A DNA stretch of 64,000 nucleotides, taken from assembly GCA_022710975.1 (NCBI GenBank), contig JAKLGA010000005.1, forward strand, positions 248,001-312,000. The letters run 5' to 3'. The position numbers and the translations under genes are program-made. Shown piece by piece: positions 1 through 64,000 of this stretch. Each line of letters begins with the position of its first letter. Positions within the stretch are counted from its first letter, which is position 1. The notes below the pieces were generated by a model that saw only the letters and a program-made list of their open reading frames with translations, was not told the DNA's origin and did not search any database. The stretch is from Myxococcota bacterium. GTDB taxonomy: Bacteria > Myxococcota > B64-G9.

Positions 1-603
1 GCCGCTCGCCCGCCGGCACTCCTCGCTGGGCGGGACCCCCTGGCCGAAGCTCCGCAGCGCCGCCTGGGCCAGGCAGGCGGCCTCGGCCGGCTCCAGCGCC
101 TGGCGGGCGAGCAGCGCCTGGTAGTGCGCCGCCGCCGCCCTGGGGTCCGCGGCCTCGAACTCCAGGCGCAGGCCCTCCTCGAGCGGCCCGGCCGGCGCGC
201 CCTGCCAGGTGGGCAGCGGATCGTCGGGCGCGGGCAGGAGCGGCCGGCCGTCGGCGTCCAGGACGAAGAAGTTGGTCAGCAGGGGGTGCTCGGCCTGCAG
301 GCGCGCGAAGGCCGCGCCGGGCTCGCGGGCCTGGCGGCGGCCGAGGCGCTCGAGCTGCTCCAGCGCCAGGCCGGACTCCTGGACCAGTCGGCGCAGGCGC
401 TCCTTGACCTGCCCGGCCAGCTTGTAGGCCACCGGGTAGTACAGCTCGCGGATGCGCTCGAAGGCCGCGTCCCGCTCGTTCTGGATGGCGATCAACCCGA
501 AGCCGGACAGCAGCAGGCTGGGGATCGAGATGGTGGCGATGACCAGCAGCACCAGCTTGCGCAGCCGGCGGGTGCTGGGGTCGAGGGTACGCTTCGCGCT
601 CAT
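1..603 (-). CDS. Membrane-anchored sensor protein, N-terminal part (gene runs off the window)
   Basis: Open for 201 codons from an ATG at 603 to the window edge. The protein begins MSAKRTLDPSTRRLRKLVLL, then a hydrophobic segment at about residues 16-39, followed by a charged, probably coiled-coil region (about 40-100) rich in Arg/Glu/Leu, then an extracytoplasmic-looking domain with 'NFFVLDADGRPLLPAPDD'. This layout is usual for the input half of a sensor histidine kinase or diguanylate cyclase, but the catalytic half lies outside the window, so the class is inference. No Shine-Dalgarno sequence precedes the ATG, and a -10-like box (TATTCT, 612-617) ends 8 nt upstream, so the mRNA may be leaderless. 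It is divergent from the PLP enzyme gene at 688. Confidence 0.7.
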   Translation of the reverse strand, partial: MSAKRTLDPSTRRLRKLVLLVIATISIPSLLLSGFGLIAIQNERDAAFERIRELYYPVAYKLAGQVKERLRRLVQESGLALEQLERLGRRQAREPGAAFARLQAEHPLLTNFFVLDADGRPLLPAPDDPLPTWQGAPAGPLEEGLRLEFEAADPRAAAAHYQALLARQALEPAEAACLAQAALRSFGQGVPPSEECRRASG

Positions 604-611
604 CGTCCGGC

Positions 612-641
612 AGAATAACACGCCCTTGTCACGGATTTCAC
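612..641 (-). promoter_or_regulatory. Putative sigma-70 promoter of the sensor gene
   Basis: On the minus strand GTGAAA (641-636), an 18-nt spacer, then TATTCT (617-612). The predicted transcription start falls at or next to the ATG at 603. Its -35 overlaps the -35 of the divergent promoter, so the two may compete. Confidence 0.35.
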
Positions 642-666
642 ACGGCCGGCCGGCTCGGTGTACCAT
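637..666 (+). promoter_or_regulatory. Putative sigma-70 promoter of the PLP-enzyme operon
   Basis: TTCACA (637-642), an 18-nt spacer, then TACCAT (661-666). The gene start at 688 follows with GGAGAGG as ribosome-binding site at about 674-680. Confidence 0.4.
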
Positions 667-687
667 GCCGGCCGGAGAGGGTACCGC

Positions 688-1716
688 ATGGGAGCCTGGA
701 ACCGACCGCTGGCCGCGCTCTACCCCAGCCTGGCAACGGCGCTCGGTCCGCTCGAGCTGGCCAGCCTGCCCACGCCTGTGCAGGCGCTCACGCGGCTGGG
801 CCTGCCGGGCCTGTATGTGAAGCGCGACGACCTCAGCTCGGCGCTCTACGGCGGCAACAAGGTGCGCAAGCTCGAGTTCCTGCTGGGCGCGGCCCGGGCG
901 AGCGGCGCCCGCACCGTGCTCACCATGGGCGGCGCGGGCTCGAACCACCTGCTGGCCACCGCGCTGCACGGCCTGGGCCTCGGCCTGCGCACGGCCGGGG
1001 TGATCTTCCCGCAGCCGGACAGCCCGGCGGTCAGGCGCCAGCGGTGCGCCTACCGCGGGGCCGGGGTGGAGCTGCTGCCCACGCCCTCGAAGTACCTGCT
1101 GCCCGCCTCGGTGCTGGCCGCGCTCGTCCGCCTGCGCCTGCGCGAGGGGCGCTTCCCGGCCCTGGTGCCCGGGGGAGGATCGTCGCCGCTCGGCTGCCTG
1201 GGCTTCGTCAACGCCGGCCTCGAGCTCGCGGAGCAGGTGCGCGCGCGGGCGCTGCCCGAGCCCGCGGCGGTCTTCGTGCCCTACGGGACCGGGGGCACGG
1301 CCGTCGGGCTGGCGCTCGGGCTGCGGCTGGGGGAGCTCGGCACCCGGGTGGTGGCGGTGCGGGTGATCGACCGGCTGGTGGCCAACCGGCCCCGGCTGGA
1401 GCTGCTGGCCTGGTCGCTCGGCCGGCTCATCCGCCGGCACGCGCCGGGCGCGCGCCTGCCGCGCGAGCTGCTCGGGAACCTCGAGATCCGCCAGGGCCAG
1501 CTCGGGGCGGGCTACGGCCACCCCACCCCGCAGGGTGAGGCCGCCCAGGCCGCCTTCTCCGAGGCAGGCCTGCGGCTGGAGCTGACGTACACGGCCAAGG
1601 CCGCCGCGGCCTTCCTCGAGGAGGCCCGGCGCGGCGCGGGCCCCCTGCTCTTCTGGTTGACCTACTCGTCGGCGGACATCGACCGCTGGGTGACCGGCGG
1701 CGGAGGTGACGCATGA
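688..1716 (+). CDS. PLP-dependent ACC deaminase / D-cysteine desulfhydrase family protein
   Basis: A 342-aa fold-type II PLP enzyme. The motif KRDDLSSALYGGNKVRKLEF near residues 43-62 contains the lysine expected to bind PLP (NKVRK), and Gly/Ser-rich loops such as 'GGAGSNH' and 'PYGTGGTAVG' fit phosphate and substrate binding. Family members open 1-aminocyclopropane-1-carboxylate or desulfhydrate D-cysteine; the sequence read by eye does not separate these. I start at 688 rather than at an upstream in-frame ATG (658) because GGAGAGG lies at the right distance before 688 and the earlier start would fall before the predicted transcription start. The stop overlaps the next gene's ATG (ATGA), so the two are probably translationally coupled. 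Confidence 0.85.
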   Translation: MGAWNRPLAALYPSLATALGPLELASLPTPVQALTRLGLPGLYVKRDDLSSALYGGNKVRKLEFLLGAARASGARTVLTMGGAGSNHLLATALHGLGLGLRTAGVIFPQPDSPAVRRQRCAYRGAGVELLPTPSKYLLPASVLAALVRLRLREGRFPALVPGGGSSPLGCLGFVNAGLELAEQVRARALPEPAAVFVPYGTGGTAVGLALGLRLGELGTRVVAVRVIDRLVANRPRLELLAWSLGRLIRRHAPGARLPRELLGNLEIRQGQLGAGYGHPTPQGEAAQAAFSEAGLRLELTYTAKAAAAFLEEARRGAGPLLFWLTYSSADIDRWVTGGGGDA

Positions 1717-2624
1717 GCGCAGAGGACGCAGGGCTCGCCTACCAGATCGTCGACGCCTTCAGCGAGCGCCCCTACGCGGGCAACCCGGCCGGGGTGGTGT
1801 TGGACGCGCAGGGCCTGACCGCGGAGCAGATGCAGCGGGTGGCCCGCGAGCTCAACGCCTCGGAGACCGTGTTCGCTGGGGCCCCGGCCGAGGACGGCCT
1901 CCCGGTGCGCTACTTCACGCCGACCCAGGAGGTCGACTTCTGCGGCCACGCCAGCCTGGCCCTGGGCGTGGCCTGGGCGCTCGACCGGCGCCCCGGGGCC
2001 GAGGCGCTGCCCGGTCAGCTCACGCTCGCCACCCGCGCGGGCGCGGTGCCGGTCGAGCTCCGGCCGCACCCGACCTGCCAGGTGGAGGCGTGCATGACCC
2101 AGGCCCGGCCGCGCTTCGCCGACTTCGGCTACCGCCTCGAGCTGCTGGCCGGCGCGCTGGGGCTGGAGGTCGCCGTGATCCCGCCCGGCTGGCCCCTGGG
2201 CCTGGCCTACACCGGCCTGTGGGCGCTGGTCGTGCCGGTGATCTCCGTCGACGCCCTGGCCCGGGCCCGCCCGGACTTCGTGGCCCTGGCCGATCTCAAC
2301 CGCAAGCTGGGCTGCGCCTCGACCCACCTGTACACGCTCACCGGCGACGCCAGCCTGGTGAGCCGCGACTTCTCGCCCGCGGTGGGCGTGCCCGAGGATC
2401 CGGTCACCGGCTCGGCCCTGGGGGCCACCGCGGCCCTGCTGCTCAAGGAGGGCGCGCTGCGCAAGACCCCGCCCGTCACCCGGGTGAGCGCCGAGCAGGG
2501 CGCCTCGGTGGGCCGGCCAGGCCAGGCGCGCATCGAGCTCGCGGAGGACGTCCAGGGCCAGCTCGTGGTGCGCGTGGCCGGCACCGCCGTCCCGGTGGCG
2601 CGCGGCGCCCTGCGGCGCCCCTGA
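1713..2624 (+). CDS. PhzF family isomerase/epimerase-like protein
   Basis: A 303-aa protein opening with 'YQIVDAFSERPYAGNPAGVV', the classic PhzF start in which the conserved Asn-Pro-Ala loop follows 'F....GNPA'. The segment 'LNASETVF' carries the conserved catalytic Glu region, and 'FCGHASLA' and 'PEDPVTGSA' are the two other family signatures. PhzF proteins are dimeric, cofactor-free isomerases; PhzF itself acts in phenazine synthesis, but most homologues have no known substrate and no phenazine genes are here. The ATG overlaps the stop of the PLP enzyme by 4 nt, suggesting a shared small amino-acid-like substrate pathway (inference). Confidence 0.85.
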   Translation: MSAEDAGLAYQIVDAFSERPYAGNPAGVVLDAQGLTAEQMQRVARELNASETVFAGAPAEDGLPVRYFTPTQEVDFCGHASLALGVAWALDRRPGAEALPGQLTLATRAGAVPVELRPHPTCQVEACMTQARPRFADFGYRLELLAGALGLEVAVIPPGWPLGLAYTGLWALVVPVISVDALARARPDFVALADLNRKLGCASTHLYTLTGDASLVSRDFSPAVGVPEDPVTGSALGATAALLLKEGALRKTPPVTRVSAEQGASVGRPGQARIELAEDVQGQLVVRVAGTAVPVARGALRRP

Positions 2625-2633
2625 CGCGGACCC

Positions 2634-3467
2634 ATGCCCACCTGGCTGCTCAGCCTGCTCGTCCTCGTCTGCCTGGGCCTGGCGGGGCTCGGCGCCTGGC
2701 TGTGGCGCACCCGGCCCTGGCGCGGCCCGCGGCCGCGCTGGCCCGTGGTGCTGGTGCACGGCATCCTGGGCTTCGATCGCCTCGAGCTCGGGCCGCTCAG
2801 GCGGGACTACTTCCACGGGGTGGTCGAGCACCTGCGCGATCTGGGTGTCGAGGTGCACTGCCCGCGCCTGCCCCCGCTGGGCGGGATCGCCGAGCGGGCC
2901 GAGGCGCTGGCGGCCTTCCTGCGCGCGCTGCCGGCCCGCAAGGTCAACCTGGTGGCCCACTCGATGGGCGGCCTGGACGCGCGCTGGGCCATCTCGCGCC
3001 TGGGCTGCGCCCCGCGGGTGGCCTCCCTCACCACCCTCGGCACGCCCCACCGCGGCACCCCGGCGGCCGATCTGGGGGTGCGCCTGCTAGGGCTGGAGTG
3101 GGGCGTGGGGGCGCTGCTGTCGGCGGCCGGTCTACCCGGGCGGGTGCTGACCGATCTGTCGGTGCAGGGCCTGGCGCGCTTCGACGCCGAGGCCCCGGAC
3201 GCCCCCGGGGTGCGCTACTTCTGCGTGCCGGCATCCGCGGACGCGACCGGCCAGGGGGTCCACCCGCTGCTCCGGCCGCTGCACGCCTACCTGCAGCGCG
3301 CGGCCGGGCCCAACGACGGCCTGGTCCCGGCCGCCTCCCAGGTCCACGGCCAGGTGCTGGCGCGGGTGCGGGCGGATCACTGGGCGGAGATCGGCTGGGG
3401 CCAGGGGCTGGACGCGCCGGCGCTGTTCGTCCGCCTGCTCACCGAGCTCCGGCGGCGGGGGCGCTGA
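2634..3467 (+). CDS. Membrane-anchored triacylglycerol lipase-like alpha/beta hydrolase
   Basis: 277 aa. An N-terminal hydrophobic segment (about residues 3-22) looks like an uncleaved anchor or signal. Then 'VVLVHGILGFD' gives the oxyanion-hole region and 'VAHSMGGLDARW' the nucleophile elbow with the catalytic Ser; 'GPNDGLVP' supplies the likely acid and 'ADHWAEIG' the likely His. This order and the 'THRGTP'-type segment (here TPHRGTP) match bacterial family I lipases. No lipase chaperone gene is adjacent. It starts 9 nt after phzF and probably ends that operon; the convergent Cys-rich gene begins its 3' end 6 nt later. Confidence 0.8.
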   Translation: MPTWLLSLLVLVCLGLAGLGAWLWRTRPWRGPRPRWPVVLVHGILGFDRLELGPLRRDYFHGVVEHLRDLGVEVHCPRLPPLGGIAERAEALAAFLRALPARKVNLVAHSMGGLDARWAISRLGCAPRVASLTTLGTPHRGTPAADLGVRLLGLEWGVGALLSAAGLPGRVLTDLSVQGLARFDAEAPDAPGVRYFCVPASADATGQGVHPLLRPLHAYLQRAAGPNDGLVPAASQVHGQVLARVRADHWAEIGWGQGLDAPALFVRLLTELRRRGR

Positions 3468-3473
3468 GCGCGC

Positions 3474-6400
3474 CTACTGGCACAGCCCCTCGAGGCAGCG
3501 CAGGCCCGCGGGGCAGTCCAGGTCGGTCCAGCACATGGGCACGATGCAGGTGTAGTTGCTGCACAGCATGCCCTCCCCGCAGTCCCAGTCGCTCCAGCAC
3601 TCGGGCACCTGACAGCTGCCGTTGACGCAGCGCTCGCCGGTGGCGCAGTCCCAGTCGCTCCAGCACTGGCCGGAGGGCAGGCACTGGCCGTTCAGGCAGG
3701 CGTATCCGTCCGGGCAGTCCCAGTCGCCCTCGCAGCGGCCGGCGTACACGCACTGGCCCGTGCCCAGATCGCACACGTACTCGGGCGGGCAATCCCAGTC
3801 GCCCTGGCACCAGAACACGTACACGCACTGGCCGTCCTGGCAGGTGTAGCCGGGCTCGCAGTCCCAGTCGCCCTGGCACTGGCCGAGGAACACGCACTGG
3901 CCGTTGTCGCAGGTGTACCCGGCCGGGCAGTCCGCGTCGGTCTGGCACTGCTCGCCGGGCACGCAGCGGTAGTCCTGGCAGAACATCCCGGGCGGGCACC
4001 AGGTGTCGTCCAGGCACTCGCCCCAGAACTGGCAGGTGTAGGACCAGGGATCGCAGGTGAAGCCCTCCGGGCAGTCGGCGTCCGAGTAGCACTCGGGCAG
4101 GAACACGCACTGGTTGTCCACGCAGCGCTCGCCCGGACCGCACTCCCAGTCGTTGTAGCACTGGATGTCCTGCACGCAGCGGCCATCCTCGCACACCAGA
4201 CCGGGCGGGCAGGTGACGTCCATGCACGGGTCGTACACGCAGAAGTTGTTCTCGCAGCGGTAGCTGTCGGGGCACTGGCTGTCGTCCCAGCAGATGGCCA
4301 CGCAGTAGCCCATGATGCACCACTGGCCCGCCGCGCAGTCGCCGTTGCCCAGGCACTGCTGGCCCATGCAGGTGCCCTGGATGCAGTACTGGCCGCCCGG
4401 GCAGTCCGCGTTGTCCTGGCACGGGTCGAGGGCGCAGGCGCCGCCCTCGCAGTGGTAGCCGGCCGGGCAGGTCACGCCCTGGCAGGGATCCTGGTACACG
4501 CACTGCCCGGACACGCAATGGTAGTCGGTCCCGGGGCAGTCCGCGTCCGTCCAGCAGTCCGGGGAGTAGACGCAGCGCTCGCCCTGGCACAGGTAGCCCG
4601 CCGGGCAGTCGGCGTCGCTCAGGCACTCGGGTGGGTACACGCAGAAGTACTCCTCGCACACCATGCCCGGCATGCACCAGCTGTCGTCCATGCACTCGCC
4701 AGCGAAGTAGCAGGTGCCCGACCAGGCGTCGCAGGCGTAGCCGGTCGGGCAGTCCTGGTCGGTCTGGCACCCGGGTAGCTCCTCGCACAGGTAGTCGACA
4801 CAGCGGAAGCCCTGGGGGCAGTCCCAGTCGTAGGTGCACTCGCCGGCGAACACGCACCGGTTGCCCTCGCAGCGGTAGCCCGACGGGCACTCCCAGTCGT
4901 ACTGGCACTCCGGCGCGAGCGTGCACTGGAGCGTGTCCAGGTTGCACACGTACCCGGGCGGGCAGTCGCGATCGCCCTGGCACTCGCCCGTGAACACGCA
5001 CTGGAACAGGTTCAGGTCGCACACGTAGCCGGCCGGGCACTCCGCGTCCGACCTGCACTGGCCGGCGAACACGCACTGGAACAGATCCGGATCGCACGCG
5101 TAACCCGTCGGGCAGTCACGGTCGGTCCGGCACTCGCCCGCCCACACGCACTGGTAAGTACCCAGGTCGCAGATGTACCCGGGCGGGCACCCGCCGGCCG
5201 CGTCGCACTCTCCGGCGAACACGCACTGGAACAGGTTCAGGTCGCACACGTAGCCGGCCGGGCAGTCGCCGTCGGTCTGGCACTCGCCCGCGAACACGCA
5301 CCGGAACAGGTTCAGATCGCACACGTAGCCCGGCGGGCACTGCCAGTCGCCCTGGCACTGGCCGGCGAACACGCACTGGAACAGGTTCAGATCGCACACG
5401 TAGCCGGCCGGGCAGTCGCCGTCGGTCTGGCACTCGCCCGCGAACACGCACTGGAAGTTCTCGCAGCGGTACCCGGTCGGGCACTGCCAGTCGCCCTGGC
5501 ACTGGCCGGCGAACACGCACTGGAACGTGTCGGGATCGCACGCGTAGCCGGCCGGGCAGTCGGCGTCGGTGCGGCATTCACCGGCGAAGACGCACACGAG
5601 CCGATCCGGATCGCACACGTACCCCGCGGGGCAATCGCCGTCGGTCTGGCACTCGCCCGCCCACACGCACTGGAAGGTGCTCAGGTCGCAGCGGTAGCCC
5701 GCGTCGCAGTCCGCGTCGCTCCGGCACTGGCCGGCGAACACGCACAGGAAGGTGCCGAGATCGCACACGTAGCCCGGCGGGCACTGCCAGTCGCCCTGGC
5801 ACTGCCCGGCGAACACGCACTGGTAGGTCTCCAGATCGCACACGTAGCCGGGCGGGCACCCGCCGTCCGCGTCGCACTGGCCGGCGAACACGCACCGGTA
5901 GGTCTCAGGGTCGCACACGTAGCCGTCCGGGCAATCGGTGTCGGCGCGGCATTCACCGGCGAACACGCAGCGGTAGTCCTCGCAGCGCCAGCCCTGCGGG
6001 CACTGCCAGTCGGCCTGGCACTCGCCGAGGAACTGGCAGTAGCCCTCCAGGCAGGTCCAGCCCGGCGGGCAGTCCCGGTCGGTCTGGCAGTCGCCGGCGA
6101 ACACGCACTGGAACGTGCCCAGATCGCACACGTACCCGAGCGGGCACTGGCTGTCGTCGCGGCACTCGCCGGCGAACACGCACTGCCAGGTCGACAGATC
6201 GCAGCGGAACCCGGGCGGGCACTGGCCGTCCTCGCTGCACTCCCCGGCGAACACGCACTGGTAGCTCAGGCACAGGTAGCCCGGCGGGCACTCGAAGTCC
6301 TCCAGGCACTCGCCGGCGAAGACGCAGCGCGCGTCGAGGCACACGTACGGGTAGGGGCAATCCCGATCGTCCAGGCACTCCCCGGCGAACACGCACTGGC

Positions 6401-7316
6401 CGTCCACGCACTGGTAACCCGCGGGGCAGTCCTGGTCGCGCTGGCACGTCCCGAGCGGCACGCAGGCCCCTTCCCTGCATGCGTAGCCCGCGGGGCAGTC
6501 CCAGTCGGCGCTGCACTCCAGGCACACGCCGTGCTGCCCCGCCGCGTCCGTGCAGCGCTCGCCCGCGGGGCAGCCGGGCTTCGAGCAGCACCAGCTCGGC
6601 AGGTCGGTCCACTGGCAGCGGCCGTCCCAGCAGTGCGCGCCCTGCTCGCAATCGCAGTCCACCCGGCAGTCCGGGGTCCACGGCACGCAGCGGCCCTCCA
6701 GGCACACGCTCCCCTCCGGGCAGTCCGCGTCGGTCTGGCAGACCGCGGGGACGCAACGCCCCGCCAGGCACACCTCGCCTGGCTCGCAGTCCGCGTCGGT
6801 CTCGCAGTCGCCCTGCACCACGCACTGGCCGTCGACGCAGGTGTAGCCCGCGGGGCAGGGCTCGCCCTGGCCACAGCCCGGGGGCACGCAGCGCCCGTCC
6901 CGGCAGACGAGCTCGCCCGGGCAGTCCCCGTCCTGCACGCACTCCGGCGGGATCAGCACGCAGGTGCCCTGCTCGCAGGCGTAGCCCTCCGGGCAGTCCC
7001 CGTCGTCGTCGCACACCTCCGGGGGCACGCACGTGCCGTCCACGCAGACCAGCCCCGGCGGGCAGTCCCCGTCCTGCTCACACGGCACGTCCGGCGGCAC
7101 GCACGCGCCGGCCACGCAGATCTCGTCGCCCGGGCAGTCGGTGTCCTTGGTGCAGCCGGGCGCGCCGCAGCGCGGCCAGCCGTCGCCGATGTCGATGCAG
7201 ACCAGCCCCTCGGCGCAGTCGGCGTCGCTCTCGCAGAACTCGGGCATGGTCCGGCCGCAGCCGCCGAGCAGGGCCACGAGCGCCACCCATCCCAGCCAGG
7301 ACGACATTCTTCGCAT
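3474..7316 (-). CDS. Giant cysteine-rich lipoprotein with 53 tandem four-Cys modules
   Basis: 1280 aa. The N-terminus MRRMSSWLGWVALVALLGGC is a lipoprotein-type signal with Cys20 as the likely lipidated residue. From Cys28 to the end I count 53 tandem modules of 21-28 aa, consensus C-x-x-D-x-D-C-P-x-G-Y-x-C-(x)5-8-C-V-F-A-G-E/Q, four cysteines each. Nothing else is present: no globular domain and no C-terminal anchor. Each module probably forms two disulfides, giving a rod-like chain outside the cytoplasm. Function is unknown; adhesin, spacer or metal-binding roles are all possible. I start at 7316, not the ATG at 7331, because GGAGAGG sits about 6 nt before 7316. Confidence 0.8.
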   Translation of the reverse strand: MRRMSSWLGWVALVALLGGCGRTMPEFCESDADCAEGLVCIDIGDGWPRCGAPGCTKDTDCPGDEICVAGACVPPDVPCEQDGDCPPGLVCVDGTCVPPEVCDDDGDCPEGYACEQGTCVLIPPECVQDGDCPGELVCRDGRCVPPGCGQGEPCPAGYTCVDGQCVVQGDCETDADCEPGEVCLAGRCVPAVCQTDADCPEGSVCLEGRCVPWTPDCRVDCDCEQGAHCWDGRCQWTDLPSWCCSKPGCPAGERCTDAAGQHGVCLECSADWDCPAGYACREGACVPLGTCQRDQDCPAGYQCVDGQCVFAGECLDDRDCPYPYVCLDARCVFAGECLEDFECPPGYLCLSYQCVFAGECSEDGQCPPGFRCDLSTWQCVFAGECRDDSQCPLGYVCDLGTFQCVFAGDCQTDRDCPPGWTCLEGYCQFLGECQADWQCPQGWRCEDYRCVFAGECRADTDCPDGYVCDPETYRCVFAGQCDADGGCPPGYVCDLETYQCVFAGQCQGDWQCPPGYVCDLGTFLCVFAGQCRSDADCDAGYRCDLSTFQCVWAGECQTDGDCPAGYVCDPDRLVCVFAGECRTDADCPAGYACDPDTFQCVFAGQCQGDWQCPTGYRCENFQCVFAGECQTDGDCPAGYVCDLNLFQCVFAGQCQGDWQCPPGYVCDLNLFRCVFAGECQTDGDCPAGYVCDLNLFQCVFAGECDAAGGCPPGYICDLGTYQCVWAGECRTDRDCPTGYACDPDLFQCVFAGQCRSDAECPAGYVCDLNLFQCVFTGECQGDRDCPPGYVCNLDTLQCTLAPECQYDWECPSGYRCEGNRCVFAGECTYDWDCPQGFRCVDYLCEELPGCQTDQDCPTGYACDAWSGTCYFAGECMDDSWCMPGMVCEEYFCVYPPECLSDADCPAGYLCQGERCVYSPDCWTDADCPGTDYHCVSGQCVYQDPCQGVTCPAGYHCEGGACALDPCQDNADCPGGQYCIQGTCMGQQCLGNGDCAAGQWCIMGYCVAICWDDSQCPDSYRCENNFCVYDPCMDVTCPPGLVCEDGRCVQDIQCYNDWECGPGERCVDNQCVFLPECYSDADCPEGFTCDPWSYTCQFWGECLDDTWCPPGMFCQDYRCVPGEQCQTDADCPAGYTCDNGQCVFLGQCQGDWDCEPGYTCQDGQCVYVFWCQGDWDCPPEYVCDLGTGQCVYAGRCEGDWDCPDGYACLNGQCLPSGQCWSDWDCATGERCVNGSCQVPECWSDWDCGEGMLCSNYTCIVPMCWTDLDCPAGLRCLEGLCQ
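3477..7235 (-). repeat. Array of 53 repeats of about 66-75 bp encoding four-Cys modules
   Basis: The array fills the coding region of the Cys-rich lipoprotein. Modules near both ends vary in sequence and length. Those at about 4985-5960 (modules 19-31) are nearly uniform 75-bp or 69-bp units ending VFAGE or VFAGQ. Modules 25-26 and 27-28 form two copies of a two-module unit (CQGDWQCP... then CQTDGDCP...), pointing to recent duplication or gene conversion. Confidence 0.85.
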
Positions 7317-7353
7317 GAGCCACCTCTCCATCCAGAGCGCGGTTCTCCATCGG

Positions 7354-7371
7354 CCGGGTCGAGCGACCCGG
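7354..7371 (-). other. Stem-loop in the leader of the Cys-rich lipoprotein gene
   Basis: A perfect inverted repeat: CCGGGTC (7354-7360), loop GAGC, GACCCGG (7365-7371). It lies between the putative promoter (7389-7418) and the start at 7316, so it would fold in the 5' untranslated RNA. No uridine run follows, so it does not look like a terminator. Confidence 0.4.
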
Positions 7372-7388
7372 GCCTCCCATCTGCCTCC

Positions 7389-7418
7389 ATACTAGGGGCG
7401 TTCGGGCCGCGCCCTCAA
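7389..7418 (-). promoter_or_regulatory. Putative promoter of the Cys-rich lipoprotein gene
   Basis: Minus strand: TTGAGG (7418-7413), an 18-nt spacer, TAGTAT (7394-7389). This would give a leader of about 65 nt. Confidence 0.35.
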
Positions 7419-7458
7419 GGAACCGGCCCATTTTCAGGACTCAGCTTGTCCTCATGGC

Positions 7459-7487
7459 TGGACTCCCCCGGGGAGTGCGGGTACAAT
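7459..7487 (+). promoter_or_regulatory. Putative promoter of cydAB
   Basis: TGGACT (7459-7464), 17-nt spacer, TACAAT (7482-7487, five of six consensus bases). The transcript would start near 7494, leaving a short leader that carries the AGGGAGGAGC ribosome-binding site before the ATG at 7514. Confidence 0.45.
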
Positions 7488-7513
7488 CCGCGCCCGGCGC
7501 AGGGAGGAGCTCC

Positions 7514-8857
7514 ATGGACACGGTCCTGCTGGCGCGGCTGCAGTTCGCCTTCACCATCGGCTTCCACTTCATCTTCCCGCCCATCAGCATCGGGCTGGCC
7601 TGGGCGCTGGTGGTCATCGAGGGGCTGGGCTGGCGCACGGGCGACCAGGCCTGGGTGCGGCTGGGCAAGTTCTTCGGCAAGCTCCTGGCCATCACCTTCG
7701 CGGTCGGGGTGGCCACCGGCGTCGTCATGGAGTTCCAGTTCGGCACGAACTGGGCGACCTACTCGCGCTTCGTGGGCGACGTGTTCGGCGCCCCGCTGGC
7801 GGCCGAGGCGGTGTTCGCCTTCTTCCTGGAGTCCGGCTTCCTGGGCCTGTACCTGTTCGGCCGCAACCGGGTCTCCCGCGGGGTGCACTGGTTCGCCATC
7901 CTGATGGTGGCGGTGGGGGCGACCCTGTCGGCCTTCTGGATCCTGGTGGCCAACTCCTGGCAGCAGACCCCGGCCGGCTTCACCCTGGCGAACGGCCGGG
8001 CCGAGCTCACCTCGTTCGCCGAGGCCGTCTGGAACCCCTCCAGCCTGCCGCGCTTCTTCCACACCATGGTGGCCGCCCTGGTGACCGGCGGCTTCGCGGT
8101 CATGGGCGCCTCGGCCTGGCTGGCGCTCAAGGGCAAGAGCCCCGAGCTCGCCCCGCGGGCGCTCAAGCTGGGGGCGGCCTTCGCCCTGGCGGCCTCGCTG
8201 CTGGCGCTCTACCCCACCGGCCACTGGCACGCGCAGCAGGTGGCCGCCACCCAGCCCGAGAAGTTCGCGGCCATCGAGGGCATCTTCGACTCCCAGCGCG
8301 CCGCCCCACTGGTCGTGTTCGGCATCCCCGGGACCGATCCCCCGGGGCTGAGCGCCAGGATCGAGATCCCCGGGCTCGGCTCCTGGCTGGCCCACGGCGA
8401 CGTGGAGGCAGAGGTTAAGGGCCTGCGGGACTTCCCCGCCGACCAGGTCCCCCGGGGCGCCGAGTTCGTGCTGAGCTTCCTGTCCTTCCACCACATGGTC
8501 ATGCTCGGCATGCTGTTCATCGGTCTGAGCGGCCTGGCCGCGCTGCTGGCCTGGCGCCGGCGGCTGGCCACCACGCGCTGGTTCCTGTGGCTGCTGGTGC
8601 TGGCCAGCCCGCTGCCGGTGGCCGCCTGCCAGCTCGGCTGGATCACCGCCGAGGTGGGCCGGCAGCCCTGGATCGTGTACCGGCTGCTGCGCACGGCCGA
8701 GGCCGCCTCGCCGTCCGTGTCCGCGGGCGAGATCCTCGCCTCGCTGATCGGCTTCGGGCTGGTCTACCTGCTGCTCGGCGCGCTGTGGCTCTACCTCGTC
8801 CTCAAGAAGGTGGCCCAGGGGCCCGAGCCGCCGCCCGCGGCCGGGGGAGGTGCGTGA
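7514..8857 (+). CDS. cydA: Cytochrome bd ubiquinol oxidase subunit I
   Basis: 447 aa, about nine membrane segments. CydA carries the quinol site and hemes b558, b595 and d, reducing O2 to water with high affinity. Visible landmarks: His18 in 'FTIGFHFIFPPISIG' (heme b595/d region ligand), 'GVVMEFQFGTNW' and 'AAEAVFAFFLESGFLGLYLFG' with the conserved Glu residues, 'FFHTMVAALVTGGF' (heme b558 His), 'FHHMVMLGM' (heme b558 Met region) and 'GWITAEVGRQPWIVY'. The quinol loop is of the short type, judging by overall length. I start at 7514 because AGGGAGGAGC precedes it; the earlier in-frame ATG at 7454 lies upstream of the predicted promoter. The stop overlaps the cydB ATG. Confidence 0.95.
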   Translation: MDTVLLARLQFAFTIGFHFIFPPISIGLAWALVVIEGLGWRTGDQAWVRLGKFFGKLLAITFAVGVATGVVMEFQFGTNWATYSRFVGDVFGAPLAAEAVFAFFLESGFLGLYLFGRNRVSRGVHWFAILMVAVGATLSAFWILVANSWQQTPAGFTLANGRAELTSFAEAVWNPSSLPRFFHTMVAALVTGGFAVMGASAWLALKGKSPELAPRALKLGAAFALAASLLALYPTGHWHAQQVAATQPEKFAAIEGIFDSQRAAPLVVFGIPGTDPPGLSARIEIPGLGSWLAHGDVEAEVKGLRDFPADQVPRGAEFVLSFLSFHHMVMLGMLFIGLSGLAALLAWRRRLATTRWFLWLLVLASPLPVAACQLGWITAEVGRQPWIVYRLLRTAEAASPSVSAGEILASLIGFGLVYLLLGALWLYLVLKKVAQGPEPPPAAGGGA

Positions 8858-9891
8858 TGGACAGCCTCGCGCCCAGCGCCCTGCAGCTCACCTGGTTCCT
8901 GCTGTTCGGCGTGCTGGTGGCCGGCTACGCGATCCTGGACGGCTTCGACCTGGGGGTCGGGGTGCTCAGCCTGACCGGCCGGGACGAGGCCGAGCGGCGC
9001 CTGTTCGGGCAGGCCATCGCCCCGGTCTGGGACGGCAACGAGGTGTGGCTGCTGACGGCCGGCGGGTCGCTCTTCGCCGCCTTCCCCGCGGCCTACGCCA
9101 GCGTGTTCTCGGGCTTCTACCTGGCCTTCATGCTGCTGCTGCTCGCGCTCATCGCCCGCGCCGTGGCCCTCGAGTTCCGCTCCAAGGTGGCCGCGCCCGG
9201 CTGGCGCCGGACCTGGGACCTGGCCTTCGGCCTGGGCAGCCTGGTGCCCAGCCTGCTGTTCGGGGTGGCGGTCGGCAACATCCTGCGCGGCCTGCCGCTG
9301 GACGGCGCCGGCAACTACACCGGGACCTTCCTCGGGCTGCTGCACCCCTACGCCCTGTGCCTGGGCCTGCTGGCGCTGTGCATGTTCGTGTGCCACGGCG
9401 CGCTGTACATGGCCGGCAAGGTGGAGGGCGACCTGCAGCGGCGCATGCGCGCCTGGGCCGAGCGGGCCTGGGCGGCCTGGGTGGCCCTGTTCCTGGTCGG
9501 CACGCTGCTGACCTTCTTCTTCGCCCCGGAGCGCCTGCGCATCTTGCCGGGCAACCCGCTGGTCTGGCCGGTGCTGGCCGGGCTGCTCGCCAGCCTGGCG
9601 GGCCTGCCCGGGGCGCTCGGGCGCGGCCGGCTCCGGCTCGCCTTCCTGCTCTCGGCGGCCGCCATCGGCCTGCAGATCGCCCTGGTGGGCCTGAGCCTCT
9701 ACCCCCACCTGGTGCCGGCGCTCGGCGATCCGGCGGGCGGCCTGACCATCGTCCAGGCCTCCTCCAGCCCGCACACGCTCGGGGTGATGCTGGTCATCGC
9801 CGGCGTGGGCATGCCGCTGGTCCTCGCCTACACCGTCTTCATCTACCGGGTGTTCAAGGGCAAGCTCCGCCCGGGCGACGAGGCATACTAG
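8857..9891 (+). CDS. cydB: Cytochrome bd ubiquinol oxidase subunit II
   Basis: 344 aa, about eight to nine membrane segments. CydB pairs with CydA and stabilises the heme assembly. Typical motifs: 'GYAILDGFDLGVG' near the N-terminus, 'PVWDGNEVWLLTAGGSLFAAFP', and a C-terminal 'SSSPHTLGVMLVIAGVGMPLVLAYT'. The ATG shares one base with the cydA stop (TGATG), so translation is coupled, with GGGGGAGG inside the end of cydA as ribosome-binding site. No cydX-like small ORF and no cydDC assembly transporter follow; those would have to be elsewhere. Confidence 0.95.
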   Translation: MDSLAPSALQLTWFLLFGVLVAGYAILDGFDLGVGVLSLTGRDEAERRLFGQAIAPVWDGNEVWLLTAGGSLFAAFPAAYASVFSGFYLAFMLLLLALIARAVALEFRSKVAAPGWRRTWDLAFGLGSLVPSLLFGVAVGNILRGLPLDGAGNYTGTFLGLLHPYALCLGLLALCMFVCHGALYMAGKVEGDLQRRMRAWAERAWAAWVALFLVGTLLTFFFAPERLRILPGNPLVWPVLAGLLASLAGLPGALGRGRLRLAFLLSAAAIGLQIALVGLSLYPHLVPALGDPAGGLTIVQASSSPHTLGVMLVIAGVGMPLVLAYTVFIYRVFKGKLRPGDEAY

Positions 9892-9935
9892 CCATTCGAG
9901 CCCGCTGGATTCTCGCAGAAGGTCCTGTCCTGCCA

Positions 9936-9955
9936 GGGCGAAGCATTGCTTGCCC
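9936..9955 (+). terminator. Possible stem-loop after cydB
   Basis: GGGC (9936-9939) and AAGC (9941-9944) pair with GCTT (9948-9951) and GCCC (9952-9955), with one bulged G and a 3-nt loop. No T-run follows, so an intrinsic terminator role is uncertain. Confidence 0.25.
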
Positions 9956-9962
9956 CGGGGCC

Positions 9963-9992
9963 TGGACCGGCCCCGGCCGACGGGAGTAGAAT
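9963..9992 (+). promoter_or_regulatory. Putative promoter of the tandem PilZ genes
   Basis: TGGACC (9963-9968), 18-nt spacer, TAGAAT (9987-9992, five of six). It resembles the cydA promoter in its -35 (TGGAC). The ATG at 10017 is preceded by GAGGAGCGAGGGG. Confidence 0.45.
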
Positions 9993-10016
9993 CGGCGCGC
10001 GAGGAGCGAGGGGCGC

Positions 10017-10496
10017 ATGGGCGAGGAAAATCGCAGATCGGTCCGCCGGCAGATGTTCCGGGTGTGCCGCTACAACATCCAGGGGCGCGAGTACGCGGAC
10101 CTGTCCACCAACATCTCCAGCCAGGGCATCTTCATCAAGAACTCCACCCCGCCCGCGGTCGGCACCCTGATCACCCTGTGGGTGACCCTGCCCCAGGACT
10201 GGGGCGGCCTGCCGCTGCAGATCAACGGCAAGGTGACCCGGGTCGACAACGATCCCGACGTGCACAAGCGCGGCATGGGCATCCAGTTCCTGTCGGTGGT
10301 GGCGGACTCGCTGCCCATCATCGAGTACTTCGTGCGCGAGGTGTACCAGCAGCCGGACCTGCAGGAGGCGCGGCTGTCGCAGGCGCCGGCCGCGAGCGAT
10401 CCCGACCGGGCCGCCTACCGCTACCACCTGCCGGTCACCGACCCTCCCCAGGGGCGCGAGGAGCCCGGGGGGCAGGATCGCGGAGAGGGAGGCTGA
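10017..10496 (+). CDS. PilZ domain protein (predicted c-di-GMP receptor)
   Basis: 159 aa, essentially one PilZ domain at about residues 5-110 plus a Pro/Glu-rich tail. The two ligand-binding motifs are intact: RSVRR (RxxxR) at residues 6-10 and NISSQG ([D/N]xSxxG) at about 35-40. The long insertion with 'TLPQDWGGLPLQINGKVTRV' and 'KRGMGIQFL' matches the myxobacterial PilZ subtype. PilZ domains bind cyclic di-GMP and change partner interactions; there is no effector domain here, so it probably acts as an adaptor. The next gene is a diverged tandem copy 4 nt downstream. Confidence 0.85.
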   Translation: MGEENRRSVRRQMFRVCRYNIQGREYADLSTNISSQGIFIKNSTPPAVGTLITLWVTLPQDWGGLPLQINGKVTRVDNDPDVHKRGMGIQFLSVVADSLPIIEYFVREVYQQPDLQEARLSQAPAASDPDRAAYRYHLPVTDPPQGREEPGGQDRGEGG

Positions 10497-10500
10497 CGCC

Positions 10501-11106
10501 ATGGGTGGGGACCCGAAGAGCCCGGTCGCGGAGCCGGTGCCCGTGGATCCGCAGGACCGCCGGCGCTCCCGCCGCATCCAGATGGAGGCCATCGTCCACT
10601 ACCAGGTGGGCGGCAGCGAGTTCATCAACCTGGCCACGAACATCTCATCCGACGGCATCTTCATCAAGAACTTCGCCCCGCCGCCGGTGGGCTCGGAGAT
10701 CAGGCTGCGGGTGACCCTGCCGGCGGAGCTCGGCGGCGTGCCGGTCCACCTGGTGGGCCGGGTGGTGCGGGTGGTGGACAGCGCCGGCATGGATCAGCGC
10801 GGCATGGGCGTCGAGTTCACCTCGGTCATGGCCGACACGCCCGAGGCCGTGCGCCTGTTCGTGCACGAGATCTACGAGCTGAACGACCTCGCGCAGCTCG
10901 AGCCCGAGCGGGACGAGTCCAGCGGGCGCTACCGCTACCTGCCGCGGCCGCAGGACACGCTGCGGCTGCAGGCCGCCGACACGGGCCGGCCCGCCCTGGA
11001 GCCCGAGCAGGGCCGCGGGCCCGAGCGCTACCTGGTGTCGGCCCTGCTGGTCCTGGTCGGCGCCCTGGTGGGCGGCGGGCTGGTCTTCCTGGTCCTGGCG
11101 GGCTGA
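10501..11106 (+). CDS. PilZ domain protein with C-terminal membrane anchor
   Basis: 201 aa. A PilZ domain (about residues 20-130) has RRSRR and NISSDG, both ligand motifs intact. It is clearly paralogous to the preceding protein: shared 'TNISS.GIFIKN', 'VTLP...GG.P' and 'RGMG..F.SV.AD' blocks. It differs in having a charged linker and a C-terminal hydrophobic segment (about 178-200, 'VSALLVLVGALVGGGLVFLV') that should fix it in the inner membrane with the PilZ domain in the cytoplasm. The pair may therefore read c-di-GMP in two compartments, free and membrane-bound (inference). Confidence 0.85.
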   Translation: MGGDPKSPVAEPVPVDPQDRRRSRRIQMEAIVHYQVGGSEFINLATNISSDGIFIKNFAPPPVGSEIRLRVTLPAELGGVPVHLVGRVVRVVDSAGMDQRGMGVEFTSVMADTPEAVRLFVHEIYELNDLAQLEPERDESSGRYRYLPRPQDTLRLQAADTGRPALEPEQGRGPERYLVSALLVLVGALVGGGLVFLVLAG

Positions 11107-11125
11107 CGGCCCGCCCGGAGGTCGC

Positions 11126-11920
11126 ATGCCCACCGGCCCCGTACCCGCCCCCGCGCCCTCGGCAGATCCCGACCCCTTCGAGCTGCCCGGCGGCCCCCGC
11201 GGCGTGCTGCTGCTGCACGGTTTCACCGGCACGCCCTTCGAGCTGCGGGCGCTGGGCGAGCGCCTGGCAGCCGAGGGCTACCGGGTGTCCGCCCCGCTGC
11301 TGCCCGGCCACGGCCTGACGCCCGCGGCCATGCAGGCCACCGGTCCAGCGGACTGGCTGGCCGGGGCCGCGCGCGGGCTGGACGGGCTCCGCGCGCGGTG
11401 CGAGCGGGTGGCGGTGGTGGGCCTGTCGCTGGGCAGCCTGCTGGCCATCGAGCTGGCCGCCTCCCGGCCCGCGGACGTGGCCGCGGTGGGCCTGCTGGCC
11501 ACCCCCTACTGGCCCGCCCCCCGGCTGGCGGCGCTGCTGCTGCTCTACGGGTTCACCCCGGCAGCCCGCCTGTGGCCCGAGTTCCCCAAGCCCGCCGGCC
11601 ACGACGAGGTGCTGGACCCGGCGCAGAAGGGGCGCAACCCGGCCTACCCGGTGCTGCCCATGCTGGCCGGCCGGAAGCTCCGCGGCCACATCCGCCGGGT
11701 GCGCGGGCTGGTCCCGCGGGTGCGCTGCCCGGCCCTGGTGATCCACGGCCAGCAGGATCGCCTGGTGCTGCCGGCCGGGGCCCGCCGGCTGGCCCGCCGC
11801 CTGGGCTCGGCCCGCGTGTGGCAGCGCTACCTGCCCGGGAGCGCCCACCTGGTGACCCTCGACCGCGAGCGCGCGGCGCTCGAGGACTGCGTGGCCGCCT
11901 TCCTGGGCGAGGTCATGTGA
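11126..11920 (+). CDS. Alpha/beta hydrolase, Est30-type carboxylesterase/lipase
   Basis: 264 aa, cytoplasmic (no signal). 'GVLLLHGFTGTPFEL' near residue 30 is the HGFTG oxyanion motif of monoacylglycerol lipase/carboxylesterase Est30-type enzymes. 'VVGLSLGSLLAIELA' holds the nucleophilic Ser (usual GLSLGG, here GLSLGS), 'HGQQDRLVLP' the Asp and 'GSAHLVTLD' the His, so the triad is complete. It presumably hydrolyses short acyl esters. It lies between a PilZ gene and rlmE with short gaps (19 and 4 nt), in a probable operon without an obvious functional link. Confidence 0.85.
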   Translation: MPTGPVPAPAPSADPDPFELPGGPRGVLLLHGFTGTPFELRALGERLAAEGYRVSAPLLPGHGLTPAAMQATGPADWLAGAARGLDGLRARCERVAVVGLSLGSLLAIELAASRPADVAAVGLLATPYWPAPRLAALLLLYGFTPAARLWPEFPKPAGHDEVLDPAQKGRNPAYPVLPMLAGRKLRGHIRRVRGLVPRVRCPALVIHGQQDRLVLPAGARRLARRLGSARVWQRYLPGSAHLVTLDRERAALEDCVAAFLGEVM

Positions 11921-11924
11921 GCCC

Positions 11925-12553
11925 ATGCCGATCTACGAGCGCAAGGACCGTTTCTACCAGCAGGCCAAGGCCGAGGGCTACCGCTCCCGGGCGGCCTACA
12001 AGCTCCTGGAGCTGGACCGGCGCCACCGCCTGCTCGCCCGCGGGGCCCGGGTGCTCGACCTCGGCTGCGCCCCGGGCGGCTGGATCCAGGTGGCGGCCGC
12101 CAAGGTGGGCCCCGGGGGCCGGGTGGTGGGCATCGACCGGCTGGCGGTGGACCCGCTGGGGCTCGCCCAGGCGTGCGTGCTGCGGGGCGACCTCGCCGAC
12201 GCGGACAGCCTGGCGCGGCTCGAGTCCGAGCTCGGGGGACCGGCCGACGTGGTGCTGTCCGACATGGCGCCCGACACCTCCGGGGTCGGCTTCCAGGACC
12301 ACGTCCGCAGCGTGGAGCTGGTGCGGCTGGCGCTCGGCGTGGCCCGCCGGCTGCTCCGGCCCGGCGGCGCCATGCTGGCCAAGGTGTTCGAGGGGCCGGA
12401 TCTCCAGGCGCTGGCCGCCGAGCTCAAGGCCGCCTTCGGGCGGCTGAAGCGCATCAAGCCCGAGGCGACCCGAAAGGGCTCGCGCGAGCTGTACCTGCTG
12501 TGCGAGGATCACCGCGCCCCGGCCGCGACGGCCGGACGCCACGAGGAGCGAGC

Positions 12554-12557
<4 letters not shown>
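11925..12557 (+). CDS. rlmE: 23S rRNA (uridine-2'-O-)-methyltransferase
   Basis: 210 aa, the usual length for RlmE (RrmJ/FtsJ), which methylates U2552 in the A loop of 23S rRNA within the 50S subunit using S-adenosylmethionine. 'YRSRAAYKLLELDRRH' carries the catalytic Lys; 'VLDLGCAPGGWIQVA' is the SAM-binding motif I; 'VVLSDMAPDTSG' the catalytic Asp; 'AKVFEG' the second Lys; 'SRELYLLC' the Glu, completing the K-D-K-E tetrad. The stop overlaps the MoxR start (ATGA). Confidence 0.95.
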
Positions 12558-13543
<986 letters not shown>

Positions 13544-13555
13544 GAGGGGGACGCC

Positions 13556-14026
13556 ATGCGCAAGCTCTGGAGCCTGGGGCTGGGCGCGCTCTTGCTGGCG
13601 GCGGCCGCGCTGGCCGAGGAGCCCGACCCGCCCTTCCCGCCGATCTACGGGCCGTGCGGCACCGACGCCGACTGCCACCCCGGCGTCCGCTGCAACGCGA
13701 CCACGTGCGCCGACGCGCCGGGCGGCCGCTGCGACTTCGACAAGGACTGCGGCCCGGGCGCCCGCTGCCGGGAGGGGACCTGCACCCACCCTGGCGACGG
13801 AAGCTGCCAGAAGGACAGCGAGTGCCAGGGCGGAGCCCGCTGCAACGAGGGCCAGTGCTCCAACACCCCGGGCGGCCGCTGCCACCTGGACAAGGACTGC
13901 GGCGAGGGCGGCAACTGCGTGAGCGGCCGCTGCACCAACAGCCCCGACTACCTGTGCAGCGAGGACAGCCAGTGCGGCCGGGGCCAGACCTGCCAGGGCG
14001 GCCGCTGCGCCCCCGCCGCCCGCTGA
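13556..14026 (+). CDS. Small secreted protein with five four-Cys modules
   Basis: 156 aa. A cleavable signal peptide ([20 protein letters not shown]) is followed by five modules of about 25 aa with the pattern C-x-x-D-x-D/E-C-x-x-G-x-x-C-x-x-x-x-C, separated by 'PGGR'-type linkers. There is no lipobox. The modules are the same type as those of the 53-module lipoprotein at 3474-7316, but with Gly instead of the usual Pro after the second Cys and without the VFAGE linker. It should be an exported, fully disulfide-bonded protein; function unknown. It follows the MoxR gene by 12 nt, with GAGAGGGGG as ribosome-binding site. Confidence 0.8.
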   Translation: MRKLWSLGLGALLLAAAALAEEPDPPFPPIYGPCGTDADCHPGVRCNATTCADAPGGRCDFDKDCGPGARCREGTCTHPGDGSCQKDSECQGGARCNEGQCSNTPGGRCHLDKDCGEGGNCVSGRCTNSPDYLCSEDSQCGRGQTCQGGRCAPAAR

Positions 14027-14035
14027 GCCCCGCGC

Positions 14036-15346
14036 TCAGCCCGCCGGATCCGGGAAGCCGTAGATCTCCAGCTCCGCGGTCTTGCCCTTCACCCTGGCCC
14101 GGCCCCGCGGGACGCCCAGGGCCTGCAGCCCGGCCGGCAGCGCCGCCCACACGGCCGCGGTGGCCAGGATGCGCTGGGGGTGCTCCTTGGTCAGCCCCTC
14201 CAGGCGCGCGGCCGTGTTCACCGCGTCCCCGATCACCGTGAACTCCTTGCGCTCGGCGCTGCCGATCGGCCCCTGCACCACCGGCCCGAGGTGCAGGCCG
14301 ATGCCGTTCTCCAGCGGCTCCTCCCCGCGCGTGGCCGCGTCGGCGTTGAGGGCGGCGAGGCGCGCGCGCATGGCCTGGGCCGCCTCGAGCGCCGCCCGGG
14401 CGGGGCAGGCGAGCGGCACCAGCCCGCCGAAGACCGCCATGATCGCGTCCCCGATGAACTTGTCCACCACCCCGCCGCGCGAGGTGATGCAGCCGACCAT
14501 GGCGTCGAAGTAGGCGTTCAGCCGGCGCACCACCTCCTCGGGCTGACGCGCCTCGCTGAAGGTGGTGAAGCCGCGCAGATCGGAGAACAGCACCACCACC
14601 TCGCGCCGCTCGCCCACCAGCTCCTTCTTCTCCTGGCAGATGCGCTCGCGCACCTCCTCGCTGACGTACTGGCCGAACAGGCGCCGCAGCCGATCCTTCT
14701 GGCGCAGCTCCTCCAGCGAGCGTAGCACCAGGCGCTTGGCGATCATGGTGAGCGCGCCCACCACCAGCCCGAAGAACGCCAGCATGAAGGCCTTCACCGC
14801 CCAGATGGCGGGCGAGGTCAGGTCCTGCAGCATGACCGGGTCCGGCGCGGCGAAGGTGAGCAGGGCGGGCCGGGCCAGCAGGAAGCAGCCGAGGTAGCCC
14901 AGGCCCGACAGCAGGCCGGCCACGAGCGTCAGGCGCGGGTCGAAGGTGAACCCGGCCATCACGATCAGGTGGAAGTACAGGAAGGAGATCGGCCCGGTCA
15001 GGAAGGTGGCCGCGCCCGCCGGCAGCAGCAGGTGGGTGAGCAGGAAGAAGGCGGTGGGCAGCGAGACCATCCCGGCGAAGATCGCGTAGCGCAGCCAGCC
15101 CCGCAGCAGCCCGCGCTTGCCGAGCTGCCACAGCGCGGTCGAGCAGCCCCCGGCGAAGAAGGCGAAGGCGCAGGGCACCTCCAGGTCGCGCGCGGCGCCC
15201 GAGAGCAGCAGGACCCCGACCAGGGATCCGGCGGTGAGCCCGAGCAGCGCCAGCCAGAAGCCCACCACCCCCAGGGCGCGGTTCGACTCCTTGACGAGCT
15301 GCTCCTCGAAGGTCTCGACCAGTGCACGTTCGGCGGTCTGATCCAT
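14036..15346 (-). CDS. Membrane-bound class III adenylate cyclase
   Basis: 436 aa from ATG 15346. The N-terminal half has about six hydrophobic segments (about residues 20-210). A C-terminal cyclase domain starts with 'LRRLFGQYVSEEVRERI' and 'VVVLFSDLRGFTTFSE' (first metal Asp), then 'KFIGDAIMAVFG' (second metal Asp) and 'RKEFTVIGDAVNTAARLEGLT' with the Lys and Asp that select adenine, so cAMP is the expected product. Family proteins use a membrane input with unknown ligand. ATGs at 15403 and 15355 are rejected: the latter lies inside a TAGCAT -10-like box (15359-15354) that ends 7 nt before 15346. No Shine-Dalgarno is seen, so it may be leaderless. Confidence 0.85.
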   Translation of the reverse strand: MDQTAERALVETFEEQLVKESNRALGVVGFWLALLGLTAGSLVGVLLLSGAARDLEVPCAFAFFAGGCSTALWQLGKRGLLRGWLRYAIFAGMVSLPTAFFLLTHLLLPAGAATFLTGPISFLYFHLIVMAGFTFDPRLTLVAGLLSGLGYLGCFLLARPALLTFAAPDPVMLQDLTSPAIWAVKAFMLAFFGLVVGALTMIAKRLVLRSLEELRQKDRLRRLFGQYVSEEVRERICQEKKELVGERREVVVLFSDLRGFTTFSEARQPEEVVRRLNAYFDAMVGCITSRGGVVDKFIGDAIMAVFGGLVPLACPARAALEAAQAMRARLAALNADAATRGEEPLENGIGLHLGPVVQGPIGSAERKEFTVIGDAVNTAARLEGLTKEHPQRILATAAVWAALPAGLQALGVPRGRARVKGKTAELEIYGFPDPAG

Positions 15347-15353
15347 GGACGGC

Positions 15354-15359
15354 ATGCTA
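15354..15359 (-). promoter_or_regulatory. Possible -10 box of the adenylate cyclase gene
   Basis: Minus-strand TAGCAT ends 7 nt before the chosen ATG (15346). I see no convincing -35, so this rests on the -10 and the spacing seen at other leaderless-looking genes. Confidence 0.25.
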
Positions 15360-15375
15360 GCCGATCGGGGCCGGC

Positions 15376-15404
15376 TTGATCCAGGCCGGCTGCTGGAGTA
15401 CACA
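15376..15404 (+). promoter_or_regulatory. Putative promoter of the third PilZ gene
   Basis: TTGATC (15376-15381), 17-nt spacer, TACACA (15399-15404). The gene start at 15427 has GGGGAG as ribosome-binding site. It is divergent from the cyclase gene. Confidence 0.35.
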
Positions 15405-15426
15405 CAGGGAGAGCCAGGGGAGCGAC

Positions 15427-15837
15427 ATGCCGGAGGAGAAGAGCGAGGATCGGCGCAAGTACCAGCGCCTCGAACGCCGGGACGAGGTCCAGGTCAAGGA
15501 GTACTCCTACCCGGAGCGGGGCCGCTACCAGCGGGCGCGCATCATCGACATCTCGGGCGGCGGGCTGCAGCTCGAGTGCGCCCAGTTCTTCCCGGTGGGC
15601 TGCCAGCTCAAGATCGAGATGAACTTCGTGGGCTGGCAGCGCTTCACCCCCTCCTTCCTCAAGCACTTCGGCGAGGCCGCCCGGCGGCCGCTGGTGGTGC
15701 TGGCGGAGGTGATCCGCTGCACCTGCCTGGTGGCCGGCCACCGCTACGAGCTGGCCGCCTCCTTCACCGGCATCGACGAGTCCCACCAGCGCGCGCTGGT
15801 GCGCTTCATCCGCGCGGAGATCACCAAGAAGGGCTGA
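15427..15837 (+). CDS. PilZ-like domain protein
   Basis: 136 aa. The N-terminus 'DRRKYQRLERRDEVQVKEY' contains RKYQR (RxxxR) and 'ARIIDISGGGLQLEC' contains DISGGG ([D/N]xSxxG), so the c-di-GMP motifs are intact. The remainder ('AEVIRCTCLVAGHRYELAASFTGID') fits the PilZ beta-barrel, with an insertion of about 20 aa after the second motif. It is more diverged from the pair at 10017-11106 than they are from each other. It is transcribed away from the adenylate cyclase gene and stops 67 nt before the FAD enzyme. Confidence 0.75.
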   Translation: MPEEKSEDRRKYQRLERRDEVQVKEYSYPERGRYQRARIIDISGGGLQLECAQFFPVGCQLKIEMNFVGWQRFTPSFLKHFGEAARRPLVVLAEVIRCTCLVAGHRYELAASFTGIDESHQRALVRFIRAEITKKG

Positions 15838-15870
15838 CCCCATGTCGCTGCGCGCCACGGGACAGGACTT

Positions 15871-15896
15871 CCTTCGCGCCTTCGGCGCTTGAAAGG
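15871..15896 (+). promoter_or_regulatory. Stem-loop covering the ribosome-binding site of the FAD enzyme gene
   Basis: GCGCC (15876-15880) pairs with GGCGC (15884-15888) across a TTC loop, and the outer CCTT (15871-15874) can pair with AAGG (15893-15896) inside the GAAAGG ribosome-binding site. The hairpin could hide the site and lower translation from the TTG start, or end transcription of the PilZ gene. Confidence 0.3.
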
Positions 15897-15904
15897 TCTG
15901 TCGC

Positions 15905-17227
15905 TTGGCGGACTTCCACGAAACGGTGTTCCTGGGTGGCGGCCTGAGCTGCCTGGCGGCCGCGGCCGGCTTCCGCGGGGACGGGCTCGTGCTGGAGGCC
16001 GAGGCGCGGCCCGGGGGCCTGTGCCGCAGCGAGCGGCTGGAGGGCTTCACCTTCGACCGCACCGGCCACCTGCTGCACCTGCGGCACCCGCGCACCCGCG
16101 GCCTGGTCGAGGAGCTGCTGGGCGCGAACCGGGTGGAGCGGACGCGGGACACCTGGGTCCACTCGCACGGCGTCACCACCCGCTACCCCTTCCAGTCGAA
16201 CTTCCACGGGCTGCCCACCGAGGTGGCGGTCGAGTGCCTGCTGGGGGTGATCGAGGCCCACGTGCGGGCCGCGCGGCGCGGCCGCCACGGGGGCGCGCGC
16301 CCGCCCGAGCCCACGCGTTTCGACCGCTGGGTGCTCGAGCGCTTCGGCCCCGGGGTCGCCCGCCACTTCATGTTCCCCTACAACCGGAAGCTGTGGACCG
16401 TGCCGCCCGGGCGCCTGACCACCGAGTGGCTCGGCCGCTTCGTGCCCCGGCCCGAGCTGGGCGAGGTGATCCGCGGGGCCCTCTCGGACCGCCCCTCCGA
16501 GGCCGGCTACAACGCCCGCTTCCTGTACCCGCGCCGGGGCGGCATCGAGGCCCTGGTGCGCGCGCTCGCGCGGCGGGTCCCGCGCCTGCACTGCGGCGCC
16601 CGGGTGGTGGACATCGATCTGCGCGCCCGGCGCTTGAGGCTGGCGGACGGGACGCAGCTCGGCTTCGGCCGGCTGGTCAGCGCCGTGCCGCTGCCCGCGC
16701 TCGTCCGCATGTGCCACCCGCTGCCGGACGGGGTGCGGGCCGCCGGGCGGGCGCTGCGCTGGTCGTCGGTCTACAACCTCAACCTGGGGGTGCGGGAGCG
16801 CGGCGAGCGGCGCCACTGGGTGTACGTGCCCGAGGAGCGCTTCGCCCTGTACCGCTTCGGCTACGCCTCGAACTTCTCGCCGGCCGTGGCCCCGGAGGGC
16901 TGGGCGGCCGTGTACACCGAGGTGGCCTTCGATCCGCGCCGCCCGCCGGCGCTCGGGGACCTGCGGGCGCGCGTGCTCCGCGATCTCGTGGCGCTGGGGG
17001 TGATCCGCTCCCTGCGGGACGTGCGGGTGGAGTGCCCGCTGGTGCTGGAGCACGCCTACGCCATCTACGATCGCGCCCGCAGCGCGGCCGTGGCGCGGGC
17101 GCTCGGGCACTTCCGCCGACGGGAAATCGTTCCGATCGGGCGGTACGGGCGCTGGGAGTACTCGTCCATGGAGGACGCCTTGATCCAGGGCCTGGAAGCC
17201 GCAGACTTGCTGAACAATACCAAATAG
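15905..17227 (+). CDS. FAD-dependent amine oxidase / protoporphyrinogen-oxidase-like oxidoreductase
   Basis: 440 aa from a TTG start, chosen because GAAAGG lies 9 nt upstream and the next in-frame ATG is deep in the domain. The N-terminus 'VFLGGGLSCLAAAAGF' is the Rossmann dinucleotide-binding loop, but the third glycine of GxGxxG is Cys. 'LEAEARPGGLCRSERLEGFTFDRTGHLLHLRHP' continues the flavin site as in UDP-galactopyranose mutase and amine-oxidase-like proteins. 'FMFPYNRKLWTVPPGRLTTEWLGRF' is also typical of that group, which often acts on surface polysaccharides or polyprenoids. No glycosyltransferase is adjacent, so the substrate is unknown. Confidence 0.75.
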   Translation: MADFHETVFLGGGLSCLAAAAGFRGDGLVLEAEARPGGLCRSERLEGFTFDRTGHLLHLRHPRTRGLVEELLGANRVERTRDTWVHSHGVTTRYPFQSNFHGLPTEVAVECLLGVIEAHVRAARRGRHGGARPPEPTRFDRWVLERFGPGVARHFMFPYNRKLWTVPPGRLTTEWLGRFVPRPELGEVIRGALSDRPSEAGYNARFLYPRRGGIEALVRALARRVPRLHCGARVVDIDLRARRLRLADGTQLGFGRLVSAVPLPALVRMCHPLPDGVRAAGRALRWSSVYNLNLGVRERGERRHWVYVPEERFALYRFGYASNFSPAVAPEGWAAVYTEVAFDPRRPPALGDLRARVLRDLVALGVIRSLRDVRVECPLVLEHAYAIYDRARSAAVARALGHFRRREIVPIGRYGRWEYSSMEDALIQGLEAADLLNNTK

Positions 17228-17257
17228 ATACATGCAAATCGGCCATTCCTTGATAAT

Positions 17258-17277
17258 CCTTGACTCACCTGTCAAGG
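17258..17277 (+). promoter_or_regulatory. Inverted repeat over the -35 of the atp promoter
   Basis: CCTTGAC (17258-17264) and GTCAAGG (17271-17277) are perfect inverted arms separated by 6 nt. The left arm contains the TTGAC of the -35 box, so this could be an operator for the atp operon. It could also act as a weak terminator for the FAD gene, but no T-run follows. Confidence 0.35.
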
Positions 17278-17288
17278 CATGGTCTAGT
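17260..17288 (+). promoter_or_regulatory. Putative promoter of the atpHAGDC operon
   Basis: TTGACT (17260-17265, five of six), 17-nt spacer, TCTAGT (17283-17288, four of six). It leads to a short leader with GAGGAG (17311-17316) before the atpH ATG. Confidence 0.5.
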
Positions 17289-17323
17289 CCAGCGCTGAAC
17301 TGGGACCGCCGAGGAGCCGTGCG

Positions 17324-17866
17324 ATGATCAAGCGCAGCATCGCTCGCCGCTACGCCCGGGCACTCATGGACCTGGTGACCGAGGACCACGCCGCGGTCGC
17401 AGCGCAACTCGCGGACTTCGCGGCGGCCTTCCAGGGCCACCCGGAGCTCGCGCAGGTCCTGTCCAACCCCGTATTTTCACTCGAGGAACGGCGCCGCGTG
17501 CTCAAGCGGCTGCAGGCCGTGAGCCCGCTCCACGCGCCGCTCGATCGCTTCATCGACCTGCTCGTCGCCCGCCACAGGCTGGCCTACCTCGGGGCGGTGG
17601 CCGAGTGCTTCGGCGAGCTGGTGGACGAGCGCGAGGGCCGGGTGCGGGTGGTGGTCGAGAGCGCCGCGGCCCTCGAGGCGCCGGCCAGGGCCCAGCTCGA
17701 GGCGGCCCTGGTCGCCAGCCTGGGACAGAAGGTGGTCCTGGAGACACGCGTGGCGCCGGCGCTGCTGGCGGGCGTGCAGCTCCGGGTGGGCGGACTCGTG
17801 CTGGACGGCTCGCTCCGCGGCCAGCTCGAGCGCCTCAAGGAACGGCTCGCCCGGCGCAAGGCCTGA
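17324..17866 (+). CDS. atpH: F-type ATP synthase subunit delta
   Basis: 180 aa, the normal length. '[13 protein letters not shown]' is the conserved N-terminus of the delta/OSCP subunit, and the C-terminal '[32 protein letters not shown]' is the family signature that contacts the peripheral stalk. It links the F1 head to the b stalk. It is first in the operon atpHAGDC; no atpF (b subunit) gene lies immediately upstream, where most bacteria have it. A predicted promoter lies about 36-64 nt upstream. Confidence 0.93.
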
Positions 17867-17906
17867 GGCGGGCTCGGGCCGCAACCGAGTTCGGGCGGAG
17901 GACACG

Positions 17907-19439
17907 ATGCAGATCAAAGCCGCAGAGATCAGCCGCATCATCAAGGAAGAGATCGCCGGCTACCAGTCGCGGGTCGAGGTGGCCGAGACCGGGACCGTGC
18001 TGAGCGTCGGCGACGGCATCGCCCGCGTGCACGGCCTGGAGAAGGCCATGGCCGGCGAGCTGGTCGACCTGCCGCACGGGCTGCAGGGCCTGGTGCTGAA
18101 CCTCGAGGAGGACAACGTCGGCATCGCCATCATGGGCGAGGTCGACAAGATCAGCGAAGGCGACGTGGTCAAGCGCACCGGCAAGATCGCCTCTGTGCCG
18201 GTGGGCAAGGCGCTGGCGGGCCGGGTGGTGAACGCGCTGGGCGTGCCGCTGGACGGCAAGGGCCCGATCGCCACCGACGAGTACCGGGTGATCGAGCTGA
18301 AGGCCCCCGGCATCGTGCACCGCGGGCCGGTCAAGGAGCCGCTGCAGACCGGGGTGATGGCCATCGACGCCATGATCCCCATCGGCCGGGGCCAGCGCGA
18401 GCTGATCATCGGCGACCGCGGCACGGGCAAGACCGCCATCGCGCTGGACACCATCATCAACCAGAAGAAGTCGGGCGTGTTCTGCATCTACGTGGCCATC
18501 GGGCAGAAGCAGTCCACGGTGGCCCAGGTGGTGGACCGCCTGCGGCGCGAGGGCGCCATGGACTACACCATCGTGGTGGACGCCAGCGCCTCCGATCCGG
18601 CCACGCTGCAGTTCATCGCCCCGTACGCCGGCGCCACCATGGGCGAGTACTTCCGCGACAACGGCATGCACGCGGTCATCTTCTACGACGACCTGTCCAA
18701 GCACGCGGTGGCCTACCGCCAGCTGTCGCTGCTCCTGCGCCGCCCGCCCGGCCGCGAGGCCTACCCGGGCGACGTGTTCTACCTGCACAGCCGCCTGCTC
18801 GAGCGCGCGGCCAAGCTGTCGGACAAGCGCGGCGGCGGCTCGCTCACGGCGCTGCCCATCATCGAGACCCAGGCCGGCGACCTGTCGGCCTACATCCCGA
18901 CCAACGTCATCTCCATCACCGACGGCCAGATCTTCCTGGAGACCGACCTGTTCTTCGCCGGCCAGCGGCCCGCGGTCAACACCGGCCTGAGCGTCTCCCG
19001 CGTGGGCGGCAACGCCCAGATCAAGGCCATGAAGGCCGTGGCCGGCCCGCTGCGCCTGGAGCTGGCCCAGTACCGCGAGATGAAGGCCTTCGCCCAGTTC
19101 GGCTCCGATCTCGACAAGTCCACCCAGGAGCAGCTGGCCCGCGGCGAGCGCCTGTTCGAGGTGCTGAAGCAGGGCCAGTACAAGCCCGTCCCGGTCGAGG
19201 AGCAGGTCGCGCAGATCTACGCCGCCACCTCCACCGACGCGGCCGGCAAGAACTGGGTGCGCGACTACCCGGTCGGCCAGATGCGCCGCTACATGGACGA
19301 GATGCTGGGCTTCTGCCGGCAGAAGCACCCCGAGCTGCTGGCCGAGATCGCCGAGAAGCGGGTGCTGTCGGACGCCATCCAGGAGAAGCTCGACGCCATG
19401 CTGGAGGCGTTCCGCAAGGTGTTCGTGGCCACGGCCTGA
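17907..19439 (+). CDS. atpA: F-type ATP synthase subunit alpha
   Basis: 510 aa. Walker A GDRGTGKT at residues 169-176 binds the non-catalytic nucleotide; '[11 protein letters not shown]' near residue 34 is the beta-barrel crown; '[12 protein letters not shown]'-type sequence (here [12 protein letters not shown]) contains the Arg finger that completes the catalytic site on beta. Full length with no gaps. It follows atpH by 40 nt, with GGAGG upstream of the ATG. Confidence 0.97.
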
Positions 19440-19458
19440 GCCCGAGGAGCCGCCCGCG

Positions 19459-21790
<2,332 letters not shown>

Positions 21791-21806
21791 GAAGGCGAGG
21801 CGCGCC

Positions 21807-22226
21807 TTGGCCAAGACCATCCACGTCGAGATCCTGTCGCCCTTCGAGACCGAGCTCTCGGGGGAGGTGGAATCCCTGCTGCTGCCCGGCCTGGAGGGCG
21901 AGTTCGGCGTGCTGCCGGGCCACGCGCTGTTCGTCAGCCAGCTCCGGCCCGGCATCCTGCGCTACGCCATCGACGGCCGCCAGGAGCGGCTGGTGGTCAG
22001 CGGCGGCTTCGCCGAGGTGCACACCCGCGGGGTGACCGTGTTCGTCGACTCGGCCGAGAAGCCGGAGGACGTGGACCGCGTGCGCGCCGAGGTGGCCCGC
22101 GACCGGGCGCGCATGAAGCTGGCGGCCGCCTCGCCCACCGACGAGAAGCTCCACGCCCACCTCGAGGAGAAGCTGGCCCGGGCGGAGAACCGCCTGCGCG
22201 CCGTCCGCGAGCGCGAGGCGAAGTAG
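21807..22226 (+). CDS. atpC: F-type ATP synthase subunit epsilon
   Basis: 139 aa from a TTG start with GAAGGCGAGG upstream; the next ATGs are inside the domain. N-terminal beta sandwich 'VEILSPFETELSGEVESLLLPGLEGEFGVLPGH' is the conserved epsilon fold, and the C-terminal 'RARMKLA...DEKLHAHLEEKLARAENRLRAV' is the two-helix inhibitory arm. It ends the atp operon; the convergent gene stops 6 nt downstream, with no visible terminator. Confidence 0.93.
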   Translation: MAKTIHVEILSPFETELSGEVESLLLPGLEGEFGVLPGHALFVSQLRPGILRYAIDGRQERLVVSGGFAEVHTRGVTVFVDSAEKPEDVDRVRAEVARDRARMKLAAASPTDEKLHAHLEEKLARAENRLRAVREREAK

Positions 22227-22232
22227 CCCCCC

Positions 22233-23390
22233 TCAGAGCCGCAGCCCCACCCCGACCATGGCCGACGAGGAGCTGGCCGCCTGGATGGGCGCGTCCCAGA
22301 AGTAGGAGAAGGTCAGGAACAGCGGGTCGTACAGGATGACCTGCGCGCCCAGCCCCACCATCAGCGCCAGGCGCAGGCCGCCGTCCGGCTGGAAGGCGAA
22401 GCTGCGCTCCGCGGGCGGGTCCTGCGACTGATCGCGCAGCGTGCGCTCGTAGGGCAGGTAGTAGTGCAGCCCGACGCCCAGCTCGGCGAAGGGCAGTAGC
22501 CAGTCCAGCACCGGGTAGGCGAAGCGGTAGCCCAGCAGCGCGCGGATCATGTTCAGGTCGGTCTCCGCCCGCCAGCGCAGGCTGGGGTCGCAGGGCACCG
22601 TCACCGGCACGTGCGGGCTGCCCGGCTGCGCGGGCGCGGACAGCGGGCAGAAGCCCCAGCGCCAGTGCTCCTGGAGCCAGTCGATCTGGACGAACACCAG
22701 GTGGAGCCTGGCCAGGCGCACGCCGAAGCGCAGCCCCACCCCGGCCCGGTCGCCGTCCATGTCGCCGCGCGCGTCCAGCGTCTCGTTCAGCTCGGCCCGC
22801 CGCCCGCTCCACATGCCGCCGAACAGATCCGCGTGCGCCTGCAGCTCGAACCAGGGGTCCTCGTCGATCAGCTCCCGGGTCCAGTCCCCGAGCCCCATGG
22901 GCGCGGCCGCCGCCTGCACCAGCTCGCGCGCGGAGCGCGGCAGGGCGGCCAGCAGGTCCTCGAGCCCGCCCTCCACCTGGGTGGACACCCCCGCGGCCAC
23001 CAGCACCTTCTCCGCGTCCAGGACCTGGAGGTTGAGCAGGTAGACGCCCTCGAACTGGCTGACGTTGCCCACCACGATCCAGCGCACGCCCAGCGCCCCG
23101 CCGATCTCGGCCATGCAGGAGGCCTCGCCGCAGGCGGCCGCGCGCAGGCGGTCCTCCTCCAGCTTGAGCATGCTCTGGATGGTCGAGCGCCCGAGCACCT
23201 GCAGGTGACCGAGGCCCTTGAGCTCGTTGACCAGGGCGTCCGAGAGCGCGTCCACCTGGTCGGCGCTCACCCCGCCCTTCGAGCCGAAGTTGAAGACCGC
23301 CAGGGCTGGCTCCTCGGCCCCGGCCCGGCCGGGCCCGAGCAGGCCGAGCAGCACCAGGGCGAGCAGCGCAAGCGAGCGAGGGTTTCGCAT
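22233..23390 (-). CDS. Exported CsgG/TolB-like N-domain fused to an outer-membrane barrel-like domain
   Basis: 385 aa. A signal peptide (about residues 1-24, ending AGAEE) precedes 'LAVFNFGSKGGVSADQVDALSDALVNELKGLGHLQVLGRSTI', which resembles the CsgG/TolB-N type periplasmic fold found in many myxobacterial proteins. It contains 'AAACGEASCMAEIGGALGVRWIVVGNV', also typical there. From about residue 200 the sequence alternates polar and hydrophobic residues with aromatic girdles ('GYRFAYPVLDWLLPFAELGVGLHYYLP') and ends in 'VGVGLRL', suggesting a beta-barrel. Function unknown. The -10-like box ends 8 nt before the ATG and there is no Shine-Dalgarno. It is divergent from the FG-GAP lipoprotein. 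Confidence 0.7.
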   Translation of the reverse strand: MRNPRSLALLALVLLGLLGPGRAGAEEPALAVFNFGSKGGVSADQVDALSDALVNELKGLGHLQVLGRSTIQSMLKLEEDRLRAAACGEASCMAEIGGALGVRWIVVGNVSQFEGVYLLNLQVLDAEKVLVAAGVSTQVEGGLEDLLAALPRSARELVQAAAAPMGLGDWTRELIDEDPWFELQAHADLFGGMWSGRRAELNETLDARGDMDGDRAGVGLRFGVRLARLHLVFVQIDWLQEHWRWGFCPLSAPAQPGSPHVPVTVPCDPSLRWRAETDLNMIRALLGYRFAYPVLDWLLPFAELGVGLHYYLPYERTLRDQSQDPPAERSFAFQPDGGLRLALMVGLGAQVILYDPLFLTFSYFWDAPIQAASSSSAMVGVGLRL

Positions 23391-23398
23391 GATCGAGG

Positions 23399-23427
23399 AG
23401 CGTACCAGCCACACCCTCGCCAGACAA
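23399..23427 (-). promoter_or_regulatory. Putative promoter of the CsgG-like/barrel gene
   Basis: Minus strand TTGTCT (23427-23422), 17-nt spacer, TACGCT (23404-23399). The predicted start of transcription is at or very near the ATG at 23390. Confidence 0.35.
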
Positions 23428-23480
23428 GGGCGCCGGGCGCGGGCCCCCGCGCGACGCGTGTGGCCCGCGCAGGGCTGGTG

Positions 23481-23486
23481 TACACT
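23481..23486 (+). promoter_or_regulatory. Possible -10 box (TACACT) of the FG-GAP lipoprotein gene
   Basis: GTACACTC precedes the ATG at 23514 by about 30 nt, with GGAGGAG as ribosome-binding site. The same octamer-like sequence occurs before glmS and the symporter gene. No clear -35 is visible. Confidence 0.3.
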
Positions 23487-23513
23487 CGATGCGCGAACAC
23501 CACGGAGGAGTCC

Positions 23514-26500
23514 ATGAGGCTGCCACTCACCCTGGGCCTGCTGCTCACCGTCTGCGCCGGCTGCGACCTCGGCCAGAGCCTGTTCTGTCCGCCCTACTCG
23601 GCCGAGGTGGTCAACAACGGGCTGGACGACGACTGCGACGGGGCCACCGACGAGTGCGGGCTGGACGCGGACTGCGACGACGCCCGGGCCTGCACCCAGG
23701 ACGCCTGCCTGGCGAGCGGCCTGTGCCAGCACGAGCCCGTCGCGGGCAACCCGGCCTGCCAGGACGGCGACGACAACCCCTGCACCGAGGGCCGCTGCCA
23801 GCAGGGGGCCTGCGCGGCCACGGCCCTGGCGGACGGCAGCGCCTGCCCGGACGACGGCAACGTGTGCAGCCTGGACCTGTGCTCGGCCGGAGCTTGCGCC
23901 CACCCGGCGGCGGCGGACGGGCTCGCCTGCGACGACGGCCTCTTCTGCACCGAGGGCGACCGGTGCCAGGAGGGCGAGTGCCGCGGCGCCACGCTGCGCT
24001 CGTGCGAGCAGGCCTTGCCGCCGTGCGTCGTGCGCTTCCGCTGTGACGAGCCGGGCGACCAGTGTCTGCCGGTCCTGGCCGAGGATGGCGCGAGCTGCGA
24101 GGACGAGCACTACTGCACGACCAACGAGCGCTGCGCCGCGGGCGCGTGCCTGGCCCAGTCCGATCGGGTGTGCGACGACGCGGACGCCTGCACCCTGGAC
24201 TCCTGCTGGGAGTTCGACCCGCTCACCGAGGAAGGCGAGTGCCGACACACGCTGCTGGCCGAATCTCCGGCCATGGAGATCTGCGGCGACCGGCGGGACC
24301 AGGACTGCGACGGATCGGCCGACGAGTGCTGTGCCGCCTCCTCGGACTTCGACCCGCCCGCGCGGTTCCCGGCCGGCGACCAGGCCCTGACCGCGGACTC
24401 GGCCGACTTCAACGCGGACGGCATCCCCGATCTGGTCACCGTCAACTGGCGCGCCGACGCGCTGAACGTGCTCCTGGGCCAGGGCAGCGGGGGCCGCGGC
24501 GATGGCACCTTCGGGGCCGCGGTCGAGTACCCCTGCGGCGACCTCCCGGAGTGGCTGGTGATAGCCGACTTCAACGCCGACGGCGTCTCCGACCTGGCCA
24601 CGGCCAACCGGTACTCCGGCGACGTGAGCGTGCTGCTGGGAGGCGGCGCCGCGGGCCGGGGCGACGGGACCTTCGGTCCGCCGACCAGCCACCCGGTCGG
24701 CCCCGCGCCCAAGCACCTCTCCGCGGCCGATTTGGATGCGGACGGGATCCTCGACCTGGTGGTGGCTTGCCGGGGCTCGGTGGACTTCTCCGAGTCCATC
24801 GGCGTCCTGCGCGGCAACGGCCAGGGCGGCCGTGGGGACGGAACCTTCGCGCCGGTGGAGCACCCGGCCGCGGACTTCCACGCCGGCTGGGTCACGGCCG
24901 CCGACCTCGACGCCGACGGGATCCTCGACCTGGTCGCGAGCGACTGGGACGAGTCGCGGCTGCACGTGTACCACGGGCAGGGGCAGGACGGCCGCGGCGA
25001 CGGGACCTTCCGGGCACCCGCCACGCGCGTCGCGCTGCACAGCTTTCCGCGCGGGACCGCGGTGGCGGACCTGGACGCGGACGCCATCCCCGACCTGGCC
25101 GTGGCGCTCGACGCGGACGCCGAGCTCCAGATCCTCACGGGTCAGGGCAGCGGCGGTATCGGCACCGCGACCTTCCTGCAGCACACCTTGCTCCCGGTCG
25201 GCGGCTCGTACCCGTTCGGCGTCCAGATCGCGGATCTCGACCGCGATCACCTGGCGGACGTGATCACCGCCGACGCCCAGTCCCACGGCCTGAGCGTGTT
25301 TCGCGGCCTGGGCGCGAGCGGGTACGGCAACGGATTCCTGGCGAACGCCGTGACGCTCTCCCTCAGCGAAGATCCGGCCGTGGGCGGCCCCGAAGGTGTC
25401 GCCGTCGACGACTTCGACGGCGACGGCCTGCTCGACCTCGCGGCGAACGACACGGTCGCGGGCTCCCTGTTCGTCTTCCGTGGCCTGGGCGCCGGCGCCA
25501 GGCCGAGCGGAGCGCTCCAGCCCCTGCCCGGCCTGCCGCTGCCCGAGGAGCCCTCCGCCGGGCTCTCGGCCGATCTCGACCTCGACGGCCGCCCGGACGT
25601 GGCCCTGGCCGGCAGCGGCCGGCACCTCCACGTGCGCTTCGGCGTGAGGCCCGGCGATCCGGGCGAGGACGCGCTCGGGGCGCCGCTCGATCTCGAGCTG
25701 CCCGGGCCGGCCTCGGCCCTGGCCGCGGCCGACTTCGCCTTCGACGGCATCCCGGACCTGGCGGTGGCCCTGCCGGGCTCGGGCCAGGTGCAGATCCTGC
25801 GCGGCGCGGGCGCGAACGGCAGGCCCACCCGGGCATTCTCCCTGGAGGGCCTGGCCGCGGCGGGCGCCGGGGTGAGCGACCTGGTGGCGGCCGACCTCGA
25901 CGGGGACCGCATCCCGGATCTGGCCACCGCGGACACCGCGGCCGGCACCGTCTCGGTGCTGCTCGGGCTCGGGGCGGACGCCCGGGGCACGGGCGCGTTC
26001 GCGGTCCCGGTCGCCTACGACCTGGGCGGCGAGCCCCGGGCGCTGGCGGCCGCGGACGTGAACGCCGACGCCATCCTCGATCTGCTGGTCGTGGATCAGG
26101 CCGGCGACCAGGTGGTGGTGCTGCTCGGCGACGGCGACGACGGCCGGCCGAACGGCAGCTTCTCCGTGGCGCAGCGCTACCCGGTGGGCGACGGGCCGGT
26201 CGCGCTCGCGCCCGGCGACTTCGACCGCGACCACATCACCGACCTGGCCGTGGCGAACGCCGGCGCCGGGACCCTGTCGGTGCTGCTCGGCGGCGGGGCG
26301 GGCGGGCGCGGGGACGGCACCTTCGCCGCGGCCGCGCCGGTGGCCGCCTGCGCCGAGCCCCTGGCCGTGCGCGCGGTCGATCTGGACGCCGACGACATCC
26401 TCGATCTGCTGGTGGCCTGCGGCGGCGAGGGCGCGATCGCGCTGCTCCCAGGCCAGGGCGCGAGCGGGCGCGGGGACGGCACCTTCGCCGCCCCACGGCT

Positions 26501-26642
26501 CTTCCCGGTCGGCGGCCGGCCGGCGGGCCTGCTCGCCACGGATCAGGAGCCGAACGGGGTCCAGGACGCGCTGGCGCTGTGCCAGGAGACGGACGAGCTG
26601 GTCCTGCTGCTCGGCCAGGCGGACTGCGCAGCCGTCCCCTGA
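23514..26642 (+). CDS. Surface lipoprotein with MopE-type motifs, Cys-rich modules and 13 FG-GAP-like repeats
   Basis: 1042 aa. The signal MRLPLTLGLLLTVCAGC ends in a lipobox with Cys17. 'NNGLDDDCDGATDE' (about residues 36-49) and 'ICGDRRDQDCDGSADE' (about 258-273) are MopE-type metal-binding motifs. Between them are Cys-rich modules of the form 'DGxxCxxDxCxxGxC'. From about residue 290 to the end I count 13 repeats of the form ADxDxDGIxDLVxAx, the FG-GAP/VCBS pattern with Ca-binding Asp loops that builds an integrin-like beta-propeller, most followed by 'VLLGxGxxGRGDGTF'. A fourteenth repeat at the C-terminus is degenerate. Probably a cell-surface protein; ligand unknown. Confidence 0.85.
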   Translation: MRLPLTLGLLLTVCAGCDLGQSLFCPPYSAEVVNNGLDDDCDGATDECGLDADCDDARACTQDACLASGLCQHEPVAGNPACQDGDDNPCTEGRCQQGACAATALADGSACPDDGNVCSLDLCSAGACAHPAAADGLACDDGLFCTEGDRCQEGECRGATLRSCEQALPPCVVRFRCDEPGDQCLPVLAEDGASCEDEHYCTTNERCAAGACLAQSDRVCDDADACTLDSCWEFDPLTEEGECRHTLLAESPAMEICGDRRDQDCDGSADECCAASSDFDPPARFPAGDQALTADSADFNADGIPDLVTVNWRADALNVLLGQGSGGRGDGTFGAAVEYPCGDLPEWLVIADFNADGVSDLATANRYSGDVSVLLGGGAAGRGDGTFGPPTSHPVGPAPKHLSAADLDADGILDLVVACRGSVDFSESIGVLRGNGQGGRGDGTFAPVEHPAADFHAGWVTAADLDADGILDLVASDWDESRLHVYHGQGQDGRGDGTFRAPATRVALHSFPRGTAVADLDADAIPDLAVALDADAELQILTGQGSGGIGTATFLQHTLLPVGGSYPFGVQIADLDRDHLADVITADAQSHGLSVFRGLGASGYGNGFLANAVTLSLSEDPAVGGPEGVAVDDFDGDGLLDLAANDTVAGSLFVFRGLGAGARPSGALQPLPGLPLPEEPSAGLSADLDLDGRPDVALAGSGRHLHVRFGVRPGDPGEDALGAPLDLELPGPASALAAADFAFDGIPDLAVALPGSGQVQILRGAGANGRPTRAFSLEGLAAAGAGVSDLVAADLDGDRIPDLATADTAAGTVSVLLGLGADARGTGAFAVPVAYDLGGEPRALAAADVNADAILDLLVVDQAGDQVVVLLGDGDDGRPNGSFSVAQRYPVGDGPVALAPGDFDRDHITDLAVANAGAGTLSVLLGGGAGGRGDGTFAAAAPVAACAEPLAVRAVDLDADDILDLLVACGGEGAIALLPGQGASGRGDGTFAAPRLFPVGGRPAGLLATDQEPNGVQDALALCQETDELVLLLGQADCAAVP

Positions 26643-26666
26643 GACGGCCGGGGGCGGGTGGAGGGC

Positions 26667-27323
26667 TCAGCGGGCCACGGTCCGCAGCCCCAGCAGCTCC
26701 TCGAGCCGACCGGCGTGGGCCTTGAGCGCGGACTCCGAGTCGCGCTCGCCCTTGTGGACCTTCTCGCCGGCCAAGAACTCCTGGAGCAGCCGGAGGTCGG
26801 CGGTCGAGACCCCCGCCACGCGGTGCTCGTCGGGCACGCCCGGGAAGCGCAGCACCAGCACGGCCTGGGGTGCCTCCACGCCGGGGCTGCACTGCTTGCA
26901 GAACTGGGACTCGTCCAGGCGCGCGTCCAGGCCGGGCAGCGCCTTCACCAGGCCACGCATGGCCGGGAGCTCGCGCAGGACCAGGCGCGCGGTGGCGCGA
27001 TCGTTCTTGTGGTGGGTGCGCTGGCCGCACTTCGGGCAGACGTAGTCGGCCGTGGTGGGCGGCGCCGCCGCGCGGTAGCACATGGCCCCGCGCTCGTTCT
27101 GCAGCACCGGGTCGGGGCTGGCGGACAGCGCCTTCAGGCGCTGGGCCAGCTCCTCGCGGCTGAGGGTCCTCGCCACCTCGGCCATGGTCGCAGCCTCCTG
27201 CGCGGCCAGATCCCCCCGGGGGGCGCGCTCGCCCGTGGCGCGCGGGCCGAGCACGCGCGGACCGACCGCCGCCAGCAGCACCCCCAGGCACAGCACGATC
27301 ACGGCCAGGATGGCATAGGGCAT
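26667..27323 (-). CDS. Membrane-anchored protein with a split zinc-ribbon-like Cys pair
   Basis: 218 aa. An N-terminal hydrophobic segment (about residues 3-24) anchors the protein. About residues 90-150 carry 'YVCPKCGQRTHHK' and, about 50 aa later, 'QFCKQCSPG', together CxxC...CxxC as in zinc ribbons. The rest is predicted alpha-helical with no known motif. I do not recognise the family. It starts 1 nt after the stop of the upstream HD-GYP gene, so the two are cotranscribed and probably coupled. Confidence 0.65.
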   Translation of the reverse strand: MPYAILAVIVLCLGVLLAAVGPRVLGPRATGERAPRGDLAAQEAATMAEVARTLSREELAQRLKALSASPDPVLQNERGAMCYRAAAPPTTADYVCPKCGQRTHHKNDRATARLVLRELPAMRGLVKALPGLDARLDESQFCKQCSPGVEAPQAVLVLRFPGVPDEHRVAGVSTADLRLLQEFLAGEKVHKGERDSESALKAHAGRLEELLGLRTVAR

Positions 27324-27324
27324 C

Positions 27325-28599
27325 TCACGCTCCCTGGCCGGTCCCCTGGCCGATCGGAGAGCCGCCGGGCGAGGCCCCGGCGGGCTTGCCGGGGGCGGGG
27401 GCGCACTCGGACTTGGCCGCCTGCTCCTCGTCCCGGTAGCGATCGCGGATGGCCAGGACCTCGTCCATGCCCGCGGCGAAGGCCTCCACGGCCTCGGGAT
27501 CGAAGTGCTTGCCCGCGTCCTGGCGCAGGATGCCGAGGGTCTCCTCCACCCCCAGCGCGCCCTTGTACACCCGCTTCGAGATGAGGGCGTCGAACACGTC
27601 GGCCACCGCCACGATGCGGCCCGCCTGGGGGATGTCCTTGCCCTTGAGTCCGCGCGGGTAGCCGCTGCCGTCCCACTTCTCGTGGTGCGTCCAGGCTACC
27701 AGCTCGCTCATCTGCAGCACCGGGGACTCCGAGCCCGCCAGGATGCGGCTGCCGATGGTGGTGTGGTGCTGCATGGCCTCGCGCTCCTCGGGCGTCAGCC
27801 GGCCGGGCTTCAAGAGGATGGCGTCGGCGATGCCGATCTTGCCCACGTCGTGCATGGGCGAGGCGTACAACATCAGCTCCACGTCCGCCGCGCCCCAGCC
27901 CAGCCGGCGGGCCAGGCTGGCCGAGTAATTGCTCACCCGGCGGACGTGCTGGGCGGTGTCCTTGTCCTTGTACTCGGCCGCCATGGCCAGGCGGTAGATG
28001 GTGTCCAGGTGGATGCGCTTGATCTCTGAGGTCAGCCGCGCGTTGTTGACGGCCACGGCCGCCTGGGAGGCGAGCGAGCGCACCAGGTCCTCGCGCTCGG
28101 GCTCGAAGGGCACGACCTGGCCCGTCACGGTGGCGTTGATGAGCTGCAGCACCCCCAGCACCTGCCCGCGGTGGTCCAGCATGGGGACCGTCAGGATGGA
28201 GCGGGTGCGGTAGTCGTTGCGCTCGTCGAAGGAGGTGTTGAAGCCGTAGGGCGCCTCGCGCGGGATGGAGTAGGCGTCCGGGATGTTCAGGTTCTTGCGG
28301 GTCACCGCCACGTAGCCGGCGATGCTGTGCTCGGTGATGGGCAGGGTGAAGGGGGAGAACAGCTCGTCCTCGCCGTCGGGCCCCAGCCGGCGGGAGAGGG
28401 TCTCGTTCTGCGAGACCGCGAAGCGCAGGCTGTCGCCCTCCCGCAGGTACAGCGAGCCCGCGTCCGCGGAGGTGAAGGCCCGCGCCTCGCGCACGATCAT
28501 CTCGAGGAGCTGGTCGAGCTCGTGCACGGCGGTCAGCGCGATGCCCACCTGGGTCAGCTTGAGCACCTGCTCCCGGAAGCTCTCCATGTCCTGCGACAT
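27325..28599 (-). CDS. GAF and HD-GYP domain phosphodiesterase (c-di-GMP degradation)
   Basis: 424 aa, soluble. A GAF domain spans about residues 20-180 ('FTSADAGSLYLREGDSLRFAV' to 'VGVLQLINA'-like sequence). An HD-GYP domain spans about 185-385: 'MHDVGKIGIAD' (His250-Asp251), 'HHTTIGSRIL', 'WTHHEKWDGSGYPRGLKG' and 'RIVAVADVFDAL', so all metal ligands and the GYP signature are present. It should hydrolyse c-di-GMP under control of a GAF ligand. The tail (about 395-424) is Pro/Ala/Gly-rich. Likely effectors in this window are the three PilZ proteins. Start at 28599 is supported by GGAAGGGA upstream. Confidence 0.88.
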   Translation of the reverse strand: MSQDMESFREQVLKLTQVGIALTAVHELDQLLEMIVREARAFTSADAGSLYLREGDSLRFAVSQNETLSRRLGPDGEDELFSPFTLPITEHSIAGYVAVTRKNLNIPDAYSIPREAPYGFNTSFDERNDYRTRSILTVPMLDHRGQVLGVLQLINATVTGQVVPFEPEREDLVRSLASQAAVAVNNARLTSEIKRIHLDTIYRLAMAAEYKDKDTAQHVRRVSNYSASLARRLGWGAADVELMLYASPMHDVGKIGIADAILLKPGRLTPEEREAMQHHTTIGSRILAGSESPVLQMSELVAWTHHEKWDGSGYPRGLKGKDIPQAGRIVAVADVFDALISKRVYKGALGVEETLGILRQDAGKHFDPEAVEAFAAGMDEVLAIRDRYRDEEQAAKSECAPAPGKPAGASPGGSPIGQGTGQGA

Positions 28600-28692
28600 C
28601 GACGACCGTCCCTTCCGGCCCCCATCGGGAGGCGCGCCGGAGGCATGCTACCATGGAGCCCTGGGCCGATGGAACCGCCCCCCGGACAGGGG

Positions 28693-28698
28693 TATCAT
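28693..28698 (+). promoter_or_regulatory. Possible -10 box (TATCAT) upstream of the secreted protein gene
   Basis: TATCAT matches five of six consensus bases and lies about 92 nt before the ATG at 28791. A second weaker candidate, TATCCT, is at 28755-28760. I cannot assign a -35 to either. Confidence 0.25.
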
Positions 28699-28790
28699 GG
28701 GGCGAGGCCCTGGCCGTGCGGCGGGATAGATCCTGGCGCCCCCTGGGACGTCGGTATCCTTCGTAACGTGCCTGAACGGGAGGTTTTCCC

Positions 28791-29669
28791 ATGAAGATCA
28801 ATGCGTTGCTTGCTTCCTCCGCCCTGCTGGTGACCAGCCTGCTGCTCCCGGCGGACGCCGGGGCGGACATCTGGTTCTCGGGCTCGCCCTCCACGGGCGA
28901 GTACTCCGTCGAGCTGCTGGTCGGCGGGGCGCCGGTGCCGGTGGGCTGGCTCTCGGGACAGGCCTACGCGGAGGGGCGCATCGGCGAGCGCTACGTCATC
29001 CGGGTCCACAACCGCTCCTGGCGGCGGGTGGAGGCGGTCATCTCCGTGGACGGCCGGGACGCCATCGACGGCCGCGACGCCCAGCTCCACAAGCGGGGCT
29101 ACGTGATCCCGGCCTACTCGTTCATCGACGTGGACGGCTTCCGCCTGAACCGGGCGGACGTGGCCTCGTTCCGCTTCACCACCGTGCCCGACTCGTACAC
29201 CGCGCGCATGGGCACCCCCTGGAAGGTGGGGGTGGTCGGCGTGGCCATCTTCCCCGAGTACGTGCGGCCCCAGCCCCGCCCTCGCCCCCGCCCCCCGTAC
29301 GTGATGGAGGAGCGCGGCCGCCCGGGCGACTGGGACGCCGCCGCCGAGGCCCCGGCCGCGGGCGCGGCCAAGTCCATGGGCGGCTACGGCGACGACGGCT
29401 ACTACCGCGGCAGCGCCCGCAACCTGGGCACCGAGTTCGGGGAGCGGCGCTACTCGCCGGTCAGCGAGACCAGCTTCACCCGCGAGAACTGGGGCAGCCC
29501 GGCCGCGCGCCTGGGGCTGCGCTACGACGACCGCCGGGGGCTGTGCAACCTGGGGCTGGGGGCCTTCTGCTACCCCGACTACCCGCCCGAGCCCTACTAC
29601 CCGCCCCCCCGGTACGACGACTACTCCAACCCGCCCCCGGGCTGGGAGCACTTCAACCCGGGCTACTGA
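28791..29669 (+). CDS. Secreted protein of unknown function with Pro/Tyr-rich tail
   Basis: 292 aa. Signal peptide MKINALLASSALLVTSLLLP with cleavage near 'ADAGAD'. Residues about 25-150 form a beta-rich domain ('YSVELLVGGAPVPVGWLSGQAYAEGRIGERYVIRVHNRS', 'VISVDGRDAIDGRDA', 'FRFTTVPDSYTARMGTP'). The second half is low-complexity, rich in Pro, Arg, Tyr and Gly ('RPQPRPRPRPPY', 'PDYPPEPYYPPPRYDDY'). The GREDA-like 'VSVDGRDAIDGRDA' segment occurs in other exported proteins of unknown role; I do not recognise a family with certainty. Ribosome-binding site GGGAGG precedes the ATG. Between two housekeeping-type genes, with its own promoter region. Confidence 0.7.
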   Translation: MKINALLASSALLVTSLLLPADAGADIWFSGSPSTGEYSVELLVGGAPVPVGWLSGQAYAEGRIGERYVIRVHNRSWRRVEAVISVDGRDAIDGRDAQLHKRGYVIPAYSFIDVDGFRLNRADVASFRFTTVPDSYTARMGTPWKVGVVGVAIFPEYVRPQPRPRPRPPYVMEERGRPGDWDAAAEAPAAGAAKSMGGYGDDGYYRGSARNLGTEFGERRYSPVSETSFTRENWGSPAARLGLRYDDRRGLCNLGLGAFCYPDYPPEPYYPPPRYDDYSNPPPGWEHFNPGY

Positions 29670-29727
29670 GCCCGGTCCAGCTCGCCCGCCTCCCGCCCTC
29701 GCCCGACTTCCACGCAGGACAAAAAGG

Positions 29728-29735
29728 TATACACT
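29728..29735 (+). promoter_or_regulatory. Possible -10 region (TATACACT) of glmS
   Basis: TATACACT follows an A-run (29721-29725) and lies about 52 nt before the glmS ATG. It contains both TATACA and TACACT. No good -35 is present at the standard distance. Confidence 0.35.
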
Positions 29736-29786
29736 CGCGCGCAGGCGGTGCCGTCCTCGCCCAGGGGCACCGTGGAGGTGGGAGCG

Positions 29787-31613
<1,827 letters not shown>

Positions 31614-31619
31614 GCGCCC

Positions 31620-32432
31620 CTACTTGATCGACTCGGCCATCTGGCAGGCGGGCTTGAAGCCGAGCCCGCAGCCCTTGAGCAGGAACACCTTGCCCTTGGC
31701 CAGGTCCGCCGGGACCCCGCGGCCCTGCGCGTGGCAGAGCCCCAGCATGCCGCAGCCGTTCGGGCTGTTCAGCTCGCAGGCCCGCCCCAGGGACTTCAGC
31801 GCCTGGGCCTCGTCCTTGGGCACGCCCTGGCCGTTGAGTTGCATGGCGCCCAGGTTGGTGCAGGCCATGTGCGAGCCCAGCTCGCAGGCCTTGGCGTAGG
31901 CCGCGGCGCCGCGCTTCGGGTCCGGGCTGACCTTGGGGTTCTCGGTCAACATCAGCCCCAGCATGAAGCACCCGTTCTCGCTCTTGAGCTTGCAGCTCTT
32001 CTCGAACCACTGGATGGCCTTGGGCCCGTCGAACACCGGCGCGTCGGGCGCGCCGTAGATCATCCCCAGCTTGTCGCAGCCCAGCGACTCCCCGAGACCG
32101 CAGCCCTTCTGGTAGAGCGCCTCGGCCCTGGCCTGGTCCTTGGGGCGGCCCGCGCCCTCCTCGTGGGCCACGGCCACCATCAGGCAGCCCTTGCCCTTCT
32201 TGAGGTCGCAGGCCTTCTGGTAGAAGTCGAGCGCCTTGGCCTCGTCCTTGGCCCGCTCGCCCTGGCCCAGGCTGAGGGCCGCCGCGACCGTCAGGCAGCC
32301 GTCGCCCTTATTCTTCAGGCAGTCCTTCTCGGCCTTGTCCACGAGCTGCTTGCCCGGGTCCTGGGCCCAGGCCACGCCCGCCAGCAACAGCCCCGCCACG
32401 CCCGCCAGCAGCACGCTCCGCATAGACCGCAT
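31620..32432 (-). CDS. Secreted Cys-rich Sel1-repeat protein
   Basis: 270 aa. Signal peptide ends 'LLLAGVAWAQ'. The mature protein is about six to seven Sel1-like helix pairs of about 36 aa, each with a Cys pair eight residues apart ('ACDLKKGKGCLMVAVAHEEGAG', 'ACELGSHMACTNLGAMQLNGQG', 'GCGLGFKPACQMAESIK'). This disulfide-clamped Sel1 form is known from Helicobacter Hcp proteins and is widespread in myxobacteria as solenoid binding proteins. Partner unknown. Start at 32432 is fixed by GGAGG 7 nt upstream; an earlier in-frame ATG (32471) lacks one. It converges on glmS. Confidence 0.8.
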   Translation of the reverse strand: MRSMRSVLLAGVAGLLLAGVAWAQDPGKQLVDKAEKDCLKNKGDGCLTVAAALSLGQGERAKDEAKALDFYQKACDLKKGKGCLMVAVAHEEGAGRPKDQARAEALYQKGCGLGESLGCDKLGMIYGAPDAPVFDGPKAIQWFEKSCKLKSENGCFMLGLMLTENPKVSPDPKRGAAAYAKACELGSHMACTNLGAMQLNGQGVPKDEAQALKSLGRACELNSPNGCGMLGLCHAQGRGVPADLAKGKVFLLKGCGLGFKPACQMAESIK

Positions 32433-32486
32433 CGGCCACCTCCGGGATTCGAGATGCCCCAGAGGTACCACCGGCGGGGGCCGGGA

Positions 32487-33278
32487 TCAACGCCAGGAGC
32501 TGGCCTCGGACTGCTTGTGCAGGCGCTGGGCACCGTTGTCGAAGTAGCTGCCGTCCAGGCCCTGGACGGCCTGGGCCAGGGGCGCGGTCGAGGCCAGCTC
32601 GAGGCGCTGAACCTCCGACCAGGCCACCTGGATGCGCTCCGGGCCGAGCATGGGTCGCAGGTCCACCCCGTCCGGCTCCACCGCGGCGTGCAGCACGCAG
32701 CCGTTCTTCAGCACCAGGCGCCAGTCGTTCTTGCCCGGGGAGCGGCGCTCGAGCGACACGATCTCCGCCAGGAAGGGCTCGAGCGTGCCCATCTCGCCCT
32801 TGAGCCGCACCCGGCTCTGCTCCGCGTCCACGTAGAAGTCGTCGCCGCTGTGGGTCAGCACCCGGAAGGCCGGCCGCTCGAGGCCGACCGCCTGGCCGCG
32901 GAACCGCAGCCGGGCCAGCTTCTGGATGGGCACGTCGACCGGCACCTGCGCGCCGCCCACCTCGAGCGTCACGCGCACGATCGGTTTCTGCCAGTCGCCC
33001 ACGAACTCGCTGCCGTCCCGCAGCCACAGGCGGATCAGGCTGCCCGACTCCTGCAGGTCCCCGCCCTCGAGCGGGCCGATCTCGCCCGCGTCCTCCGCGG
33101 CGAACTCGAGCGCGCCGAGCTGGGTCTTCAGGGTGAAGGCCGAGGTGTCGAGCGCGCCCGCCACCACCTGCCCGTCGTTGAGCTGCACGAACACCTGCGG
33201 CACCCCGGGCTGCCCGCCCGTGACGCAGCCCGCTCCGGCCAGGCCCAGAAGCAGCAGCGCGATCCACCGTGCACCCAT
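32487..33278 (-). CDS. Lipoprotein with four tandem beta-repeat units
   Basis: 263 aa. Signal MGARWIALLLLGLAGAGC with Cys18 as lipidation site. The mature part reads as four units of about 45-55 aa, each beginning 'L.(D/S)G..(V/F).G/D' and ending '.V....V..L.(F/L)': 'VQLNDGQVVAGAL', 'LWLRDGSEFVGDW', 'VLTHSGDDFYVDA', 'LVLKNGCVLHAAV'. These look like tandem beta-barrel or beta-sheet repeats. I do not recognise a named family. Start at 33278 has GAGGAGG upstream; an earlier ATG (33314) does not. It is followed downstream on the same strand by the Sel1 gene. Confidence 0.65.
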   Translation of the reverse strand: MGARWIALLLLGLAGAGCVTGGQPGVPQVFVQLNDGQVVAGALDTSAFTLKTQLGALEFAAEDAGEIGPLEGGDLQESGSLIRLWLRDGSEFVGDWQKPIVRVTLEVGGAQVPVDVPIQKLARLRFRGQAVGLERPAFRVLTHSGDDFYVDAEQSRVRLKGEMGTLEPFLAEIVSLERRSPGKNDWRLVLKNGCVLHAAVEPDGVDLRPMLGPERIQVAWSEVQRLELASTAPLAQAVQGLDGSYFDNGAQRLHKQSEASSWR

Positions 33279-33403
33279 GGGTTCCTCCTCGGGGCGCGCT
33301 GGGGTGGCGCCCACGAGCCCAGGCTAGCCGGGCGCGCGGGCCGGGTTGTCAGCGGATGGTCAAGAAGCGGAAAAAGATTTCCGGCGGAGGCGCCGCCGCG
33401 GGC

Positions 33404-34318
33404 TCAGGGCTGGAGGGCCAGGTAGCCGAGCAGGCCGCGCAGGCTGTTCTTCACGTAGAACTCCTCGCGGGTCTGGATGTCCGCGGGCAGGCCCTGGAAG
33501 GCGTCCTGGCCGAAGGCCGGGTCCTCCGCCAGCAGGCGCCGGAAGATGGCCTCGACCAGCTCGGGCTCGGGCGCGGACGGCCGCGCGGCGCGCTGCCGCC
33601 GGCAGACCTCCACCCACACGGCGAGCTGCGCCCGGGCGCGGGCCGCGAGCGCGCGCAGATCCCCCACCTCCCCGTGGTGGGCGAGCGCCACCCTGGACGG
33701 GGCCGGCGCGAGCGCGGCCAGCCGCTCGAGGGAGGACAGGAACACCCCGAGCTCGAACCGCGGCGGGGTGGCCGGCCGGAGGTACTCGCGGCCGTTCGAC
33801 AGCTGCATGCGGGTCGCCAGCGCCTCGCCGGCGAACAGGATCTCCCCCACCCGGAAGGACAGGTGGTGCGGGGCGTGGCCGGGCGTGGGGATGACCTCCA
33901 CGCCCTGGGCCCGCAGCTCCGCCTCCGAGGCGAACCGCCCGGCCGCCACGGGCCCGGGCGGCCCGTACATCTCGGCCACCGCCCCGATCGCGCGGAGCGA
34001 GCCCTGCCACAGCTGCTCGGGCGCCTGCAGGTGCCTCACCCCACCCGCGTGGCAGAACACCCTGGCCCCGGGGAACGCCTCGAGCAGCGCGGCCGTGCCG
34101 CCGCCGTGGTCCAGGTGGATGTGGGTCAGCAGCACGAGGTCCAGCCGCTCCACGCCCAGCGCCCGCAGCCGCTCGACGAGCTGCGGGATGGTGCGGGTCG
34201 GGCCGGGGTCCACCACCAGGCCGAGCCCGGGGCGCGCGAGCACCCAGCAGGCGATGAAACGCCGGTAGCCATCGCTGGGCTGGTCGAGATCGACCAGGCT
34301 GAGCGTCGTCGGCGTCAC
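33404..34318 (-). CDS. Metallo-beta-lactamase fold hydrolase
   Basis: 304 aa from a GTG at 34318. 'VVDPGPTRTIPQLVERL' and 'VLLTHIHLDHGGGTAALLE' (HxHxDH), then 'VIPTPGHAPHHLSF' (third metal His), 'LFAGEA' (bridging position is Glu here, where many members have Asp) and a late 'ALAHHGE' supply the two-metal site. The C-terminal about 90 aa is helical. Substrate unknown: glyoxalase II-like, RNase or lactonase activities are all possible in this superfamily. The GTG overlaps the stop of the barrel protein upstream (GTGA), so it is translationally coupled to it. Confidence 0.8.
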   Translation of the reverse strand: MTPTTLSLVDLDQPSDGYRRFIACWVLARPGLGLVVDPGPTRTIPQLVERLRALGVERLDLVLLTHIHLDHGGGTAALLEAFPGARVFCHAGGVRHLQAPEQLWQGSLRAIGAVAEMYGPPGPVAAGRFASEAELRAQGVEVIPTPGHAPHHLSFRVGEILFAGEALATRMQLSNGREYLRPATPPRFELGVFLSSLERLAALAPAPSRVALAHHGEVGDLRALAARARAQLAVWVEVCRRQRAARPSAPEPELVEAIFRRLLAEDPAFGQDAFQGLPADIQTREEFYVKNSLRGLLGYLALQP

Positions 34319-34974
34319 GGGCTGATGGTGATGCCGAAGTTCACTGTGAAGGCGTACAGCTCGAAGGTGTTCGTGTACGTCTCGCGCACGCAGGTGAGCG
34401 AGTCCTCGTCCATGATGGGCTCGCCGGCGTCGTCCAGGCTGCAGCGGGTCTTGTCGTGGCTGGCCTGGCCGACCCGGAACCCGAGCTCGGCGAACACGCC
34501 CCAGTTCGACTCCGAGCGCCAGGCCACCCCGACGGCCGCCAGGCCGGACCCGCCGTGCGCCAGGGCCACGTAGGTGTCCGTGTTGTTGGCGAACGCGTAG
34601 CCGCCCGCGAGCAGCCCGTACACCCGCACCGGGTCCTCGAGGAAGTCGAAACCCAGGGCCACGTCCGCGTGCATCCAGGTCACGTCGTAGGGCGAGGTCT
34701 CGGGCAGGATGTAGTGCAGGCTGGGGCGGATGCCCACGTTGAGCCAGTCGAGCACCGGGTAGAGGAACATGGCGTTCACCCCGGCCACCAGCTCGGCGTC
34801 CCCGAGCCCGAAGCCGGCCATCACGTCGGCGCCGATCTGGAACTCGATGACCGCCTTGTCGTCCGCGGCCAGCGCCAGCGGGGCGGGCTCGCCGGGTGGC
34901 TGCGCCTCCTGGGCGAGCAGGGCGGCCGGCGCCAGCCACAGGATCGAGAGCAGGCTGATGATTCGCGTGTTCAT
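34315..34974 (-). CDS. Outer-membrane beta-barrel protein of unknown function
   Basis: 219 aa. Signal peptide 'MNTRIISLLSILWLAPAALLAQ'. Alternating hydrophobic/polar strands with aromatic ends run from about residue 40 to the C-terminal 'FTVNFGITISP'. The segment 'FLYPVLDWLNVGIRPSLHYILPE' matches 'FAYPVLDWLLPFAELGVGLHYYLP' in the protein at 22233-23390, so the two are probably related barrels. Two Cys near the C-terminus may form an extracellular-loop disulfide. It is downstream of the protein at 34987 (gap 12 nt) and coupled to the MBL hydrolase. Confidence 0.65.
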   Translation of the reverse strand: MNTRIISLLSILWLAPAALLAQEAQPPGEPAPLALAADDKAVIEFQIGADVMAGFGLGDAELVAGVNAMFLYPVLDWLNVGIRPSLHYILPETSPYDVTWMHADVALGFDFLEDPVRVYGLLAGGYAFANNTDTYVALAHGGSGLAAVGVAWRSESNWGVFAELGFRVGQASHDKTRCSLDDAGEPIMDEDSLTCVRETYTNTFELYAFTVNFGITISP

Positions 34975-34986
34975 GGCGTGCGCTCC

Positions 34987-36432
34987 TCAGAAGGTCGGGA
35001 GGTAGCCCTGCACGGTGAACCAGTGGTTGTGATCGAAGATGAGCGTGTTCCGCCCGCCGATGTTCCTCTCGTACTGGTAGCGCAGGTGCAGCGGCACGTA
35101 GATGGGGAACAGGTTCACCCCGGCCGAGAGGCGCATGATCTCGTAGTGGCCCGCGGCCTGCATCTCCAGCGCCTTGACCATCTGCTCGAAGCGCCAGTCG
35201 GCCTTGAGCTCGGGCTCCTGGCTGAAGGAGTAGCCCACCGCCGCGCCGAAGTCGAACAGCAGGAAGGCGATGCCCAGGCCCACCTGGGCGCTGCAGCCGA
35301 AGCCCGGGGTGTAGTCGTAGCTCCCGCCCGAGAGATCGTGCATGTCCGGGAAGTAGGCGCGATCGGGGTCGAGCATGTCGAGCAGCCGGTTGCCATCCGG
35401 GGTGGGCTCGGGGAAGTCCGGGTAGCGCCGCGTCTGCTTGAAGCGGTAGGCGGCGCCGAACTCCGCGCTCAGCACGATGTCGATCCAGTAGGAGTGCTTG
35501 AACACGCGCACGTCGAAGTTCTTGGTGAAGCCCATGCCGAACGAGCCCACCCCCGCGTCGAGATCCGGGCCGGTGCCCAGGGTGAGAGAGTTGTTCGGGT
35601 CGCCGATGTGCCCGGTGGGCAGGTACACCCGGCCGGTGAACGAGCCGCTCCAGCGCTCGTTGCGCAGGTAGTTCCAGGAGAAGCCCAGGTTGATATCGGA
35701 CAGCACCACCCCGTCCGAGTCGTACACCTTGCCCGGGCCCTTGGTCTCCAGGTCGCTCACCTGCGGATCGATCATGGTCGGACGCCCCAGGCGGGGCAGG
35801 TAGCCCATGAACCAGGCCGCGGCCTCGTTGGCGTGCTCGGGCAGCACGTGGCCGCTGGCGTCGAACCACTCGGCCTGGCTCTGCGGGTAGCCGCCCCCGG
35901 CCATGTAGGAGTTGATGAGCAGGGCGGCCGTGGGATCCAGGCGGGTCAGCTTGGGGCGCAGCTCCACGTGCATGTACTGCAGCGGCACCTCGACGTAGAA
36001 GTCGAGCGGGTCGGTCAGGCCATAGGAGAACTGCATGGTGATGCCGCCGCCCTCGCCCGAGGCGCCGAGATCGAGGGCCAGGGTGGGGTTCTCCGGATCG
36101 CCGAAGGTGATCGGCGCCACCATGGCGGTGCGCTTGCGGTGGTTGTTGAAGCGGCCCACCGCCCGGCGCATGTTCCACTCGATCTTGAAGCTGAACACCC
36201 CCTGGGGGAGCTGGGCGCTCAGGCCGTACAGATCGAGGTTCGACACCCGATCGACCCACTTGTCGATGAAGGCCTTGTAGCCGTTCGGCTCCTCCTCCGC
36301 CGCCGGCGCGGCCTCCGCGCTGGAGGGGTCGCCCTCCCCCTCCTCGGCCCTGGCGATCGGCGCCAGGCACAGCCCGGCCAGGACCGCCAGCAGGCTCGCA
36401 CGCCCGATGCTCGTGGTACACGCGCGCTTCAC
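34987..36432 (-). CDS. Large outer-membrane protein of unknown function
   Basis: 481 aa from GTG 36432, chosen because GAGGAGGG lies just upstream. The signal peptide runs to about residue 30 ('LAGLCLAPIARAEEG'), followed by an acidic linker and a long beta-rich stretch ('GVFSFKIEWNMRRAVGRFN', 'ITMQFSYGLTDPLDFYVEVPLQYMHVELRP', 'LNMGF'-like strands, 'VGLGIAFLLFDFGAAVGYSFS'). The sequence ends 'RNTLIFDHNHWFTVQGYLPTF', with a C-terminal Phe that fits BAM recognition. Possibly a transport channel; no family assigned. It is first in a three-gene minus-strand operon with the barrel at 34315 and the MBL hydrolase. Confidence 0.65.
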   Translation of the reverse strand: MKRACTTSIGRASLLAVLAGLCLAPIARAEEGEGDPSSAEAAPAAEEEPNGYKAFIDKWVDRVSNLDLYGLSAQLPQGVFSFKIEWNMRRAVGRFNNHRKRTAMVAPITFGDPENPTLALDLGASGEGGGITMQFSYGLTDPLDFYVEVPLQYMHVELRPKLTRLDPTAALLINSYMAGGGYPQSQAEWFDASGHVLPEHANEAAAWFMGYLPRLGRPTMIDPQVSDLETKGPGKVYDSDGVVLSDINLGFSWNYLRNERWSGSFTGRVYLPTGHIGDPNNSLTLGTGPDLDAGVGSFGMGFTKNFDVRVFKHSYWIDIVLSAEFGAAYRFKQTRRYPDFPEPTPDGNRLLDMLDPDRAYFPDMHDLSGGSYDYTPGFGCSAQVGLGIAFLLFDFGAAVGYSFSQEPELKADWRFEQMVKALEMQAAGHYEIMRLSAGVNLFPIYVPLHLRYQYERNIGGRNTLIFDHNHWFTVQGYLPTF

Positions 36433-36502
36433 GGGGCCCTCCTCGTGCTCATGGTTCGTACCGCCTGGACGCCGCCATCGTATCCCCAACCCTCGGCCGG
36501 GC

Positions 36503-37879
36503 TCAACTCCGAACCCGCACCAGCCGCTCGACGGCCTCGCCGAGCGCCGCGGCCGTGCTCGGCCCCGGGCTCATGGTCTGCTCGTAGGCGTAGGCCCGGT
36601 CGGCGAAGAACTCGGGCGGCAGCAGGTACCCGAGCTCGTCGTTGCACAGGCCGAGCAGGAAGCGCGGGGCGCCCGGCAGCCGCGCGACCAGCCCGAGCCC
36701 CAGGGCCGGCGCCGGCTCGCCCGGGAGCCCGAGCAGGCTGGCCGGCCCCAGCCGGGCGAAGCTCACCTCGGTGCGGATGCCGTCGGCGCTCGGGCGCTGC
36801 TCCACGACACCGAGAGCGAGCAACATGCGGAACAGGCGGCTCTCGTCGGCCGGGAGCTTCACCTCCGCCCGGCGCACGACGAGCTCGGCCGGCCGCGGGC
36901 CCGCGCGGCGGGCCTCGGCGGCCAGGGCGAGCGCGGCCCGGCCGAGGGCCTCGCCCAGCCCCTCGAGCAGGCCCTCGCGCTCGGCCGCCGGCGTGGCGTG
37001 GCCCACCGCGGCCGAGACCATGGCGCCCAGCGCGCCGTTGAGGTACAGCCCCACCCCGCCCAGCTCCGCCTCCAGGCGCCGACAGACCACGCCGCAGAAG
37101 TCGGCGCTCACCCGGGTGCCGTCGCTCCACAGGGTCTCGGGGTGGCAGGCGTGCTGCGCCAGCGTGGCGATGGCACCGCCGGAGGAATCCACGAGCTGCA
37201 GCAGCCGGAGCTCGCGATCGAGCAGCGGGCTGCGCTCGTTGTGCACCCAGCGCCCCTCGGCGTCGAACGGCCCGCTGGCGAGCAGCAGGCGCGCCGGCCG
37301 GGCCGCGGCCACCGCGCGCTCCACGGCCGCGAGCACCCGCTCCTCCACCAGCCGCAGGTAGTCGAGCTCGAGGCCGCTGCGGCAGGGGAAGACCCCCAAC
37401 AGCCCGGGCCCCCACAGGCCCAGCGTGTCCGGAGCCTGGTGGTTGTGGGTGGAGACGAGCCACACGTGGTCCGGGTGGCGCGCCGTCAGCAGGGCCTTGA
37501 GCCGGGCGGTGCGGACCGCGGACAGGCCGATCAGATCGAGCGCCACCAGCGCGAAGGGGGTGCCGCCCGAGGACAGCACCAGGGCCCGGGCGCACAGCGG
37601 GTCGCGCACCGCGGTGGCCCGCCGCTCGAAGCCGAACCCTGCCAGCCGGCAGCCGAGCGGCGGGGTGATGTCCTCGACCGCCGCGCCCGCGACCAGCCCG
37701 CCTTCGCCCGGGCCGTCCCTCAGCGCGTCCAGCGGCCGCGGCCCACCCGGCGGGACGGGCGGGACCTCGAGGCGCGGCAGGCGCCCCCGCCCGAACCGCT
37801 CGAGCCCGGCGGCCAGCGGCCCCCACACGGGCAGGCGCCACAGCCCGCGGAGCAGGTCCTCCCACCCGGGCAGCGTCAT
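36503..37879 (-). CDS. Neutral/alkaline ceramidase-like hydrolase
   Basis: 458 aa, no signal peptide evident. 'VAGAAVEDITPPLGCRLAGFGFERRATAVRDPLCARALVL' matches the N-terminal domain of neutral/alkaline non-lysosomal ceramidases. 'VSTHNHQAPDTLGLWGP' corresponds to their zinc-binding 'THTHSGP' region, and 'HACHPETLWSDGTRVSADFCG' is the second conserved block. Proteins with only this domain are common in bacteria beside carbohydrate enzymes, and their substrates are mostly unknown. The start overlaps the stop of the YdjC gene (ATGA), so it is coupled to the glycan-degradation genes. Confidence 0.75.
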   Translation of the reverse strand: MTLPGWEDLLRGLWRLPVWGPLAAGLERFGRGRLPRLEVPPVPPGGPRPLDALRDGPGEGGLVAGAAVEDITPPLGCRLAGFGFERRATAVRDPLCARALVLSSGGTPFALVALDLIGLSAVRTARLKALLTARHPDHVWLVSTHNHQAPDTLGLWGPGLLGVFPCRSGLELDYLRLVEERVLAAVERAVAAARPARLLLASGPFDAEGRWVHNERSPLLDRELRLLQLVDSSGGAIATLAQHACHPETLWSDGTRVSADFCGVVCRRLEAELGGVGLYLNGALGAMVSAAVGHATPAAEREGLLEGLGEALGRAALALAAEARRAGPRPAELVVRRAEVKLPADESRLFRMLLALGVVEQRPSADGIRTEVSFARLGPASLLGLPGEPAPALGLGLVARLPGAPRFLLGLCNDELGYLLPPEFFADRAYAYEQTMSPGPSTAAALGEAVERLVRVRS

Positions 37880-38730
37880 CGATGGTCCCAGCCGAGGGCC
37901 GCGGCGCTGGCGGCCTGGAGCTGGTCGTAGCCCACCAGCCGGATGCCGTGCGAGGCGATGAGCTCGGCGGTCTCCGGGTTGGTGAAGAACTCGAGGTCGA
38001 AGCCGCGCCGCTGCCACATGCCGCCGATGGCCCGCAGCTCCTCGCTGGGCTCGGCCGGGTGGGTGATGAGCTCGGTCACCCCGGGGGCGACCAGGCCGAA
38101 GAACTCCGTGTAGAAGGCGCGGCGCGCCTCGAGCGGGATGTCGTGGGTGTCGAACACCATGCGGTCGACCACGCACAGGCCGCGCGCCTGGAGCCGCTCC
38201 ACCCGCTCGGAGATGGCCTCTCGCAGGCACAGGTGGTACTCCTCGGCCAGGCGCAGGGCCAGCTCGTTGGTCTCCTCGCGGAAGTGGTAGATGCCCATGT
38301 GCGAGTCGAGGTGGGTGGGTCGCAGCCCGGCCCCGAGCACCCGCTCGATCTGGGCGCGCAGCTCGATCTCCATCTCGTCCAGCCGCATGCGCTCCAGGAA
38401 CTGCTCCATGCTCGCGTGCAGGTAGCCGTGCTCGTCCAGCAGCGAGGGCACCTTCTCGCGCGGGCTGACCGGCCCCCAGCGGTAGTGCTGCCACTCGCTG
38501 GTCGTGGTCAGGTGCACGCCCAGCTTGATGCGCGGGTTGCGCCGGGCCCGGGCGGCGAAGTCGTCGAACCAGGGGCAGGGGGCCATCACGGTGCAGGAGG
38601 TCACCAGGCCCTCCGACATGGCCCGCTCGACGCCCTGGTTGACCGCGCAGCACATGCCGGCGTCGTCGGCGTTGATGACCAACAGCTTCTCCCGGGGCCC
38701 GAAGCCCAGCCGCTCGTTGACGCTCAGCAT
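37876..38730 (-). CDS. YdjC/ChbG family carbohydrate deacetylase
   Basis: 284 aa. 'LLVINADDAGMCCAVNQGV' holds the catalytic/metal Asp pair (residues 22-23), 'IKLGVHLTTTSEW' a metal His (about 73) and 'PTHLDSHMGIYHF' the further metal His (about 144). ChbG/YdjC enzymes remove the N-acetyl group from chitobiose-type oligosaccharides before glycosidase cleavage. It sits between a GH4 glycosidase (1 nt upstream) and a ceramidase-like gene (4-nt overlap), which fits successive steps on an N-acetylated sugar. Soluble, cytoplasmic. Confidence 0.88.
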   Translation of the reverse strand: MLSVNERLGFGPREKLLVINADDAGMCCAVNQGVERAMSEGLVTSCTVMAPCPWFDDFAARARRNPRIKLGVHLTTTSEWQHYRWGPVSPREKVPSLLDEHGYLHASMEQFLERMRLDEMEIELRAQIERVLGAGLRPTHLDSHMGIYHFREETNELALRLAEEYHLCLREAISERVERLQARGLCVVDRMVFDTHDIPLEARRAFYTEFFGLVAPGVTELITHPAEPSEELRAIGGMWQRRGFDLEFFTNPETAELIASHGIRLVGYDQLQAASAAALGWDHR

Positions 38731-38731
38731 C

Positions 38732-40006
38732 TCAAGCCTCCCGCCAGGGCAGCCCGTGCACCCGGGCGATCTCGTCCGCGAGCTGCACCGCCAGCTCGGC
38801 GTCCCCCACCAGGGGGTGGTTGGTCAGGGCCAGGATGGCCTGCCGGCGGCTGCCCCGCACGGCGGCCTCGACGGCCAGCTCCTCGTAGGCCTTCACGTGC
38901 TGCAGCAGCCCCCGGATCTCCGGCCCCGGCGCGGCCACGGGCAGGGGGGTCGCGCCGCGGGCGTCCACGCGGCACTCGAGCTCGACCACCACCTCGGGCG
39001 GCAGGCAGGCGAGCGCGCCGGCGTTGCGCACGTTGAGCACGTGCCGCTCGCCCCGATCGCCGGCCAGGGCCTGCACCAGCTCCACCGCGGCCCGGCTGTA
39101 GTAGGCCCCGCCGCGCTTCTCCAGGGCGGCGGGCTTCGCGTGCTGGGAGGGATCGCGGTAGGTGGCCAGCAGCTCCGCCTCCACCTGCATGACCTCCTCG
39201 GCCCGGCTCCTGGGGCGGGCCAGCAGCTCCGCCAGCGCCCGGCGCGGCAGGTAGTAGTAGCGCAGGTACGAGGAGGGCAGCAGCCCCAGCGCCCGCACGA
39301 ACTCCGGCGGGTAGTCCAGCTCCTCGGGGATGTTGGCCGGCCGCCCCGCGCCCGCGAACTGCTCGAGGGCCCGGGGCAGCACGTCCTGCCCGTCGACCAG
39401 CACCCGGCGCACCCAGCTCAGGTGGTTCAAGCCCAGGTAGTCGAGCTGCACCCGCGCGGGCTCCACCCCCAGGAGCCTGGCGATGTCCATGCGCAGGTTG
39501 ATGGGGATGTTGCACAGCCCGATCACCCGCTCGCGCCCGTGCTTCAGCAGCGCCTCGGTCACCAGCCCCGAGGGGTTGGTGAAGTTGACCAGCCAGGCGT
39601 CCGGGCAGCGGACCTGCATGCGGCCGCACACCTCCAGCATGACCGGCACCGTGCGCAGCGCCTTGGCGAAGCCGCCCACCCCGGTGGTCTCCTGGCCGAT
39701 GAGCCCGTGGTCCAGCCCCAGGCGGGTGTCCAGGTGCCGGCCGCGCTGGCCCCCCACCCGCACCTGGGTGAGCACGAAGTCCGCGCCGTCCAGGCTCGCG
39801 TCGAGCGAGCCGGAGGCCTCCAGGCGGAGCGCGACCCCGGCGTGGGCGCGCATGCGCTCGCAGAACCCGGCCACCACCGCCAGGCGCTCGGCGTCGATGT
39901 CCATGAGGGACACGCAGGTGAGCCGCAGCCCGGCGGCGGCCTGGAGGAGGCCCTCCATGAGCTCGGGCGTGTAGGTGCTGCCCCCGCCCACCACGGCGAT
40001 CTTCAC
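38732..40006 (-). CDS. Glycoside hydrolase family 4 (6-phospho-beta-glucosidase-like)
   Basis: 424 aa from GTG 40006 with GAGGAG upstream. 'VKIAVVGGGSTYTPELMEGLL' binds NAD+; 'WLVNFTNPSGLVTEAL' and 'VIGLCNIPIN' with Cys165 and 'LGLNHLSW' with His195 supply the Mn-site ligands. GH4 enzymes use an unusual NAD+ and Mn2+ redox-elimination mechanism. The 'GGFAKALRTVPV' region matches the 6-phospho-beta-glucosidase branch, so a phosphorylated disaccharide is the likely substrate, although no PTS gene is visible here. First of a three-gene operon with ydjC-like and ceramidase-like genes. Confidence 0.9.
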   Translation of the reverse strand: MKIAVVGGGSTYTPELMEGLLQAAAGLRLTCVSLMDIDAERLAVVAGFCERMRAHAGVALRLEASGSLDASLDGADFVLTQVRVGGQRGRHLDTRLGLDHGLIGQETTGVGGFAKALRTVPVMLEVCGRMQVRCPDAWLVNFTNPSGLVTEALLKHGRERVIGLCNIPINLRMDIARLLGVEPARVQLDYLGLNHLSWVRRVLVDGQDVLPRALEQFAGAGRPANIPEELDYPPEFVRALGLLPSSYLRYYYLPRRALAELLARPRSRAEEVMQVEAELLATYRDPSQHAKPAALEKRGGAYYSRAAVELVQALAGDRGERHVLNVRNAGALACLPPEVVVELECRVDARGATPLPVAAPGPEIRGLLQHVKAYEELAVEAAVRGSRRQAILALTNHPLVGDAELAVQLADEIARVHGLPWREA

Positions 40007-40016
40007 GGGCGTCTCC

Positions 40017-41228
40017 TCACTCCACCTCGACCAGGGCGCAGTCGCCCTGGGCCAGTCCCCCGCAGATGGCCGCGGCCCCGCGCCCACCGCCCAGGCGGCG
40101 CAGCTCCAGCACCAGGCTCCCCAGGATGCGGGCCCCGCTGGCGCCGATGGGGTGGCCGATGGCGATGGCGCCGCCGTTCACGTTGACCCGCGCGCGCAGC
40201 TCCTCGAGATCGGCCCCGTCCCCCTCGGCCAGCAGCTTGGTCGACACCAGCGGCATGGCGGCGAAGGCCTCGTTGATCTCGATGCGCCTCAGATCCGCGA
40301 GCTTCCAGCCGGCCCGCGCGAGCGCCTTGCGGATGGCGGCCGCCGGCACGCTGGCGATCTGGCGCGGCGCCTCGGCCGTCGAGAACACCCCCACCAGCCG
40401 GGCCAGCACGGGCAGCCCGAGCGCCCCGGCGCGGGCCCGGGTGGCCAGCGCCAGGCCGGCCGCGCCGGCGTCCAGCCCGGGGGCGTTGCCGGCCGTGCAG
40501 GTGGGGCTGCCGTACACGGTGGGCAGCGCGGCCAGGGCCTCCAGGCTGGAGTCCGGCCGCGGCAGCTCGTCGGCCGTGACGCGGGTCGTCGCCCCGCGCC
40601 GGCCGGGCACCTCCAGGGGGACGAGCTCCGCCTCCAGGTGGCCCGCCCGCAGCGCGGCCTGGTAGCGCTCCTGGCTGCGGAGCGCCCAGCGATCCTGCAG
40701 CTCCCGGTCGACCCCGTGCTCGAGGGCCACCTCGCCCGCGTCCACGCTGACCGGGTTGTAGCGCTTGTAGGCCATGCCCTGCAGCGGATCCTCCAGGCTG
40801 GCCCCGCCGACCCGCAGGCCCCAGCGCAGCCCCTGGGCCACGTGCGGGGTGCGGCTCATGTTGTCGGTGCCGCCGGCGATGGCCACCCCGGCCTCCCCCA
40901 GCCTGAGCGAGCGCCAGGCCCACTGGCAGGCGCTCAGGCCCGAGCAGCAGGCCCGGTCCAGGGTGATCGAGGGTCGATCGACCGGCAGGCCCGCGCCCAG
41001 CAGGACCTGGCGGGCCACCACGGCCGCCACCGCCTGGGTCTCGGCCGGGATGCAGCAGCCGAGCGCCAGCTCGTCCACCTGCGCCTCGGAGAGCGAGGCG
41101 CGCTCGAGCAGCGCGCGCACCATCCGCACGCCGAGCTCCACGGCCGGCATGTCCTTGAGCGCCCCGCCGAACTTGCCGAAGGGGGTGCGGGCGTAAGCGC
41201 AGATGACCACGTCGTCCTGGTGTGCCAC
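40017..41228 (-). CDS. Acetyl-CoA acetyltransferase (thiolase)
   Basis: 403 aa from GTG 41228 with GAGGGGG upstream. The nucleophile is in 'ITLDRACCSGLSA' (Cys94 aligns with the C-x-S-G position), the His in 'NVNGGAIAIGHPIGASGARI' and the second Cys in 'AAICGGLAQG', all three catalytic residues present. 'RTPFGKFGGALKDMPAVELG' is the typical start. It forms or cleaves acetoacetyl-CoA or longer 3-ketoacyl-CoA; the choice cannot be made here. It lies 11 nt after the pseudokinase gene and 10 nt before the GH4 gene, all on the minus strand. Confidence 0.92.
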   Translation of the reverse strand: MAHQDDVVICAYARTPFGKFGGALKDMPAVELGVRMVRALLERASLSEAQVDELALGCCIPAETQAVAAVVARQVLLGAGLPVDRPSITLDRACCSGLSACQWAWRSLRLGEAGVAIAGGTDNMSRTPHVAQGLRWGLRVGGASLEDPLQGMAYKRYNPVSVDAGEVALEHGVDRELQDRWALRSQERYQAALRAGHLEAELVPLEVPGRRGATTRVTADELPRPDSSLEALAALPTVYGSPTCTAGNAPGLDAGAAGLALATRARAGALGLPVLARLVGVFSTAEAPRQIASVPAAAIRKALARAGWKLADLRRIEINEAFAAMPLVSTKLLAEGDGADLEELRARVNVNGGAIAIGHPIGASGARILGSLVLELRRLGGGRGAAAICGGLAQGDCALVEVE

Positions 41229-41239
41229 GCGGACCCCCT

Positions 41240-43081
41240 CTAGCGGCCGCCGCGCCGCCTGGGCTTCGCCGGTTTCCTGGGTTTCTCCAGCGTCTTCTCC
41301 AGCGTCAGCGGGGCGGCGGGATCGTCGGGCCAGTCGGCCGGCTTCAGCGTGCTCTTGTGCGGCGCGTACCCGCGCAGCACGAGCTGCAGGGCGTGGTCCC
41401 GCGAGGCGTCCACCCGCGGGAGCTCGAGCGGGGTCAGCCCGACCTTCTTGCCGTCCAGCCACACGATCGCCTTCGGCGGCGTGCTCTTCACCGCCAGGGT
41501 GCCCTGGCGCACCTCCAGGCTCTGGGCGATCTCCGCCGGCGCGTCCTTGACCAGGACGACGTCGCCCTCCCAGGGCAGGTGGCCGGGGGCGACCAGCCGC
41601 ACCCGGTGGGTGCCGGCGCGCAGGCCGAGCAGGGCCGGCGGCTCGCCCTCGGGCTGCACGGGATCCCCGTCGACGAAGACCGCCACCAGGCTCGGCTGCA
41701 CCTTGAGGGCCACCGGCCCGGAGAAGGCCGTCTCGGTCGGCGCGGCGACCGTCGAGGCGTCGGGCTGGCCGAGCTCGGGGCCCGAGGACAGGCTGCTGAG
41801 CAGGGCGGCGATCAGCGCCCCGCCCAGCGCCAGCACGCCCAGCACGATGGCGACCGCCTTCCAGGTGCGTTTGCGGCCGAGCCCGCCCTCCTCCACCGCC
41901 ATGACCGTCGAGCCATCGGCGAACCGGCCGCGCGGGGCCCGCATCACCGGGTCGGTGGGATCGGGCCGCGGGGCGGTCTCGAGCAGCGTGCCGACGACCG
42001 GCGCCGGGGCCGCCACCGCGGCGAGCAGCGGGTCCTCCGGGGCGCCCTCCGCGGGCGGGGCGCCGGGCTCCAGGCGCTCCAGCTTCTCGCCCTGGGCGAA
42101 CCAGTGGCTGGTGGCCTCGCCGAAGGCGAACGACGCCCGGCCCGAGACCTGCCGGGCGCGGCCCGACAGGACCTCCACCAGGTAGCGCGCCAGCCCCGCC
42201 GGCTCCACCGGCTTGGACCAGCTCGCCAGCACCTCCACCAGCCGGGCGCGGAACTCGCGGGCCGAGGCGGGCCGCTCGCCGGCCGCGGGGGAGGTGGCGC
42301 GCACCACCAGCTCGTCGAGCGCGGGCGGGATGTCCGTGTGCACCCGGGAGGGAGGGTTCTCGCGCACCGCGCGCGCCACGGCCTGGGTGGCCGCGGGCCC
42401 GGCCTGGACGTGCAGCTTGCGGCCGGTCAGCACCTCGTACAGCACGGTCCCGACCGAGAACAGGTCGGCGCGGAAGTCGGTCGGCGCGCGGGCCAGCACC
42501 TCGGGCGCCAGGTAGGTCAGCCCGCCGGCGAACATGCCGGGCCGGGTGGTGGCGGTGCGCGAGGTGGCCAGCGCCAGCCCGAAGTCCACCAGCTTCACCT
42601 GGCCCGCGGCGGACAGCACGATGTTCTGGGGGCAGATGTTGCGGTGCACCACCCCCAGCTTGAGCCCGAACGGATCGGTCAGCTCGTGGGCGTAGGTCAG
42701 CCCCTGCAGCACCTCGGCCAGGACGTGCAGCCCGACGGTGGGCTGGAAGCGCACGCCCTGCTCGATGGTGGCCTGCAGCGCGGAGCCCAGGTTGGTGCCC
42801 TGGATGTACTCCATGGCGATGTACAGGCTCTCACCCTCGCGGCCCCACTCGTAGACCCGGGCGATGTTCGGGTGCTGCAGCACGGTGGCCAGGCGGGCCT
42901 CGTCCAGGAAGGGCCCGGCGAAGGCCGGGTCGCTGGCCAGCTCGTCCCGGATGCGTTTCACCACCACCTGCACCTCGGACCCGTCGGCGGCCCGGGTCAC
43001 GGCCCGGTGCAGCTCGGCCAGGGGACCGGAGGACAGCGTCTCGAGCAGGACGTACCGGCCGAATGGGGTGCCTTGGCTCAT
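41240..43081 (-). CDS. Predicted Ser/Thr pseudokinase with transmembrane segment and PEGA repeats
   Basis: 613 aa. A kinase-like domain spans about residues 5-270. The VAIK-type Lys (Lys42 in VVVKRI), the C-helix Glu (about 61), DFG (166-168, VDFGLA) and APE (YLAPEV) are present. However, the catalytic loop reads HRNICPQN (His146-Arg147-Asn148) in place of HRD-x-K-x-x-N, so the catalytic Asp is Asn and the loop Lys is Cys, and the glycine loop (SSGPLAEL) is degraded. I read the codon for residue 148 as AAC. Catalysis is therefore unlikely. After a linker come a transmembrane segment (about 395-420) and two PEGA repeats ('AVFVDGDPVQPEGE', 'IVWLDGKKVGLTPLEL'). It sits 34 nt after the receiver/J-domain gene. 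Confidence 0.85.
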   Translation of the reverse strand: MSQGTPFGRYVLLETLSSGPLAELHRAVTRAADGSEVQVVVKRIRDELASDPAFAGPFLDEARLATVLQHPNIARVYEWGREGESLYIAMEYIQGTNLGSALQATIEQGVRFQPTVGLHVLAEVLQGLTYAHELTDPFGLKLGVVHRNICPQNIVLSAAGQVKLVDFGLALATSRTATTRPGMFAGGLTYLAPEVLARAPTDFRADLFSVGTVLYEVLTGRKLHVQAGPAATQAVARAVRENPPSRVHTDIPPALDELVVRATSPAAGERPASAREFRARLVEVLASWSKPVEPAGLARYLVEVLSGRARQVSGRASFAFGEATSHWFAQGEKLERLEPGAPPAEGAPEDPLLAAVAAPAPVVGTLLETAPRPDPTDPVMRAPRGRFADGSTVMAVEEGGLGRKRTWKAVAIVLGVLALGGALIAALLSSLSSGPELGQPDASTVAAPTETAFSGPVALKVQPSLVAVFVDGDPVQPEGEPPALLGLRAGTHRVRLVAPGHLPWEGDVVLVKDAPAEIAQSLEVRQGTLAVKSTPPKAIVWLDGKKVGLTPLELPRVDASRDHALQLVLRGYAPHKSTLKPADWPDDPAAPLTLEKTLEKPRKPAKPRRRGGR

Positions 43082-43115
43082 GCTTGTCTCGCGCGGACGT
43101 CGCCGGCGGGGCGGC

Positions 43116-45272
43116 TCACGGGCTCCGCTTCTTGCCCTGCCGGGCCAGGTTGATCAGCCGGAGCTCGCGCAGGGCCTCGGTGCAGTCGGGGTTGCACTGG
43201 ATGGCCTTCTCGAACTCGTGCTCCGCCATCTCGCGGTAGTTCATCGCCTTGTAGATGTAGCCCAGGAACAGGTAGGCCTTGTCGATCTTGGGGTTGAGCG
43301 AGATGGCCTGGCTGAGCTGGTCGCGCGCCACGCGCACGGCCTCCTCGCTCTTGGGATCGCTCTGGAAGGTGGCCCAGCCGAGGAAGGCGCGGAACTCGCC
43401 CTCGTCCGGGCAGAGGTGCGAGGCCTCGGCGAAGAGCTCCCGGGCCCGGGCGTACTCGCGCTTGCGCAGCGCGGCCTCGCCCTGCTGGAACACGCCCTCG
43501 GCGGTCAGGATCTTGGACACCTCGTTGGACACGCCGCTCTTCTGGCCGGAGGTCAGCGCCTTCACGTACTCGCGCCGGCGCTCGTCGTCGGTCAGCACGT
43601 CGTGGGCGTGGGACACGAGGTTGAACAGCTCGTCGGCCAGGTTGCGCACCTCGATGGAGGCGCCCGCGTACAGCCGATCCGGGTGGTACTGCTTGGCCAG
43701 CGCGAAGTAGGCCTTCTTGATCTCCGCCATGCTGGCGTTCTTGGAGACGCCCAGCACCTCGAAGTGGTCGCGCTTCTTGAGCTCGACGATCTCGCGCGCC
43801 AGCTGCTCCCGCAGCGAGCGCTCCTCGGCGGTCAGGTTGCTGGCCAGCGGCGCGTCCGGGCCGGACAGCACGGGCACCGGCACCCCGCCGGTCTCCGCCA
43901 GCCGGGTGGTGATGCGGTCGGTGGCCAGCCGCTCGCCGTCGTCCTCCGGACCCGCCGCCGGCGGGGGCTCCGGGCTGGCGGACCGGCCGCGCACGGGCAC
44001 GGGCGGCGGGCGCGGCGGCGCCGGCAGATCGGCCGCGGCGGCCACCTCCTGCCCGCCGCTGGCGGCCGTCTCCAGGGTGACCATGCCGGCCGCCAGCAGG
44101 GCGTAGACCAGGGGGTACACCCGGGCCTGCTCCAGCCCCAGGTCGAGGATCTGGCGCAGGGTGAGCGTACCGTCCAGGCGGCCGACGAAGCGCTCCTCGC
44201 CGGGGTCGAGGCCCATGTCCTGGAAGCGGAACAGCGGGTCCGGGTGCGGCACCACGTAGCGGTCGAGCGCGCGGTCGAGCAGCCGCTGCAGGCGGGCGAG
44301 CGGGTAGCGCAGCACGCCCTGCTTGATGAGCGCGGCCGTGGTCTCGTCCAGCGAGATGGTGGCCGGGGGCGCCGAGCTGGCCGGGTTGTACTGGAACTCG
44401 CCGTCCTCCCAGTCGAACAGATCGAACAGCTTCGCCTGGAGCTGCAGCTCGAGGGCGTACTGCAGGTTGTGGGGCGAGATGGAGCCCATGTCGATCAGCA
44501 CCGTGCCCTGCTGGCGCTTGGACTCCTTCATGCGCCGGATGGACTCCTCGCAGTCCTTCTCGGAGATCATCCGCTCGCGCACCATGACCTTGCCCAGGCA
44601 CTCGTTGAGCAGGTTGGACTTGATGAAGGTCGGGTAGCCCGACTTGAAGTAGACGATCTTCTTGACCTTGTCGCGCCGGAGCAGCAGCGCGCCGTCGGCC
44701 TTCTCCCGGTACATGTCGGCCAGCAGCTCGGCGAAGGAGCGCTCGGCCAGCGAGCCGCGGCGCACCGAGCGGCCGAAGTCCTTCTCGCGCGCCTCCACGT
44801 CCTCCGTCTCGGCGTGGCTGTCGGGGCTGGCGAAGGACTCGGGCGAGCGCGAGTCCACCGCCCGGCGCTCGGCCGCGGCCGCCACCGGCGAGGGGTACTC
44901 GGCCCCGAAGGTCTCTCGCAGGATCGCCAGCAACCGCTCGATCTCCAGCGGCTTGTCCAGGTAGTCGAGCACGCCGTACTTGCGCCTGGCCTCCTCGCGG
45001 TGGTTCACCCCGCGGTAGATGCCGCTCAGCATGACGATGGGCACACCCGCGCCCTGGGGCAGCTTGCGGATGCGCTCGGCCACCTGGAAGCCGTTCATCA
45101 CCGGGATGAGGATGTCCAGCAGCACCAGGTCGATGGGCTTGGACTCGTACGAGCGCAGGGCCCACTCGCCGTCCTTCTCGCACACCACCCGGAAGCCCTC
45201 GCCCTCGAGGAGCTCCTGGAGCATCTTCTGCACCGACTTGTCGTCCTCGACGACCAGGATGGTCTTGCTCAC
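43116..45272 (-). CDS. Receiver-DUF4388-like-J-domain-TPR signalling protein
   Basis: 718 aa. Receiver domain at 1-120: 'ILVVEDDKSV', phospho-Asp in 'IDLVLLDILIPVMNG', Ser in 'IVMLSGIYRG' and Lys in 'DYLDKPLE'. About 180-420 resembles the DUF4388/PatA-type domain ('SFAELLADMYREKADGALLLRRDKVKKIVYFKSGYPTFI'). A J-domain (about 502-575) keeps the HPD motif (AKQYHPDRLY), so it could stimulate Hsp70. The last 130 aa are TPR repeats ('KAYLFLGYIYKAMNYREMAEHEFEKAI'). Start is GTG 45272, giving VSKTILVVEDD with GGGAGG upstream; an ATG at 45314 would prefix a disordered stretch. It precedes the pseudokinase gene. Confidence 0.88.
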   Translation of the reverse strand: MSKTILVVEDDKSVQKMLQELLEGEGFRVVCEKDGEWALRSYESKPIDLVLLDILIPVMNGFQVAERIRKLPQGAGVPIVMLSGIYRGVNHREEARRKYGVLDYLDKPLEIERLLAILRETFGAEYPSPVAAAAERRAVDSRSPESFASPDSHAETEDVEAREKDFGRSVRRGSLAERSFAELLADMYREKADGALLLRRDKVKKIVYFKSGYPTFIKSNLLNECLGKVMVRERMISEKDCEESIRRMKESKRQQGTVLIDMGSISPHNLQYALELQLQAKLFDLFDWEDGEFQYNPASSAPPATISLDETTAALIKQGVLRYPLARLQRLLDRALDRYVVPHPDPLFRFQDMGLDPGEERFVGRLDGTLTLRQILDLGLEQARVYPLVYALLAAGMVTLETAASGGQEVAAAADLPAPPRPPPVPVRGRSASPEPPPAAGPEDDGERLATDRITTRLAETGGVPVPVLSGPDAPLASNLTAEERSLREQLAREIVELKKRDHFEVLGVSKNASMAEIKKAYFALAKQYHPDRLYAGASIEVRNLADELFNLVSHAHDVLTDDERRREYVKALTSGQKSGVSNEVSKILTAEGVFQQGEAALRKREYARARELFAEASHLCPDEGEFRAFLGWATFQSDPKSEEAVRVARDQLSQAISLNPKIDKAYLFLGYIYKAMNYREMAEHEFEKAIQCNPDCTEALRELRLINLARQGKKRSP

Positions 45273-45332
45273 ACGTCGCCTCCCGGAACCGGGCGAAATG
45301 CCAAGTGGAAGCACCGGGTTGTTTGCGGGGGG

Positions 45333-45363
45333 ATGATACCACGCGAAACCGCGGGCAGGTCAA
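45333..45363 (-). promoter_or_regulatory. Putative promoter of the receiver/J-domain operon
   Basis: Minus strand TTGACC (45363-45358, five of six), 19-nt spacer, TATCAT (45338-45333, five of six). The GTG start is about 60 nt downstream. The spacer is longer than optimal. Confidence 0.45.
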
Positions 45364-45409
45364 CCTCCGCGGCGCGACAGGGCGGGTGGCCGGGCCGGGC
45401 CGCGCCCCC

Positions 45410-46837
45410 TCAGGACCGGGCGGCCGCGGGCTCCGCGAAGGGGTGGCCGCCGGGGGCCTGGCGGGCGGCGCGCAGCAGCGATCGGTTCTCGCTGCGCCAG
45501 CGGCGGACCTGGTTGCGGGCGTACAGGCTCATCAGCATGCGGTCCAGCCGCCCCCGGCCGAGGTGGGCGAGCGAGCGCGGCACCGAGTACACCCGGGCCA
45601 TGGCGCGGAAGGCCTCGTCCATCAGGCTGAAGGCCGACATGCGCGCCGGGCGGTACACCGCGTGGTGGCAGCCGAACTTCGACCAGTCCCGGGTCAGGAT
45701 GCGCCCCGCGGCCTCCATCTCGGCGAACATCTCGGTCCCGGGCAGCGGGGTGAGGATCAGGAACTGCACGCTCTCGAGGTCCTCCTGCAGGGCGAACTCC
45801 GCCGTGCGGCGGATGGTCCCCACGTCGTCCGTGTCCGCGCCCAGCACGAACATGCCGTGCACCCACATGCCGTGCGCGTGGAAGGCGCGCACGGCCTGCC
45901 GGATGTCGTCCAGCGCCTGGCGCTTGTGCAGCAGCGCCAGCGACTCGTCGTTGACCGACTCGAAGCCGACGTACAGGTGGGCGCAGCCCGCGCGCCGCAT
46001 CAGCCGGAGCAGCTCCGCATCCCGGGCCGCGCGCACCGACACCTGGGCGCTCCAGCGGGGCAGGAACACGCCCCGGGAGAGCAGGTGCTCGAGCAGGCGC
46101 TTGGCCCGGACGGGCGAGGCGGCGAAGTTGTCGTCGTAGAAGAACACGTAGTCGCCCTGGCCCCGGTGGCGATCGAGCTCGTCCGCGACACGCTCCGGCG
46201 ACATGTAGCGCATCCTGTGCCCGAACATGGGGGTCACCGAGCAGAAGGTGCAGTGGTGCGGGCAGCCGCGCGAGGTCTGCACCGGGATCACCCCGCGCTG
46301 GAACCAGTCGCCCCGGCGGCCCGCGAGCAGCGAGAAGTCCGGCACCGGCACCTGATCGAGGTCCAGGTTCGGCGGCGGCAGGGGGTTGTGGTGCAGCCCG
46401 GCGCCGTCCTGCCAGGACAGGCCTGGCACCGCGGCCAGGTCACCGTCCGGCTTGGCCAGCGCGTCCAGCAGCCGCGGGAAGCTCTGCTCCGCCTCCCCCC
46501 GCACCACGAGGTCGGCGTGCTCCAGCCCCTCCTCCGCCATGAAGGTCGGGTGCGCGCCGCCCAGCACCACGGTCTTGCCCAGCGCCCGGGCCCGGTCCGC
46601 CAGCCGGTAGGCCGCCATGGCGGTGCACGAGATGGTCGAGATGCACACCAGGTCCGCGCCCTCCAGGGCGGCCTGCTCGAGCGCCTTCATCTCCTCGAAG
46701 TAGATGCGCACCGACAGGCCCCGCGCCCGGGCGATCGAGCCCAGGATGGGCAGGCCCAGCCGGGGCAGCAGGTAGCGCGAGTAGATGTGGCTGCCAGGGG
46801 CCTTGGGCTCGACCATGACCACGTTTCGAATTTCCAT
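45410..46837 (-). CDS. Radical SAM protein with N-terminal B12-binding-like domain
   Basis: 475 aa. An N-terminal Rossmann-type domain (about 1-140) resembles B12-binding domains, but the DxHxxG cobalamin motif is not evident. The radical SAM core has 'TSRGCPHHCTFCSVTPMFG' with Cys192, Cys196, Cys199 (CxxxCxxC) for the 4Fe-4S cluster. Later blocks ('FYDDNFAASPVRAKRLLEHLL', 'VGFESVNDESLALLHKRQ', 'GMFVLGADTDDVGTIRRTAEFA') match the B12-type radical SAM group that includes many enzymes of unknown substrate. Start at 46837 follows GGAGGCAGGG. Its upstream region holds a palindrome that is likely a TetR operator. Confidence 0.85.
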   Translation of the reverse strand: MEIRNVVMVEPKAPGSHIYSRYLLPRLGLPILGSIARARGLSVRIYFEEMKALEQAALEGADLVCISTISCTAMAAYRLADRARALGKTVVLGGAHPTFMAEEGLEHADLVVRGEAEQSFPRLLDALAKPDGDLAAVPGLSWQDGAGLHHNPLPPPNLDLDQVPVPDFSLLAGRRGDWFQRGVIPVQTSRGCPHHCTFCSVTPMFGHRMRYMSPERVADELDRHRGQGDYVFFYDDNFAASPVRAKRLLEHLLSRGVFLPRWSAQVSVRAARDAELLRLMRRAGCAHLYVGFESVNDESLALLHKRQALDDIRQAVRAFHAHGMWVHGMFVLGADTDDVGTIRRTAEFALQEDLESVQFLILTPLPGTEMFAEMEAAGRILTRDWSKFGCHHAVYRPARMSAFSLMDEAFRAMARVYSVPRSLAHLGRGRLDRMLMSLYARNQVRRWRSENRSLLRAARQAPGGHPFAEPAAARS

Positions 46838-46850
46838 CCCTGCCTCCATG

Positions 46851-46871
46851 AACCAACCGGTTGGTTGACTG
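46851..46871. promoter_or_regulatory. Likely TetR operator 1 (upstream of the radical SAM gene)
   Basis: AACCAACCGGTTGGTT (46851-46866) is a perfect 16-bp palindrome. With the following bases it gives CAACC (46854-46858), 4 nt, GGTTGACTG (46863-46871), which matches operator 2 near 47745. It lies about 14-34 nt before the radical SAM ATG, in position to block transcription or initiation. Confidence 0.6.
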
Positions 46872-46878
46872 ATCGGGC

Positions 46879-46900
46879 AAAAAAAAGGGTCCGCCACCCT
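46879..46900 (-). terminator. Intrinsic terminator of the TetR gene
   Basis: Minus strand: AGGGT (46900-46896), loop GGCGG, ACCCT pairing, then eight T residues (46886-46879), 7 nt after the TetR stop codon. The stem is only five base pairs, but the T-run is long for this GC-rich DNA. Confidence 0.5.
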
Positions 46901-46907
46901 GCTCCGC

Positions 46908-47735
46908 TCACGGGCGCTTGCAGCCCAGCCCGGCGAACACCAGGTCCAGGAGCTGCTCCCGGCGCTCGTGCAAAAACCGCTCGCGGAAAGGATCCTCCCC
47001 GAGCAACAGGCGCATGAACTCGGCCTCCGAGAAGTACGACATGGTCATCCCGTACACGCTCAGCAGGAACTGCCGGGCATCCACCTTGCGGAAGTCGCCC
47101 TGGGCGATGCCCGCCTTGATGAAGGCCACCCCGCGGTCGAACAGGGGCTTGAAGAAGGTCTCCACCAGGCGGGCCAGGTAGCGGTCCTGGCTGCCGAGAT
47201 CCATCGAGGTGATGCGGGAGAAGTTGCGGTGGGTCGCCACGTAGTCGAAGAACCCCCGGTAGAAGACCTCCAGGGCCCTGGGAATGCTCAGATCGTCGCG
47301 GCTGGCCTCCTGGGACAACTTGATGAGATCGAAGAGGATCTTGTCCAGGACCGCGTGGTAGAGCTTCTCCTTGCTGTCGAAGTAGTAGTGGATCATGGCC
47401 TTGTTCACCCCGGCCAGATCCGCGATGGCCTGGGTGCGAGCGCCGCCGAAGCCCATGCGGGCGAAGATCGCCTCGGCCACGAACACGATGCGCTCGCGGG
47501 GATCCCGGACGCCATCGAGCTTGCGCACGAAGTCGGTGCCGTAGTCCCCGGCCGCCTGCTCCAGGGCCCGCAGGTGCTTCTTGTCCTTCTTGCTGGCATG
47601 CGCCAGGAGTTCGCTGAGCTCGAGCCCTTCGGCCGGCTTCTCCTGGGCCCAGTCGTCCGCCTCCGGGGGCTCCGCGGCGGAGCCCTCGGGCCTGTCGACC
47701 AGCTTCAGCCCGGCCTTGGCGGTCTCGTCGGTCAC
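46908..47735 (-). CDS. TetR family transcriptional regulator with extended N-terminus
   Basis: 275 aa from GTG 47735, longer than the usual about 200 aa because of an N-terminal acidic/charged extension of about 70 aa ('PPEADDWAQEKPAEGLELSELL'). The DNA-binding domain is 'ERIVFVAEAIFARMGFGGARTQAIADLAGVNKAMIHYYFDSKEKLYHAVLDKI', a clear TetR helix-turn-helix. The C-terminal ligand domain has 'TSMDLGSQDRYLARLVETFFKPLFDRGVAFIKAGIAQGDFRKVD'. There is no Shine-Dalgarno, and a promoter with perfect TTGACA ends 6 nt before the GTG, so the mRNA may be leaderless. Operators lie on both sides of the gene, suggesting self-repression and control of the radical SAM gene. Confidence 0.85.
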   Translation of the reverse strand: MTDETAKAGLKLVDRPEGSAAEPPEADDWAQEKPAEGLELSELLAHASKKDKKHLRALEQAAGDYGTDFVRKLDGVRDPRERIVFVAEAIFARMGFGGARTQAIADLAGVNKAMIHYYFDSKEKLYHAVLDKILFDLIKLSQEASRDDLSIPRALEVFYRGFFDYVATHRNFSRITSMDLGSQDRYLARLVETFFKPLFDRGVAFIKAGIAQGDFRKVDARQFLLSVYGMTMSYFSEAEFMRLLLGEDPFRERFLHERREQLLDLVFAGLGCKRP

Positions 47736-47738
47736 GGC

Positions 47739-47764
47739 GCCAGTCAACCATGCGGTTAACTGGC
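47739..47764. promoter_or_regulatory. Likely TetR operator 2 (upstream of tetR-like gene)
   Basis: Arms GCCAGTCAACC (47739-47749) and GGTTAACTGGC (47754-47764) are inverted repeats, 10 of 11 matching, with a 4-nt centre. It shares CAACC, 4 nt, GGTT(G/A)ACTG with operator 1, and it overlaps the tetR -10 region. Confidence 0.6.
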
Positions 47765-47770
47765 TGTCAA
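47742..47770 (-). promoter_or_regulatory. Putative promoter of the TetR gene
   Basis: Minus strand TTGACA (47770-47765, perfect -35), 17-nt spacer, TTGACT (47747-47742, weak -10). The operator lies across the spacer and -10. The predicted start coincides with the GTG at 47735. Confidence 0.4.
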
Positions 47771-47825
47771 GCACCACCTGGGGCCCGTGGAGGCAGCCCC
47801 GCTGGCCAGCCCTGGGCGGCCGGTG

Positions 47826-47831
47826 TACACT
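47826..47831 (+). promoter_or_regulatory. Possible -10 box (TACACT) of the symporter-recCBD operon
   Basis: GTGTACACTC precedes the GTG start at 47862 by about 30 nt, as at 23481 and 29730. No clear -35 is seen. Confidence 0.3.
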
Positions 47832-47861
47832 CCCGGGCCACCACACACGAGGGAGAGACGC

Positions 47862-49583
47862 GTGGAGCGAGCGCTCACCGGCTGGGGCTGGCTGTCGCTG
47901 GGGATGGGCTGGGGCATCATCCTGGCCTTCACCGCCTTCTGCGTGCTGCGCATCCTGCGGGCGCGCAGGCGCCAGGCCGCGCTCGGCGCCCCGGCCGGCG
48001 ACCCGGGCAGCCGGGTCCAGTGGGCCACCCGGGTGGGGCTCATCCTGGCCATGGCCGGCAACGCCATCGGGCTGGGGAACTTCCTGCGCTTCCCGGTCAA
48101 GTGCGCGGCCAACGGCGGGGGCGCCTTCCTGGTGCCCTACTTCGTCGCCCTGCTGCTCCTCGGCATCCCCCTCATGTGGGTCGAGTGGACCATCGGCCGG
48201 CACGGGGGCGCGCGCGGGCACGGCTCCACCCCGGGCCAGTTCCAGCTCCTCTGGCGCCACCCGGCGGCCAAGTACCTGGGGGCGCTCGGCCTGGCGCTGC
48301 CCTTCGGGGTGGTGGTGTTCTACGCCTTCATCGAGTCCTGGACGCTCGGCTTCGCCTGGTTCTCGGGCACGGGCGCCTACTGGGGCCTGACCACCCGGAC
48401 GGAGATGGGCCAGTTCCTGCGCGGCTTCCAGGGCGCGGAGTCGAATCAGTTCTTCTCCTCGGCGCTGCCCGTGTGCCTGTTCATGGCGCTGACCCTGGGG
48501 CTCAACTACCTCTTCCTGCGCCGGGGCATCGCCAGGGGCATCGAGGTGCTGGCGCGCTACGGCATGCCGGTCCTGTTCGTGTGCGCCCTGGCGCTCGCCA
48601 TCCGCGTGCTCACCCTGGGCGCGCCGGACCCCGCCCTGCCCGCCCGGAGCGTGGCCACGGGCATGGCCTACATGTGGAACCCGGACTTCAGCCGGCTCAG
48701 CGAGGCCGGGGTGTGGCTGGTGGCGGCCGGGCAGATCTTCTTCACCCTCAGCCTGGGCCAGGGCATGATCAACACCTACGCCTCCTACGTCAGCGAGACC
48801 CAGGACATCTCGCTCAACGCCCTGAGCACCTCGATGACCAACGAGGTGGCCGAGGTGATCCTGGGGGGCACCATCGCCATCCCGGCCGCGGTGGCCTTCT
48901 TCGGGCTGGCCGAGACCCAGGCCATCGCCCAGGGCGGGGCCTTCGACCTCGGCTTCCAGTCCATGCCGATCATCTTCCAGCGCATCCCCTGGGGCCAGCT
49001 GTTCGGCTGCCTGTGGTTCCTGCTGCTGTTCATCGCGGCGGTCACCTCCTCGGTGGCCATGCTCCAGCCGGCGGTGGCCTTCCTGCAGGACGAGCTGGGC
49101 TGGAGCCGCAAGCGCGCGGTGAACGCGGTGCTGGCCTTCCAGATCGCCTGCTCGGCCCTGGTGGTGCTGTGGTTCCGGCACGGGTTCGTGGACGAGCTCG
49201 ACTTCTGGGTGGGCACCTTCGGCCTGGTGGTGCTGGCGCTCGTCGAGGTGGTGCTGTTCGCCTGGGTGTTCGGGGTCGAGCGCGGCTTCCAGGAGCTCGA
49301 CCGCGGGGCGGACATCCGCGTGCCGCGCCTGTTCAAGGTGGTGATCAAGTACCTCACCCCGACCTTCCTGCTGGCCATCCTGATCGTCTGGAGCGTGGAC
49401 GAGGCCTGGGGCGTGCTGCGCATGGAGGGCGTGCCGGACGAGCGCAGGCCCTACCTGTGGGCCGCGCGCGGGCTCATCCTGGTCATCCTGGGGGTGAGCC
49501 TGTACCTGGTGCGCCTGGCCTGGCGGCGCAGGCGGGCGCGGTCGACAGCGTCAGGGGTGGCTGCTACCATCCCGCCCGCATGA
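47862..49583 (+). CDS. Sodium:neurotransmitter symporter family (SNF) transporter
   Basis: 573 aa, about 12-13 membrane segments. Imports amino acids or similar solutes with Na+ in the inner membrane. The family signature 'RVGLILAMAGNAIGLGNFLRFPVKCAANGGGAFLVPY' lies at about residues 52-95, containing the Na+- and substrate-binding unwound helix (GNAIGLGNF). An additional hydrophobic helix (about 8-28) precedes the normal TM1, which is unusual. 'SQTQDIS'-like 'VSETQDISLNALSTSMTN' and 'GGAFDLGFQSMP' follow. Start is GTG 47862 with GGGAGAG upstream; the earlier ATG (47787) lacks a site. The stop overlaps the recC ATG. Confidence 0.88.
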   Translation: MERALTGWGWLSLGMGWGIILAFTAFCVLRILRARRRQAALGAPAGDPGSRVQWATRVGLILAMAGNAIGLGNFLRFPVKCAANGGGAFLVPYFVALLLLGIPLMWVEWTIGRHGGARGHGSTPGQFQLLWRHPAAKYLGALGLALPFGVVVFYAFIESWTLGFAWFSGTGAYWGLTTRTEMGQFLRGFQGAESNQFFSSALPVCLFMALTLGLNYLFLRRGIARGIEVLARYGMPVLFVCALALAIRVLTLGAPDPALPARSVATGMAYMWNPDFSRLSEAGVWLVAAGQIFFTLSLGQGMINTYASYVSETQDISLNALSTSMTNEVAEVILGGTIAIPAAVAFFGLAETQAIAQGGAFDLGFQSMPIIFQRIPWGQLFGCLWFLLLFIAAVTSSVAMLQPAVAFLQDELGWSRKRAVNAVLAFQIACSALVVLWFRHGFVDELDFWVGTFGLVVLALVEVVLFAWVFGVERGFQELDRGADIRVPRLFKVVIKYLTPTFLLAILIVWSVDEAWGVLRMEGVPDERRPYLWAARGLILVILGVSLYLVRLAWRRRRARSTASGVAATIPPA

Positions 49584-52500
49584 GCGCGCCGACCGATCAG
49601 CCGCCCCCCGCGGGCCTGTTCGTGTTCCGCGCCCGCCGCATCGAGCGGCTGGCGGCGGTGCTGGCCGCGCGGCTCGCGGCCAGCCCGGGCGAGGACGCCG
49701 TGGCGCCCGTGCGCCTGGCCGTGGGCAGCCGCGGCATGGCCCGCTGGCTCGGGCAGGAGCTCGCCGGCCGCCTGGGCATCGCCGCCAACCTGAGCTTCCA
49801 GTTCCCGGCCCAGGCGCTCGAGGAGCTCCTGGCCGAGGCCGGCGGCGGATCGGCCCGGCCCGGCGCCTGGTCCAGCGGCCCGCTGACCTGGGCCGTGCTG
49901 GCCGCGCTGCCCGGGCTGCTGCCGCGACCGGAGTTCGAGCCGCTGCGCCGCTACCTGGGCACCGCAGGAGGGCCGGTGGACCGCCGGACCTGGGCGCTGG
50001 CGCGCGAGCTGGCCGACAGCCTGGATCGCTACGCCCTGTACCGGCGGGACTGGACCGCCGCCTGGTCGCGCGGAGAGCTGCCCACCGAGCTCGGCGAGGC
50101 GCCCGACGCGGGCTGGCAGGCCGCGCTGTGGCGCGCGCTCGAGGAGCGCCTGGGAGACGGCTCGTTCGCCGGGCGGGTGGCGCGGCACCTGGCCCGGCCC
50201 GCGCCGCGCGGCCGCCGCCCGCTCTACGTGTTCGGGGTCTCGAGCCTACCCCCGGCCTACGTCGAGGCGCTGGCCCACCAGGCCGAGGCCTCGCGCGTCG
50301 AGCTGTACCTGCTCTGCCCCTCGGACCTGTACTGGGGCGATCTGCGGCGGGGCTTCCGCGAGCTCCGCCCGCGCCCGACGGGCGGCGAGCGGGAGCGCTC
50401 GGCCCGCCTGCTGGCCGAGCAGCTCGAGCGGCAGAACCCCCTGCTCACCTCCCTGGGGCGCGCCTCGCGCGACTTCCAGGGCGTGCTGGAGGAGCTGGCG
50501 CCGGGCTACCAGGAGCCGGGCGAGGGCCTGTTCGCCGAGCCGGACGAGCCGCGCGGCCTGCTCGCCTGGCTGCAGGCCGACATCCAGGAGCTGCGCGCGC
50601 CGTCCCCCGGCCAGGCGCGACCGCTCCGCCCGGACGACGACTCGCTGCGCGTGTTCGCCTGCCACGGCGCCACGCGCCAGGCCGAGGCCCTGCGGGAGGC
50701 CCTGCTCGGGCTGTTCGCCGCCCACCCGGGGCTCGAGCCGCGCGACGTGGTGGTCATGACGCCCGCGCTGGAGGCGTTCGCCCCGCTGGTGACGGCGGTC
50801 TTCGCCCGCGAGGCCGAGGGCTCGCCGGCCCTCCCGCTGGTGGTCGACGACCGCAGCGCGGCCAGCCTGAACCCGCTGGCCGAGGCCCTGTGCCGCCTGC
50901 TCGCCCTGGGGGAAGCGCGGGTGACGGCCAGCGCGGTCATGGACCTGCTGGCGCTCGCGCCCGTGCGCCGGCGCTTCGACCTGTCGGCGGAGGAGCTGGC
51001 CGTGGCTCGCAGTCTGGTCGCGGACAGCGGGGTGCGCTGGGGCATCGACGCCGCGGACCGCGCCCGGGCGGGCCAGCCCGCGAGCGAGCTCAACACCTGG
51101 CGCTTCGGGCTGCGACGCCTGGCGCTGGGCGCCTGCATGCCCGACGAGGGCGCGCTGTTCGCCGGGCTCCTGCCCTACGACGAGCTGGAGGGCGAGCGGC
51201 TGGAGATCTTCGGGCGGCTGGCCGAGGCGGTCGAGCGGCTGTTCGCGCTCCGCGCGGAGCTCGGCGCCCCGCGCGCGCTGCCGGACTGGGCGCAGGACCT
51301 GGGCGCGGCCCTGGAGGCGTTGACCGCCGTGGACGAGGAGGAGGCCTGGCTGCGCGAGGAGGTGCTCGACGGGCTCGAGCCGCTCGGCGCCGAGGCGCGC
51401 GCGGCGGGGCTCACCCGCCCGCTCGGCCTGGACGCGCTGGCGCGGGTGCTCGCGCAGCGCTTCGGCCAGCCCACCCCCTGGCAGCCGGCGGCCGCCAACG
51501 CGGTGACCCTGTGCGCCCTCCAGCCCATGCGCAGCGTCCCCCACCGGGTGGTCTGCCTGCTCGGCCTGGACGACGGGCTCTTCCCGCGCTGCCCGCCCGG
51601 CCGCGGCTTCGACCTGACCCGCCTGCGACCGCGCCCGGGGGATCGCGATCCGCGCGACGAGGACCGCCACCTGCTGCTCGAGGCCCTGCTGTCCGCGCGC
51701 GACCACCTGCTGCTCCTGTACACGGGCCGGGATCTCCACACGGGCGCGCCCCTGCCGCCCGCCGTGCCGCTGGGCGAGCTGCTGGAGACCGTGGAGGCCG
51801 GCTTCAGCGGGCCCGCCGGCAGCGCCCGCGCGCTGGTCGAGGTGGTCGAGCCCCTGCAGCCCTTCGACGCCCGCCTGTTCGGCGCCGCGGGTGGCGCCCC
51901 GGGTCGCTCCTTCGACCCGGGCATGTGCGCCGCGGCCGAGCGCCTGCGCGGCCCCCGCGCGCGCCCCCACGCCCTGTTCGCCGACGACGACAGCCTGCCC
52001 GCGGAGCCGCTGGAGAGCCTGGAGCTGGAGGAGCTGGCCGCCTTCCTCGAGCACCCGGTGCGCGCCCTGCTGCGCGGCCGGCTCGGCCTGCGCCTGGAGG
52101 CGCGCGGCCAGGCCCTGGACGATCGGGAGCCGGTGGAGCAGGGCCACCTCGACGCCTGGCGCCTGCAGGACGAGATGCTGGCGCTGGCGCTGGCGGGCGC
52201 GGACGAGGGGGACATCCTCCCCCGGGTCGAGCGCCTGGCCCGGGCGCGGGGCGAGCTGCCCCCGGGCGGCGCCGGAGAGCTGGCCGCGGCCCGGGCCTGG
52301 CACGAGACCCGCGCCCTGCTGGAGCGCGCCCGCGCCGCGCGGGCCGTGCCGCGCACCTGCGAGGAGCTCTCGCTCGCGCCGCTCGCGCCCGGGCTGCCCG
52401 GGCTGGTGGCGCGCCTGCCCGGCGTGGGTCCGCAGGGCGACCTGCTCCTGCTCACCCCGAGCCGCCTGGAGGCGGGCGGCTCGCGCCAGGTGCTGCGGGC

Positions 52501-52960
52501 CTGGCTCGGGCTGCTCGCCCTGCAGCTCCACGCGCCCCGCCCCGAGCGCCTGGCCCGGGTGCTGGGGAGGGGCGGCGAGGAGACCGTGCTGCGCGCCCCC
52601 GGGGAGCCCCGCGCCGCCCTGGCGGCGCTGGTCGCGCTGCACGCCCGGGGCACCTGCCGGCCGCTGCGCCTGCTGCCCCGCTGCTCGGCGGCCTTCGCCC
52701 GGGCGCTCGGGGGCGAGCCCGGGCCGTGGGCCGAGGCCCGGACCGAGGCGCTGGAGCGCGCGGCGGATGAGGCGCGCCGCGCCTGGACCGGGCGGGACGA
52801 CGCGCCCGGTGACGGCCAGGACGAGTACCTGCGCGCGGCCTTCGGCGGCGCGCCGCCCTTCCAGGGGTCCGGGCGCGCCGGGCTGCACCCGGAGTTCGTC
52901 GAGCTGGCCTGGACGGTGTGGGGGGCGCTGGGTGCGGCCTCCCGGACGGACGGGGGGTGA
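49580..52960 (+). CDS. recC: Exodeoxyribonuclease V subunit RecC
   Basis: 1126 aa, the normal size for RecC. Starts 'GLFVFRARRIERLAAVLAARLA', then 'VGSRGMARWLGQELAGRLGIAANLSFQFPAQAL', characteristic of RecC N-termini. Other clear blocks are 'RPLYVFGVSSLPPAYVEALAHQAEASRVELYLLCPSDLYWGD', 'DVVVMTPALEAFAPLVTAVF' and 'PMRSVPHRVVCLLGLDDGLFPR'. RecC is the Chi-recognition/scaffold subunit with a dead helicase fold, consistent with the absence of a Walker A motif. The ATG overlaps the symporter stop (ATGA), an unexpected operon partner. In E. coli ptrA lies between recC and recB; here it does not. Confidence 0.93.
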   Translation: MSAPTDQPPPAGLFVFRARRIERLAAVLAARLAASPGEDAVAPVRLAVGSRGMARWLGQELAGRLGIAANLSFQFPAQALEELLAEAGGGSARPGAWSSGPLTWAVLAALPGLLPRPEFEPLRRYLGTAGGPVDRRTWALARELADSLDRYALYRRDWTAAWSRGELPTELGEAPDAGWQAALWRALEERLGDGSFAGRVARHLARPAPRGRRPLYVFGVSSLPPAYVEALAHQAEASRVELYLLCPSDLYWGDLRRGFRELRPRPTGGERERSARLLAEQLERQNPLLTSLGRASRDFQGVLEELAPGYQEPGEGLFAEPDEPRGLLAWLQADIQELRAPSPGQARPLRPDDDSLRVFACHGATRQAEALREALLGLFAAHPGLEPRDVVVMTPALEAFAPLVTAVFAREAEGSPALPLVVDDRSAASLNPLAEALCRLLALGEARVTASAVMDLLALAPVRRRFDLSAEELAVARSLVADSGVRWGIDAADRARAGQPASELNTWRFGLRRLALGACMPDEGALFAGLLPYDELEGERLEIFGRLAEAVERLFALRAELGAPRALPDWAQDLGAALEALTAVDEEEAWLREEVLDGLEPLGAEARAAGLTRPLGLDALARVLAQRFGQPTPWQPAAANAVTLCALQPMRSVPHRVVCLLGLDDGLFPRCPPGRGFDLTRLRPRPGDRDPRDEDRHLLLEALLSARDHLLLLYTGRDLHTGAPLPPAVPLGELLETVEAGFSGPAGSARALVEVVEPLQPFDARLFGAAGGAPGRSFDPGMCAAAERLRGPRARPHALFADDDSLPAEPLESLELEELAAFLEHPVRALLRGRLGLRLEARGQALDDREPVEQGHLDAWRLQDEMLALALAGADEGDILPRVERLARARGELPPGGAGELAAARAWHETRALLERARAARAVPRTCEELSLAPLAPGLPGLVARLPGVGPQGDLLLLTPSRLEAGGSRQVLRAWLGLLALQLHAPRPERLARVLGRGGEETVLRAPGEPRAALAALVALHARGTCRPLRLLPRCSAAFARALGGEPGPWAEARTEALERAADEARRAWTGRDDAPGDGQDEYLRAAFGGAPPFQGSGRAGLHPEFVELAWTVWGALGAASRTDGG

Positions 52961-52968
52961 ACGCCGCC

Positions 52969-55900
52969 ATGCCGCTCGCCCCCTACGACCCCTGCCGGCC
53001 GCTCACGCCCGGCGCCTGGCTGATCGAGGCCAGCGCGGGCACGGGCAAGACGCACGCCATCACCGATCTGGTGCTGCGGCTGGTGGCCGAGGAGGGCCTG
53101 CGCATCGAGGAGATCCTGGTGGTCACCTTCACCCAGGCCGCCACGGCCGAGCTGCGCCAGCGGGTGCGCGCCCGGCTGGCCGGAGCGGCCCGGGCCCTCG
53201 AGGCCCGCCAGGCCGGCGCGCCGCCGGCGCCGGGCGACGACCGCGTGCTCGCCCGCCTGCTCGACTCGCCCGAGCCGCATGCCCTGCGGGTGCGCCTGCG
53301 CGCGGCGCTCGAGGACTTCGACGCCGCGGCCATCTCCACCATCCACGGTTTCTGCCAGCGCATGCTGCAGCTGCACGCCTTCGAGAGCCAGACGGGCTTC
53401 GACCAGGAGCTGCTCGAGGATCCCGGGGCGCTGCTGTCCGAGCTGGTCGACGACTTCCTGGCGCAGGCCTTCGCCCGGGCAGACGCGCGCACCTCGACCT
53501 GCCTGCAGGCGGCCTGCGGGCTCCGGCGCGAGGCGCTGCTGGGGCTGGCGCGGGCCGTGCTGGCCCAGCCCACGGCCGTGCTCGCGCCCGCCGAGGGCGC
53601 GCCCGGGGCGGGCGCGGGCGACGCGCGGGCGCGCTGGGACGCGGCGCTCGCGCACTTCCGGGCGGCCTGGCAGGACGGCGGGCGCGAGGACCTGCTGCGG
53701 GCCATCCAGGCCGATCGGGAGGCGAAGGGCGGCCTGCTCGACGGGCGCGTCTACCGGCGCGGGCAGTCGGCCAAGTACGCGGCGCGCCTCGACGCGTGGC
53801 TGGCCGAGGCGGGCCTGCCCGAGACGCCGGACTGGGGCCGTGGCAGCCGGGATGCCTGGATCCGCCACTTCACCGCGCGCCAGGCCGCGCCGTTCGTCCA
53901 CCCCGCGCTGGACGCCTGGCAGGCGCTGACGGACGCCGCCGCCCCCCTCGTCCAGGCGCCCTGGCTGGCCTTCGCCCGCGCGGTGCGCGAGGAGCTGCCG
54001 CGCCGGCTGGCGGCCCGCGGGCTGATGACCTTCGACGATCTGCTGACCCGGATCCGCGACCGGCTCAGGCAGCCCGGGCTGGTGTCCGCGCTTCGCCGCC
54101 GCTTCCGGGCCGCCCTGGTGGACGAGTTCCAGGACACGGACACGGTGCAGTGGGACATCTTCCGCAGGCTGTTCGCCGACAGCCCCGAGCACCGCCTGGT
54201 GCTGATCGGCGATCCCAAGCAGGCCATCTACGCCTTCCGCGGCGCGGACGTGTTCGTCTACCGCGCGGCGGGCGAGCACACCCGCGCGGACGCGCGCTTC
54301 ACCATGCCGGTGAACCACCGCGCGGACGCAGGCTACCTGGACGCCCTCGGCCGCCTGTTCGGCCCGGCCGAGGCCTTCGCGCCGCGCGGGCCGTTCGATC
54401 TCGAGTTCATAGGTTACCCGGGGGTGGCGGCCAGCCCCCGGCTGGCCGAGCCTGGCCTGCGCTTCCCGCGCGGACGTCCGGGCGCCCTGCCCGCGGCGCT
54501 CAGCCTGCGCTGGTTCGACGGACGCTCGCTGCCCGGGCACACCCGGGGCCCGCTGTCCAAGGGCGCGCTCCAGGCCCTGGTGCCGGGCTGGCTGGCGGCG
54601 GACGTGGCCGAGCTGCTGGCGGCGGGCGGGGAGGTGCGCGCCGGGGATGGCTTCCGGCCCCTCGGCCCGCAGGACCTGGCCGTGCTGGTGCGCAAGAACA
54701 GCCAGGCGCGCGAGATCCAGGCGGCGCTGAGAGCGCGCGGGCTGCCTGCGGTCCTGGCGCAGGCGGGCAACGTGCTCGAGAGCGAGGAGGCCCAGGCCCT
54801 GGAGCGCTGGCTGGAGGCCGCGCTGGCCCCTGGCCGAGACGGTCCGGCCCGGGTCCTGGCCGCCTCGCAGCTCTTCGGCTGGACCGGTCCGGAGCTGGCC
54901 GCGCCCGAGCCGGGGCGCTGGTCCACCTGGCTCGAGGCCATCGCGGGCTGGGCGCGACTGCTCGAGCAGGACGGCCTGGCCCGCGCCGCCCGCGTCGCCC
55001 TGGAGGAGCCCTGGCAGCCGGGCGCGCCAAGCGCCCTGGAGCGGCTGCTCGGCCTGCCGGACGGCGAGCGCCGGGCCACCGATCTGCGCCACGTGCTCGA
55101 GCTGCTGCAGACGGCCGCCACGCGGGAGCACCTGGGGCCCACCGGCCTGCTCGGCTGGCTGCGCGAGCGGCGCGAGCGCCGCGATCTCGAGCAGGCCGCG
55201 AGCGAGCTGCGGCTCGAGTCGGAGGCCCAGGCGGTCCAGATCGTCACCCTGCACAAGGCCAAGGGGCTGCAGTACCCGCTGGTGTTCCTGCCCTACGCCT
55301 GGGATGGCAAGCTCGGCCCCGGCGACGCGGAGGCCCCGCTGCTGGTCCACGAGCCGGCCGACAGCACCGGGCTGCTGCTCGACCTGCACCGCGATCCCAG
55401 CCAGCCCGACCGCGCGGCGCGCGCGGCCCGCGCCGACGAGGAGGCGCTCCAGGAGTCGCTGCGCCTGCTGTACGTCGGGCTGACCCGGGCCCGGCACGCG
55501 GCCGTGGTCACCTGGGGTCTGGCCCTGAGGGACTCGCCCACGGCCGCGCTCGGCGTGCTGCTGCACGGCCGCGCCGGGCCCGACCGGGCCTCCGCGCCCG
55601 CCCCGGAGCGCGCGGTGCTCCGGGCCGCCGCGCGCGTGCGCGCGGCGCTCGAGGACGGGGGGGACGGGCGTGGCCTGTGCCCCGACCTGGAGGCCCTGCG
55701 CTCGGGCAACCTGGCCTGGACGCCCATCCGCCCCGCGGCAGGCTCCGCGGCCGGGCGCGCGCCGGCGGCGCGCCCCGCGCCGGGCGCGCCGCCGGCCGGG
55801 CTCCAGGCCCGCAGGCTCGCGCGCGGCTTCGATCGCACCTTCCGTCGCAGCTCCTACACCAGCCTGGCCGAGGCGGCCGAGGCGGGCCGACCGGCCGCCC

Positions 55901-56784
55901 CACCGCCGCCCCCGGCCGCGGCGGCCCCGTCGCCCGACGCCGACCTGGACTTCCACCCGGTCGGCCCCGCGGAGCCCGCCGCGCCTGGCCTGCCCGGCGG
56001 ACGCGCGGCCGGGCGCTGGGTGCACAAGGTGCTCGAGGAGCTCGACTTCCGCGACCTGCGCGAGCGCCGGGATCGCCCGGGTAGCCGGGCCAGGACGCTC
56101 GAGGAGCTGTGTGCGGCGCAGGGACGGCGCCTGGGTTTCGCGTCGGCCGAGGCGCACCAGGCCCTGGCCAGCATCCTCACGCGGGCGCTCCGCACCCCGC
56201 TGGGCGAGGAGCTGGGCGGGCTGCGCCTGGAGGCGCTCGCGCTCGGAGACCGGCTCGACGAGCTGCGCTTCGAGCTCCCGCTGGCCGGCGGACTGGCCTG
56301 GCGGCCCGGCGCGCCGCCGGTGGCGGGCGCGGCCCTGTCCGCGTTGCTGGCGCGCCCGGGCGGGCCCTGGCCGGACGACTACCCCGCGAGGGTGGCCGAC
56401 CTGCGCCTCCCGGACCTGGCCGGGTTCCTGACCGGCGCCGTGGATCTGATCTTCCGCGCCCCCGGTCCGGACGGCCCGCGCTGGTACCTGGCCGACTACA
56501 AGACCAACCGGGTGGGCCCGGAGCGCGCGGCGCTGCTCCAGGAGATGGCCCGCCACCACTACCCGCTGCAGTATCACCTCTACCTGGTGGCCCTGCACCG
56601 CTACCTGCGCTGGCGGCTGGGGGCGGCCTACGACTACGAGCGCTGCGTGGGCGGCTGCCTGTACCTCTTCCTGCGGGTCATGGACGGACGGCCGGGCGCG
56701 GGGGTGCTGTTCGACCGACCTCCGCGCGCGGTGATCGAGGGCCTGTCCCGAGTTCTGGGCGAGGCCGGGGGAGGCTCGGCGTGA
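52969..56784 (+). CDS. recB: Exodeoxyribonuclease V subunit RecB
   Basis: 1271 aa. UvrD/Rep-type helicase with Walker A ASAGTGKT at residues 21-28, 'VVTFTQAATAELRQRVR', 'AALVDEFQDTDTVQWDIF' (Walker B), 'LIGDPKQAIYAFRGAD' and 'VQIVTLHKAKGLQYPLVFLP'. The C-terminal nuclease has His in 'GRWVHKVLEELDF' (about 1020), Asp in 'GAVDLIFRA' (about 1159) and Asp/Lys in 'LADYKTN' (about 1176-1178), so it looks fully active. Start is ATG 52969 with GGGGGGTGA upstream; a GTG at 52957 overlapping the recC stop is an alternative. It unwinds and degrades DNA ends in double-strand-break repair. Confidence 0.95.
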   Translation: MPLAPYDPCRPLTPGAWLIEASAGTGKTHAITDLVLRLVAEEGLRIEEILVVTFTQAATAELRQRVRARLAGAARALEARQAGAPPAPGDDRVLARLLDSPEPHALRVRLRAALEDFDAAAISTIHGFCQRMLQLHAFESQTGFDQELLEDPGALLSELVDDFLAQAFARADARTSTCLQAACGLRREALLGLARAVLAQPTAVLAPAEGAPGAGAGDARARWDAALAHFRAAWQDGGREDLLRAIQADREAKGGLLDGRVYRRGQSAKYAARLDAWLAEAGLPETPDWGRGSRDAWIRHFTARQAAPFVHPALDAWQALTDAAAPLVQAPWLAFARAVREELPRRLAARGLMTFDDLLTRIRDRLRQPGLVSALRRRFRAALVDEFQDTDTVQWDIFRRLFADSPEHRLVLIGDPKQAIYAFRGADVFVYRAAGEHTRADARFTMPVNHRADAGYLDALGRLFGPAEAFAPRGPFDLEFIGYPGVAASPRLAEPGLRFPRGRPGALPAALSLRWFDGRSLPGHTRGPLSKGALQALVPGWLAADVAELLAAGGEVRAGDGFRPLGPQDLAVLVRKNSQAREIQAALRARGLPAVLAQAGNVLESEEAQALERWLEAALAPGRDGPARVLAASQLFGWTGPELAAPEPGRWSTWLEAIAGWARLLEQDGLARAARVALEEPWQPGAPSALERLLGLPDGERRATDLRHVLELLQTAATREHLGPTGLLGWLRERRERRDLEQAASELRLESEAQAVQIVTLHKAKGLQYPLVFLPYAWDGKLGPGDAEAPLLVHEPADSTGLLLDLHRDPSQPDRAARAARADEEALQESLRLLYVGLTRARHAAVVTWGLALRDSPTAALGVLLHGRAGPDRASAPAPERAVLRAAARVRAALEDGGDGRGLCPDLEALRSGNLAWTPIRPAAGSAAGRAPAARPAPGAPPAGLQARRLARGFDRTFRRSSYTSLAEAAEAGRPAAPPPPPAAAAPSPDADLDFHPVGPAEPAAPGLPGGRAAGRWVHKVLEELDFRDLRERRDRPGSRARTLEELCAAQGRRLGFASAEAHQALASILTRALRTPLGEELGGLRLEALALGDRLDELRFELPLAGGLAWRPGAPPVAGAALSALLARPGGPWPDDYPARVADLRLPDLAGFLTGAVDLIFRAPGPDGPRWYLADYKTNRVGPERAALLQEMARHHYPLQYHLYLVALHRYLRWRLGAAYDYERCVGGCLYLFLRVMDGRPGAGVLFDRPPRAVIEGLSRVLGEAGGGSA

Positions 56785-58638
56785 GGCCCGCCCTCACCAC
56801 CCCCGGGCTGGCCGAGCTGGCCGCGCCCTTCGCCGAGGCGGGCGTGCTCGGGCTGGCCGAGCTGCACGCGCTCGACGCGCTGGCCGCCCCCTCCGGCGAG
56901 CGCGAGCCCCAGGTCCTGCTCGGCCTGGCCTTCGCGCTGGCCGCCCCGCGCCGAGGCCACGTGGGGGTGGATCTGGCCCGCGCCCGCGAGGCCGCCCTGA
57001 GCGAGGCCGCGTGGGCCGAGCCCGACCTGGAGGCCCGGGTGGCGGGCTTGCCCTGGCCCGCGGACGGGCAGGCCTGGCTGACGCGCGTCGCCGCGAGCCC
57101 GCTGGTCGCCGCGCGGGACGGCGGCCCGGTCCGCCCCTTCGCGGTGCACGGCGGCCTGCTGCTCGCCCGCCGCTGGCTGCGCTACCAGGAGCGCCTGCGC
57201 GCGGCGCTGTGGGCGCGGGCCGCGGAGCGCCTGCCGGCCGGCCCGGAGGCCTGGGCGCGCCTGGAGGCCCTCACCCCGCCCGGCCCGGGCGCGGCGGAGC
57301 AGCGGGCCGCGCTCGGCCGGGCCCTGGAGCGCGCGCTCCTGGTCCTGACCGGGGGCCCCGGCACCGGCAAGACCACCGCGGTCAAGAAGCTGCTGCTCGC
57401 GCTCCGCGCGGCTTCTGCCCCGCGCGTGGCCCTGGCCGCGCCCACCGGCAAGGCCGCCGTGCGCCTGACGCGCTCGCTCGGCGAGGAGCTCCCGCAGCTC
57501 GCGCTCGCGGCCGGGGAGGCCGCCTGGCTGGCGGGCCTGGAGGCCGTCACCCTGCACCGGCTGCTGGGCTTCGATCCGCGCCGGCCCAGCCGCTTCCGGC
57601 ACGACCTGGCCAGGCCGCTCGAGGCCGACGTGGTGGTGGTAGACGAGGTGTCCATGGTGGACCTCGCCCTGATGGCCAAGCTGCTCGAGGCCGTGCCGCC
57701 CCGGGCCCGGCTGGTGCTGCTCGGCGATCCGGATCAGCTCGCCAGCGTCCAGGCCGGCTGCGTGCTGGCCGACATCCAGGCCGGGGCCGAGCGCGGGCCG
57801 GCCGCTTCCCCCCTGCGCGCCTGCCTGGCCCGCCTCGAGCACGCCCACCGGTTCGGGGCCGAGAGCGGCCTCGGCCGGCTGGCCCGGGCCATCGCCGCGG
57901 GGAGCCCGGAGGGGCTGGACCAGATCGTGGCCGCGCTGGAGGCGGACGCGCTGCCCGGCGTGCGGCTGCTGGCCCCGCCCGCGGCGGAGGAGCCGCAGGC
58001 AGGCCTGCCGGCCGAGGCCATGCGGGTGGCCCTGGAGGGCTACCGGCCCTACCTCGCGGAGCTCGACCGGGGCCCGCGCCCGGGCGAGGCGCGCGAGACC
58101 TTCCTGCGCCGGGTGCTCGGGCTGCACGAGGGGTTCCGCGTGCTGTGCGCGCACCGGACCGGGCCGCTGGGCGTGGAGGGGCTGAACGCGGCCCTCGGCC
58201 GGGCCCTGGGACCGGAGGCGCCGCGCGGCCGCGCTGACTGGGCGGGCTGCCCCGTGCTGGTGACCGAGAACAGCTACGCGCTGGGGCGGATGAACGGCGA
58301 TCTCGGGCTGCTGCTGCCCGGGGGCAGGGGGCTGCAGGCGGCCTTCCCGGCCGCGGACCCCGCCCGGGTGGAGCTGCTCGAGGCCGCGCGCCTGCCGCCG
58401 CACGAGACCGCCTTCGCGCTCACGGTGCACAAGAGCCAGGGCTCGCAGTTCGACGAGCTCATGGTGGTCCTGCCGCGACGCGCCAGCCTGCTGTTGACCC
58501 GGGAGCTCGTCTACACGGCCGTCACCCGCGCCCGCCGCGCGCTCACCCTCGTGGCCGACGCGCGGCAGCTGCGCGCGGCCCTGGGCCGGCGGGCGGCGCG
58601 CGCCTCGACCCTGGCCGAGGACCTCGGCGCGGCGCCGG

Positions 58639-58655
<17 letters not shown>
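56781..58655 (+). CDS. recD: Exodeoxyribonuclease V subunit RecD
   Basis: 624 aa from GTG 56781 (GTGA overlap with the recB stop). SF1 5'-3' helicase: Walker A GGPGTGKT at 191-198, '[13 protein letters not shown]', '[14 protein letters not shown]' (Walker B), '[16 protein letters not shown]' and '[21 protein letters not shown]'. Its N-terminal domain ('[20 protein letters not shown]') binds RecC. It completes recCBD, with all three genes coupled by overlaps. The 3' end overlaps the convergent sigma-54 activator gene by 17 nt. Confidence 0.95.
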
Positions 58656-60006
<1,351 letters not shown>

Positions 60007-60022
60007 GCTTTCCTCCCCGGGC

Positions 60023-61522
60023 TCACCCGCGCGCCCGGTCGTCTGCGCGGTTCGCCTCCAGCGGCAACCGCACGGTGAACACGGCCCCTCGCTCGACGCC
60101 CTCGGCGGCGCTGATCTCGCCGCCGTGCTGTAGCACGATCTTCTTCACGATGGCCAGGCCGAGGCCGGTGCCGTGCTCCTTCGTGGTGAAGTATGGTTGG
60201 AACAGGCGCTGGCGGGCAAGCTCGCTGAGCCCCGCGCCGTGATCGATGACCCGCAGCCAGCCCCAGCCGTCCGCGCCGCCCACCTCCAGCTCGACGCGCT
60301 GGTCGGACGGCGAGGCCTCCAGACCGTTGTTGATCAGGTTGGTCAGCACCCGGCCCATCAGCGAGCGGTCGAGCCGCACCGGGATGGCCACCGCGCGCGG
60401 CTCGAACCCCACCCGGCCGGAGAACTGCGGGTTGAGCTTGAGGAAGTCGGCCACGAAGGCGTTCAGCTCGGCGGGCTGCGGCTGGACGGCGGGCATCTTG
60501 GCGAAGGCCGAGAAGGTCTCCACCATGCGCCTGAGCGTGCCGACCTCCTCCTCGACGATCTCCACCGACGCGCTCAGCTTGGCGGTGAACTTGGGATCGT
60601 CGCCGCGGTAGGAGCGGTGCAGCTCCTGCACGGCGAGCTGGATGGGGGTGAGCGGGTTCTTGATCTCGTGCGCCAGGCGGCGGGCGATCTCCTGCCAGGA
60701 GGAGATCTTCTCCAGGTACACGATGCGATCCCGGCCGCGCTGGAGGTCGTCCAGCATCTGGTTGAACGCCACGGTCAGCTGGCCGATCTCGTCCCGCGAG
60801 CGCACCTCCACCCGCACGCCCAGGTTCCCGCCCGAGGCCTGGTGGACGGCGGCCACCAGGCGCGCCACCCGCCCGGTGACGCCGCGGGCCAGCAGGATGC
60901 CCAGCAGCACCGCGGCGATCAGGATGACCGTGTAGGCCAGCAGGAACATGCGGTAGTAGGCCAGCTTCCAGGGCTGGAAGTTCTCCTCCACGTCCTCGAG
61001 CGTCAGCACCAGCTCGCGTAGCGCCTCCGAGGCGGCCAGGAAGTCGCGCCGGATGACGAAGGTCACCTCCAGCGTGGGCGCGTCGTCCGCCTGCCCGAGC
61101 TGCCAGCGGTCCGTCTTGGACTTCCAGGCCTGCTTCGGGAACTCCTCGGGGTGCTGCACCTCCAGCCACACCTCGCCCCCCGACAGCAGCCGGGCCCGGC
61201 TGATCCAGGACGAGCCCTCCAGCAGCGCCTCGAGCGCGGGCCGCGCCGCCTCCCGGTCGCCTTGCTCCACGGCCCGGCGGACGCCCTCGTCCTGCGACAG
61301 CATCTGTCCCTGCAGGCGGACGACGCGCATGCGGGACTCGATCACCTCCTTGTACAGGCCGACCCCGGAGTGCAGCGAGGTCAGCACCTGGTCATTGAGG
61401 CCGATGGCCATGCTCTCCTCGACCAGCCGCTCGACCATGAACATGGTGAACAGCAGCGGGGCGGCCGCGGTCACCAGCAGCGCCAGCACGATCTTCCACT
61501 CGAACTTCCGCAGGTGCCACAT
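60023..61522 (-). CDS. NtrY-like sensor histidine kinase
   Basis: 499 aa. First TM at about 10-30, an extracytoplasmic domain (about 40-185), second TM at about 190-215, HAMP (about 215-270), then the DHp domain '[24 protein letters not shown]' with His285, the NtrY-specific H-box, and the HATPase domain with '[10 protein letters not shown]', '[37 protein letters not shown]'. The long extracytoplasmic domain differs from classic NtrY, which has more membrane passes. Start 61522 follows the DUF4390-like gene by 10 nt with GAGGG as ribosome-binding site. Confidence 0.9.
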
Positions 61523-61532
61523 GCGCGCGCCC

Positions 61533-62195
61533 TCAGGGAGCCGGCTCGAAGTCCTGCGAGCGGTAGATGAACACGGCGTCCGCCTGGAAGTCCTTCTCGT
61601 TGACGAAGATCTTGGAGAAGGAGCCGAAGAAGGAGCGCGGGCTGTCCTGCGCGCGGGCGCCGTCCGGGTTGGCCAGGTACTGGCGCACCTTCTGGCGCTG
61701 CTCCGGCGAGGTCGGGTTCACCTCGATGCGCACCTCGACCCGGCTGCGTTGCCGCAGCTTGGCCTCCGGCAGGGTGTCGAGCGCCAACCCGTCGATGCGG
61801 GCGCAGGCCTGCACCACCTCGTCCATGCTCTTGACCTTGAGATTGCGCCGGCCGGCCAGGCTCTCGATGCGCAGCGCGTAGCGCTCGTCCCAGATGTCGT
61901 AGCGGATGGTGACCTGCTGCAGCCCGCGGGCCAGCGGCGTGCGATCCTTGCGCGACACGAGCTGCGCGGTGACCAGCAGCCGGCTGGTGAAGCCGGAGGA
62001 CAGCCGCCCCCGCAGCCGCTCGGTGAACACCTCGGGGAACACGAGCTGGACCCGGGCGCGCCCCGCCGTCCAGCGCAGCTCCATGGTGCGATCGAAACGG
62101 CGGACCTCGCGCGGCTGGCCGGACGCGAGCGCGGGCCACAGCAGGGCCACCAGGAGCCCTGCCAAGCCCAGCCTGCCTGTCCAGTGTGCAGCCAT
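61533..62195 (-). CDS. Secreted protein, DUF4390-like
   Basis: 220 aa. A signal peptide ends near 'LLWPALASGQ'. The mature part ('RARVQLVFPEVFTERLRGRLSSGFTSRLLVTAQLV', 'VTIRYDIWDERYALRIESL', 'RIDGLALDTLPEAKLRQRSRVEVRIEVNP') fits the DUF4390 family, which is typically encoded upstream of NtrY-like kinases in Proteobacteria and Myxococcota. It could feed envelope information to the kinase's periplasmic domain (inference). The ATG at 62195 lacks a strong ribosome-binding site but follows the Omp85-like gene by 32 nt. Confidence 0.75.
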   Translation of the reverse strand: MAAHWTGRLGLAGLLVALLWPALASGQPREVRRFDRTMELRWTAGRARVQLVFPEVFTERLRGRLSSGFTSRLLVTAQLVSRKDRTPLARGLQQVTIRYDIWDERYALRIESLAGRRNLKVKSMDEVVQACARIDGLALDTLPEAKLRQRSRVEVRIEVNPTSPEQRQKVRQYLANPDGARAQDSPRSFFGSFSKIFVNEKDFQADAVFIYRSQDFEPAP

Positions 62196-62227
62196 CGCGC
62201 CGATCGTGCTCCCGCGGCCCGCGCCGC

Positions 62228-63811
62228 CTAGAACGCCACGTCCATGATGTAGCCCAGGGACAGGGTGAACAGCCCGATGGGCGTGTCGAACTTGAGGCCC
62301 AGGTCGAAGGACACCGGCCGCTTGGTCCGCCCCGTCCACTCGTCCTTGGTGGCCAGGAAGGAGGCCTTGGTCACGTAGGAGAAGTTCAACGCTGCGTAGA
62401 AGTAGCCGCGGTAGAAGTAGGCCCCGTCGGACCAGAGCGGCACGTCGTACTCCGCCTCCAGCGAGGCCAGCAGGTCGCCGTAGTCCACCACCTCCGAGAA
62501 GTTCACCTCCAGGTTGCGCGGCAGGGAGCCCTTGTCGATCAGGAACAGCGCGTGATCGCCCACGAAGAAGCGGGAGAAGAACGGGCTGCCGGTCTCGCCC
62601 ACGTCCTGGATCAACCCGCCCAGCACGGACAGGCGCAGCACGTGATCGAGCCACAGGGTGATGGAGTGCGAGTAGAACAGCGTGTACTTGGAGTACTCGT
62701 AGTCGCTGCCGAAGATCTTGCTGCCCAGCTCGATGCTGACCAGCAGGTGCATGCCCTGGGTCGGCATGAAGTAGTCGTCGCGGGTGTCCCGCTCGAAGGC
62801 CAGGGTCAGCGACGACAGGGTGCTCTGGCCGTTGCGCACGTAGCCCTGGAAGGGGTAGTTGCCGCAGGGCACGCCCTCCACCGAGGGCGCGTGCAGATCG
62901 GCCTCGATGTGCTCGGTGTGCAGCGCCAGCGACAGGCGGTGGGAGCTGTCGAGCTTGATGCCCATGCTGACGATGCCGCCCGCGCGCAGGTAGGGCAGGT
63001 CCAGGGGGCGGTCGAACGGGCAGTGCCCGGGCTGCTCCCCGAGCGGGTCCGGGATGGCCTCCACCAGCGCCCGCTCGCGGCCATGGGTGAACAGGGCCTG
63101 CACGCCGGCCTGGAAGCGGCTGGCCATGATCGCGGGCCAGTACACCCCCAGGCGCGCGGCCTGCTGCCACTCGGAGGCCACGAACGAGCCGGACAGCGAC
63201 AGCCCCAGCCCCAGGAAGTTGATGTCGGACACCCCCAGGCCGCCCCAGAACTCGTTCGTCTTCGAGTAGCCCAGGAACAGGTCGTCGATGATGATGCTGT
63301 TGCGCTCCTCCACCTCGATGAGCACCTTGACCCGACCGCGCTCCGAGCCCCGCTCGAGCCGCATCTGCACGTCGCGGAAGTAGCCCAGGGCCAGGAGGCG
63401 GATGCGGCTGAGCTGGACCACCTCCTCGTCGAGGGCATCACCGACCCGGAACTGCAGGTGGGACAGGATCAGCTCCGGGCTGGTCTTGGGGTTGCCGACC
63501 ACACGCACCGACTCGATCACGTAGCTGGGCTTGAAGGGATCGGCGTCCGGGTCGTCCCCGGCGTCCTCGCCTGCGCCCTCCTCGGTCCCGTCCGCGTCGG
63601 CCGCGGGCGGCGGGTCCGCGGGGGCGCCCTCCCCGGCCGGCGCAGGCGCCGGCTCCTCCGCCTGGTCCTGCCCTGGCTCCTGCGGCGCCGCGGGGGGGTC
63701 CCCGGCCCGGGCTGGGCCGCCCATGCAGGCCGCCGAGGCGAGGAGCAGGATGCCCGCCCATCCCGGCCCGGAGCGCGGCCTGCGCCTCTCCACACGGGGT
63801 TGGCTCACCAT
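62228..63811 (-). CDS. Omp85-family outer-membrane protein (single POTRA plus barrel)
   Basis: 527 aa. Signal peptide to about residue 36, then an acidic Pro/Ala-rich linker (about 37-92), then one POTRA-like domain (about 95-175: 'YVIESVRVVGNPKTSPELILSHLQFRVGDALDEEVVQLSRIRLLALGYFRDVQM') and a barrel (about 180-527) with 'NFLGLGLSLSGSFV', 'LAFERDTRDDYFMPTQGMHLLVSIELGSK' and a C-terminal Phe. The barrel matches the bacterial surface antigen/BamA type, though it has far fewer POTRAs than BamA (five). Roles in outer-membrane protein or lipid insertion are possible. First gene of the operon with DUF4390 and NtrY/NtrX-like genes. No ribosome-binding site; a GTG at 63808 is the alternative start. 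Confidence 0.82.
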   Translation of the reverse strand: MVSQPRVERRRPRSGPGWAGILLLASAACMGGPARAGDPPAAPQEPGQDQAEEPAPAPAGEGAPADPPPAADADGTEEGAGEDAGDDPDADPFKPSYVIESVRVVGNPKTSPELILSHLQFRVGDALDEEVVQLSRIRLLALGYFRDVQMRLERGSERGRVKVLIEVEERNSIIIDDLFLGYSKTNEFWGGLGVSDINFLGLGLSLSGSFVASEWQQAARLGVYWPAIMASRFQAGVQALFTHGRERALVEAIPDPLGEQPGHCPFDRPLDLPYLRAGGIVSMGIKLDSSHRLSLALHTEHIEADLHAPSVEGVPCGNYPFQGYVRNGQSTLSSLTLAFERDTRDDYFMPTQGMHLLVSIELGSKIFGSDYEYSKYTLFYSHSITLWLDHVLRLSVLGGLIQDVGETGSPFFSRFFVGDHALFLIDKGSLPRNLEVNFSEVVDYGDLLASLEAEYDVPLWSDGAYFYRGYFYAALNFSYVTKASFLATKDEWTGRTKRPVSFDLGLKFDTPIGLFTLSLGYIMDVAF

Positions 63812-63817
63812 GCTGGT

Positions 63818-63847
63818 GTTCTAGCACCTGCCCCACGCCACGCGCAA
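63818..63847 (-). promoter_or_regulatory. Putative promoter of the Omp85-NtrYX operon
   Basis: Minus strand TTGCGC (63847-63842), 18-nt spacer, TAGAAC (63823-63818). The predicted transcription start coincides with the ATG at 63811. Confidence 0.35.
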
Positions 63848-63867
63848 GTCCGCGCCGAAGCTCGGGT

Positions 63868-63897
63868 TTGACAAGCCTCGCCCCGGGCCGCTACAGT
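63868..63897 (+). promoter_or_regulatory. Strong putative promoter of the last gene
   Basis: TTGACA (63868-63873, perfect), 18-nt spacer, TACAGT (63892-63897, four of six). It is the closest match to the sigma-70 consensus -35 in the window and is divergent from the Omp85 promoter. Confidence 0.55.
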
Positions 63898-63938
63898 GCA
63901 ACCGGCCAAGGAAAACGCGTGAACCCGGGAGCCAGGCC

Positions 63939-64000
63939 GTGGTGGACGTGGAGTACCTCCAGGGACTGCACGTGGTCGACAGCGCCCTTTGGCTGGACGC
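63939..64000 (+). CDS. Start of an unidentified plus-strand gene (truncated by the window)
   Basis: A reading frame from GTG 63939 gives VVDVEYLQGLHVVDSALWLD and remains open to the edge. GGAG lies about 11 nt upstream, and the strong promoter just before supports a gene here. The pattern resembles the first strand of metallo-beta-lactamase-fold proteins ('LHVV.S.LWLD'), but twenty residues are too few to assign it. A GTG at 63942 or 63919 (other frame) are alternatives. Confidence 0.5.
   Translation, partial: MVDVEYLQGLHVVDSALWLD

Follow-up and report, generated by a model that had tools for sequence, protein, structure and literature searches.

RutR, the TetR-family regulator of pyrimidine/purine metabolism in E. 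coli, is the nearest solved relative, by sequence and fold, of the regulator described here. The E. coli RutR consensus reads TTGACCANNTGGTCAA; the ligand pocket includes Trp167, and the W167A mutant was reportedly crystallized without ligand. Operators of the QacR and CprB type are bound by two dimers. FadR (Bacillus), FasR (Mycobacterium) and PsrA control lipid genes, as we propose for the present regulator; to our knowledge, none of them uses TTAACC-N4-GGTTAA as its operator, and we know of no radical SAM target for any of them. The RutR box is a palindrome of about 16 bp (PMC10891134), and FasR is described as an activator (PMC7382501). Our literature search returned no work combining TetR, radical SAM, acyltransferase, operator and palindrome.

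The locus considered here lies in a 64,000-nucleotide stretch of a Myxococcota genome, referred to as the window, in which a tetR-like gene is followed, about 70 bp further on and in the same direction, by a gene for a B12-binding radical SAM (rSAM) protein (Table 1).

A TetR-type regulator next to a radical SAM gene

The regulator belongs to the TetR/AcrR family. Its TetR_N HTH (PF00440) scored 42.7 bits and its ligand-binding domain (PF17938) 47 bits, against Pfam gathering cut-offs of 24 and 26.2, respectively. The AlphaFold2 model (pLDDT 82.6) has the all-helical TetR fold, with RutR structures as the top Foldseek matches (TMt 0.75-0.84); FadR of Bacillus and FasR of Mycobacterium also matched it by fold.

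The regulator resembles RutR in both sequence and fold without being RutR itself. Its scores against the RutR equivalogs TIGR03613 and NF011584 were 71.1 and 60.8 bits, below the cut-offs of 368 and 230, and RutR Trp167 is replaced by Tyr228, a residue invariant in a five-sequence alignment. Whereas RutR targets pyrimidine/purine metabolism, the predicted targets here are acyltransferases and B12-rSAM genes, with no adjacent rut or nucleobase genes. Pyrimidine sensing in the manner of RutR was rejected on equivalog cut-off, pocket residue and target genes. The equivalogs of FadR, FasR and PsrA were not reached either (38.8, 37 and 35 bits against 200, 330 and 300).

Ahead of the HTH, residues 1-75 form an unusual, long N-terminal extension with extra helices, starting with a tail of 37 disordered residues followed by lysine-rich helices. 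Within the extension, and outside the RutR match, the segment YGTDFVRKL is largely conserved across four family orthologs. No relatives were found in viral contigs.

The protein encoded by the adjacent gene has a B12-binding domain ahead of its radical SAM domain, in which the CxxxCxxC motif is present as CPHHCTFC. The nearest models are those of the BchE, HpnJ and HpnR class, yet the protein falls far below each equivalog cut-off (142/481, 126/578 and 116/650 bits, score/cut-off), and no named NCBIfam equivalog reached its cut-off. We know of no substrate for most B12-binding radical SAM enzymes. A paralog elsewhere in the genome (G000:C23:10289-11581; L151, L237), with one TGA counted inside the match in the genome search, has neither an operator nor an adjacent tetR. 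Downstream of the rSAM gene, positions 43116-45275 (minus strand) encode an unusual combination of a response-regulator receiver domain, DUF4388, DnaJ and TPRs.

Table 1. Positions of genes, putative operators and promoter elements. Plain coordinates refer to the window; those with a prefix refer to other contigs of the same genome.
Feature	Position	Strand	Details
B12-binding radical SAM (rSAM) gene	45410..46837	-	ATG start 46837; GGAGG 46843-46847; PF02310 + PF04055
Operator 1 (putative)	46851-46871	.	AACCAACCGGTTGGTTGACTG, i.e., the AACCAACCGGTTGGTT palindrome plus GACTG
Possible weak rSAM -35	46875..46886	-	T-tract ending TTGCCC, 8 bp before operator core; putative role
tetR-like regulator gene	46908..47735	-	275 aa; GTG start 47735; TetR_N HTH + TetR_C_29
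Operator 2 (putative)	47739-47764	.	GCCAGTCAACC-ATGC-GGTTAACTGGC; inside tetR promoter
tetR -35 box TTGACA	47765..47770	-	exactly 7 bp upstream of AACC-N4-GGTT
SNF-type Na+:neurotransmitter symporter gene	47862..49583	+	PF00209; divergent, beginning about 100 bp from operator 2
PlsC-1 acyltransferase gene	G000:C27:319609-320439		two tandem sites, 14-50 bp upstream
PlsC-2 acyltransferase gene	G000:C29:103082-103837		one core site; palindrome ACCAACCGGTTGGT about 20 bp away
rSAM-2, second B12-binding radical SAM gene	G000:C24:330160-331707 (L159/L238)		core about 35-50 nt inside ORF

Two operator candidates and the putative promoters around them

The original prediction had named a perfect 16-bp palindrome and a near-perfect inverted repeat on either side of the regulator gene, both containing CAACC, 4 nt and GGTT(G/A)ACTG. 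The two elements and the motif are indeed present. The palindrome, AACCAACCGGTTGGTT, occupies positions 46851-46866, past the tetR stop codon and just ahead of the rSAM ribosome-binding site, GGAGG. The repeat pairs two 11-nt arms, with a single mismatch, across a 4-nt spacer, and 3 bp separate it from the tetR GTG start. CAACC-N4-GGTTRACTG was found at 46854-46871 and 47745-47762, with no further exact match in the window. At operator 1 the palindrome and the motif both stand, but the motif is not centered on the palindrome: its center, the mean of the 4-nt spacer at 46859-46862, is 46860.5, 2 bp off the palindrome center at 46858.5.

This 16-mer is made up of two overlapping AACC-N4-GGTT cores offset by 4 bp. 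Because the cores and their half-sites overlap, it is possible that operator 1 takes two regulator dimers; the overlap resembles that of QacR and CprB operators, although the offset here is 4 bp and binding by two dimers is a prediction. An operator matrix was trained on nine sites from the tetR, plsC and rSAM-2 promoters, leaving out every operator-1 sequence. In all four orthologous loci its second-best match was operator 1; it favored the CAACC-N4-GGTT register, though by a narrow margin in the window. Both palindromes are almost certainly sites at which the adjacent TetR-type regulator is predicted to bind.

Operator 2 occupies the spacer of the tetR promoter, and the layout TTGACA-N7-AACC-N4-GGTT, with exactly 7 bp, is identical in all four orthologous tetR promoters. 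An operator between -35 and -10 is in the classic position for a repressor, and repression is therefore favored. Before operator 1, a run of T6-9 followed by TTGNNN-N7/8-AACY is found in all four loci, and the TTG box is a possible weak -35 of the rSAM gene, with a geometry like that of tetR. The -10 boxes at these promoters are poor and a consensus promoter scan returned none, so both promoters are considered putative.

Occurrence of the motif in the genome and in related lineages

The window is rich in G+C-rich inverted repeats, with ten perfect palindromes that are 14 bp or longer and 49 matches to inverted repeats with 11-nt arms. Palindromy alone is therefore not remarkable, and the shared motif is the significant part. 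A genome-wide scan had been set beforehand as the check, a common motif counting against the idea; the motif proved to be anything but common. In the 7.13-Mb genome, CAACC-N4-GGTTRACTG was confined to the two window sites even when one mismatch was allowed, and an order-2 Markov model expects 0.02 exact matches per genome. These genome-wide searches (7.1 Mb) were run as pattern scans. The degenerate core AACC-N4-GGTTRA was found at six distinct places (9 oriented matches versus 3.75 expected by the Markov model), a few chance occurrences of this core alone being expected per genome.

The arrangement of tetR directly followed by the rSAM gene recurs in three further genera of the family (G008/L005, G005/L006 and G007/L007), with 63-65% identity between the regulators and 57-61% between the adjoining rSAM proteins. 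Both operators are kept in four out of four genera found to have the pair, and ACYAACYRGTTGGT between the two genes is conserved in the three orthologous loci. The originally proposed autoregulation and control of the rSAM gene are thus supported by the retention of both sites with the pair in four genera, the promoter geometry and the rarity of the motif. Control of the rSAM gene is further backed by the rSAM homologs unpaired with this tetR, in this genome and its relatives, none of which had a strong operator. The divergent symporter gene could be co-controlled in this genome only; as a conserved target it is disfavored, since no SNF match was found at the orthologous loci (L005, L006, L007).

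All six core places lie at gene starts, no farther from the start codon than about 55 bp upstream or 50 bp downstream: one each at tetR, rSAM, PlsC-2 and rSAM-2, and two at PlsC-1. This suggests that the set under the regulator extends to two acyltransferase genes, and possibly to rSAM-2, whose site reads TCAACC-GTTT-GGTTGA and falls in the first codons. Both PlsC-1 and PlsC-2 score above the cut-off of TIGR00530 (1-acylglycerol-3-phosphate acyltransferase), and the plsC operators are paired 20-21 bp apart, about two helical turns. Since PlsC-1 has seven matches in the genome, itself included, chance is very unlikely to have put two acyltransferases among the three unlinked targets.

In G005, the ortholog of PlsC-1 has ACCAAGTAGTTGGT and GTAACCATTTGGTTGA upstream. 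In G007 and G008 the PlsC homologs have no operator upstream, and the G005 and G007 orthologs of rSAM-2 lack its site. Because of these absences, and because the rSAM-2 site is intra-ORF, the outer regulon is lineage-specific or partly coincidental, and less confidence attaches to its acyltransferase and rSAM-2 members than to tetR and the neighboring rSAM gene. With the exception of the PlsC-1 site in G005, the remaining core matches in G005, G007 and G008 appeared to fall within or between unrelated ORFs and added no regulon members; their placement followed a crude ORF call, with controls in G005 about as high as the matches.

In an independent lineage, at the Myxococcales locus L038 (7112-7378), where the regulator is 57% identical, a perfect operator, TTAACCATCCGGTTAGT, lies about 40 bp before the start of a B12-rSAM-like gene, about 1.5 kb downstream of tetR on the same contig. 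This gene is cut at the MAG contig end; tblastn matches of its first 70 residues are annotated as B12-binding rSAM, and Pfam and NCBIfam gave no match on the 70-aa fragment. Among more distant homologs, L045 and L080 have the motif just before their own tetR, and L049 a near match with one core base changed. No operator was seen in the close relatives L037 and L039-L041 (50-56% identity). In Burkholderiales RutR-like relatives, an ABC transporter operon about 4 kb away is preceded by TGACC-N4-GGTTA, which has the same half-site layout, and the RACC-N4-GGTY layout of sites near RutR-like genes is that of the present regulator's sites. In L008 (G020:C44), RutR-like palindromes TTGACCATATGGTCAA and CTGACCAATTGGTCAG (around 2162-2306) lie upstream of a 54%-identical regulator, which adjoins an apparent 2-hydroxyacyl-CoA dehydratase activator-like gene, not an rSAM gene.

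A candidate lipid-gene regulon and its alternatives

Given the sites, their rarity, conservation and geometry, and the target genes, we consider it likely that the regulator, through predicted binding and repression, is a TetR repressor that controls its own gene and a small phospholipid/B12-rSAM regulon. In the proposed mechanism, a TetR-family dimer would bind YAACC-N4-GGTTR. At operator 2 it would fill the -35/-10 spacer of its own promoter and sterically block RNA polymerase, resulting in autorepression; at operator 1 it would repress the B12-dependent rSAM gene, where the overlapping cores could accommodate a second dimer. The two unlinked PlsC-type genes would be repressed via their paired operators, possibly along with rSAM-2. 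As two unlinked targets are acyltransferases, a lipid ligand and a lipid substrate of the rSAM enzyme are favored. The ligand class, as indicated by the targets, is probably lipid-related; such a ligand, probably an acyl thioester or a phospholipid precursor, would release the regulator and turn on a small group of genes for membrane-lipid remodeling.

A more local circuit would confine the regulator to itself and the adjacent rSAM gene, leaving the plsC and rSAM-2 sites to chance or to another TetR paralog. It would accommodate the fact that conservation in all four genera is limited to the tetR and rSAM sites, and that G007 and G008 lack the PlsC sites, but we regard it as unlikely: every genomic core match is at a gene start, two targets share one enzyme class, and the PlsC-1 and PlsC-2 sites keep their paired spacing, with the PlsC pair conserved in G005. 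Operator 2 sits inside the -35/-10 spacer, always 7 bp from the -35 box, which is the classic repressor position. This makes it improbable that the regulator activates its targets, or that operator 1 serves mainly as a roadblock or as a partner in looping for the autoregulation of tetR, 0.9 kb away, rather than as a site of the rSAM promoter. The T-tract after tetR and the TTG box before operator 1 likewise fit a separate rSAM promoter. What speaks for activation or looping is the short distance between the co-directional tetR and rSAM genes, the poor -10 before rSAM, and the existence of TetR-type activators of lipid genes, FasR being one according to PMC7382501.

An origin of the palindromes as RNA elements or terminators, or as inverted repeats arising by chance in a GC-rich genome, is highly improbable. 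The frequency of inverted repeats in the window is in keeping with such an origin, but one half-site is common to both palindromes, their conservation across genera contradicts chance, the T-tract stands before operator 1 and not after it, and only 0.02 exact occurrences of the motif are expected per genome. An RNA element or terminator at operator 1 was rejected, as the T-tract precedes the operator and the terminator-like match before it was not above shuffles.

The autoregulated repressor that we favor is a circuit of an already known type, and its added interest lies in the link between an uncharacterized B12-rSAM protein and phospholipid acyltransferases. We tentatively raise the possibility that this TetR-family sensor runs an undescribed membrane-lipid modification pathway, consisting of one or two B12-rSAM enzymes and dedicated PlsC-type acyltransferases; acyl chains might, for instance, be methylated or undergo carbon-carbon coupling. 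Starting from an operator guessed by eye in one window, a genome scan led to a candidate regulon. By tying a family-less B12-rSAM protein to phospholipid acyltransferases, the shared operator would narrow the search for its substrate to membrane lipids and, if the prediction is true, would serve as a tag for finding more genes of the lipid-modification pathway.
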